From: Alphaproteobacteria bacterium
GTDB lineage: Bacteria; Pseudomonadota; Alphaproteobacteria; Bin95
NCBI GenBank assembly: GCA_026710105.1
Contig: JAPORR010000106.1
Location: 1-39,934 of the forward strand
DNA: 39,934 bases
Reading direction: 5' to 3'
Made by a program: the position numbers and the translations under genes. Position 1 is the first letter of the stretch, and each line of letters opens with the position of its first letter. Of the stretch, positions 1-39,934 are shown piece by piece. The notes below the pieces were generated by a model, which worked only from the letters and a program-made list of their open reading frames with translations, did no database searches and was not told the DNA's origin.

Positions 1-225
1 CGTCGTCTCCGCCTTCGTCGCCTTCGCCCAAGAGGATGCTGACAGCGCCTCCGCACAGTGGCGCCAGGTCGCCAACCAGCTCCGGACCAAGGTGCCGAAG
101 CTGGCCGCTCTCATGGACGAGGCACGACGTTCTCGCCTATATGACCTTCCCAGCCGCGCATCATCGGCACTCGACGAACCCCATGCCTCAATGGCGAAAT
201 CAAGCGGTGCACCAACACCCGGCTA
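1..225 (+). pseudogene. IS256-family (mutator) transposase remnant, C-terminal part, two frameshifts
   Basis: Three reading frames must be joined to recover a transposase C-terminus. Frame 2 (from base 2) reads FAQEDADSASAQWRQVANQL and LRTKVPKLAALMDEA. A shift near 125 moves to frame 3, which reads DVLAYMTFPAAH and HSTNP. A second shift near 183 moves to frame 1, which reads LNGEIKR. Together these match the order seen in IS256-type transposases (AQWRxVADQLRPxxPKLAxxxDEAExDVLAYMTFPxxH...HSTNPIERLNxEIKRR). The gene starts left of the window and its 3' end is lost near 225, so it is dead. The family call comes from recalled motifs, without a search. Confidence 0.75.
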
Positions 226-276
226 GGTGGCGAGCACTTCTATACTGACGGCGTTCCATCTTCCAAGGAAACGCCC

Positions 277-891
277 ATGCTCCGCCTCTACGATAACCAT
301 AAATCCGGGAACGGCTACAAGCTACGTCTCCTGCTTGCTCATCTGGGCCAGGCCTTCGAGCGTATCGAAGTCGATATCGACACGGGCGGGTCTCGCACAC
401 CCGCCTTCCTCCAGAAGAACCCCAACGGGCGTATCCCGGTGCTAGAACTCGAGGACGGGACCTGCCTCGCAGAGTCCAACGCCATCCTGTTCTACTTGGC
501 AGAGGGCACGCGTTTTCTGCCGTCGGACCGGCTCCTCCGCGCGCAGACCCTGCAATGGATGTTCTTCGAGCAATACAGCCACGAGCCCTTTATCGCAGTC
601 GTCCGCCACTGGCTTCATCTCGGCGCATTGACGGACCAGCAACGTGCACAGCTTCCGGCCAAGCGCGAGGGCGGCCATGCCGCGCTTGCCGTGATGGAAA
701 GTCATCTCGACGGGGCAGGCTGGTTCGGCGGCCCAGGCGTGACCATTGCCGACATTGCGCTCTACGCCTATACGCATGTTGCTGAGGAAGGAGGCTTCGA
801 CCTTGGCGCCTATCCCAATGTGCGCGCCTGGCTCGATCGGGTAGCGGCGGCACCAGGGCATGTTCCGATGGCACTTGAGGAGTTATCATGA
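277..891 (+). CDS. Glutathione S-transferase family protein
   Basis: This is a 204-residue soluble GST. The N-terminal thioredoxin-like half (about residues 1-80) has the start MLRLYDNHKSGNGYKLRLLL, with S10/N12 where the GSH-activating residue sits. It also has the cis-proline region NPNGRIPVLELEDG and the glutathione-contact ESNAILFYLAEG. The helical C-terminal half includes GPGVTIADIALYAY, matching the conserved GST N-capping box (T/S-x-x-D). The ATG at 277 has AAGGAAA about 8 bases upstream. The protein is expected to conjugate or reduce electrophiles in the cytosol; the substrate is unknown. It lies just after a transposase remnant and just before a cupin gene on the same strand, which may be co-transcribed. 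Confidence 0.92.
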   Translation: MLRLYDNHKSGNGYKLRLLLAHLGQAFERIEVDIDTGGSRTPAFLQKNPNGRIPVLELEDGTCLAESNAILFYLAEGTRFLPSDRLLRAQTLQWMFFEQYSHEPFIAVVRHWLHLGALTDQQRAQLPAKREGGHAALAVMESHLDGAGWFGGPGVTIADIALYAYTHVAEEGGFDLGAYPNVRAWLDRVAAAPGHVPMALEELS

Positions 892-931
892 AGGCGGATG
901 CAACCGAATCCGAGCGGCGAGGGAACCAAAG

Positions 932-1423
932 TTGACAAACGACAAGGCGAACGATAAGACACCAATCGCCATTGCAGCCGCTGATGTGCCGCCCCGGACA
1001 AAGCCATCCAATTACCCAGAGCCTTTCGCCGGCCGCATGGCGCGGCGGGAGAAAAGGCCGCTCGGCGATTTCTTCGGCCTGAAGAATTTCGGCGTGAACC
1101 TGACAAGGATTGCGCCAGGCGGCGAGTCCGCGCTGATGCACACACACAGCCGGCAGGACGAACTCGTCTATATACTGGAAGGCGAGGCCGTGCTGGCGAC
1201 CCCCTCCGGCGAAACCCGGCTTTCTCCCGGCATGTGCTCCGGCTTCCCAGCCCGCGGCGAAGCGCACCATATCCTCAACCGCAGCGACCAGGACCTGGTG
1301 CTTCTGGAGATCGGTGATCGGCCGGAAGGCGACGAGGGCAGCTATCCGCAGGATGACATCCAGGCCGTCATGGGTGCTGACGGCAAATGGCGCTTCACCC
1401 GAAAGGACGGCACACCCTATTGA
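932..1423 (+). CDS. Cupin-domain protein
   Basis: A single-domain cupin of about 163 residues. Cupin motif 1 is visible as GGESALMHTHSRQDELVYIL followed by EG, giving the HxH...E metal ligands. Motif 2 lies at GFPARGEAHHILNRSD, giving the last His ligand. The C-terminal GADGKWRFTRKDG is typical of small alphaproteobacterial cupins. The start is uncertain. The frame is open back to an ATG at 860 inside the GST gene, but TTG 932 has GAGGG upstream, avoids the overlap and gives a normal N-terminus (MTNDKANDK), so it is preferred. The role is unknown; the fold fits a metal-dependent enzyme or a small-ligand binder. It is convergent with the RidA gene downstream. Confidence 0.85.
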   Translation: MTNDKANDKTPIAIAAADVPPRTKPSNYPEPFAGRMARREKRPLGDFFGLKNFGVNLTRIAPGGESALMHTHSRQDELVYILEGEAVLATPSGETRLSPGMCSGFPARGEAHHILNRSDQDLVLLEIGDRPEGDEGSYPQDDIQAVMGADGKWRFTRKDGTPY

Positions 1424-1486
1424 GTCTGGATTCGCCAGATCTGTCGGGCGGGGGCTTTATCATGGCCGCCGGCCCGCAGGCGGGCT

Positions 1487-1873
1487 TCAACCCGTGCAGA
1501 CGGCGACCGCCTCGATCTCGACCTTGAGCGCCGGCATGGCAAGCGCACTCACCTCGACCAGGGTCGAGACCGGGAAATCGCCTGCGAAGAATTCCCGCCG
1601 GGCGCGCCACACCTCTTCGCGCCGCGAAATGTCGGTTACATAGATTACCAGCTTGACGACATCGCCCATCGACGCGCCGGCGGCCTCAAGCAATTTCGCG
1701 ATCTTGTCGAATACCGCCCACGCCTGCCCGTATTCGTCATCGGCCAAGATATCCCCACCATTGCGCGCGGTCATGCCCGCCACGAAAACCTGATTGCCCA
1801 CAACCAGACAATTCGACCAAGTCCGCGGGGGCGGTTCTGGTACTTCGGGATGAGTGATGCGCAGGGCCGGCAT
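1487..1873 (-). CDS. RidA family protein (YjgF/YER057c/UK114)
   Basis: At 128 residues it is the normal length for RidA proteins, which form trimers and hydrolyse reactive enamine/imine intermediates from PLP enzymes. Family features seen are NCLVVGNQVFVAGMTA near the N-terminus, a central KLLEAAGASMGDVVKLVIYV and the C-terminal PVSTLVEVSALAMPALKVEI. The Arg of the canonical 'R-x-x-x-E' catalytic region is not clear here, so it may be a non-archetypal Rid subgroup. It starts 14 bases after the nucleotide-sugar dehydrogenase stop, so it is probably the last gene of the minus-strand glycan operon. A role in that pathway is not implied by the family. Confidence 0.9.
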   Translation of the reverse strand: MPALRITHPEVPEPPPRTWSNCLVVGNQVFVAGMTARNGGDILADDEYGQAWAVFDKIAKLLEAAGASMGDVVKLVIYVTDISRREEVWRARREFFAGDFPVSTLVEVSALAMPALKVEIEAVAVCTG

Positions 1874-1887
1874 GGGCTTCTCCTCCG

Positions 1888-3219
1888 TCAGGCTTTGACG
1901 ATCCGCGCCCGGCGCGGGCGGTCATCATAGACATTGCGCGTATCCACGACGAGCGGGACCGCCGCCGCCAACCCCTCCCAATCAACGGCGTCGTGATCCG
2001 TTACCACGATGGCGGCGTCGAACCCGACGAGCGCATCCGCTGCCCCGTCAAGGGACGGTACGCCAGTAAGACCAGGATGAGCGCGGGTCGCGGGAAGTGC
2101 CGGCACATGGGGGTCGAAATAGGCGACTTCAGCCCCGCGGCGCGCTAGCAACTCCCAGAGGCGGAACGCTGGGCTTTCGCGCGTGTCGTCGATGTTCTTC
2201 TTGTAGGCGACGCCAACCAGCAGGATGCGGGTGCCGGCGAGGGGCGCAAGCGCCTCCTCCAGCCGGACAATCACACGTGCCGGCATTTCGGCGTTGATCT
2301 CGCCAGCAAGCTCGATGAAGCGGCTCGGCAGGCCAACGCTGCGCGCCTTCCAGGCGAGATAGAACGGATCAATGGGGATACAGTGGCCGCCCCAGCCGGG
2401 GCCTGGCCAGAAGGGCATGTAGCCGAAGGGTTTGGTGCCGGCGGCCGCGACCACTTCCCACACATCCACGCCCAACGCCGCATAGATGCCCTTGAGTTCG
2501 TTCACGAGCGCGATGTTGACGGCGCGGAAGACATTCTCGGTCAGTTTCGCCGCCTCCGCTGCCGCCGGCGAAGATACAGCATGCACTTTCGGGGCCACGG
2601 CTTCGTAGAGCGCGGAAGCAAGCGCCAGCGCCTCCGGACCGTCAGCACCTACGACGCGCGGAATGTGCCGCTCGCCGCTGCCAGGGGACTCGCGTTCGGG
2701 TGCATAGGCGAGAAAAAAATCGCGCCCGCTACGAAGCCCACCGGCCTCCAGTACAGGTTTGACAACCTCCTCGGTCGTGCCGGGCCAGGTGGTCGATTCC
2801 AGCACGACAAGCTGCCCCGGCCTGAGCGCAGCGGCAATGGCGCGGGCGCTCGCCTCGACGAAACGCAGGTCAGGCTCGCGGTTCGGCCCAAGCGGCGTCG
2901 GCACGCAAATCGCGATGGCATCAGCGTCGCGCAGGCGGATGAAATCTCCCGTCACCTCGAACCGCCCGCTTGCGGCCATCGCCGCAAGCTCACCATCGGC
3001 AACATCCATGATGTAGGAACGCGCGGCTGCCAGCAATGGTGGTTTTTCCGGATCGGTGTCAAAGCCGATGACCGAAAAGCCCGCCTCGTGAAAGGCGCGC
3101 GCCAGAGGCAGCCCCACATAGCCGAGCCCGATGACACCGATGCGGGCCCGACGGCTTTGCAGGCCGCGCCGCAGGGCGTCGAGGGGCGCCGCGTCCGTTC
3201 CCGACATTGCTTCGTCCAT
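1888..3219 (-). CDS. Nucleotide-sugar dehydrogenase (UDP-HexNAc/UDP-Glc 6-dehydrogenase superfamily)
   Basis: A 443-residue NAD-dependent enzyme that would oxidise a UDP-sugar at C6 to a uronic acid in the cytosol. The N-terminal Rossmann motif is GVIGLGYVGLPLA (about residue 28). Next come ESTTWPGTTEEVV (about 145) and the dimer/central helix KLTENVFRAVNIALVNEL. The catalytic Cys280 is in GWGGHCIPIDP. The C-terminal UDP-binding domain includes GVAYKKNIDDTRESP. The KLTENVFRAVNI and GGHCIPIDP wording is closer to UDP-GlcNAc/ManNAc dehydrogenases (WecC/WbpA/TviB) than to UDP-glucose dehydrogenase, but the substrate is inferred. ATG 3219 is chosen; the frame is open to 3282, but the extra residues look non-homologous. 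It probably supplies an activated uronic sugar to the upstream glycosyltransferases. Confidence 0.92.
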   Translation of the reverse strand: MDEAMSGTDAAPLDALRRGLQSRRARIGVIGLGYVGLPLARAFHEAGFSVIGFDTDPEKPPLLAAARSYIMDVADGELAAMAASGRFEVTGDFIRLRDADAIAICVPTPLGPNREPDLRFVEASARAIAAALRPGQLVVLESTTWPGTTEEVVKPVLEAGGLRSGRDFFLAYAPERESPGSGERHIPRVVGADGPEALALASALYEAVAPKVHAVSSPAAAEAAKLTENVFRAVNIALVNELKGIYAALGVDVWEVVAAAGTKPFGYMPFWPGPGWGGHCIPIDPFYLAWKARSVGLPSRFIELAGEINAEMPARVIVRLEEALAPLAGTRILLVGVAYKKNIDDTRESPAFRLWELLARRGAEVAYFDPHVPALPATRAHPGLTGVPSLDGAADALVGFDAAIVVTDHDAVDWEGLAAAVPLVVDTRNVYDDRPRRARIVKA

Positions 3220-3278
3220 GAAACACCACTTCTTCTTCCGAGAACCCTCGACCGCGACGGGTTCCGGGTCAAGGCATG

Positions 3279-3989
3279 TCACGCCGGCCAGAACGTCGCC
3301 GGGTCCCGCCAGCAGGCCCGGGGGTGGGTGGTGATAAAACGCGCGAGGTCACGGAAGAAGACGAAGCTCCGTGCGTCGGCGACAAGATGATGCGAGAGGA
3401 TGCCGGTCGGCTCGCTCCAGTCGACCCGCCCCAGGCGCCGGGCACGGAGATGGGTAGCAATGTCGTCCAGCGTCCCGGCTTCACCGCGGAAGCAGCGACG
3501 CGCGCGCCATGCGACCGGATCGACATGAGTATTGGTCTCGAAGGCGCTCCAGCGCGGGCGGAAGACCGAGAGACCCTGCCAGCCGGCAGCCGGCAGCCGT
3601 GCCGCCAGCACTGGGGCGATCCGGTTCCACGGCGGGACGATCACCGGCAGGAAGCGTGCGCCGTAAAGCGTCTGCAGCCGTTCGCGACCGGCTTCAAGCT
3701 CTGCCAGCATAGGTTCGCAACAGCGGTGAGGGCCAAACTCCGCCTTCTTCTCCGCCTGCCCGGCATGGTTTCGGTGCCGCCATCCGTGCTGGAGGATCGT
3801 GCCCGGCAGATCGCCATCCGCCCGGGCGGGAATGACGGCAAGCGCGAAGGGAATACCCTCAAGGGCCTCGACCAGCCGCTCCAGCGCAGATGTCCAGGCC
3901 TCTGCGTCGTCGTCGCGCCACCAGAACTCGGCCGGTTTCGCCCAGAGGTCGAGCTCGTCGGACAGCGCCTGCCACGGGTCAACAGCCAT
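3279..3989 (-). CDS. Polysaccharide-deacetylase-like (NodB-type) protein
   Basis: A 236-residue protein with the three landmarks of carbohydrate esterase family 4-like enzymes. These are an Asp motif FWWRDDDA (about residue 19), a His motif HGWRHRNHA giving the metal ligands, and PPWNRIAP, which corresponds to the R-x-P-W motif. The His motif differs from the usual H-S/T-x-x-H, so the substrate may be unusual. There is no signal peptide; the N-terminus is MAVDPWQALSDELDL, so it should be cytosolic, unlike many CE4 enzymes. The start at 3989 overlaps the stop of the upstream MurG-like gene by 11 bases; a longer open frame to 4283 lies inside that gene and is rejected. It likely deacetylates a sugar or lipid-linked precursor of the operon's glycan. 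Confidence 0.82.
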   Translation of the reverse strand: MAVDPWQALSDELDLWAKPAEFWWRDDDAEAWTSALERLVEALEGIPFALAVIPARADGDLPGTILQHGWRHRNHAGQAEKKAEFGPHRCCEPMLAELEAGRERLQTLYGARFLPVIVPPWNRIAPVLAARLPAAGWQGLSVFRPRWSAFETNTHVDPVAWRARRCFRGEAGTLDDIATHLRARRLGRVDWSEPTGILSHHLVADARSFVFFRDLARFITTHPRACWRDPATFWPA

Positions 3990-5106
3990 GAAGGCCCTGC
4001 AACAGCCGGATGGTTGTCGGGATGCCGCCCAGGTCGATGCCGGCTGCGGATAGCGGAGGGCCAGCGAGCGCCCGGTCGATCGCCGCGGCGAGGCTGTCGG
4101 GCGCCAGCTTGTCCTCGGCCACGACCTGCAGTCCCCCCCTCTCGGCCAGCGCATGAGCACGCAGCGTCTGCTCGCTTTCATGGCCACCGGCATAAGGTGC
4201 GACGACGGCACGGAGCCCAGCCGCCAGCACCTCCATGACCGTATTGTAGCCGCCTTGGGAGATCGAGAGATGCGCGCGGGCAAGCAGCGCCTGGAAGTCA
4301 GGCCGGGCCCGCTCGACGATCACACCCGAAGGCGCGGCCCGCATGAGATCGGAGAACACCACCTGCGGCAACCCTTCACCGACCAGGAACCGCCAGCGCC
4401 AGTCGCGGGCGTCCGAGAGCGGGCGGGCGGCAAGCGCGGTACGCAGCAGCAGCTCGCCCACCGCCCCACCGCCAGCGGAGACTAGGACCTCCCCCTCCCC
4501 GCCGCCGGGAGACGGTCCGGCCCGGTCTACCGTGTAGCCGGTATAGCGGACGAGCGACTCAATGCCCTCAAGGCCGGGAAAGGTCGCATCGAAGGGTACG
4601 AATGCCGGGTCCCCATGAACCAGCACCAGATCGTACCAGCGTTGCACGCGCTCCAGCATCTCCGCGATGCGCTCGGGCTTGTCGGGCTTGACCAAGATAT
4701 CACGCACCGATGAGACGATCATGCAGCCATCGGCCTTCGCCCGAACCAGCAGAGGCTCCAGCTCAAAACGCAATTGCCGCCGGCCAAAGGGGAAAAGCTC
4801 CGTCACTAGTACATCCGGCCGGGCCGCGTCATAGGCTTCGAACAGAACTGCCCGGCGTCTATCACGCCAGCCATCGTCGATGGGGCAGTCCCGTTCGTCT
4901 ACCAGTTGCTTGAAGTAGCGGTCCACGGCGCGCACCGGCGGAAGCTGTACCAGCGTCGCACCGCCAGGGTCGGCGCCGGGCAGTGGCAGACCACCCGAAG
5001 CCACGGCCGTTTCGATCCCGGCCGCGGCTGCCGCCCGCGACAGCGACAGCGTGCGCCGCAAATGGCCGATGCCGAGCAGGTGCTGAACCCAAAAGAAGAC
5101 CCTCAT
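3979..5106 (-). CDS. MurG-like (GT28 C-terminal fold) glycosyltransferase, copy 2
   Basis: A 375-residue GT-B fold glycosyltransferase. The N-terminus MRVFFWVQHLLGIGHLRR has the glycine-rich loop and GHLRR motif shared with the second MurG-like enzyme at 7935-9140. A middle segment, VSSVRDILVKPDKPER, parallels LGLRDIMDEPE there. The C-terminal nucleotide-sugar site shows VSAGGGAVGE and ISQGGYNTVMEVLAAGLRAV. The family resembles the predicted glycosyltransferases of COG4671; donor and acceptor are unknown. No membrane segment is seen. Its start overlaps the phosphatase stop by 4 bases (ATGA), so the two are translationally coupled. Confidence 0.85.
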   Translation of the reverse strand: MRVFFWVQHLLGIGHLRRTLSLSRAAAAAGIETAVASGGLPLPGADPGGATLVQLPPVRAVDRYFKQLVDERDCPIDDGWRDRRRAVLFEAYDAARPDVLVTELFPFGRRQLRFELEPLLVRAKADGCMIVSSVRDILVKPDKPERIAEMLERVQRWYDLVLVHGDPAFVPFDATFPGLEGIESLVRYTGYTVDRAGPSPGGGEGEVLVSAGGGAVGELLLRTALAARPLSDARDWRWRFLVGEGLPQVVFSDLMRAAPSGVIVERARPDFQALLARAHLSISQGGYNTVMEVLAAGLRAVVAPYAGGHESEQTLRAHALAERGGLQVVAEDKLAPDSLAAAIDRALAGPPLSAAGIDLGGIPTTIRLLQGLHGC

Positions 5107-5690
5107 CGAAAGGCCTGCACATCAAGGCTGCGAAGCCGCAGCCGGCCTTCGGCTTGGATTTCGAATAGATGCGCCGCCGGCGAGGAAAGCGCACATGGCG
5201 GGCGCTCCCGCATGTCCCATCCGGCCGCGGCGGCGTAAAGCGCGCGCAGCACGCCGCGATGCGCGACCACAACCATCGGCCGGCGGCCACGCGCGATCCC
5301 CGCAAGCCAGGGAGCGAGGCGGCGCTGGACCATGCGCGGGCTTTCCCCGCCTGGCGGCCTGAAATCAAGCCCGCGCGCCTCGTTCGCCGCCATGATGGGG
5401 CCGAGTTCGACACGTAGCTCCGCAAGCCGCCGACCTTCCCAGCCGCCCCAGTCCATCTCAATCAGCGCCGACGCGCAAGGGACTGCGCCGCCGGCCAGAA
5501 TGGCCGCCGTGCGCCGTGCGCGAGCGAGTGGACTCGCCGCCCAGTCGAAGGCGGAGAACGCCGGCGGCAGCTTCCAGCCCGCGACCGTCGCCACGCCTTC
5601 AGCGTCCAGAGGGATGTCGCGGCGCCCTTGCAAGCGGCGTTCACGGTTCCAGGGCGTGGGCCCATGGCGGATGACGGCCAACAGGGTCAC
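5103..5690 (-). CDS. Histidine phosphatase superfamily (phosphoglycerate-mutase-like) protein
   Basis: 195 residues. The catalytic motif is VIRHGPTPWNRERRLQG, with the phospho-accepting His in RHG. SPLARARRTAAIL supplies the second Arg, the acid region is IEMDWGGWEGR, and VAHRGVLRAL holds the second catalytic His. This is the full branch-1 histidine phosphatase set. GTG 5690 is the start, overlapping the upstream glycosyltransferase stop as GTGA; a longer open frame to 6026 is rejected because it runs through that gene. Within a glycosyltransferase operon it could dephosphorylate a sugar-phosphate or lipid-phosphate intermediate, but that is inference. Confidence 0.88.
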   Translation of the reverse strand: MTLLAVIRHGPTPWNRERRLQGRRDIPLDAEGVATVAGWKLPPAFSAFDWAASPLARARRTAAILAGGAVPCASALIEMDWGGWEGRRLAELRVELGPIMAANEARGLDFRPPGGESPRMVQRRLAPWLAGIARGRRPMVVVAHRGVLRALYAAAAGWDMRERPPCALSSPAAHLFEIQAEGRLRLRSLDVQAFR

Positions 5691-6733
5691 GCCAGTACCG
5701 CCGCGGCTTGCGTGATGTCGTGGCGTGCCAGCACGCGCGCTCGGGCCGCCCGGCCCATCGCGCGCCGGCGGGCGGGGTCTGTCAGCAGAGCGCGCAGGCA
5801 ACCGGCGAAGGCACCCACATCGCCCGGCACCGCCAGCAGCCCGGTTTCGCCATGCGCCACCACCGCCGGCACACCGTCGGTCGCCGCCGCCACGACCGGA
5901 AGGCCAGCGGCCGCGGCCTCTAGCATGGCCATGCCGATGGCCTCGCGCTCCGCCGGCCAGACGAAGAGATCCGCACTTGCCAGAATCGCCGGCAGCTCCG
6001 CCTCGTTCCGCTGGCCAAGCCAGCAAATACGCCGCCCGCCCGGCAGCGCCGCCTGCACCTGCGCGCGCGCCGGGCCGTCGCCGACCACGAGCAGCCGCCA
6101 GGGCAAGTCGTCCAGCGCCGCCAGAGCCCTGCCCAGACGGCGGTAGGAGGCGAGCTTCGCACCTTCGCGCATCATTGCGACCGTCACCAGCAAAGGCGGT
6201 TCGCCCCGGCCAACCCCGGCCCGCCAGGCGGAGGCATCCAGGAACGGCGCCAGGTCGATGAGGCGGTCCGGCGCGGCCAGCGGCGCGAGACAGGCGCGAT
6301 CATTGGGGTTAAGGCAAAACAGCCGGTCGGCGCGGGCAATGGCGTCGACGACGGCCCGGTGCCCGATGTCCCACGGGCCGCCGGCGCGCTTCGGGGCATG
6401 GGAGGCTTCCGCTACCCAGTAGGCCGCCCCGCGCACCCCCGCCAGCCGGGGCCCTAGCCAGTCCGGCGCCTTGTAGTAGAGGTGATAGGTAAACCAAGCG
6501 TCGAAGGCTGGTAAGCGTGCCTCCAGGCGAGTGGCAAGCCTGCCACCGAGCGCCTGTAGGCGCTGTTGGCGGCTAGTATCGCCCCACTTGTCGAGCGAGC
6601 GGAAACGCGCAGCGAGGAAGGGGTCGTGTCCAGCGGCCTGAAGCGCACGCAGGAAGAGCCGCGCAATGCCCCTTTCGCCCGAGGGCACGGGATGGTCGGG
6701 CGGCTTCAGCGGCGCATAGAACGCAATGCGCAT
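5687..6733 (-). CDS. Glycosyltransferase family 4 (GT-B)
   Basis: 348 residues. The N-terminus is MRIAFYAPLKPPDHPVPSGE, a GT4-like first strand and loop. The C-terminal donor-binding half contains LLVVGDGPARAQVQ, ICWLGQRNEAELPAILASAD and the signature WPAEREAIGMAMLEAAAAGL, where the E-x7-E motif is visible. HGETGLLAVPGD follows. No transmembrane segment is seen, so it is cytosolic or peripheral. It overlaps the upstream GT4 gene by 28 bases and the downstream phosphatase by 4. The sugar donor cannot be read from sequence. Confidence 0.9.
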   Translation of the reverse strand: MRIAFYAPLKPPDHPVPSGERGIARLFLRALQAAGHDPFLAARFRSLDKWGDTSRQQRLQALGGRLATRLEARLPAFDAWFTYHLYYKAPDWLGPRLAGVRGAAYWVAEASHAPKRAGGPWDIGHRAVVDAIARADRLFCLNPNDRACLAPLAAPDRLIDLAPFLDASAWRAGVGRGEPPLLVTVAMMREGAKLASYRRLGRALAALDDLPWRLLVVGDGPARAQVQAALPGGRRICWLGQRNEAELPAILASADLFVWPAEREAIGMAMLEAAAAGLPVVAAATDGVPAVVAHGETGLLAVPGDVGAFAGCLRALLTDPARRRAMGRAARARVLARHDITQAAAVLA

Positions 6734-7938
6734 GGAGCCGGCCCGAAGCGTGCGGCAAGACGGTCGATACCGGCCTCGAAGGAAAAGGCCGTGCGGACAC
6801 GCGCGCAGGCCGCCCGGCCCATGGCGGCCCTCTCCGCCGGATTGCGGATGAGCGTCGCGAGCGCCGCCGCGAGCGCCTGCGGGTCCTCCGGTTCCACAAG
6901 CAGGCCGGTTTCGCCAGGGCTCACGAATTCGGGCACGGCTGAGACCCGCGTCGAAACGGCGGGCAGGCCCTGCGAGGCCGCCTCCATCAGCACATTGGGC
7001 AGGCCGTCGCGGTCGCCATCGGGGGCGATCCGGCAGGCAAGCGCGAACAGGTCGGCCTGGCGTAATTCTTCCACCACCCTGTCCTGCGGCTGCGCTCCGA
7101 GGAAGACCGCTGGCAGGTCGGCCGCCGCCTGCTTCAGCCGCCCAGCGAGCTTGCCGCCGCCGATATGCACGAAGCGCCAGTGCAGCTCCGGCGGCAAGAG
7201 GCGTAGCGCGGCGAGCAGGACATCATAGCCCTTCTTTTCCACCGCGCGCCCGACCGATGCGATGACCACGGGCCGCGCCGGGTCGCTGCCGTCATGCGCC
7301 CCGCGCTCCGGCGGCGGCGGGAAACGGCCCAGATCGAGGCCGTGATAGACAAGCGTCACCCTTTCCGGCTGAGGCGTGAGAGATGCCAGATGCTCCGCGC
7401 CAGCGGCCGTGCAGGTCACAAGCCATTCGCATGCGGCGAGCTTTTCGCGCGTCTCCCATTGGGGGGTGGTCCAAATGTCCTTGGCATGTGCCGAACAGGA
7501 CCAGGGCAGGCCGGTCATCAGGCTCGCATAGCGGGCGACCGAGGCGGGCGTGTGGAGGAAATGGACATGGAAGCGCGTGACGTCGTCTGGCAATTCAGCC
7601 ACCAGCACCGCAGCCTGGGCGAAGCGTCGCGCCCGGTTCAACGTCGGGTCGCGCCGCCAGTCCCGCAGCCAGACAGCGCGCGCGGCCCTGTAACCAGGCA
7701 GGCGCCGCGCCAGCCGCCAGCCACGCCAGACCCGCCGCGGCTCCTCATGCACATATTCCGGCAGATAGTGGACCGGGGCGGCAATCTGTTCATGCATCGC
7801 ATGGCGGGTCGGATCGGTCGGGTGGCGCAGCGAGATGATGCGCTGGGCTACACCGCGTTCCTCCAGGCCCAGGATTTCCTGCGCGATGAAGGTCTCCGAG
7901 AGGCGCGGATAGCCCTTGACGATGACCGCGACGGTCAA
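6706..7938 (-). CDS. Glycosyltransferase family 4 (colanic-acid/exopolysaccharide type)
   Basis: 410 residues. MTVAVIVKGYPRLSETFIA is the N-terminus typical of exopolysaccharide GT4 enzymes ('YPRLSETFI'). The central FHVHFLHTPASVARYAS is followed by SAHAKDIW. The donor half has ASVGRAVEKKGYDVLLAALR, then DGDRDGLPNVLMEAASQGLP with the E-x7-E region, then SPGETGLLVEPEDP. The start overlaps the upstream MurG-like gene by 4 bases (ATGA). This places it in the core of the operon, probably adding one sugar of an exopolysaccharide or glycolipid. Confidence 0.92.
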   Translation of the reverse strand: MTVAVIVKGYPRLSETFIAQEILGLEERGVAQRIISLRHPTDPTRHAMHEQIAAPVHYLPEYVHEEPRRVWRGWRLARRLPGYRAARAVWLRDWRRDPTLNRARRFAQAAVLVAELPDDVTRFHVHFLHTPASVARYASLMTGLPWSCSAHAKDIWTTPQWETREKLAACEWLVTCTAAGAEHLASLTPQPERVTLVYHGLDLGRFPPPPERGAHDGSDPARPVVIASVGRAVEKKGYDVLLAALRLLPPELHWRFVHIGGGKLAGRLKQAAADLPAVFLGAQPQDRVVEELRQADLFALACRIAPDGDRDGLPNVLMEAASQGLPAVSTRVSAVPEFVSPGETGLLVEPEDPQALAAALATLIRNPAERAAMGRAACARVRTAFSFEAGIDRLAARFGPAPCALRSMRR

Positions 7939-9140
7939 GGCTGGACGAGCCTGAGCGGCGCGCCAGCCGGCCGCTCCAACGCCCGGTCCGCCAGCCGCGC
8001 AATGCTTTCCACGCCGTCCAGCAGCCCCGGCACGACCACCTCGGATGGTCGGTTCTGCTGGGCGAGGCCGCGAATGGCGCTCGCCATGGCACGAGTGTCA
8101 GCGAGGTAGTCAGGGTCGAGCATGCGCACGAGGCCAAGGTCCTGCGCCCGCTCGGCGCGGATGCGCTGCTCCAGCCGGGGCCGGGTACGCGGCACGACCA
8201 CGGCCGGCTTGTCGAAGGAGAGGATCTCGCAAAAGGTGTTGTAGCCGCCCATGGCCATCACGCCAGCAGCGCGCTCCATCAGGGATTCCAGATGCGCATC
8301 GAACACGATCGTCGAGACCTGTGGCAGCGCCGCTGCCCGTCGGCGGAACTCTGCTTGGCGCTCCGACGGCATGAAAGGCCCGAACACCAGCACCGCCCGC
8401 CAGGGCATCGGTCCGGCATGCTCGTAGGCGCGCAGCACCCAGTCGATCAGATCATCGCCATCGCCGCCACCGCCGGCCGTCACCAGCACGAATGGCGCCT
8501 CCGCCGCGCGTTCCGCCTCCGGGGAAAGCGGTGCATCGGGCACGCCGCGAGGTAGGTATCCTGTGAACACCGCCTTGCGCTGCACCTGTTCCGACAGGCC
8601 TAGCCCCTCCAGCGGGTTGCAGATCTGCGGCAGGCCGTAGATCCAGATCTCGTCATAGAGCCGGGAGAGCGCCGGGGCAACTTTCTTGCGTTCCCATTCC
8701 GGCGCCAGCATTTCCGGCTCATCCATGATGTCCCGTAAGCCGAGGATAAGGCGCGCGCCGCGCTTGCGCAGGATGTCCAGCGTTTCCGACACCTCGCCGC
8801 GCAAGCCGAGTGGCTCCTTGTCGACGAGAAAGAGGTCAGGATCGAAGATCTCCGCCGTGTGGCGGATGATTGAGGCGCGCATCGCCAGCGTCTCTTCCGG
8901 CGCCATGTTCAAGTTAAGCGGCGTGTAGTCGCCGTTGCGCAGCTTTATCATGCCCGGCACACGCACGAAATCGACACGCATGCGGAAGTCAAAGCTGCCG
9001 ATAATCGGCGAGCCGGAGAGGATCAGCACCGACAGATCGCGGCGCCGGCCAACCAGCGCATGCGCGATCGTTCGGCAGCGGCGCAGATGGCCGAGCCCGA
9101 AGCTGTCATGGCTGTATATAAGGATGCGCTTGCCTCGCAT
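7935..9140 (-). CDS. MurG-like (COG4671-type) glycosyltransferase, copy 1
   Basis: 401 residues from the ATG at 9140; the frame is open to 9203 but MRGKRILIYSHDSFGLGHLR is the natural N-terminus. GLGHLRRCRTIAHALV is the glycine-rich GT28-like loop. The middle has LFLVDKEPLGLRGEV and LILGLRDIMDEPEML. The C-terminal donor site has VLVTAGGGGDGDDL and AMGGYNTFCEILSFDKPAVV. It is the first gene of the minus-strand operon and a paralogue of 3979-5106. Its start lies 162 bases from the divergent ABC-like gene, so the two units may share a control region. Confidence 0.88.
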   Translation of the reverse strand: MRGKRILIYSHDSFGLGHLRRCRTIAHALVGRRRDLSVLILSGSPIIGSFDFRMRVDFVRVPGMIKLRNGDYTPLNLNMAPEETLAMRASIIRHTAEIFDPDLFLVDKEPLGLRGEVSETLDILRKRGARLILGLRDIMDEPEMLAPEWERKKVAPALSRLYDEIWIYGLPQICNPLEGLGLSEQVQRKAVFTGYLPRGVPDAPLSPEAERAAEAPFVLVTAGGGGDGDDLIDWVLRAYEHAGPMPWRAVLVFGPFMPSERQAEFRRRAAALPQVSTIVFDAHLESLMERAAGVMAMGGYNTFCEILSFDKPAVVVPRTRPRLEQRIRAERAQDLGLVRMLDPDYLADTRAMASAIRGLAQQNRPSEVVVPGLLDGVESIARLADRALERPAGAPLRLVQP

Positions 9141-9302
9141 GGCGCCGACTATCGCATATCTTCCGCTCGGCGGGAAAGCACGCAACCAGCTGCTGCTCGG
9201 CATGTACTGCCGCCCTGCATGCCATGCCCCGATGCGGGACTTTCAATTGCACCAAATGGGCTCATGATGTGGGACTCGGTCAAGGTGCAGGGGCCAGCCG
9301 GC

Positions 9303-11951
9303 ATGGAAAAGACGATCTACGGCTTCGTGTTCCGCCATAGCCTGCCGCAGCAAGTCATCCTGCTTGCGTTGACGATCGCGTCTTTCCCGGTGCTCTACGC
9401 GTCGCTCGAACTGCCCAAGCGGATCATTAACGACGCCATCGCCGGCGAGGACTTCCCCCGGTCCGTGTTGGGGCTGGAGTTCGGCCAGATCGAATATCTG
9501 ATGGTACTGAGCGCCGCCTTCCTGGTGCTCGTACTCGTGAACGGTGCCTTCAAATTCGTCATCAACACCGGCAAGGGCCGGCTCGGCGAACGCCTGCTGC
9601 GACGCCTGCGCTACCAGCTCTATTCGCGCCTACTGCGATTCCCACTACCGGTCTTCAAGCGCATGGGCCAAGGCGAAATCATCCCGATGGTGACGCAGGA
9701 AGTGGAGCCTCTCGGGGGGTTCATGGGCGATGCGCTTGCGCAGCCGGCCTACCAGTTAGGCATACTGGTCACCATCGGCGCCTTCATGCTTGTGCAGGAG
9801 CCAATCCTGGGCCTTGCCGCGCTCGCGCTCTATCCCTTCCAGATGTACATGATCCCGAAGCTCCAGCGCCGCGTCACCGCGCTGGGGAAAGAGCGGGTAC
9901 TGCATGTCCGGCGGCTGTCGGAACGGATCGGCGAATCGATCTCGGGCATGGAGGCCGTCCACGCCGATGACGGCAGCAACCGCTTCCGCGCCGATATCGC
10001 ACAGCGCCTGGGCGGCATATATGACATCCGTTACGAAATTTTCCGGCGCAAGTTCTTCATCAAATTCCTTAATAATTTCCTGGCGCAGCTCACGCCCTTC
10101 TTCTTCTACGCCATCGGCGGCTACCTGATTATCGAGGGCAGCCTGAGCTTCGGTGCCATGGTCGCCGTGCTGGCGGCCTACAAGGACATGTCCGCGCCCT
10201 GGAAGGAGCTGCTGGCCTATTACCAGCAGCAGGCCGACTCGCGCATCAAATACGAACAGGTTGTCCAGCAGTTCGACCCACCCGGCATGATCGAGGAGCG
10301 GCTGCAGGTGGAAGAGCAGGAGGCCCTGCCGACGCCCGGACCCGGAAGCCAGATCGGCTTCGAGAACGCCGTCTACGCGGAGGATGAAATTTCCCAACCC
10401 GTGCGCGGCGCGACCTTTTCCCTCGGACTCGACGAGCATGTCGCCATTGTCGGCCCGAGCGGGGGCGGCAAGGAAGAGCTCGGCCTGCTCGCGGCCCGGC
10501 TCGCAGTGGTCACAGGCGGGCGGGCACATCTCGACGGCACCGCGCTCGCCGACCTGCCCCAGGCGGCATTCGGGCGTCATGCGGCCTATGTCGGGCCAAG
10601 CGCCAGCCTGTTCAATGCGAGCGTGCGCGAAAACCTGCTCTTCGGCCTGCGCCACCGGCCGCTCCGCCCCGCCCCGGCCACGCCCGGAAACGCGTCCCGC
10701 CACAAGGCCCGCCTGGCTGAGGCTCGGCGGACCGGCAACAGCGACGCCGATCTCAACGCCGATTGGGTGGATTACGAGGCCGCCGGCGCAGCGCCGGGCG
10801 AAGAAATGATGCAGCGCATGGCGGCGGTACTCGCCGCCGTCGGGCTTGATGACGACCTCTATGTGCTCGGCCTGCGCGGCGTGGTGGACCCGGACGCCCA
10901 TCCTGGCCTGGCCGAGCGTGTGCTGGAGGCGCGCGCGGCGCTCCGTTCCCGGCTCGATGCGCCGGGCGCGGCCGCGCCCGTCGAGCCCTTCGATGCGGAT
11001 GCCTACAATGTCAACGCCACGCTCGCGGAGAACCTGCTATTCGGCGCGCCCATCGGGCCCGCCTTTGCCCAGGAGAACCTCGCAGGTCATGCCTTCGTGC
11101 GCCACGTGCTGGCGGAAGCCGGCCTGCTGGAGCGGCTGGAAAGCATCGGCCTCCAAGTGGCGAAGATCATGGTGGAGCTGTTCGCGGATATCGACCCCGG
11201 CCATGAGCTGGTGGAACAGTTCAGTTTCATCGATGCGGACGACCTGCCCGACTTCCGTGCCATCGCCGCGCGGGCCGACCGGCTGGGGCTTGAGGGGCTG
11301 GAGGCGGAGGAGCGCCAGCGCCTGCTCGGCCTGCCCTTCCTGCTGATTCCGGAACGCCACCGCCTCGGGCTGATCGACGACGATATCCGTCGCAGCCTGC
11401 TCACGGCCCGGCACCTGTTCCGCGAGCGCCTGCCGGAGGAAGAACGCGGTTCGGTCGAATTCTTCGACACCGGACGCTACACCGCGCGCGCGAGCCTGCA
11501 GGACAACATCCTCTTCGGGCGCATCCGCCACGGGCAGGCGCATGGCGCGGACCGAATGAGCACGCTGCTCTCGGAGGTGATCGACGAGGTGGGCATACGC
11601 AGCGCGGTGATGGAGGCGGGGCTCGAGTTCGATGTCGGCATTGGCGGCAGTCGGCTGACGCAGACCCAGCGCCAGAAGCTCTCCTTTGCCCGCGCGCTGC
11701 TGAAACGCCCGGCGCTGCTGGTGGTCAACATGGCGACGGGCGGCGTCGAGCGTGCCGCGCGCGAGGCACTGTTCGCGGCCACGCGGCAGGAGATGGCCGG
11801 GCGCGGCCTCCTGTGGGTGCTGGAAGCCCCGGAGCTTGCGGTAGGCTTCTCCCGCATCCTCGTCGTCGAGGAGGGACGTGTCGCCGAGGACGGCGCCTTC
11901 GAGGCGCTGAGGACCGCCGGTGGCCCCTTCGCCCAGCTCTTGCAATCGTAA
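9303..11951 (+). CDS. ABC-exporter-like membrane protein with degenerate ATPase domain and large insertion
   Basis: About 882 residues. The first 330 or so form a type-I exporter-like membrane domain with hydrophobic stretches such as VILLALTIASFPVLYASLEL, YLMVLSAAFLVLVLVNGAF and LTPFFFYAIGGYLII. A nucleotide-binding-like domain follows, but its catalytic landmarks are altered. Walker A is GPSGGGKEE (384-392, K390 kept, Ser/Thr replaced by Glu). The Q-loop Gln appears as Pro in YVGPSASLFNAS. The signature is LTQTQ (785-789) instead of LSGGQ. Walker B ends VVNMAT (N809, M810 instead of D-E), and no switch His is seen in WVLEAPELA. About 330 residues separate the Q-loop region from the signature, where under 100 is usual. 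ENLLFG/DNILFG motifs occur three times (443, 576, 734). ATG 9303 is preferred because AGGGG precedes it; ATGs at 9264 and 9267 are alternatives. Confidence 0.88.
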   Translation: MEKTIYGFVFRHSLPQQVILLALTIASFPVLYASLELPKRIINDAIAGEDFPRSVLGLEFGQIEYLMVLSAAFLVLVLVNGAFKFVINTGKGRLGERLLRRLRYQLYSRLLRFPLPVFKRMGQGEIIPMVTQEVEPLGGFMGDALAQPAYQLGILVTIGAFMLVQEPILGLAALALYPFQMYMIPKLQRRVTALGKERVLHVRRLSERIGESISGMEAVHADDGSNRFRADIAQRLGGIYDIRYEIFRRKFFIKFLNNFLAQLTPFFFYAIGGYLIIEGSLSFGAMVAVLAAYKDMSAPWKELLAYYQQQADSRIKYEQVVQQFDPPGMIEERLQVEEQEALPTPGPGSQIGFENAVYAEDEISQPVRGATFSLGLDEHVAIVGPSGGGKEELGLLAARLAVVTGGRAHLDGTALADLPQAAFGRHAAYVGPSASLFNASVRENLLFGLRHRPLRPAPATPGNASRHKARLAEARRTGNSDADLNADWVDYEAAGAAPGEEMMQRMAAVLAAVGLDDDLYVLGLRGVVDPDAHPGLAERVLEARAALRSRLDAPGAAAPVEPFDADAYNVNATLAENLLFGAPIGPAFAQENLAGHAFVRHVLAEAGLLERLESIGLQVAKIMVELFADIDPGHELVEQFSFIDADDLPDFRAIAARADRLGLEGLEAEERQRLLGLPFLLIPERHRLGLIDDDIRRSLLTARHLFRERLPEEERGSVEFFDTGRYTARASLQDNILFGRIRHGQAHGADRMSTLLSEVIDEVGIRSAVMEAGLEFDVGIGGSRLTQTQRQKLSFARALLKRPALLVVNMATGGVERAAREALFAATRQEMAGRGLLWVLEAPELAVGFSRILVVEEGRVAEDGAFEALRTAGGPFAQLLQS

Positions 11952-11957
11952 AGGAGG
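11951..11957 (+). promoter_or_regulatory. Strong Shine-Dalgarno that fixes a TTG start
   Basis: AAGGAGG lies directly on the stop codon of the ABC-like gene, 8 bases before TTG 11966. It is the best ribosome-binding site in this part of the window. It decides the start of the cyclic-nucleotide-binding protein, which has no in-frame ATG nearby. Confidence 0.8.
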
Positions 11958-11965
11958 ACCCAGTC

Positions 11966-12424
11966 TTGGCGCTAAATGAAGAAGTCGAGGCCCTGAGGGC
12001 GATCCCGCTGTTCCAGCGCATCGAGGCATCGAAGCTGAGACTGCTCGCCTTCACGAGCGAGCGGGTGCGCTTCGAGCCGGGCGATCTCGTGGTGAAAGAA
12101 GGCGACATCGGTGACGCCGCCTATATCGTGCTGGAAGGCGCGGCGGAGGTGCTGGTAGACGCGCCCCACGGCCCACTCAAAGTGGCCGATATCAGCAAGA
12201 ATGACATCGTCGGCGAGATCGCGATCCTGATCGACGTGCCGCGCACGGCCACGGTGCGCGCGACCGAAGCCGTGACGGCACTCCGCATTTCGAAGGAGTT
12301 GTTCTTCCGACTGGTGGCGGAGTTCCCTCAAATGGCGGTGGAGATCATGCGCGAGCTCGCCCAGCGCCTGGACAGGACGACGGCCGACCTCCGCGAGGCG
12401 CGCGCGCAGCGCGCCGGCGGGTAA
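11966..12424 (+). CDS. Stand-alone cyclic-nucleotide-binding (CRP-like) domain protein
   Basis: 152 residues from TTG 11966, consisting of one cNMP-binding beta-roll. FEPGDLVVKEGDIGDAAYIV and LEGAAEVLVD form the roll. The phosphate-binding cassette is DIVGEIAILIDVPRTATVRA, with the Glu and Arg that contact ribose and phosphate in CRP-type domains. The protein ends with a helix rich in charged residues (ELAQRLDRTTADLREARAQR), and there is no DNA-binding helix-turn-helix. It is therefore not a transcription factor by itself and more likely acts on a partner protein. It sits 14 bases after the ABC-like stop and 7 before the methyltransferase-like gene. The natural guess is that it binds the ABC-like protein and confers cAMP/cGMP control. 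Confidence 0.9.
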   Translation: MALNEEVEALRAIPLFQRIEASKLRLLAFTSERVRFEPGDLVVKEGDIGDAAYIVLEGAAEVLVDAPHGPLKVADISKNDIVGEIAILIDVPRTATVRATEAVTALRISKELFFRLVAEFPQMAVEIMRELAQRLDRTTADLREARAQRAGG

Positions 12425-12431
12425 GCGGCGA

Positions 12432-12929
12432 ATGTCGCGGCTGGACAGCGCGATCCGCCGTCTCATAGCGCAGCGCGCCTGTCTCGACCGAGCAGCACAC
12501 CTTGTGCACCGCCTGCCGGGTCCGGTTCTGGAGCTCGGCCTCGGCAATGGACGCAGCTACGACCATCTCCGCACCCGCCTGGCCGGCCGCGATATCTTTG
12601 TGTTTGAGCGGACGCTGGCTGCTCATCCAGACTGCATACCGCCTGCGGACCGCCTTATTATGGGCGATTTCCTGGAGACCCTACCCCATATCCACCTGCC
12701 GGCCCCAGCAGCGTTCATCCACGCCGATATCGGCACAGGCGACAAGGCCGCCTCGCTGGCGCTCGCCGCCGCGCTCGCCCCCCTCCTACCGCCCCTCGCC
12801 GCCCCCGGCGCCGTCCTCGCCAGCGACCAGCCACTGCCACTGCCCGGCTGGACCGAGGAACCGCTACCGCCAGGCGTCGCCCCAGGCCGCTACCGGCTGT
12901 ATCGGCACCCGGAGGAGCAGGGAAGCTGA
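12432..12929 (+). CDS. Small class I SAM-dependent methyltransferase-like protein
   Basis: 165 residues. The SAM-binding motif I is PGPVLELGLGNGRSYDHLR (E/D-x-G-x-G-x-G form). An acidic strand end, IFVFERTLAAHPD, could hold the ribose contact. RLIMGDFLETLPHI and AFIHADIGTG resemble motifs II to IV. It is shorter than most class I enzymes (over 200 residues) and its C-terminus is simple, so activity and substrate are uncertain. It begins 7 bases after the cNMP-domain gene, the third gene of the divergent operon. Confidence 0.78.
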   Translation: MSRLDSAIRRLIAQRACLDRAAHLVHRLPGPVLELGLGNGRSYDHLRTRLAGRDIFVFERTLAAHPDCIPPADRLIMGDFLETLPHIHLPAPAAFIHADIGTGDKAASLALAAALAPLLPPLAAPGAVLASDQPLPLPGWTEEPLPPGVAPGRYRLYRHPEEQGS

Positions 12930-13030
12930 GCGGAATTGGGCGTGCCGATGGTCTCCGGTTACGGTTTGAAGAAGAGCAGCTGCGAGGGCTCAGCCTGATT
13001 TCGAGACAATGATAAACTGGAGCCGCTGTC

Positions 13031-13333
13031 ATGATCACAAGTATTACCGTCCGCGACATTGATCCTGGGGACAAGTTCTGGCTAAGGCGCGAAGCTCGCC
13101 AGACAGGCAAGTCGATGGAAGAGCTGGTCCGCCGTCTGATCCACGAGAAGCGCACGAAGACCGAGCGACGCCCAAAGCTGTCTGAGGCCCTCGCGCGATA
13201 TTTCGTGGAGAAGCATGGCGTCGGACTCCCGCCCCGGGTCCGGTGCAGCTACAAAGCGCTCTCGATCGATCTCGGCAATAGCGGCTCACCAAGGCTTGTC
13301 TCGGCACTCGCAGGCCCGGGATGCTGTCGATAG
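13031..13333 (+). CDS. FitA/VapB-like antitoxin, orphan, with abnormal C-terminus
   Basis: 100 residues. The N-terminal part MITSITVRDIDPGDKFWLRR is followed by KSMEELVRRLI, a ribbon-helix-helix antitoxin of the FitA/plasmid-stability type. A typical toxin-binding tail follows, KLSEALARYFVEKHGVGLPP. After about residue 80 the sequence (GNSGSPRLVSALAGPGCCR) no longer resembles an antitoxin. No PIN-domain toxin frame follows before the next gene at 13487. The likely history is deletion of the toxin gene, with read-through to a chance stop codon. Whether it is expressed is unknown. Confidence 0.68.
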   Translation: MITSITVRDIDPGDKFWLRREARQTGKSMEELVRRLIHEKRTKTERRPKLSEALARYFVEKHGVGLPPRVRCSYKALSIDLGNSGSPRLVSALAGPGCCR

Positions 13334-13486
13334 AACTTTCAGGGAGAATGGTAGTATCCGGATCGCCCCGGAGAAGCGCAAACGCCCCCGATAAGGTAAG
13401 CCGCTACGCTCACGGCTCCCGCTTGCCGGTATCCCCCCTTGCGTATCGCGAAGTCTCGACGGTCACGATAAAGGAGCGCTCGGGTC

Positions 13487-14152
13487 ATGACATTTCCTAG
13501 CAGATCGCTTGCCGTCGTAATCCCGACCCTGAATGCAGCTGCTGTTCTGGCCGGGGCGCTGGAGTCGTTGGCGCGGGGGCGGATTGCGGACATCGTCGTC
13601 GCCGACGGCGGCTCGACCGACGGGACGCAGGCCCTCGCCGAGGCGGGCGGCGCACGGGTCGTCGAAACCTCGACAGGACGTGGAAGCCAGCTCCGCGCCG
13701 GCGTGGCGGCCACGACCGCGACCCAGCTCCTGGTGCTTCATGCCGATTCCCGCCTCGCGCCCAGCTGGCCGGAAGTGCTACGGGACGACGGGCGGGCCGG
13801 CTGGTTCCGCCTCCGCCTGGACGACACCACCCCGGCGGCACGGCGCGTCGAGTGGCTCGCGAACTGGCGCGCCCGACGCTTCGGCCTGCCTTATGGCGAC
13901 CAGGGTCTCGTACTGCCGCGCGCGCTCTACGACGCGATCGGCGGCTATCGCGACATGCCGCTGATGGAGGATGTGGACCTTGTCCGGCGTATCGGGCGCC
14001 ACCGCCTGGTCGAACTCGACGCCGAGGTCGTCACCTCCGCGCGCCGCTACCGCCAGGGCGGCTACTGGCGCCGCCCGCTGCGCAACCTCGCTTGCCTTTC
14101 GCTGTTCCTGGCTGGCATGGCCCCGGAACGGATTCTGAAACTCTACGAATGA
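13487..14152 (+). CDS. GT2-type glycosyltransferase of the TIGR04283 family
   Basis: 221 residues, GT-A fold. SLAVVIPTLNAAAVLAGALE is the first strand, IVVADGGSTDGTQALAEAGG holds the GT2 D-G-S-x-D motif, LLVLHADSRLAP is the metal-site D-x-D equivalent and MEDVDLVRRIGRH is the ED motif. The Shine-Dalgarno AAAGGAG lies upstream. The family is annotated as an arsenosugar-biosynthesis-associated glycosyltransferase, but no arsenic genes are seen in this window, so that label should not be taken as function. It overlaps the next gene by ATGA. Confidence 0.9.
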   Translation: MTFPSRSLAVVIPTLNAAAVLAGALESLARGRIADIVVADGGSTDGTQALAEAGGARVVETSTGRGSQLRAGVAATTATQLLVLHADSRLAPSWPEVLRDDGRAGWFRLRLDDTTPAARRVEWLANWRARRFGLPYGDQGLVLPRALYDAIGGYRDMPLMEDVDLVRRIGRHRLVELDAEVVTSARRYRQGGYWRRPLRNLACLSLFLAGMAPERILKLYE

Positions 14153-14757
14153 GATCCTGCGGCATGCGGCGCGGCACTGTGGTGGTCATGCTGCGCGAGG
14201 CGAAATGCGGCGCAGTCAAGACGCGGCTCGCCGCCGCCATCGGGCCGGCACGTGCCACCGCCTTTTACCGACGCGTGGCGGCCGAGCAATTGCGCCGACT
14301 AGCAGCAGACCGGCGCTGGCAGGTCATGCTGGCGGTAACCCCGGACGGCGCGCGCAGCCCCTGGCCCCGCCGGCTCAGCCGGTTCGGGCAGGGGCACGGC
14401 GATCTCGGCCAGCGCATGGACCGGGCGCTTGCTCGCGCGCCCATGCCTACCCTGCTGGTCGGCAGCGATATCCCTAGCCTCCGGCCGCGCCATATCGCAC
14501 GCGCCTTCCGCCGACTCTGCGCGGCCCGCGCAGTGTTCGGCCCGGCGGAAGATGGCGGCTTCTGGCTCGTCGGCGCAAGGCAGCGCATGCGGCTCTTCGC
14601 GGGCCCGGTGCGCTGGTCGCATCCTCAAACGCTCGCCGACGCATTGGCGCAACTACCCTTTCCAGCCGCGCTCGCCGACCGGCTGGCAGATATTGACGAC
14701 GGCGCGGCCTGGAACACCTATACTCGCCGCCCATGTGTAACACGATCCCTCCCATAG
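14149..14757 (+). CDS. DUF2064/TIGR04282-type glycosyltransferase
   Basis: 202 residues. GTVVVMLREAKCGAVKTRLA is the nucleotidyl/glycosyl-transferase-like start with the K-T-R-L motif. GDLGQRMDRAL, LLVGSDIPSLRPRHI (the D-x-P metal site) and GPAEDGGFWLVG follow, as in DUF2064 proteins. The natural start is ATG 14149, overlapping the preceding gene by 4 bases; the open frame extends to 13852 inside that gene. It is almost always paired with a TIGR04283 partner, as here. The enzyme is soluble and its substrate is unknown. Confidence 0.88.
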   Translation: MRSCGMRRGTVVVMLREAKCGAVKTRLAAAIGPARATAFYRRVAAEQLRRLAADRRWQVMLAVTPDGARSPWPRRLSRFGQGHGDLGQRMDRALARAPMPTLLVGSDIPSLRPRHIARAFRRLCAARAVFGPAEDGGFWLVGARQRMRLFAGPVRWSHPQTLADALAQLPFPAALADRLADIDDGAAWNTYTRRPCVTRSLP

Positions 14758-14809
14758 GCGGCCGCATAGGCAGCTGTGATCCAGACCGCCCGATCGCTGA
14801 GGTGGCGGC

Positions 14810-16117
14810 GTGAAAACCTCCGATCCTGCCGCCGTGCTCTGGCGAGCAACGGCCCCGGCGGCGGCGGCGACACCGGCGCTCGACGGCCCATGCGAGGCCG
14901 ATGTCTGCATCATCGGCGGCGGTTTCACTGGACTTTCCACCGCTCTGCATCTGGCCGAGGGCGGCGCGCGCGCCGTGCTGCTGGAAGCCGGGGATCCAGG
15001 CTTTGGTGCGTCGGGGCGCAATCACGGGCAAGTGGTGCCGATGCTCTCGCGCTATGGGCCGGAGGACACGGTCGCGCGGTTTGGCTACGAGGCGGGTGAG
15101 CGGTTCAACCGCTTCATTGCCGAGTCGGCGAAGCTGGTCTTTGAACTGATCGACCGTCTCGGCATAGAGTGTGACGCGCGACCGGTCGGCTGGCTGCTGC
15201 CGGTGGACAGCCCAGCCCGCGACGGCATGGTGCGGGCGCGCGCCGACGCCTGGGCCGCGCGCGGCATGCCGGTCCGCTATCTGGAGAGGGCTGAGACCGA
15301 AGCCATGACCGGCAGCCGCTACTGGCAAGGCGCGCTTCATCACGCCTGGGGCGGCAATATCCAGCCGCTCGCTTATGCGCGCGGCCTTGCGAAAGCGGCC
15401 CTCGACGCCGGGGCAATGGTCCATGCACATTCGCCCGCAACCGCGCTGGCGCAGACAGGCCAGCGCTGGCATGTGAAGACGCCAGGCGGCGCGGTGACAG
15501 CGGATCAGGTCGTGCTGGCGACCAATGGCTATACCGGCCGGCTCTGGCCGGGACTCGGGCGAGCGATCGTACCGTTCCGGCTGTTCCTCGCCGCGACGGC
15601 GCCACAGGGCGGCAATGTGCGCCGGCATATCCTGCCTGGCGACATGAGCGTCTCGGACAGCCGCACGCTGCTCTGGCCCTTTCGCTGGGATCGGGAGGGC
15701 CGCATGGTGACGGGCGGCGACATCGTACTGCCCTGGCGGGCACGGGGCCGGGCCGAAACCGTGGCGCGGCGGCGCCTGCAGGCTGCCTTCCCGGAGCTTG
15801 GCGATGCCCGCTTCGAATTCGTCTGGGATGGCAAGGTGGCAATGACCTTGGACCGCTTGCCACGCGCGATGGAGCTCGGGCCTGGCGTCTGGACGGCGCT
15901 CGGTTACAACGGCCGTGGCGTCGCCTTGGCAACCGCGATGGGCCGCCTCCTGGCCAGGCGTTGCCTCGAAGGGCTGAAGGCCGACGATCCCGTGCCGGCG
16001 GCGCTGCGCCAGCCACACCCCGTGCCGTTCAACCGCCTCGCCGTGCCGGTCGCCCGCGCCATGCTGCTGCGCTACCGCCAGCAGGACGCGAAGGCGGCCC
16101 GCAGCCGGGCGGCCTGA
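14810..16117 (+). CDS. FAD-dependent amine oxidoreductase (DAO family, PuuB-like)
   Basis: 435 residues. The FAD dinucleotide-binding motif is DVCIIGGGFTGLSTALHLAE (about residue 31), followed by VLLEAGDPGFGASGRNHG; the ASGRNHG segment is typical of gamma-glutamylputrescine-oxidase-like enzymes. The middle VVLATNGYTGRLWPGLGRA and the C-terminal GYNGRGVALATAMGRLLA close the fold. It probably oxidises an amine or amino acid derivative in the cytosol. It precedes an MFS transporter by 35 bases and a thioesterase by GTGA overlap, suggesting uptake plus catabolism of one compound. Confidence 0.9.
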   Translation: MKTSDPAAVLWRATAPAAAATPALDGPCEADVCIIGGGFTGLSTALHLAEGGARAVLLEAGDPGFGASGRNHGQVVPMLSRYGPEDTVARFGYEAGERFNRFIAESAKLVFELIDRLGIECDARPVGWLLPVDSPARDGMVRARADAWAARGMPVRYLERAETEAMTGSRYWQGALHHAWGGNIQPLAYARGLAKAALDAGAMVHAHSPATALAQTGQRWHVKTPGGAVTADQVVLATNGYTGRLWPGLGRAIVPFRLFLAATAPQGGNVRRHILPGDMSVSDSRTLLWPFRWDREGRMVTGGDIVLPWRARGRAETVARRRLQAAFPELGDARFEFVWDGKVAMTLDRLPRAMELGPGVWTALGYNGRGVALATAMGRLLARRCLEGLKADDPVPAALRQPHPVPFNRLAVPVARAMLLRYRQQDAKAARSRAA

Positions 16118-16152
16118 GGCACGGGAACGGAAACCGACGACTCCGGGACAGC

Positions 16153-17403
16153 ATGACGGGCAGCGCATCCTGGTATCCTGTCATTCGGGCGGCGGCGGCT
16201 TTCCTTATCATGGTCGTCGGCACGGCCGGCATGTTCGCCGGCACGGTCGCTCTCAAACCGATGCAGGAAGCATTCGATATTTCGCGGGGCGCGGCGACGC
16301 TCCCTTATATGGCGTTCATGGTCGGGTTCGGCCTCGGCAGCTTCTGGATGGGCCGGGTCGCCGACCGGCTGGGCGCCATGCGCATCACTGTCGCCGGCGG
16401 CCTGACCCTCGGCCTTGGCTTCTGGATCGCCGGGCACGCCGACGAGCCCTGGCAGGCGATTCTCGCCCACGGGCTACCGATCGGCCTGATGGGCGCTTCG
16501 ACCACCATGGCGCCAATGGTTGCGGATGTGTCGCTTTGGTTCGAGCGGCGGCGGGGCCTTGCGGTCGCCGTAGTCATTAGCGGAGCCTATGTGTCCGGCA
16601 TGGTCTGGCCACCGGTGCTGGAAGCGCTGACGGACGCCTATGGCTGGCGCGATATGTATCTCGCTCTGGGCGCGCTGACCTTCCTCGCACTGCCACTACT
16701 GGCGCTCGTGCTGCGCCGTCCGGCACCCCGTACCGTGCTGACGGGGCCGCTGGAGGCGGCCGGATCGGCCCGACCGCTCGGGATGCGGGCACCGGTACTG
16801 CAAGCGCTGCTCTGCTGCGCGGGGCTTGGCTGCTGCATCGCGATGGCCGCGCCGCAGGTGCATGCGGTCGCCATGGCAGACGATATCGGCCTCCGGCCGG
16901 CTGATGGCGCGTTGATGTTATCGCTGATGTACGGCTTCGGCATTGTGAGCCGGCTCGGCTCCGGCTGGATATCGGACCGCATCGGTGGATTGCGCACGCT
17001 CACCCTCGGCTCGGCCGGGCAGGCGGTGGCACTGCTGTTGTTCCTGCCGGCAGACGGGCGCCTCACGCTTCTGGTCGTCGCCGCACTGTTCGGCCTCTCG
17101 CAGGGCGGTATCGTGCCGTCCTATGCCATCATCATCCGAGAGTATTTCCCGGCTCGGCAGGCGGGCGGGCGCATCGGCATGGCGCTGCTGTTCACCATGC
17201 TCGGGATGGCCATTGGCGCCTGGCTCGCCGGTGCGATCCACGATCTTACCGGCAGCTACCGGGTCGCCTTTGCCGGCGCGGTGGCGGTCAATATCGGCCA
17301 TCTGGGGCTCGCCGCATTCCTGCTGCAGCGGGCGGCGGCCCAGCGCAGAATGCAGGCCCGGTCGTTCGATGTCGAACGCTGTTCCTCGGGTGATCTCCGG
17401 TGA
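16153..17403 (+). CDS. MFS transporter
   Basis: 416 residues with about twelve hydrophobic segments. The first is AAAAFLIMVVGTAGMFAGTV. The MFS loop 2-3 motif is GRVADRLGAMR. A later GSGWISDRIGGLRTL is its duplicate in the second half. Start ATG 16153 is chosen; the frame is open to 15961, but that stretch overlaps the oxidoreductase gene. The family resembles oxalate/monocarboxylate-type MFS proteins in length. Substrate is unknown; the neighbour suggests an amine or organic acid. Confidence 0.88.
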   Translation: MTGSASWYPVIRAAAAFLIMVVGTAGMFAGTVALKPMQEAFDISRGAATLPYMAFMVGFGLGSFWMGRVADRLGAMRITVAGGLTLGLGFWIAGHADEPWQAILAHGLPIGLMGASTTMAPMVADVSLWFERRRGLAVAVVISGAYVSGMVWPPVLEALTDAYGWRDMYLALGALTFLALPLLALVLRRPAPRTVLTGPLEAAGSARPLGMRAPVLQALLCCAGLGCCIAMAAPQVHAVAMADDIGLRPADGALMLSLMYGFGIVSRLGSGWISDRIGGLRTLTLGSAGQAVALLLFLPADGRLTLLVVAALFGLSQGGIVPSYAIIIREYFPARQAGGRIGMALLFTMLGMAIGAWLAGAIHDLTGSYRVAFAGAVAVNIGHLGLAAFLLQRAAAQRRMQARSFDVERCSSGDLR

Positions 17404-17888
17404 GCGGTGGCCCGAGCCCGGTCGGGCGCCAGCGCATTCGCGACGCCATCATGCGTGGTCCCTATGGCGTTCATCTCGGCATGCAGCTGGCCACGCTGGA
17501 AGCCGACCACGCCGTTGTCCAGCTACCCTGGCAGCCCCAACTCGGCAATGGCGCGGGTATCGTTCACGGTGGCGCTATAGCCTCGCTGATCGACACAGCG
17601 GCGACGGCAGCCGCCTGGACGAGCCCGTCCGTGGTCGAGGCCACTAGGGGCGCCACGGTCGGCTTCTCCGTCAACTACCTATCGCCTGGGCTGGAGGGCT
17701 GCTGTCTCAGCGCGGACGCTACCGTACTGCGCCGGGGAGGCTCGCTCACAGTCGTAGACGTGCTGGTGACGGACGATGACGGCCACAAGATCGCCCGTGC
17801 CGTCGTCACCTACAAGCTCGGTGGCGGCGGGGTGTCCGGCACAAGGTTCGATGGGAGCACTGTAGGGCGGGATACGGAACGGCGTTGA
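17400..17888 (+). CDS. PaaI-family hotdog thioesterase
   Basis: 162 residues. The hotdog signature GNGAGIVHGGAIASLIDTAA contains the conserved H-G-G and D. TVGFSVNYLSPGLEG and the strand VVDVLVTDDDGHKIARAVVT follow. The GTG start at 17400 overlaps the MFS stop as GTGA. It is predicted to hydrolyse an acyl-CoA, perhaps a product of the neighbouring oxidoreductase pathway. The last 20 or so residues are irregular. Confidence 0.88.
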   Translation: MSGGPSPVGRQRIRDAIMRGPYGVHLGMQLATLEADHAVVQLPWQPQLGNGAGIVHGGAIASLIDTAATAAAWTSPSVVEATRGATVGFSVNYLSPGLEGCCLSADATVLRRGGSLTVVDVLVTDDDGHKIARAVVTYKLGGGGVSGTRFDGSTVGRDTERR

Positions 17889-17913
17889 CGACCCGTCGGC
17901 ATATGACTAGGTT
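17885..17913 (+). promoter_or_regulatory. Possible sigma-70 promoter for the ffh operon
   Basis: TTGACG (17885-17890) and TAGGTT (17908-17913) are spaced by 17 bases, about 130 bases before the ffh start. The -35 is a good match; the -10 is weak. It overlaps the thioesterase stop. No other candidate in this gap is better. Confidence 0.3.
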
Positions 17914-18041
17914 ACGCGCCGTTTCGCCATAGCGTAGTGCGCCTTGCCTCCGAGGAGGCTCGCCGGTCCGCGAGTGTTCGCGCACCGGCGCGTTCGGCGC
18001 TGGGCGGTTTGGTGCTGAACGTGCGGGAGAACGAAGCGGGC

Positions 18042-19397
18042 ATGTTCGAAGGACTGACGGAGCGGCTTGGGGATGTCTTCGGCCGCCTGACCCGGCGCGG
18101 CTCGCTCTCCGCCGGCGATGTTGAAGCGGCGCTGCGCGAGGTGCGTGTGGCGCTGTTGGAGGCGGATGCGGCACTGCCGGCGGTGCGCGCGCTACTCGAC
18201 GCCGTGAAGGAACAGGCCGTCGGCCGCGAAGTGCTGCAGGCCGTTACACCCGGCCAACAGGTCGTCAAGATCGTGCATGACCGGCTGGTGGAGATGCTGG
18301 GTGGGGAGGCCGAGGAGCTCCATCTCAACGGCAATCCGCCGCTCTCCATGCTGATGCTGGGCCTCCAGGGGTCGGGTAAGACAACGACGACCGCCAAACT
18401 CGCCCGGCGCCTACGCGACCGCGACGGCAAGAAGGTGCTCATGGCGTCGGTGGATGTCTATCGCCCCGCGGCCCAGCAGCAGCTCGCGTTGCTCGGCAAC
18501 CAAGTGGAGATCGACACGCTGCCCGTCGTGTTCGGCGAACGGCCGCTCGCCATCGCGCGGCGTGCTATGCGCATCGCCGCACGCGAGGGCTATGATGTCG
18601 TCTTCATCGACACCGCCGGGCGGCTCGCCATCGACCAAGAGATGATGGAGGAAGTCGTCGCGTTGCGCGACCTGGTGAAGCCGGTCGAAGCACTGCTGGT
18701 CGCCGATGCGATGACCGGCCAGGACGCCGTGAACACCGCGCAGGCCTTCAACGAGGAGGTCGGCGTCACCGGAATCGTGCTGACCCGGATCGACGGCGAT
18801 GCGCGCGGCGGCGCGGCACTCTCCATGCGCCATGTCACCGGGCGGCCGATCAAATTCGTCGGCACTGGCGAACAACTCGATCGCATCGAGGCCTTCCACC
18901 CGGACCGGATTGCGTCCCGTATTCTCGGCATGGGCGATGTTGTCGGCCTTGTGGAGCGCGCCACCGAGACCATCGAGCAGGAGGAGGCCGAGAAGCTCGC
19001 CGCCCGCCTCAGCCGCGGTCGCATGGACCTGAACGACCTTCTGACCCAGATCCGGCAGATGAAGAAGATGGGCGGTCTCGGCGGGCTGATGGGCATGTTG
19101 CCCCAGGTCGGGCGCATGAAGGCCGAAATGGCGAAGGCCAAGATCGACGAAGGCTGGCTCGTGCGCCAAGAGGCGATCATCCTCTCAATGACGCCCCGCG
19201 AACGTACCCGCCCGGAGATCGTCAAGGCATCGCGCAAGCGGCGCATCGCCACCGGGGCCGGCGCCTCGGTGCAGGAAGTGAATCGGATGCTCAAGCAATT
19301 CCAGCAGATGCAGACGATGATGAAGCGCGTCGGCAAGCTGGAGAAACGTGGCGGTCTGGCGGGCCGGGGGCTAGACGCCCTGCTGGCCCGCCGCTGA
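18042..19397 (+). CDS. ffh: Signal recognition particle protein Ffh
   Basis: 451 residues, the usual length. The N domain is [20 protein letters not shown] onward. The G domain has [15 protein letters not shown] (G1), [20 protein letters not shown] (G3) and [13 protein letters not shown]. The methionine-rich M domain follows, with [16 protein letters not shown] and [14 protein letters not shown]. It binds 4.5S RNA and signal sequences of nascent inner-membrane proteins and docks with FtsY. ATG 18042 is the correct start; the frame is open back to 17937. It heads the ffh-rpsP-rimM-trmD-rplS block. Confidence 0.98.
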
Positions 19398-19435
19398 TCC
19401 GGACACCCCCTCTCTCCCACCTATATGGAAAACTC

Positions 19436-19783
19436 ATGGCACTCAGGATTCGACTCACCCGCGGCGGCGCCAAGCGCCGGCCTTTCTATCGCATCGTCGT
19501 CGCAGAGGGCTCTTCGCCCCGCGACGGGCGTTTCATCGAGATCCTCGGCTTCTACAACCCGATGATGCCGAAGGACCATGAGGACCGGCTGCGCTTAAAA
19601 GAAGAACGCATCCGGCACTGGTTGTCCGTGGGCGCAACGCCTTCGGAGCGCGTCGCCCGCTTCCTAGGCGCGGCCAGCATCATCGCCCCGCCTGAAGCGC
19701 CGCAGCAGACCAAGCAGCATCTGCCCAAGGCCAAGGCACAAGAGCGCATTAAGGCCAAGGCCGAAGCCGCCGCAGCGGAATAA
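19436..19783 (+). CDS. rpsP: 30S ribosomal protein S16
   Basis: 115 residues. [20 protein letters not shown] and [20 protein letters not shown] are unmistakable S16. The C-terminal extension is alanine- and lysine-rich ([18 protein letters not shown]), common in alphaproteobacteria. It lies 38 bases after ffh and 1 base before rimM, in the classic operon order. Confidence 0.98.
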
Positions 19784-19784
19784 C

Positions 19785-20309
19785 ATGGGACCGGACGCCT
19801 GGCGGATGGATACATCCCGTCTTTGTCTCGGCGTCATAGCCGGGGCACATGGGCTGCAAGGCGTGGTCAAGATCAAGACCTTCACCGCCCTGCCGGAAGC
19901 GATTGTAGATTACGGCACGCTTGAGGACGCCGTCGGCAACCGGCGCTTCGTGCTCAGGCTAGTGAGAGTCGAGAAGGACATGGCACTGGCACGGATCGAG
20001 GGCGTAGCGGACAGGAACGCGGCCGAGGCACTCAAAGGTGTCGCGCTTTTCCTCAACCGTGCTGCACTGCCCCCAGCTGATGAGGAGGAGTTCTACCATG
20101 CGGACCTTGTCGGCCTTGTCGCGGTCGATACGACGGGGGTACGGCTCGGCACGGTGCGCGCACTGCATGATTTCGGGGCTGGCGATCTGCTCGAAGTGCT
20201 ACCGGACGAGGGCGGCCAGCCGCGCGTCTTCCCCTTCACGCGCGAGGTCGTGCCGGCTATCGACCTCGCCGCGCGCATCGTGACCATTGACCCGCCGGAG
20301 GGGCTGTGA
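19785..20309 (+). CDS. rimM: 16S rRNA maturation factor RimM
   Basis: 174 residues. [20 protein letters not shown] is the N-terminal RimM domain, and [20 protein letters not shown] with [20 protein letters not shown] forms the C-terminal PRC-barrel. It assists assembly of the 30S head together with S19. ATG 19785 starts one base after rpsP; ATG 19806, just upstream of the conserved part and preceded by GGCGG, is a possible alternative. It overlaps trmD by GTGA. Confidence 0.97.
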
Positions 20310-21010
20310 CCTGGTCTACGACAGTGCTGACGCTCTTCCCGGCGATGTTTCCAGGGCCGCTTGGCCACTCGCTTGCCGGGCGGGCGCTTGAAACTGGCCT
20401 CTGGCAGCTTAAGACGGTAGACATTCGCGCCTTTGCGCGCGATAAGCACGCCTCTGTGGACGACATGCCGTTCGGCGGCGGCACCGGCATGGTGATGCGG
20501 GCGGATGTGGTATCTGACGCGATCCATGCCGTTTGGGACCGGCGGGGGCCACTGATTCATCTCTCGCCGCGAGGCCAGCCGCTCACGCAGCGCCGGGCAG
20601 CAGCGTTGGCCGGGGGGGCGGGACCGACCCTGCTCTGCGGGCGTTACGAGGGGATCGACCAGCGCCTCCTTGACGCTTGGGCGCCGGAAGAGGTCAGCCT
20701 CGGCGACTTCGTGTTGTCCGGTGGCGAGCCGGCGGCCCTCGCCCTGCTGGACGCCTGCGTGCGGCTGCTGCCGGGCGTTGCGGGCAAGGCGGAGTCTGTC
20801 CAAGAGGAGAGTTTTCGAGGCGGGTTGCTGGAATACCCGCACTATACACGCCCGGCCGTCTGGGCCGGGCGCGCGGCCCCGGAAGTCCTGCTTTCGGGCC
20901 ATCACTGCAACATCCGCGCCTGGCGGCAGGCGCGGGCCGAAGACATAACGCGGACGCAGCGGCCAGACCTCTGGGCGCGCCGGGCGAAAAACGGGGATTT
21001 GGGCCGATGA
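20306..21010 (+). CDS. trmD: tRNA (guanine-37-N1)-methyltransferase
   Basis: 234 residues from GTG 20306. It is a SPOUT methyltransferase with [50 protein letters not shown] and [14 protein letters not shown], the trefoil-knot SAM site. It methylates G37 next to the anticodon to prevent +1 frameshifting, notably in tRNAs such as tRNA-Pro(GGG), which is also encoded in this window. Its stop overlaps the rplS start (ATGA). Confidence 0.97.
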
Positions 21011-21417
21011 ACATTATCGAGACGCTGGAGCGCGAACAGATCGCGCGGCTTACCGAGAGCCGCGAGGTTCCGGACTTCCGCTCGGGCGACACCGTGCGGG
21101 TGAATTACAAGGTGGTCGAGGGCACCCGCGAACGTATTCAGGCCTATGAGGGCGTGGTGATCGCGCGCCGTGGCGGCTCGAACCTGAACGCTTCCTTTAT
21201 CGTGCGCAAGATTTCCTCCGGCGAGGGGGTTGAGCGCATCTTCCCGCTCTACTCACCGAACATCGCCGGTATCGAGGTGATCCGGCGTGGGCGCGTGCGC
21301 CGAGCGAAGCTCTACTATCTGCGTGAACGGCGCGGGCGCTCGGCGCGCATTCCCGAGCGCACTCGAGGCGTGGCGCGGAAGACGAAACGAGAAGACAGGG
21401 CCGATGGCAATGAGTGA
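21007..21417 (+). CDS. rplS: 50S ribosomal protein L19
   Basis: 136 residues from ATG 21007. [20 protein letters not shown], then [40 protein letters not shown] and [18 protein letters not shown] are diagnostic. The C-terminal tail beyond [15 protein letters not shown] is basic. It overlaps leuC by 14 bases. Confidence 0.98.
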
Positions 21418-22822
21418 ACCGCGCACCCTCTTCGACAAGATCTGGGCGAGCCATCTGGTCGACACCCAGGAAGACGGCACTTGCCTGATCTATATTGATC
21501 GGCACTTAGTGCATGAGGTCACGAGCCCACAGGCTTTCGCCGGACTGCGGGCCACCGGGCGCGGCGTGCGCCGACCGGACGCCACCATCGCCGTCGCTGA
21601 CCACAATATCCCGACCGTGCCGGGTGCCCGGCACGGGGTCATCGAGAACGAGGAATCGCGCATCCAGGTCGAGACGCTGGAACGCAATATCGCCGAGTTC
21701 GGCGTGCCTTACTACCCGATAGAGGATGTCCGTCAGGGCATCGTGCATATCATCGGTCCGGAGCAGGGCATGACCCAGCCCGGCACTACGGTGGTCTGCG
21801 GGGACAGCCACACCTCGACCCACGGCGCGTTCGGCGCGCTCGCCTTCGGTATCGGTACCTCCGAGGTCGAGCATGTGCTGGCGACACAGACTCTGATCCA
21901 GCGCCCCGCGCGCAACATGCAGGTGGATATCGAAGGCGCGTTACCGCCCGGCTGCACTGCCAAAGACCTGATCCTCGCCATCATCGGCCGCATCGGCACC
22001 GCCGGCGGCACCGGCCATGTCATCGAATATACCGGCCAGGCGATCCGCGACCTTTCCATGGAAGGGCGGATGACGGTCTGCAATATGTCCATTGAAGCAG
22101 GCGCCCGCGCCGGGCTGATCGCGCCAGATGATATCACTTTCGGCTATCTCAAGGGTCGCCCACACGCGCCCAAGGGCGCGGCCTGGGACGCCGCCGTCGC
22201 GGTCTGGAAGCGCCTGCCTTCCGATCCGGGCGCGGTTTACGACAAGGTCGTACGCATCCCGGCCGGCGAGATCGCGCCCTATGTCACCTGGGGCACGAGC
22301 CCGCAGGACGCACTGCCGATCACGGCCAGCGTGCCGAATCCGGCCGATATCGAAGATGACGACCGGCGCCGAGCGGTGCAGCGTTCCATCGAATATATGG
22401 GCCTCAGCGCCGGTCAGCCGCTACAGGCGATCGCCATTGACACGGTGTTCATCGGCTCCTGCACCAATGGGCGTATCGAGGACATCCGCGCCGCGGCAGC
22501 GGTGGCTGAGGGACGTAGGGTGGCCAATGGCGTGCGCGCGCTTGTCGTACCGGGCTCTGGTCTGGTCAAAGAACAGGCGGAGGAGGAAGGGCTCGACCGC
22601 ATCCTGGTCGAAGCCGGCTTCGAATGGCGTGATCCGGGTTGCTCCATGTGCCTGGCGATGAACGACGACCGGCTTGCCCCCGGTGAGCGCAGTGCTTCCA
22701 CGTCGAACCGCAATTTCGAGGGCCGGCAAGGCCCGGGTGGGCGCACGCATCTGGTGAGCCCCGCCATGGCCGCCGCCGCCGCCGTTACAGGCCGCCTTGC
22801 CGACCTGCGCGACCTGGACTGA
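21404..22822 (+). CDS. leuC: 3-isopropylmalate dehydratase large subunit
   Basis: 472 residues. It isomerises 2- to 3-isopropylmalate in leucine synthesis with LeuD. The 4Fe-4S cysteines are in [12 protein letters not shown]-adjacent VVCGDSH, in [12 protein letters not shown] and in [18 protein letters not shown]-like [12 protein letters not shown] is the N-terminus. ATG 21404 overlaps the end of rplS by 14 bases; ATG 21410 is an alternative. Placing leuC in the ribosomal-protein operon is common in Rhodospirillales and Rhizobiales. Confidence 0.97.
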
Positions 22823-22836
22823 GAGGGGATGAACCC

Positions 22837-23451
22837 ATGCGCAAATTCGAGACTGTGACGAGTGTTGGCGCGCCGCTGCCAGAGATCAATATCGATACAG
22901 ACAAGATCATCCCTGCACGCTTCCTCAGAACCATTGAACGCAAGGGCCTTGGCCGGCATCTGTTCAATGACATGCGCTACGACTCCGAGGGCAATGAGAA
23001 CCCGGATTTCGTGCTCAACCGCCCGGCCTGGCGCAGTGTCGGCATCCTTGTGGTAGGCGACAATTTCGGCTGCGGGTCGTCCCGCGAACACGCCCCCTGG
23101 GCGTTGGCGGACTATGGCGTGCGCGCCATTCTCGGCACCGATTTTGCCGATATCTTCTACAATAACAGCTTCAAGAATGGCCTGTTGCCGATCAAACTTC
23201 CGGCGGCGGACCGGGACAAGCTGATGGAAGATGCCGAGCGGGGCGAGAACGCGCGCATCACGGTCGATCTCGAAAACCAGATCATCACCCGCCCGGACGG
23301 CGAGGAGATCACCTTCGAAATAGACCCCTTCCGTAAGCACTGTCTATTGAACGGCCTCGACGACATCGGCATGACCATGGAGCGCGTGGCAAGTATCGAC
23401 AGCTTCGAAGCCGCCGACCGCATCGCACGCCCCTGGCTCTATGCGGAGTAG
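22837..23451 (+). CDS. leuD: 3-isopropylmalate dehydratase small subunit
   Basis: 204 residues. Motifs are [20 protein letters not shown], the swivelling-domain loop [36 protein letters not shown] and the C-terminal [14 protein letters not shown]. It is 14 bases after leuC, preceded by GAGGGG. leuB, often next, is absent: the following gene is on the opposite strand. Confidence 0.97.
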
Positions 23452-23584
23452 CACACGGGCCGATTTTGACCTGCCGACTGATCGATACCGGGGGTTTGGG
23501 AGCCAGTTTGGGTTTGGACTCCATCCGGCAAGGCGCATCTCCCCCGACTCCGCCAGCCTCCTAATTGGCACTCTATATCCTCCT

Positions 23585-24751
23585 TTATACGCCCTCTAGG
23601 TCGAGCGGAAGACCGGTGTAATTTTCGGCAAGCATGCGCTGCGCGGCGTGGGAGTCGAGCACATAATCCAACTCCGCCCCCTGCAAGCGCTGCTCGAATT
23701 CGTCATGCGCCGGATCCCGGTGCAGAAGGCGCGTCATCCACATGGAGAAGCGCTGCACCTTCCAGACGCGCGCGAGGCAGGTTTCCGAATAAGCGTCCAG
23801 ACCTGCCTCGTCGCCATCGCGGTAGTAACGCGCAAGCGCGCGGGCGAGCACCACGACATCAGCGAAGGCGAGGTTCATGCCTTTCGCACCCGTTGGCGGC
23901 ACGATATGGGCGGCGTCGCCGGCGAGGAACAGGCGGCCGTAGCGCATCGGCTCGGCCACGAAGGCACGCATTGGCGTTACGGATTTGAGCAATAGCGGCC
24001 CGCGGTTGAGACGCACGCCAAGGCGCCGGTCGAGCTCGTCCCAAAGCATCTCAGCCGGCCAGTTTTCCGGGTCCTCACCCGCCCGGCATTGCACATAGGC
24101 GCGCGTGAGCGCCGGCGAGCGCATGCTGAAGAGCGCAAAGCCAGCCTCGTGCCGGGCATAGATCAGCTCGTCCTGGAAAGGCGGCGCTTCGGCGAGCAGG
24201 CCGAGCCAAGCATAGGAAAACTCCCGGTGGAACAATGTCAGCGCCGATGGCGGGATCGAGGCGCGCGAGACGCCGTGATAGCCGTCGCAGCCGACGATGA
24301 AATCACAGGCAAGCGTGCCACCCGGCCAGACGAGGCGCGGTTCGGGACCCTCAATGTCTTCCAGCCGTACGCCTTCCATCTCGAAGCGCACATCGCCGCC
24401 TGCGCCCAGCCGCGCGGTCGCCAGATCCTTCACCACTTCATGCTGAGCATAGACGGTAACGCCCCTGCCGCCGGTCATCTCTGTAAAATCGATATGGTGC
24501 CGTTGGCCTCCAGATGAAATCTCAATGCCGCGATGCCGGAGCGCCAGCGCCGCCATTCGTGTGCCAAGACCCGTGCGTTCGAGCAGGTCCACGCTGCCAT
24601 GCTCCAGTAGCCCGGCGCGCACCCGTGCCTCAATCCAGCTGCGCGAGCGGCGCTCAAGCACTGTGCTGTCGATGCCGGCGCGGGCGAGCAGGTGCGAGAG
24701 CATCAGCCCGGCGGGACCGGCGCCGACGATGCCGATCTGCGTGCGTTTCAC
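23585..24751 (-). CDS. pobA: 4-hydroxybenzoate 3-monooxygenase
   Basis: 388 residues, close to the usual 390 or so. It is an FAD aromatic hydroxylase converting 4-hydroxybenzoate to protocatechuate with NAD(P)H. FAD motif QIGIVGAGPAGLMLSHLLAR is followed by LERRSRSWIEARVRAGLLEH, FIVGCDGYHGVSRASIP (the DG motif) and GDAAHIVPPTGAKGMNLAFA (second FAD motif). GTG 24751 is the natural start, 6 bases after the MFS stop; the frame is open to 24979, inside the MFS gene. No PobR-type regulator is adjacent. It forms a unit with the MFS gene upstream. Confidence 0.95.
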   Translation of the reverse strand: MKRTQIGIVGAGPAGLMLSHLLARAGIDSTVLERRSRSWIEARVRAGLLEHGSVDLLERTGLGTRMAALALRHRGIEISSGGQRHHIDFTEMTGGRGVTVYAQHEVVKDLATARLGAGGDVRFEMEGVRLEDIEGPEPRLVWPGGTLACDFIVGCDGYHGVSRASIPPSALTLFHREFSYAWLGLLAEAPPFQDELIYARHEAGFALFSMRSPALTRAYVQCRAGEDPENWPAEMLWDELDRRLGVRLNRGPLLLKSVTPMRAFVAEPMRYGRLFLAGDAAHIVPPTGAKGMNLAFADVVVLARALARYYRDGDEAGLDAYSETCLARVWKVQRFSMWMTRLLHRDPAHDEFEQRLQGAELDYVLDSHAAQRMLAENYTGLPLDLEGV

Positions 24752-24756
24752 GGCGG

Positions 24757-26007
24757 CTAGTCGCCAGGCGCCGCCCGAACGCTTGCGCCGGCATCTGCTC
24801 TCGCCTCGGTCGGCAACTTCATGGCCGCCACCACCACCACCACGGCAACTGCTGCCAGCGCATAGAACAGCAGCGCGAAATCGCCAGTATAGTCGAAGCC
24901 GAGCCCCAATAGGGGCAGTGCCACAACGCCGCTGCCGAGCGAGAGTGCGAACCGGATGCCGTAGGCGGTCGAAAGCCACTGTTCCGGCATGTAACGCGCG
25001 AACAGTAGGTCCGAAATCGGCTGGTTGCCGACGACGATCGCCGTGGCGAGCGTGAATACCGCGACCATTGGCATGTCATAGGCGAAGGCAGCGGCGGCCA
25101 GCGCCGGCGGCAGGCCAGCATAAACAGCGATGAAGAGCCGGCGCAGCGGGAATCGGTCAGCCAGCTCACCGCCGATCAATTGCGCCAGCCCGCTGACCAC
25201 GAGGATGCCGGAGGCTGTCGCCGATAAAAGGAAGATGTCGTCGCCGAAGGTAGAGACGCGATGGTTGACGATTTTCGGCACGCCGTTGGTCAGCGCCTGG
25301 AAGATCAGTCCCGTGGCGACGGTGATAATGCCAAGAATCGCCATGGCGCGCAGGAAATCCCGCCGCTCCACTTGCGGACGCGCCCGCCAAGTCTGCATGA
25401 ACGCCGCACCGCCTGCGCCCGGCGTCTTCGCCTTCTGCCGCGCCCGGCGGATCGGCAGGTGTTCCCGGAAGCAGAAATGGAAGGCGATCCCAAGCATAAT
25501 CGACAGCAGCCCCGGCACGATGAACACCGCCCGCCAGCCGCCGACGGCCAGCAGGCCGCTCATGATGACGGGCGTGACCGCCATGCCGGCACTGCCGAAC
25601 ACGCCGTTGATACCGAGCAGCCGCCCACGGCGGTCGCCCGCCCCGCGCACGATCAGCGGAATGCCGACCGGGTGGTAGATCGAGGCGAAGACACCGACCA
25701 GGAAGAGGCCGGCGCCCAGCATGATTGGCCCGTCAGCGAACCCGGTGCATACCGAAGAAATCCCGATACCGATGAAATATACCGTCATCATGCCAGGGCC
25801 GGACCAGCGATCGGCGAGCCAGCCGGCAAGCGGACTCCCGAGCCCGAACATGACCGTCGCCGGCGTGAACAGGAGTGCCAGTTCGCCATAGGTCAACCCC
25901 CAGAAGGGCGCGACCGTGGTGCCGATCACGGCCATGAACAGCAGCATGAAGATGTGGTCGATGCTGTGGCCGACGCAGAGGAAGAGATAGGGTCCGGTCC
26001 GCATCAT
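24757..26007 (-). CDS. MFS transporter adjacent to pobA
   Basis: 416 residues with about twelve membrane segments, for example YLFLCVGHSIDHIFMLLFMA and FALLFYALAAVAVVVVVAAM. The loop motif is GWLADRWSGPGMM. ATG 26007 overlaps the cutA stop (ATGA). The fosmidomycin-resistance-like N-terminus (GHSIDHIF) points to a subgroup of MFS exporters/importers. Position before pobA makes an aromatic acid a plausible substrate, but this is inferred. Confidence 0.87.
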   Translation of the reverse strand: MMRTGPYLFLCVGHSIDHIFMLLFMAVIGTTVAPFWGLTYGELALLFTPATVMFGLGSPLAGWLADRWSGPGMMTVYFIGIGISSVCTGFADGPIMLGAGLFLVGVFASIYHPVGIPLIVRGAGDRRGRLLGINGVFGSAGMAVTPVIMSGLLAVGGWRAVFIVPGLLSIMLGIAFHFCFREHLPIRRARQKAKTPGAGGAAFMQTWRARPQVERRDFLRAMAILGIITVATGLIFQALTNGVPKIVNHRVSTFGDDIFLLSATASGILVVSGLAQLIGGELADRFPLRRLFIAVYAGLPPALAAAAFAYDMPMVAVFTLATAIVVGNQPISDLLFARYMPEQWLSTAYGIRFALSLGSGVVALPLLGLGFDYTGDFALLFYALAAVAVVVVVAAMKLPTEARADAGASVRAAPGD

Positions 26008-26327
26008 GCGTTCTGCGCCTCCTCCTGTACCCAAGACAGAAAGGCGGCGTCGCCGCCAGAAATCGGCACGGCCACCACGCAGGGGGTATCATAGCTATGC
26101 ACCGTACGCACCCGACGCACGGCCGCTTCTACCCGAGACTCCACGGTCTTCGCCACCAGCACAACTTCGTCCTCCTCCTGCACTGCGCCCTGCCAGCGAT
26201 AGACGGAGGTGGCCGCGCCAATCACATTGGCGCAGGCAGCGAGCCGTTCGCCGACCAGCAGGTGCGCAAGCGCAAGCGCTTCCTCGCGATCGCCGGCAGT
26301 CATGTAGAGGAGGCAGGGACGGGACAT
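26004..26327 (-). CDS. cutA: CutA divalent-cation tolerance protein
   Basis: 107 residues from ATG 26327, whose upstream GAAGG is a good site; ATG 26339 is an alternative. The CutA signature is ERLAACANVIGAATSVYRWQ, then EEDEVVLVAKTVESRVEAAV and HSYDTPCVVAVPISGG. CutA proteins form very stable trimers; the copper-tolerance role is doubtful outside E. coli. It lies 53 bases downstream of tRNA-Pro on the same strand, so it could be read from the tRNA promoter. Confidence 0.95.
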   Translation of the reverse strand: MSRPCLLYMTAGDREEALALAHLLVGERLAACANVIGAATSVYRWQGAVQEEDEVVLVAKTVESRVEAAVRRVRTVHSYDTPCVVAVPISGGDAAFLSWVQEEAQNA

Positions 26328-26380
26328 GGACGCCTTCATGTCACGAGATCGCGCCACTTGGCAATGATCGGGCCCGCATC

Positions 26381-26457
26381 TGGTCGGAGCGGCAGGATTC
26401 GAACCTGCGACCTCCACACCCCCAGTGTGATGCGCTACCAGGCTGCGCTACGCTCCG
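26381..26457 (-). tRNA. tRNA-Pro (anticodon GGG)
   Basis: On the minus strand the acceptor stem CGGAGCG pairs with CGCTCCG, followed by discriminator A and an encoded CCA end. The D-loop is AGCCTGGTAG. The anticodon stem TCACA/TGTGG encloses the loop CTGGGGG, with GGG as anticodon, and the T-arm is GCAGGTTCGAATCCTGC. All four arms close, and the length with CCA is 77 nt. Confidence 0.96.
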
Positions 26458-26517
26458 ACCTCACCAGCATACGCGCCCGGCCGCCGCGCGCAAGTCGCAG
26501 GCGGTGTGGCGGGTGGG

Positions 26518-27099
26518 TCAGGTGAGAGGTTGGAGCCAGGACTCCGACCACGCGAGCACGGCACTCGACGAGTCGCGGTCGACCCGCTTCTCGCGCCAGG
26601 GCGTGCCTGTCGCGATGCGGTCATTGCGCGAAAGCTGGGCCGCGGCGTGGGGAATGAAAGTCGAGAGCACGCCAAGCGGGCGTCCAGCCGTGCCGGGCGG
26701 CGCGTTCAAGATAAACGGCTCGAGCGCATCGTACCAGGTCATGCGGATAATGTCCTCGTCCGACTCGACGGTCTCCACGGTCGCGGCGCGCGGGTCGCCA
26801 TCGCGGGTGAAGACCGCCGGCAGCACTGCGACCGATTCGGCGGCGAAAGGCGGATGTAGCAGCGTCTCGATGGTGCGCTGCAGCCAGCGCGTGACGGCAA
26901 TGTCGTCACTGTAGATGCGGACCTGGCCGTCGGTCAGCTCTCCCTGCATGAACAACGCATGCCCTGCCCCGGCCGGGCACCAGAGCACCCGCCAGTGGCT
27001 GGTGCGGTCAGATATGGTCGCACCACCGTCGTGGCTCAGACGGATGAAGGAATTCTCGCCGGTCATGAGGACCTTGTGGGCGTCGATAGGTGTAGTCAT
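26518..27099 (-). CDS. Conserved-looking protein of unknown function
   Basis: 193 residues; not recognised. Start ATG 27099 is chosen because AAGGAA lies 8 bases upstream; ATG 27129, overlapping the lyase stop as ATGA, is the alternative. The protein is soluble with beta-rich segments: FIRLSHDGGATISDRTSHWR, VLWCPAGAGHALFMQGEL, GQVRIYSDDIAVTRWLQRTI and ADNIIRMTW-like DEDIIRMTWYDALEPFILNA. There is no signal peptide. The closeness to the HMG-CoA-lyase-like gene suggests a shared operon. It could be a small-ligand-binding (lipocalin or MoaF-like) barrel, but this is only impression. Confidence 0.75.
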   Translation of the reverse strand: MTTPIDAHKVLMTGENSFIRLSHDGGATISDRTSHWRVLWCPAGAGHALFMQGELTDGQVRIYSDDIAVTRWLQRTIETLLHPPFAAESVAVLPAVFTRDGDPRAATVETVESDEDIIRMTWYDALEPFILNAPPGTAGRPLGVLSTFIPHAAAQLSRNDRIATGTPWREKRVDRDSSSAVLAWSESWLQPLT

Positions 27100-27125
27100 G
27101 GTGTCAGTTCCTTCGGGATCTGCGG

Positions 27126-28103
27126 TCATGCGGGCGTCGAAGGCAGCGCCTTACGGGCGTCACGAAAGCGGGTTAGCGAACCGCCATGCATGACGGAGCC
27201 GGGCAGCGGATGACCCACAATGTCCTCGGCGAGGCGCGCGCATTCGATCAGCGCGTCGAGGTCCACGCCCGTGTCGATGCCCATCTCCTCGCAGAGGAAG
27301 ACAAGATCCTCCGTGCAGACGTTGCCAGCCGCGCCCTTGTGGCCGGCGAAGGGGCAGCCGCCGAGGCCAGCGACGGAGCTGTCGAATTTCGTCACCCCCA
27401 TTTCCAGCCCGGCATAGGCATTGGCGATGCCCATGCCGCGCGTGTCGTGCAGATGTAGCGCGATCTCCTGTGCCGGCCATGCCTCGCGCACCGCCCCACA
27501 GACCGCCCGGATCGAGGCCGGTTGCGCCCAGCCCATAGTGTCCGCGAGCGAGAGCGTATCGATCTTGACGCTCTTCTCCGCCGCGACCTCCATCAGGCCA
27601 CGTACCGCCTCCAGCACCTTCGGCACTGGGATCTCACCTTCGAAATTGCAGCCAAACGCCGCCATCACAGATGCCTTGCGCACCGGCATGCCGTGGGCGA
27701 GATAGGTGTCGATCTGGTTCGACTGCACCTCGCGGTTGCGTTCATGACCGCGGTTGGTGTTCTTGCGCATGAAGGTCTCAGAGGCCGAGGTCGAGATCGC
27801 CCCCTGCCTCTCAATGCCCTGCTTGCCGAGCGCCCGGTCGAGGCCCCGCTCGTTCAGCCACAGCACAGAATAGGCCACGCCCGGCACCCGCCGGAATCCC
27901 TCCACCACCTCGTCCGCATCGGCCCAGCCAGGCACCCGTTTCGGACTGACGAAAGAGGCGACCTGGATGCGCTTCAGGCCCGTTTCGGAAAGCGCGTCGA
28001 TCAACTCGATCTTGCGGACCGTGGGGATGGGGTCGGGCTCGATCTGGAAGCCCTCGCGCGGGCCTTCCTCCGAGATCGAGACGGATTGCGGCAGGTCGGG
28101 CAT
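27126..28103 (-). CDS. Hydroxymethylglutaryl-CoA lyase family protein
   Basis: 325 residues from ATG 28103 (an upstream TTG at 28121 is in frame but less likely). It is a DRE-TIM metallolyase: N-terminal SISEEGPREGFQIE, then QVASFVSPKRVPGWADADEV, the metal His pair HLHDTRGMGIANAY, and the catalytic-Cys loop GLGGCPFAGHKGAAGN. It would cleave 3-hydroxy-3-methylglutaryl-CoA to acetoacetate and acetyl-CoA in leucine breakdown. The usual GPRDGLQ motif has Glu (E17) where the Asp metal ligand stands, so a related substrate is possible. A methylcrotonyl-type carboxylase beta subunit lies 1.5 kb away on the other strand. Confidence 0.85.
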   Translation of the reverse strand: MPDLPQSVSISEEGPREGFQIEPDPIPTVRKIELIDALSETGLKRIQVASFVSPKRVPGWADADEVVEGFRRVPGVAYSVLWLNERGLDRALGKQGIERQGAISTSASETFMRKNTNRGHERNREVQSNQIDTYLAHGMPVRKASVMAAFGCNFEGEIPVPKVLEAVRGLMEVAAEKSVKIDTLSLADTMGWAQPASIRAVCGAVREAWPAQEIALHLHDTRGMGIANAYAGLEMGVTKFDSSVAGLGGCPFAGHKGAAGNVCTEDLVFLCEEMGIDTGVDLDALIECARLAEDIVGHPLPGSVMHGGSLTRFRDARKALPSTPA

Positions 28104-28163
28104 GGGCACATGGTCCTTCAAGCAGCGGGGCTTCTATCAAGGGCGCGATCAGCAGGGCGCGGC

Positions 28164-28979
28164 TCAGGCGCGAGCCAGGCGCCGGGCCCGGAATCCCATC
28201 AGGGCAATCGCCAGCATGCTAAGCACACGCGAGAGATACCCCGTCGGCTTCAGCCCGACCGCCTTGAAGATCATCGTCATGCTCCGCCGGGTGTGGTGCG
28301 GCCGGTAGAGGGGGTAGCTCTCCCGCATATAGGCGCGGTTGGACCGCTTGCGGTCGTATCCGTGCCCGCTGCCGTCATTGGCGGCAAACCAGGCATAGGC
28401 GAGTTCGTCGTCCTCCGTTTCCAGGACGCGCAGGAAGGCGATGCGGATGCGCTGAAACCTGTTCAGGCGTTCGGTCGCCAGATAGCGCTTCATGGTCCGG
28501 TAGAAGAGCGCGTAGTGGCGGAGCTCGTCGGCCGCGATGCGCCGGCAGATCGCCTTCAGTAGCGGCTCATCGGTCCGGTCTGCAAGCGCCGAATAGAAGG
28601 AGGAGGTGCCGACCTCGACCATGCAGCGCGCAATCATCTCGCCGGTGCGCGAGCCTCGGATTGAGGCATCCACATCAGTACGGATCGCATAGCCGGCCCG
28701 GAAACGCGCCAGCGCGGCGTCGTAGTCGAAGTCGGGATCAGCCAGCATGGCCCAGCGGCCCAGCACCACGCCGTGCTGGACTTCCTCATGCGCCCAGCCG
28801 TTCATCATGTCGCAGACCTGCGCGTCGTCTGCAAACACGCGGTTCAGATAGGCGGCGTAGTCGCGCCCGTTGGACTCGACCATGCTGGCCGCCTTGACGA
28901 GTGGAATCAGACCCTGGTCGACCCGTTCGGAATCGAACGCCTCCCAGGGTAACTCTTCCGGAGACCAATGGCCCGGCAT
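28164..28979 (-). CDS. Ferritin-like di-iron protein
   Basis: 271 residues. Four-helix-bundle iron ligands are seen: Glu in SMVESNGRDY (helix 1), WAHEEVQHG (E-x-x-H, helix 2), VEVGTSSFYSAL (helix 3) and AADELRHYALF (E-x-x-H, helix 4). The spacing matches the acyl-ACP-desaturase/ferritin-like superfamily. The C-terminus is basic and has a hydrophobic stretch, YLSRVLSMLAIALMGF, possibly a membrane contact. ATG 28979 is chosen (GGGAG about 12 and GAGGGT about 3 bases upstream); the frame is open to 29492 but overlaps gcrA. Substrate is unknown; oxygen-dependent desaturation or hydroxylation is possible. Confidence 0.82.
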   Translation of the reverse strand: MPGHWSPEELPWEAFDSERVDQGLIPLVKAASMVESNGRDYAAYLNRVFADDAQVCDMMNGWAHEEVQHGVVLGRWAMLADPDFDYDAALARFRAGYAIRTDVDASIRGSRTGEMIARCMVEVGTSSFYSALADRTDEPLLKAICRRIAADELRHYALFYRTMKRYLATERLNRFQRIRIAFLRVLETEDDELAYAWFAANDGSGHGYDRKRSNRAYMRESYPLYRPHHTRRSMTMIFKAVGLKPTGYLSRVLSMLAIALMGFRARRLARA

Positions 28980-29205
28980 GACCCTCGAAGCTCCCTTGTC
29001 GCTCGCCGGCGCCTCGCTCCTGAACCGGCGCGCCGCCGAAACCGTCCATGCGACCATAGCAGTGCCCTGGAACGAGGGCCAGCCCGAAACGCATGTCGGT
29101 CCCGCTGCGCTCGAATTCCGGTCTGGAAAGGCTTGCACGGGAATACAGGATACAGTATGTGGTAGCTTCATAACTACTATGACTAGCAATATCGGGACAA
29201 AACGA

Positions 29206-29568
29206 ATGAGCTGGACGGCAGAACGAGTTCTGGAATTGCGTAAGCTCTGGGCAACGGGCGCGAGCACGGCGGAGATCGGCCGCCGCCTCGGCGTCTCTAA
29301 GAATGCCGTGGTCGGCAAGGCACACCGCACAGGCCTGGTACCCCGGCCCTCACCGATCCGCCCCCGGCCTGCCACGCCGCCGCCGCGCCCAGTGCACCTC
29401 GCCCGGCCCGGGCGGGCGACCTGCAAATGGCCGTTCGGCGATCCACAACATGACGATTTCCACTTCTGCGGCGCCGAAGCATTGCCCGGCAAGCCCTATT
29501 GCGCCGAGCATTGCGCCCGGGCCTACACGCGCTCCACCCGGAGCGACGAGGCCGACGAGGCCGCCTGA
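29206..29568 (+). CDS. gcrA: GcrA family cell-cycle regulator
   Basis: 120 residues. MSWTAERVLELRKLWATGAS is followed by EIGRRLGVSKNAVVGKAHR, the N-terminal helix-turn-helix of GcrA. A proline-rich linker follows, then the C-terminal sigma-70-contacting motif ATCKWPFGDPQHDDFHFCG and PYCAEHC. GcrA partners with RNA polymerase at CcrM-methylated (GANTC) promoters in alphaproteobacteria. The ATG at 29206 matches the conserved MSWT start; the frame is open upstream. The nearest gene on the left is divergent, with a 226-base gap that should hold the promoter. Confidence 0.93.
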   Translation: MSWTAERVLELRKLWATGASTAEIGRRLGVSKNAVVGKAHRTGLVPRPSPIRPRPATPPPRPVHLARPGRATCKWPFGDPQHDDFHFCGAEALPGKPYCAEHCARAYTRSTRSDEADEAA

Positions 29569-29611
29569 TTAGCCCTGAGATCGGTACGACCGCCGGGGCG
29601 CGTCGGGCGTC

Positions 29612-31219
29612 ATGGGCGTCGTCGAAAGCAAGCTACGGACGCGGAGTCAGAACTTCCGCGCCAATGCCGAGGCTATGCGGGCGCTGGCTGCCGATTTGCG
29701 GGCGGCCGTCGCGAGAGTCCAGGAGGGTGGCGGCGAACGGGCTCGCCAGCGCCACCTTGCGCGTGGTAAATTGCTACCGCGCGAGCGGGTACGCCGCCTG
29801 TTCGACCCCGGCTCGCCTTTCCTGGAACTCTCGCAGCTCGCCGCCTGGGGTGTCTATGAGGATGACATCCCCTCGGCCGGTATCGTCACCGGCATCGGCC
29901 GCGTGCAAGGACGCGAATGCGTCGTCGTCGCCAATGACGCCACCGTCAAGGGCGGCACTTATTACCCGCTGACGGTCAAGAAACATCTCCGCGCCCAGCA
30001 GATTGCGTACGAGAACCGACTGCCCTGCGTATATTTAGTGGATTCCGGCGGCGCTAACCTGCCCCAGCAGGACGAGGTGTTCCCCGATGCCACGCATTTC
30101 GGGCGCATCTTCTACAACCAGGCGACCATGTCAGCCGATGGCATCCCGCAGATCGCTGTTGTGATGGGCTCCTGCACGGCCGGCGGGGCCTATGTGCCGG
30201 CCATGTCCGATGAGGCCGTGATCGTGAAGGACCAGGGCACGATCTTCCTCGGTGGCCCGCCGCTGGTGAAGGCCGCCACAGGCGAGGTCGTGAGCGCAGA
30301 GGAGCTGGGTGGGGCCGATGTGCATGCCCGCATTTCGGGCGTGAGCGACCATTACGCGCTTGATGACGACCATGCGCTGGCGCTCGCGCGGACGGCGCTC
30401 GGCCATCTGAACATGATCAAGCGCCCGGCGCTCGACATGCGCACCCCGGAGGCGCCGCGCTACGACCCGGAGGAGATCTATGGCGTCGTGCCGCCGGACT
30501 GGAAAACGCCCTATGATGTGCGCGAGGTCGTCGCGCGGCTGGTGGATGGCAGCCGGCTGGACGAGTTCAAAGCGCTCTACGGGACGACGCTGGTTACCGG
30601 CTTTGCACATATCGAGGGGTATCCGATCGGCATTGTCGCCAACAACGGTATCCTGTTTTCGGAATCCTCGCAGAAGGGGGCGCATTTCATCGAGCTCTGC
30701 GCCCAGCGTGGCATTCCGTTGGTCTTTCTGCAGAACATCACCGGCTTCATGGTCGGTCGCAAATATGAGGCAGGCGGCATTGCGCGTGACGGCGCCAAGA
30801 TGGTCCATGCCGTGGCCTGTGCGCGGGTGCCGAAATTCACGGTCGTCATCGGCAACAGCTTCGGCGCGGGCAATTATGCTATGTGTGGGCGCGCCTACGG
30901 GCCGCGTTTCCTGTTCACCTGGCCGAATGCGCGCGTTTCGGTGATGGGCGCCGAACAGGCGGCGACCGTGTTGGCGACGGTGCGCCGGGACGTGCTGGCC
31001 CGCGACGGGCACGCCTGGCCGGAGGAAGAGGAAGCCGCTTTCCGCCGCCCGATCCTTGAACAATACGAAACCCAGGGGCACCCCTATTACGGATCGGCCC
31101 GGCTCTGGGATGACGGGGTGATCGACCCGGCCCAGACCCGCACCGTGCTCGCGCTCGCCATCTCTGCCGCCCTCAACGCGCCCGTGGAACGCGGCCGCTT
31201 CGGCGTCTTCCGCATGTAG
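29612..31219 (+). CDS. Acyl-CoA carboxylase beta (carboxyltransferase) subunit, methylcrotonyl-CoA type
   Basis: 535 residues, normal for the family. [40 protein letters not shown] and [20 protein letters not shown] are methylcrotonyl-CoA carboxylase beta-like, as is the crotonase-type oxyanion region [16 protein letters not shown]. The C-terminal half contains [18 protein letters not shown] and [20 protein letters not shown]. It would transfer CO2 from biotin to methylcrotonyl-CoA. No biotin-carboxylase alpha subunit is in the window, so the partner must be encoded elsewhere or be shared. It starts 43 bases after gcrA. Confidence 0.93.
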
Positions 31220-31257
31220 GGCATGGCGGAGGCGCCTGTAGGTCTTGTAATCAATAG

Positions 31258-31283
31258 ATGATGATGTTATATTGTATGCAGTA
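31258..31283 (+). promoter_or_regulatory. Candidate Zur-type operator upstream of the zinc operon
   Basis: The stretch GATGATGTTATATTGTATGC is AT-rich in a GC-rich genome and lies about 85 bases before the binding-protein start. The half TGATGTTATA fits the alphaproteobacterial Zur consensus; the other half matches only in part. Suggestive, not proven. Confidence 0.35.
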
Positions 31284-31364
31284 GAACTGGTCGTTCGGAA
31301 CGATGAGTCATCTCGCCGATTAGGCCTCCCGGTACTGCGATCTTGAAGATTAAGAGGGATTCCC

Positions 31365-32423
31365 ATGCCGTCCCGCAGAGCGTTTCTGAACGTTGTCACC
31401 GCCGTTCTCGTCCTGTCATGCGCCGCCCCGACCTTCGCACAGGTCGACAAGCCGGTCCCGGTGGTTGCCACCTTCTCGATCCTTGGCGACATGGTGAAGC
31501 GCATCGGGGGAAAACACATTGCTGTCACGACGCTCGTCGGCCCCGACGGTGATTCGCATGTCTACCAGCCGACCCCTGCCGATGCGCGTGCCGTCAGCGA
31601 AGCGGAGGTCCTAATCGTCAACGGATTGCAGTTTGAGGGTTGGATTGATCGGTTGATCGACGCCGCCGATTTCGACGGCATACGTGTGGTAGCGACCGAC
31701 GGCATCGAGCCGATCACTTTCGAGCACCATGGCGAAGACGCCCACGACAAGCATGCAGAGGATGATGGCCACAAAGACCATGACCACGATCACGACAAGC
31801 ATGCAAAAGGCGCCGATCACAAAGATCATGATCACGACAAGCACGCCAAGAGTGACGGCCACAAAGACCATGATCATGAAGGCCATGACCACGGTGTTTT
31901 TGATCCTCATGCATGGCAAAGCCCCAGCAATGCCATAGCCTATGTCGACAACATCACCGCCGCTCTAGCTCAGGCTGATCCGGCAAATGCCGCCGACTTC
32001 TACCAAAACCGCGCCGCTTATGTCGCCGAGATCGAGGTGCTCGATGCCGAGATCCGCGAGATCGTTGCAAGCCTGCCGGCCGACCGCCGGATTGTCGTGA
32101 CCTCGCACGACGCGTTCCAGTATTTTGGCCGCGATTACGGGCTGAACTTCATCGCGCCGCAGGGGCTCAGCACCGAGTCGGAGGCGGCCGCGAAGGATGT
32201 CGCCCATCTTATCCAACAGATCCGTGAACGGAACATTCGTGCCGTCTTCATCGAGAATATCGGTGATCCGCGCCTCCTGAAGCTGATCGCCGATGAGACG
32301 GAAGCCGTCATTGGCGGCACTCTCTATCCTGGTGCGTTGTCTGGCTCGGACGGTCCGGCACCGACCTATCTCGACATGATGCGGCACAACGCGACGACCC
32401 TCGTGCAGGCGCTAGGTTCGTAA
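31365..32423 (+). CDS. znuA: Zinc ABC-transporter substrate-binding protein (ZnuA-like) with His-rich loop
   Basis: 352 residues. A Sec signal peptide ([20 protein letters not shown], then FAQ) predicts a periplasmic protein. [17 protein letters not shown] and [20 protein letters not shown] give the first metal His. A charged loop (residues about 121-180) holds about 18 His in three near-repeats. [19 protein letters not shown] gives the second His, [17 protein letters not shown] the third, and [20 protein letters not shown] the C-terminal ligand region. It captures zinc for an ABC importer. The permease and ATPase are not in the window. It precedes a COG0523 GTPase and a WD40 protein on the same strand. 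Confidence 0.93.
31746..31877 (+). repeat. In-frame tandem repeat encoding the His-rich loop
   Basis: Three units of 48, 42 and 42 bases begin GACAAGCAYGC and code for [19 protein letters not shown] segments (residues 128-171 of the ZnuA-like protein). Third-position differences between copies suggest the array is old rather than recent. It is a coding repeat, not a CRISPR. Confidence 0.85.
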
Positions 32424-32520
32424 TGCTCCGCGCGGCCTCCAAAAGGCGGGATGCCGGACTTCCAGGAGGAGACAGCCGAGCGCTACTGAACGGCTTCAGA
32501 ATTTGAAAGACAAGCAGCCC

Positions 32521-33477
32521 ATGACTCAGATCCCCGTTACCGTTCTGACCGGCTATCTCGGCGCCGGCAAGACCACGCTCCTGAACCGTATCCTGACCGA
32601 GGAGCACGGCAAGAAATACGCCGTGGTCGTCAACGAGTTCGGCGAAGTCGGTATCGACAACGACCTCGTGGTCAACGCTGACGAGGAAGTGTTCGAGATG
32701 AACAATGGGTGCATCTGCTGCACCGTGCGTGGAGATCTGATCCGTATCCTTGGCGGTTTGATGAAACGGCAAGACAAATTCGATGGGATTCTCATCGAGA
32801 CCACGGGCCTTGCCGATCCCGCACCCGTTGCTCAGACCTTCTTCGTCGACGATGATGTTCGCCAACGAACCTGGCTCGATTCGATCATAACCGTGGTCGA
32901 CGCTCACCATGTCGTCCAGCGGCTGGAAGACAGCCACGAGGCGCTCGAACAGATTGCCTTCGCTGATATTATCCTTCTTAACAAGACGGATCTTATGCCG
33001 GCTGATGAACTGGCACAAGTGGAGAGTCGCATCCGTTCGATCAATGCAACGGCAGTGATCCAGCACACGCAGCGATGCGAGGTGGAGCTTGACAAGGTTC
33101 TGGGGCGCCGAGCTTTCGATCTCGATCGCATATTGGCGTTTGAGCCGGACTTTCTTTCGGAAGATGACCATGAACATGACGACGCTGTGAAGAGTATCAG
33201 CCTGCGCACTGAGCGCCCATTAGACGGAGTAAGCCTCACAGGGTGGTTGCAGCACCTACTTGCCGAGCAGGGTCAAGATCTTCTGCGAACCAAAGGAATC
33301 CTGTCGATCGCCGGGCAAGACAAGCAGTATGTCATTCAAGCGGTCCATATGATGATGGAAGTTAATTACACGAAACCCTGGAGCCCGGACGAGAAGCGGG
33401 AGAGCCGCCTGGTTTTCATCGGGCGCAATATTGACGAGTCGGTACTGCGTCAGCAGTTTGACGCCTGCATCGCATGA
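32521..33477 (+). CDS. CobW/COG0523 family GTPase, probable zinc chaperone
   Basis: 318 residues from ATG 32521 (an in-frame TTG at 32503 is less likely). Walker A is [20 protein letters not shown], the metal-binding C-x-C-C motif is [13 protein letters not shown], Walker B region is [20 protein letters not shown] and the guanine motif is [10 protein letters not shown] short acidic/His stretch, SEDDHEHDD, precedes the C-terminal CobW_C domain. G3E-family metallochaperones in this context are usually Zur-regulated and deliver zinc to client proteins under zinc limitation. It is coupled to the WD40 gene by an ATGA overlap. Confidence 0.93.
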
Positions 33478-34532
33478 GCCTGTCCGCTGTGCAGGGCAGG
33501 ACATCGCTGTTTGAACGCATTGGCACCAGTCAAAAGCTCGACGCTTATGTGGTGGGTGCCGTGTTCCTTAAGGAGGGACTGCTCGCGGCAGCACTCGGGG
33601 ACGGTCAGGTCGCATTCATCAACAGTGAGAACATCAGTCCTCCGTCTTTCGTTTCCGTTCATGATGGAACCTGTCTTTCGCTTGCCGTCGACCTGGAGGA
33701 GCAGTGCGTTCTGACAGGGGGAGATGATGGACGGCTGGTGAGCACCGATACCGAAGGCAAGACAGCCGCAATTGCAACCATTGCAGGTCGGTGGGTCGAG
33801 CCGATTGTCGTCAGCAGGGCCTCGGGATTACGCGCAGCGGCTTTCGGCAAGACAGTCTGCCTGTTTGCGCAAGATGGAAAAGCGGTTGGACAGTTCGATC
33901 ATTCAAATACGGTCGGCGGTCTAGCATTTGACCCAAAAGGACGACGGGTCGCCGCGGCCCATTATGGCGGCATTAGTCTCTGGTGGGCGAAGGCCAGCAC
34001 GCAGGAACCCAAACGACTCAACTGGTCGGGCTCGCATCTTGATCTGACCTGGAGCCCGGACGGGAAATATATCGTCACGGCCATGCAAGAGAATGCGCTG
34101 CACGGTTGGCGTGTCTCCGACGACGTCGACATGCAGATGTCTGGCTACCCGACAAAGGTCAAGTCGATGAGCTGGCTGCCGAAGGGCAGATATCTGGCTA
34201 CCGGCGGTGCGGATTCTGTTATTTGTTGGCCCTTCCATGGCAAGAGCGGTCCCATGGGTAAGGCACCGGTCGACATCGGTTGGGGCTTCGAGAGTGTGGT
34301 GACGGTGGTGGCGGCCCATCCTCGGCATGACGTGGTCGCTGCTGGATACAAGGACGGGGCTGCCATCCTCGTGCAGATCGACCGCCCTCATCCAGTTCTG
34401 GTCAAGCAGCCCGGCGAGGGTGCTGTGACCGCCCTCGCCTGGTCGGCGGATGGACAACATCTGGCACTCGGTACCGAGAGCGGCTTTGTCTGTCGCATCA
34501 GTCTTTCCGACTGGCGCGCGCCCGACAACTGA
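33474..34532 (+). CDS. WD40-repeat beta-propeller protein of the zinc operon
   Basis: 352 residues, no signal peptide. Repeated blades are visible, such as [53 protein letters not shown] and [20 protein letters not shown]. Each has the xLAWSPDGxxLAxG pattern, consistent with a six- or seven-bladed propeller. It sits in the cytosol and follows the COG0523 gene with a 4-base overlap, so it may be a client or scaffold for zinc delivery. Function is not established. Confidence 0.9.
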
Positions 34533-34989
34533 GCGCGCCCCCGCCAGCGCAGGGAGAAGCGCCAAGATCCCCTGCCCCTTCGATCACTTGGATCACTCGC
34601 TAAGACGCTGATGGTAGCACTAGGCCTTGTCATGCTGGCTGGGTAAGGACACGCGCAGTCGTTTGGTGCCAGTCAGTGTGTCGCCTAATTCTGCTATGAC
34701 GAGAACAAGTCGATCTATCAGGACGTGACAGTAACGGCGAACGGCAAGACCTATATACAGAAAGGCCTAGTCGCGATCCCCCACCAGAACAAGACCACCC
34801 GTGCGCCGTCGAGACCGGTGCCAGGCTCAATTCTCCTCTTGATCGGAGGCAATGTCGCGTGCCATATCAAACTTGCATTCGGCCAGATTGCAACATATTG
34901 TCATGCCTGATGATAGCGGCGGTAGACGGCAAACCATTGGGAATGCGGTACCAGATGCGCTTGGAACCTCAAACTTTGGAGAGCATGTA
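34533..34989. other. 457-base gap between the zinc and TRAP operons
   Basis: No intact gene is seen. A plus-strand open stretch (34692-34823) reads CYDENKSIYQDVTVTANGKT and then YIQKGLVAIPHQNKTTRAP, with coding-like composition but no clear start or Shine-Dalgarno; it may be a fossil coding piece. The right part (34850-34990) is AT-rich for this genome and probably holds the TRAP promoter. GGAG lies 8 bases before ATG 34990. Confidence 0.5.
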
Positions 34990-36156
34990 ATGCTTGGCAA
35001 GCAGATCAAGAACGCAGTTGCATCCAGGAACGCTCTCATGAGCACGCCATCCACAGTCGAAGCGGCCGGCTCAAAGAAGGCGATGAACCGGCGTGACTAC
35101 CTGAAGACCACGGCAATTGGTGTCGCAGGCGCTGGTGCCGCGGCGCTCGCCATGCCGACGATCGCCAAGGCGCAGAACAAGACGTGGAAGCTGAAGCTAC
35201 AGAGCAACTGGACGGGCCTCGGCATCGAGTCGCAGGACCGCGCAGTGGATCTATTCGTCGAGCGCGTCAACAAATTGTCCGGGGGCCGCATTGAGGTGAC
35301 TAACTTTGATGCCGAGGTGCTGCTTGGCATCGGCGAGACCTTCCGCGGTGTCGGCAATGGCGTGGCTGACCTTGCCGTCACTGCCTCGATCTACCATCGC
35401 GGCATCGTGCCGGTTGGTGAATATCTCTGGGCCGTGCCGTTCTTCCCGCTCACCAATGTCGAGTTCTATGAGAGCATCTATCACTTCATGGGGCTCAAGG
35501 AGCTTTGGCGTGAGGCTTATGCGCCGCATAACGTGATGCACCTAGCTTACACTTGCTCCGACGAATGGGGCGCCATGGTCTCGACGCGGCCGGTCGAGAC
35601 CTACGCCGACTTCAAGGGCATGAAAGTGCGCGCGTTCGGCATCTGGGCCGAATGGCTAGTTAAAAACGGCGCGTCCATCGTCACGATACCGGGCGGCGAA
35701 ATCTACACTGCCATCCAGACCAGAATACTCGACGCCGCCGCATTCGGCGCGCCAGATGCCTGGGCCGGTATGAAGATGCACGAGATCTGCAAATACTACA
35801 TCAATCCCTCGGTAGCGCCATATGATGTCACAGAGATCATCATGAATTTGAATACCTATAATGAGATGCCGGCGGACTTGCAGGAGGTGATGCTGTCAGC
35901 GGCCCGCGTCTTTAACCTCGATATCACCGCCCTCACTATCCCGACCGATGTCCGCGGCCGCCAGGTTCTGGCTGACGGCGGCATGGAGACGATCATCATG
36001 CCGGACGAGGAGCTGAGAAAAGCCGCCGACTGGTGCTGGAACGAGTTCATCAGCAAGCGGGGGACGATGCCTCACATCGACAAAATGATCGATATCTATA
36101 CCGCGGCTCGGGAAATGTACAAGAGCTACTACGGTCCGAAGCAACTCCCTGTCTAA
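34990..36156 (+). CDS. dctP: TRAP transporter solute-binding protein DctP, Tat-exported
   Basis: 388 residues from ATG 34990 (good Shine-Dalgarno); ATGs at 35038 and 35083 are possible. A twin-arginine signal is present: MNRRDYLKTTAIGVAGAGAA ending LAMPTIAKAQ. The mature part begins TWKLKLQSNWTGLGIESQDR, followed by GGRIEVTNFDAEVLLGIGE, the DctP/TAXI-like DUF pattern, and YADFKGMKVRAFGIWAEWLV with the conserved Arg for carboxylate binding. The protein is periplasmic and would bind an organic acid. The WTGLG...ESQDRAVDLF wording recalls the subgroup of TRAP binding proteins for 2-oxo acids. Operon: dctP, dctQ, dctM. Confidence 0.93.
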   Translation: MLGKQIKNAVASRNALMSTPSTVEAAGSKKAMNRRDYLKTTAIGVAGAGAAALAMPTIAKAQNKTWKLKLQSNWTGLGIESQDRAVDLFVERVNKLSGGRIEVTNFDAEVLLGIGETFRGVGNGVADLAVTASIYHRGIVPVGEYLWAVPFFPLTNVEFYESIYHFMGLKELWREAYAPHNVMHLAYTCSDEWGAMVSTRPVETYADFKGMKVRAFGIWAEWLVKNGASIVTIPGGEIYTAIQTRILDAAAFGAPDAWAGMKMHEICKYYINPSVAPYDVTEIIMNLNTYNEMPADLQEVMLSAARVFNLDITALTIPTDVRGRQVLADGGMETIIMPDEELRKAADWCWNEFISKRGTMPHIDKMIDIYTAAREMYKSYYGPKQLPV

Positions 36157-36245
36157 GACGCGAGGCGCCGGCGTGCAACACCCCCTGCGCTTGTAGCAAG
36201 TAGAGCACCGTAGGACGCGTCAGTTGTGACGTCTTATACTCAAAG

Positions 36246-36273
36246 CCCCGAGGTCAATACACTGACCTCGGGG
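36246..36273 (+). terminator. Strong hairpin between dctP and dctQ
   Basis: CCCCGAGGTCA and TGACCTCGGGG form a perfect 11-bp stem with a 6-base loop (ATACAC). The following TATTCAATC is only weakly U-rich, so it fits an attenuator or mRNA-stabilising stem better than a full terminator. It lies 90 bases after the dctP stop and 116 before the dctQ start. It could keep binding protein in excess over the membrane subunits. Confidence 0.7.
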
Positions 36274-36388
36274 TATTCAATCATAGCGCGCCTCGGGCAA
36301 AACTAAAGGGCGGGTCGCACTGACAATATCACTGTGGCTGTCGGTGCATGTATAGTTCGCCAGAGACCAGTCTGTATGGGAGTGGCCG

Positions 36389-36922
36389 GTGAAAGTAATC
36401 CAGTACTATCTGCGCTTTACCGACTGGATTAACGCGAGGTTCGCCTGGATCGTTGCGTTCACGATTATCCCGATGCTCTGCATCATGATCTGGGAGATCG
36501 TGATGAGATACTTCTTTAACGCACCATCACTTTGGGCCTATGAAATATCGCTTTTCCTGTATGGCGGCTACATCGTGCTTGGTGGAGCCTACACATACAT
36601 GACCGGCGGCCATGTCAATGTTGACATCATCTGGGGTCAGCTCTCGCATCGAAGGCGTGCGATACTCGATATCCTTACCAGCAGCTTTACGTTCCTTTTT
36701 CTCGGTGTGCTGTTCTGGGTATCGTTGGAGATCACCATCAATTCGTGGCAGCTCGGAGAGACCACGATGACACATTGGAAACCCATCTATTATCCGTTGC
36801 GCACGACGCTGCCGGTGGGATGCTTGCTGTTCTTGATGCAAGTTCTCGCCAAGCTAATTCGAGATGTGGCGATCGTCATCAAGGGTGAGGAAGTCTTTTC
36901 AGTACAGGTGCGGATCCCCTAA
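36389..36922 (+). CDS. dctQ: TRAP transporter small permease DctQ
   Basis: 177 residues from GTG 36389, preceded by GGGAG. Four hydrophobic segments are seen: WIVAFTIIPMLCIMIWEIVM, ISLFLYGGYIVLGGAYTYM, FTFLFLGVLFWVSLEITI and TLPVGCLLFLMQVLAKLI. The family motif MRYFFNAPSLWAYEISLFL lies after the first segment. It bridges DctP and DctM in the inner membrane. Confidence 0.93.
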   Translation: MKVIQYYLRFTDWINARFAWIVAFTIIPMLCIMIWEIVMRYFFNAPSLWAYEISLFLYGGYIVLGGAYTYMTGGHVNVDIIWGQLSHRRRAILDILTSSFTFLFLGVLFWVSLEITINSWQLGETTMTHWKPIYYPLRTTLPVGCLLFLMQVLAKLIRDVAIVIKGEEVFSVQVRIP

Positions 36923-36999
36923 CAGCTGCCTTCTCGCCCTATCTATCCACTGGCGCCTCAACTGTTATGCTTCGGCGACAATCCTTCAGGAGTTAGTTC

Positions 37000-38319
37000 A
37001 TGTTAGGCCTTGGCCCAGAGTGGCTGACATTGATCCTGTTTGGCAGTCTCGTCGTGCTGCTACTTGCAGGGTTGCCGTTGGTTTTCGCGATCGGCGGTGT
37101 CGCAACGTTCTTCATCATCGTCTTGTGGGGACCGCATGCATTGCCGATCCTCGCAAATCGAACCTACATGGCCATGGACCTATTCCTGCTCGTGGCCGTG
37201 CCGATGTTCATATTCATGGGTGCCATGCTGCAACGATGCGGCATCGCCGAAGAAATGTATGAATTGATGTATCACTGGATGGGGGGGCTCCGCGGGGGGC
37301 TCGCGGCCGGGACAGTGCTCATCTGTACACTGTTTGCAGCGATGGTCGGCATTAGCGGGGCCGCTACCACCTCGATGGGCCTGATTGCACTGCCCTCGAT
37401 GCTCAAACGCGGCTACAAGAAAGACATAGCACTCGGTTGCATATCAGCAGGGGGATCGCTTGGAATCCTGATTCCGCCGAGCGTGCTGATGATCATTCTC
37501 GCTCTGACCTCGAGACTATCGGTTGGCCAAATGTTCATTGCCGGCATTCTACCCGGATTGTTGCTCAGTTCATTGTTTGTCGGATATATCCTGATCCGCT
37601 GTTACATCCAAAAGGGCATGGGGCCGAGCGTGCCACCGGATGATCGACTTCCTGCGGCTGAACGCTTCAGACTTCTGGGGGCGTTATTGCTTCCCGTCGG
37701 CCTGATTTTTGCGGTGATGGGATCTATGTTCTTCGGCCTCGCCACCCCCAGCGAGGCTTCGGCAATCGGTGCTCTTGGCGCGATTGTCAGCGCGATGATC
37801 AAGCGGTCGTTCAACTGGAAGAACTTTACCTCGGCCTTGTTCATCACGCTGCGATTGAGCGCGATGGTAATCTGGATTGTATTCGCCGCCTCGGCGTTTA
37901 CAGCACTCTATGCGGTAACTGGCGCCTCTTCGCTCGTGGGTGAGTTGATCAAGGGCGTCGGCGATCCATGGATGGTGATCATTACCATGCAGGTCATCCT
38001 GCTCGTGCTGGGCATGTTCTTCGACCCCGCGGGAATCGTTCTGCTGACCGCTCCCCTATTTTTCCCGATTGTCACTTCGCTTGGCTTCGATCCGCTTTGG
38101 TTCGCGATATTGTTCGTGATCAATATGGAGCTGGCCTTTCTGACACCGCCATTCGGATTCAACTTGTTCTACATGAAGGCGGTTGTGCCACCGGGCGTGA
38201 CTATGATGGATATATACAAATCGGCGACGCCGTTTGTCTTGCTCATGATACTGGGGCTGATCCTCTGCATGATTTTCCCCGAGATCATTACCTGGCTGCC
38301 GGGCCTGATGAGAACCTGA
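37000..38319 (+). CDS. dctM: TRAP transporter large permease DctM
   Basis: 439 residues; Shine-Dalgarno CAGGAG lies 8 bases before ATG 37000. About twelve membrane segments are present, with the DctM patterns LFLLVAVPMFIFMGAMLQR, GGLRGGLAAGTVLICTLFAA, GSLGILIPPSVLMIILAL and FATPSEASAIGALGA-like LATPSEASAIGALGA. The C-terminus has NMELAFLTPPFGFNLFYMKA. It is the sodium-driven channel of the TRAP system. A gene start with a good ribosome site follows at 38381 but is broken by transposon debris. Confidence 0.95.
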   Translation: MLGLGPEWLTLILFGSLVVLLLAGLPLVFAIGGVATFFIIVLWGPHALPILANRTYMAMDLFLLVAVPMFIFMGAMLQRCGIAEEMYELMYHWMGGLRGGLAAGTVLICTLFAAMVGISGAATTSMGLIALPSMLKRGYKKDIALGCISAGGSLGILIPPSVLMIILALTSRLSVGQMFIAGILPGLLLSSLFVGYILIRCYIQKGMGPSVPPDDRLPAAERFRLLGALLLPVGLIFAVMGSMFFGLATPSEASAIGALGAIVSAMIKRSFNWKNFTSALFITLRLSAMVIWIVFAASAFTALYAVTGASSLVGELIKGVGDPWMVIITMQVILLVLGMFFDPAGIVLLTAPLFFPIVTSLGFDPLWFAILFVINMELAFLTPPFGFNLFYMKAVVPPGVTMMDIYKSATPFVLLMILGLILCMIFPEIITWLPGLMRT

Positions 38320-38380
38320 TACATCCGCTGATCGACACGACACTCAGTCAATCCAAGGTTGAGCCAATCGGAGGTTGACA

Positions 38381-38581
38381 ATGGGGGAAGTCCAAGTTCC
38401 TAACGGAATTCGTTGTGTCTCGCCGTCAACTTCTGAATCTACCTTTCGATCCCTACCAACTTCTCATGTGCCGCCGCCAGATCGATCTCGACTTACGGCA
38501 ATGCCCCGAAGCGCCCTTTCCGCCGCGTTGTTCGTCAGGCAGATGGTACGCGAGGAGGACACCTTCCAGATTGGTTTCTGA
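38381..38581 (+). pseudogene. Truncated gene start after dctM, running into IS66 debris
   Basis: CGGAGG lies 6 bases before ATG 38381, a genuine-looking start (MGEVQVPNGIRCVSP). From about 38498 the frame runs antisense through an IS66 transposase scrap and stops at 38581. The first 20 or so residues are probably what remains of the fourth gene of the TRAP operon; its identity is not readable. Confidence 0.5.
38497..38553 (-). pseudogene. IS66 transposase C-terminal scrap
   Basis: On the minus strand the translation ICLTNNAAERALRGIAV is the well-known C-terminal motif of IS66-type transposases (TNNAAERALR). The residues after IAV diverge, so only about 17 are recognisable. It points opposite to the IS66 N-terminal piece that starts at 38676. 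Confidence 0.7.
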
Positions 38582-38675
38582 TTTTTGAGACTCACGCCTG
38601 CGATGTAATACCAGCGGCGGATCGCGGCCTCCGGCTCCCCGGCACTGTGCTACCAGGCGGGCGGCGCTTACGGAG

Positions 38676-39268
38676 ATGGACCTCGACACGCTGACGCCCG
38701 GACAGGCGGCGAGGCAGGCGCTTGCGGCGCTGGAGACGCTACGTGTCGAGAACGAGGCGTTGGCGGCGGACAAGGCCTGTCTTGCCGCTGCGAACGACGC
38801 GCTGACGGAAGAGCGCGCTTGTCTGGCGGGTGAGAATGAGGCGCGGGCCGCACGCATCCGCCGTCTGGAACATCTGAACCTGGAACTGATTACTGTATGG
38901 CAAGCGGTCGGAGAAGCTGTCGGTGGACGAGCGCCAGCTGGCGTTCGAAGAGCTTGAGGGCGCGTCTGCGGAGGTGGAGGCCGCGGGGCCGCCGGAAGAG
39001 ACCCCTCGCCGGCGCGCTCGCAGAAGCGTCCTCGCCCGGCGCGCAATATCGGCCATTTGCCGGCACACCTGCCCCGGATCGAGCAGGTAATCGAGCCGAA
39101 GAGCACGCTCTGCCCCTGCGGCTGCGGGGAGATGGTGCGGATCGGCGAGGATCGCAGCGAGAGGCTCGAGATCGTGCCGGCGCAGCTTCGGGTGATCGTC
39201 ACGGTGCGCCCGAAATACGCCTGCCGGACTTGCGAGGAGGGCGTCGCCCAGGCGCCGGCGCCCGCCCG
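38676..39268 (+). pseudogene. IS66 TnpC transposase N-terminal remnant, two frameshifts
   Basis: ATG 38676 begins MDLDTLTPGQAARQALAALE and a coiled coil (ENEALAADKACLAAANDALT). After RRLEHL the frame shifts near 38890 to LYGKRSEKLSVDERQLAFEE. It shifts back near 39024 to KRPRPARNIGHLPAHLPRIE, then CPCGCGEMVRIGEDRSERLE (the zinc-finger-like C-x-C-x motif) and PKYACRTCEEGVAQAPAPAR. That is the correct order for IS66 TnpC. The catalytic C-terminal part is missing: at about 39268 the sequence joins a relaxase fragment on the other strand. Confidence 0.8.
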
Positions 39269-39439
39269 GCGGAACGCTTCCGGATCGACCGGGCCGGAGA
39301 GCCCGAGCGCCTCGGCGCCCTTGCCCGCCCAGGCGCTCGCTTCCTTATGCGCGGCGTCTTCCTTCGCGTAGTAGCCGTCCTTCTCGGAATAACCCACGCC
39401 CTGCGACGGCGCCGCAATCTTGCCGATGGACGCTACCAT
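39269..39439 (-). pseudogene. MobF (TrwC/TraA-type) conjugative relaxase, N-terminal fragment
   Basis: From ATG 39439, with AAGG 8 bases upstream, the protein reads MVASIGKIAAPSQGVGYSEK, DGYYAKEDAAHKEASAWAGK and GAEALGLSGPVDPEAFRR, then loses homology at the IS66 junction. The GYYAK...ASAWxGKGAExLGLSGPVD pattern matches the start of MobF relaxases such as TrwC. About 57 of the usual 900 or more residues remain, so it is dead. It shows that this edge once carried a conjugative or mobilisable element. Confidence 0.8.
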
Positions 39440-39602
39440 CGCCGCAGCCTTGCGACGGTGGCGGAATGAGCGGATTCTTGCCTGTCCATAGAGGCCAGAT
39501 ATGCGCCCGCGAAGCGGAGAACAAGGGCCGAACGAACGGTCTCTCCTCCAGTCATCTCCTGTCCTCTCATGTCCCCGTATGGCCGCAAAAGTCGCAGAAT
39601 GT

Positions 39603-39618
39603 AGCCCCGGCCGGGGCT
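39603..39618. promoter_or_regulatory. 16-base perfect palindrome before the antitoxin gene
   Basis: AGCCCCGGCCGGGGCT is a perfect inverted repeat 58 bases before ATG 39676, in the gap between divergent genes. It is flanked by two copies of GCAAAAG. It could be an operator for autoregulation by the antitoxin or a relaxase-region control site; the sequence alone cannot decide. Confidence 0.35.
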
Positions 39619-39675
39619 TGCAAAAGCCATGTCAGCGTGATAACAATTTGATAACCAGCGGCTGGAGGCGAACCC

Positions 39676-39934
39676 ATGGTGACGATCAATGTGCGGCGGC
39701 TCGATGACGACGTGGTGGACCGCCTGAAGGCGCGCGCCTCGCGCAACAACCGCTCCCTGGAGGGCGAGGCGCGCCACATCCTGCAATGTGCCGCCGACGA
39801 CGACATGGCGGCGAAGCGCGCGGCGTTCGCGGAGACCATCAAGCGGCGGCGTCCCCTGACCGAAGGGCGCAAGCACACACCGGCGGAAGTGCTGATCCGC
39901 GAGGACCGCGACCGCGGCCATCGCGACGACTACT
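39676..39934 (+). CDS. FitA-like ribbon-helix-helix antitoxin, cut by the window end
   Basis: 86 residues are visible and the frame is still open at the edge. MVTINVRRLDDDVVDRLKAR and ASRNNRSLEGEARHILQCAA form a ribbon-helix-helix domain as in FitA/plasmid-stability antitoxins. GGAGG is about 7 bases before the ATG. The tail PAEVLIREDRDRGHRDDY is typical of the toxin-contact region. A PIN-domain toxin would be expected directly to the right. It is close to a MobF relaxase fragment, fitting a mobile-element origin. Confidence 0.8.
   Translation, partial: MVTINVRRLDDDVVDRLKARASRNNRSLEGEARHILQCAADDDMAAKRAAFAETIKRRRPLTEGRKHTPAEVLIREDRDRGHRDDY

Follow-up and report, generated by a model that had tools for sequence, protein, structure and literature searches.

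Genes and features of the locus

The window (the whole stretch of DNA that was analyzed, 39,934 nucleotides of contig JAPORR010000106.1) contains at 9303-11951 (+) an open reading frame of 882 aa without a break, as the preliminary description of this DNA had stated. A second in-frame ATG lies upstream, at 9060. Since a start there would overlap the divergent gene, and since the homologues begin with MEKTIYGF, which corresponds to 9303, we placed the start at 9303. The features of the protein and of its neighbors are listed in Table 1.

Table 1. Features of the locus, with positions in the window. Fractions in the last column give the number of diverse loci, out of 24 with long flanks, in which the neighbor recurs.
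Feature	Position	Strand	Evidence
Putative pseudo-ATPase, ABC-exporter-like protein, 882 aa	9303..11951	+	ORF, Pfam, structure model, family motif counts
Transmembrane domain, residues 1-330, type IV ABC exporter fold	9303..10292	+	PF00664, model, conservation
Altered Walker A, GPSGGGK-E391	10452..10475	+	Motif alignment
Putative helical-subdomain copy 1, residues 424-552: Q-loop with P432, ENLLFG 443-448, last-helix R544	10572..10958	+	
Putative helical-subdomain copy 2, residues 556-710: ENLLFG 576-581, last-helix R703	10968..11432	+	
Helical-subdomain copy 3, native, residues 713-802: DNILFG 734-739, LTQTQ 785-789, R797	11439..11708	+	
Degenerate Walker B, LLVVN809-M810	11715..11732	+	Motif alignment
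Switch-His position, occupied by Glu841	11823..11825	+	Motif alignment; His in 15/71 members
AGGAGG ribosome-binding site, immediately 3' of the stop codon and 5' of the CNBD gene	11952..11957	+	Sequence
Stand-alone CNBD protein, about 152 aa from TTG, no HTH, cassette GEIAILIDVPRTATVRA	11966..12424	+	PF00027 5e-19
Methyltransf_17 protein, third gene of apparent operon	12432..12929	+	PF12692 1.4e-50; 8/24
GT28-C-type glycosyltransferase, divergent neighbor	7935..9203	-	15/24
GT4 glycosyltransferase	6706..7938	-	14/24
GT4 glycosyltransferase	5687..6733	-	10/24
Histidine phosphatase, true start uncertain, ORF open to 6026	5103..5686	-	PF00300 8e-35; 10/24
GT28-C (MurG-like) glycosyltransferase	3979..5106	-	14/24

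Pfam recognized the ABC membrane domain (PF00664, residues 40-291, 9.7e-25) and a broken ABC_tran match (PF00005, residues 369-510, 2.3e-9). None of the named NCBIfam exporter families (MsbA, CydD, HlyB, and others) scored above its curated cut-off, the best reaching 135.5 bits against 602, and no curated family model covering the 882-aa protein was found. The full model, predicted as a monomer like all our structure predictions, has a mean pLDDT of 83 and six long helices in the membrane domain. It aligned with many exporters at Z of 27-29 and, once an insertion is skipped, covers complete nucleotide-binding domains (NBDs), namely 239/239 residues of ComA at 2.0 Å and 247/251 of TAP1 at 2.2 Å. 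With a membrane domain of six-helix fold followed by an NBD, the protein is a homologue of the ABC exporter superfamily (type IV fold) and, judged by its motifs, not an ATP-driven exporter. A phage origin was rejected, as a phage collection gave no full-length match.

Hallmarks of ATP hydrolysis are lost throughout the family

Apart from the Gly and Lys residues of the P-loop, all catalytic landmarks of the 882-aa protein are changed (Table 1), with P432 at the Q-loop position and LTQTQ (785-789) at that of the signature. These substitutions, together with GPSGGGK-E391 and N809-M810, had been quoted correctly in the preliminary description, as had the absence of the switch His, where E841 stands. 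Two ordinary exporters encoded in the same genome carry canonical GxxGxGKT, Q, LSGGQR, DE, and H in a motif scan.

We then counted the motifs in 71 non-redundant family members (<95% identity). The Walker A Lys is present in 50/71 and the following Ser/Thr in 18/71, while the P-loop Gly residues are kept in 63-66 of the 71. The Q-loop Gln is found in eight members, the switch His in 15, the signature Ser in 39 and its first Gly in eight, the Walker B Asp in 23, and the catalytic Glu in 39. When seven hallmarks of an ATP-driven pump were scored (Lys; Ser/Thr; Gln; Ser plus a Gly; Asp; Glu; His), no member had them all: the maximum was four, 13 members scored none, and the 882-aa protein retains one.

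The pattern of loss varies among lineages. Thalassospira members retain GKS and DE and have lost the other hallmarks, Rhizobium/Sinorhizobium-type members have also lost the P-loop Lys (Ala or Gly instead), and some other members have A, G, or R at the K390 position. Within the genus of the window protein, N809-M810, LTQTQ, P432, and E841 are fixed (5/5 species on the tree). The membrane-domain tree implies repeated changes of single hallmarks (Walker B Asp 8, switch His 9, Walker A Lys 8). Since different hallmarks were lost in different lineages and no member is canonical, the degeneration is a property of the family and not a single-gene defect. The preliminary description had named homologues with canonical residues as evidence against its reading; single hallmarks, such as the Walker B D/E, occur in some members, and a fully canonical set in none. 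Because the Lys is kept in 50/71 and Thalassospira has GKS plus D-E, ATP binding may persist, as may some hydrolysis in part of the family.

Selection was assessed by comparison with five close relatives, which align without gaps at 81-86% identity. Overall dN/dS is about 0.20-0.25, with 0.14-0.23 in the membrane domain and 0.21-0.30 in the insertion. The P-loop half of the NBD has the lowest values (0.11-0.16), and the half that carries the signature, Walker B, and switch has the highest (0.27-0.52), so that the catalytic half of the NBD is the least constrained region. The protein is thus under purifying selection and maintained, in agreement with the original suggestion, which rested on the intact frame and clean codon use. 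The further proposal that the protein is a maintained relative of ATP-driven pumps, and not such a pump itself, is well supported at the sequence level by the family-wide decay and purifying selection. Overall, a maintained pseudo-ATPase is a highly probable reading of the motif record.

The insertion resembles two additional helical subdomains

An insertion lies between the Q-loop and the signature in all 71 members. Its presence had been recognized before; its size is about 300 residues, not the ~250 first proposed. The distance from Asn444 to Arg797 is 353 residues, compared with 53 in one canonical exporter measured alike. The length of the insertion (residues 487-770) is 284 in 52/71 members and 280-287 in all but one.

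Three copies of ENLLFG, at 443, 576, and 734, had been described as a triplicated motif. The first two read as claimed and the third reads DNILFG; the repetition is real, and the repeated unit appears to be a whole helical subdomain and not one motif. A unit, as we define it, begins at the Q-loop exit (ENLLFG) and ends with the last helix ahead of the next strand. Compared as profiles, the units scored 40.5 (1-2), 39.6 (1-3), and 79.8 (2-3), while 150 shuffles of the columns for each comparison reached no more than 24.7. The Asn of ENLLFG (444, 577, 735) and the Arg of the closing helix (544, 703, 797), of which Arg797 is the normal signature-helix Arg, are invariant in all three units in 71/71 members. 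The spacing between these two residues is 62 in unit 3 (53 in the one canonical exporter measured) and is expanded to about 100 and 126 in units 1 and 2.

Predicted alone, the insertion reached a pLDDT of 89.5. Foldseek found no match to the isolated model at E under 0.9, and comparison of the insertion profile with solved proteins gave nothing beyond two chance-level matches. A slower structure aligner returned almost only ABC exporters, with residues 564-709 matched to their segment from the Q-loop to the signature helix, for example, MsbA 426-498 and ABCC3 698-769 (28% identity over 72 residues). Most of these matches have an rmsd of 2.4-3 Å and Z of 3 to 4.5, which is weak alone and agrees with the sequence profiles; given the low Z, we count them only jointly with the profile evidence. 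Taken together, the profile scores, the invariant Asn and Arg residues, and the aligner matches indicate that the insertion is best read as two additional tandem copies of the ABC helical subdomain, from Q-loop exit to signature helix. A foreign domain was considered and rejected, as there was no solved-protein or Foldseek match and the units resemble the ABC helical subdomain. No DNA-level tandem repeat of such size was found behind the three motifs, and the duplication is therefore old.

A cyclic-nucleotide-binding protein is the likely partner

The stop codon of the 882-aa protein is separated by 14 nt, with a strong Shine-Dalgarno sequence, from a gene for a cyclic-nucleotide-binding domain (CNBD). 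We rejected the possibility that it encodes a CRP/FNR transcription regulator: it lacks an HTH, matches PF00027 only, and ends shortly past the CNBD. A CNBD accompanies 70/71 family members, as a C-terminal fusion in 20 and as a separate gene directly downstream in 50; one member has none. The fused forms trace to a single change on the membrane-domain tree. Similarly, among the 24 diverse loci, the CNBD gene is present in 22 and fused in two more.

The canonical phosphate-binding cassette (GE..., PR.A) includes a phosphate-binding Arg (PMC2246266). The CNBD in the window has this cassette, as have most of those in the family, the Glu and Arg being present in nearly all family CNBDs (exceptions include L070 and L123). 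The Thalassospira cassette, GEIALLVDAPRSATIRA, has the Arg as well. The genome of the window also encodes two class III cyclases. Fusion and near-universal adjacency provide strong sequence evidence that the CNBD and the membrane protein form one functional unit, and the CNBD is very likely the functional partner of the membrane protein. From fusion and operon order, the two would form a complex. The earlier suggestion of a scaffold, sensor, or channel-like relative was plausible and unspecific; the partner in the adjacent gene points to cyclic-nucleotide control.

In Thalassospira, two genes precede the CNBD-fused form throughout the genus (L020:4069-5879), one for an ion channel of the voltage-gated type and one for a protein with a metallo-beta-lactamase fold that resembles Apyc1, an enzyme degrading cyclic nucleotides.

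Glycosyltransferases are frequent neighbors (Table 1), forming a cluster in 15 of the 24 diverse loci and including three near the Rhizobium gene, which suggests that the substrate is glycan-linked in many, though not all, lineages. None occurs near the gene in Thalassospira, and they are missing in several other lineages, which leaves the substrate uncertain. In Azospirillum (L125:8001-15948) and Rhizobium (L121:1-6931), an ABC importer with a large substrate-binding protein and two permeases lies near the gene besides glycosyltransferases. Elsewhere in the window, at 14474-16168 (-), a 564-aa open frame without a Pfam or NCBIfam match overlaps the start of an MFS gene (15961-17403, +) and other frames, and may be a shadow ORF.

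Distribution of the family and its NBD-less relatives

Scanning named genome contigs revealed 37 related loci, from Alphaproteobacteria MAGs, many Thalassospira, and one Granulosicoccaceae contig; further loci came from related genomes. The insertion profile was detected in 98/289 sampled Alphaproteobacteria genomes (72/223 genera), and all 31 hits in a phylum sample of 398 fell in Alphaproteobacteria. No ordinary exporter comes near this membrane domain in similarity: they score about 75 bits or less, compared with 468-1923 for full-length family members. Plasmid-borne members occur in Rhizobium, Sinorhizobium (pSymB), Azospirillum, Ruegeria, and others, where "ABC transporter ATP-binding protein" or a like name is the usual annotation. 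The contig binned as Granulosicoccaceae (Gammaproteobacteria; L045) has a member of 40% identity that is truncated where the contig ends, which reflects horizontal transfer or misbinning. In the open-licence literature, we found no description of the family or of the CNBD-ABC combination in rhizobia.

Relatives consisting of the membrane domain only were also found. Three genomes (L072-L074) encode such proteins of about 315 aa, and a further one occurs in Roseobacter copper islands (Phaeobacter, Pseudosulfitobacter); on the tree, these relatives, which may be either ancestral or derived, form long branches. A pirin gene lies beside the stand-alone relative on the same strand in two of the three genomes (L072:7455-8354, L073:2732-3610), and the L074 context differs. 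The Phaeobacter/Pseudosulfitobacter relative (L124:6797-8266, L126:6773-8077) is plasmid-borne, about 40% identical to residues 1-324, and has an extra N-terminal hydrophobic stretch; its copper-resistance island includes TolC, copper oxidase, and azurin genes. Within the family, the membrane domain is the best conserved region (mean column conservation 0.66), and its helices contain many invariant polar residues. This conservation and the existence of NBD-less relatives favor a membrane-domain function independent of ATP hydrolysis.

A proposed mechanism and its alternatives

These observations suggest that the protein is probably switched by a signaling molecule and not driven by ATP. The genome of the window has only one family copy, which favors a homodimer, and since all hydrolysis landmarks are degenerate, the sequence predicts that such a homodimer would have no competent ATP site. 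In the mechanism we propose, two copies would form this homodimer, in which the NBD layer, enlarged by the extra helical subdomains, would link the coupling helices to the CNBD and act as a rigid platform for transmission. When the CNBD binds cAMP, cGMP, or a similar ligand, this platform would shift, upon which the membrane domain would open, close, or flip. It could then conduct or flip a substrate that the linked glycosyltransferases make or modify, either passively or with an ion gradient as the driving force. Support is good for the pseudo-ATPase status and for the CNBD link; we infer the gating, the ligand, and the substrate. For the mechanism as a whole, a transport or flipping unit that is controlled by a cyclic nucleotide, does not depend on ATP hydrolysis, and has this protein as its membrane subunit, we consider the chances about even. 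More tentatively, the family may represent a class of ABC-exporter-fold proteins in which cyclic-nucleotide control has replaced ATP control, acting as a CNBD-gated, ATP-independent channel, scramblase, or flippase, with the triplicated helical subdomain of the pseudo-ATPase NBD as the relay.

A rather unlikely alternative is that the protein transports nothing and is a scaffold or sensor, which tethers partners, glycosyltransferases or others, to the membrane and passes the cyclic-nucleotide state on to them. The three helical subdomains would provide added protein-protein surface for such a role, and the conserved glycosyltransferase genes and degenerate ATPase are in line with it. However, conservation is highest in the membrane domain, with its many invariant polar helix residues, and not in the cytosolic part; membrane-domain-only relatives are kept in other contexts; and several lineages have no glycosyltransferases.

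Alternatively, the protein could be the degenerate half of a heterodimeric, ATP-driven ABC exporter, as in TAP1/TAP2 and TmrAB, with a CNBD that is only regulatory. In known heterodimeric exporters, the degenerate half still contributes residues to the competent site. In this family, however, the signature and the P-loop have both decayed, with K390 replaced by A, G, or R in other members. The genome does have canonical half-exporters, a competent half could be encoded elsewhere, and degenerate halves are common among type IV exporters (reviewed in PMC7756269). Nevertheless, the canonical half usually shares an operon with the degenerate one, the recurrent neighbors of family loci include no ABC half-transporter partner, and ordinary exporters show only the low similarity to this membrane domain reported above. 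We therefore regard this explanation as unlikely.

It is quite improbable that the protein is an unorthodox active ATPase, an ordinary exporter with unusual residues in which Glu391 and the altered Walker B allow slow hydrolysis. The low dN/dS of the P-loop half, the widely kept P-loop Gly and Lys, and the GKS and DE of Thalassospira speak for activity, whereas the fixation of N809-M810, LTQTQ, P432, and E841 across the genus (five species on the tree) and the loss of even the P-loop Lys in other members speak against it. Finally, loss of motifs by itself would fit a decaying pseudogene or an assembly error, which has practically no chance of being correct given dN/dS of about 0.2, frames that are intact in all species, and the conserved insertion length and six invariant repeat residues.

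Significance and comparison with known systems

Large membrane proteins labeled "ABC transporter ATP-binding protein" in Rhizobium, Sinorhizobium, and many other Alphaproteobacteria are thus apparently no ATPases. With its partly canonical members, fully lost P-loops, and NBD-less relatives, the family provides natural intermediates that bear on how an exporter fold can work without ATP hydrolysis, a question shared with CFTR and SbmA. It is also a candidate effector that would respond to cyclic nucleotides directly and not through transcription. If the proposal is true, it is in effect a bacterial cyclic-nucleotide-gated ABC protein, widespread in Alphaproteobacteria, and as S. meliloti carries a family member, it is testable in a tractable organism.

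The type IV half-transporters MsbA, TM287/288, and TAP1 share with this family the membrane fold, the NBD position, and a complete NBD core. Unlike them, the family has degenerate hydrolysis landmarks, ~300 extra residues, and a CNBD partner. CFTR retains one competent ATP site. It is ATP-gated, whereas this family is predicted to have no competent site and has a CNBD instead. Like the protein proposed here, CFTR (ABCC7) is an ABC exporter relative with a gated, non-pumping function and a degenerate site (PMC7756269). SbmA/BacA, of the SLiPT family, has the ABC-exporter membrane fold and is ATP-free and proton-driven (PMC13316013). Compared by fold description, SLiPT proteins such as SbmA, which are marked by a glutamate ladder and proton coupling, are without any NBD, while the 882-aa protein has one, and in its family the NBD is retained, enlarged, and conserved.

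Fusions of a CNBD to an ABC exporter are shared with HetC-type exporters. HetC of Nostoc is a CNBD-containing peptidase ABC exporter whose CNBD binds ppGpp in vitro (PMC10986499). It has an N-terminal CNBD, a C39 peptidase, and an essential ATPase residue, in contrast to the C-terminal or separate CNBD and degenerate ATPase of this family. CNB domains with an ABC-transporter-like membrane region are already known as CNB family 16 of Kannan et al. 2007 (PMC2246266), though without the features found here. The cassettes differ: the Arg is variable in CNB family 16 (GEMALLSGQERKASVIA) and is retained in the present family (GEIAILCDVPRTATV).
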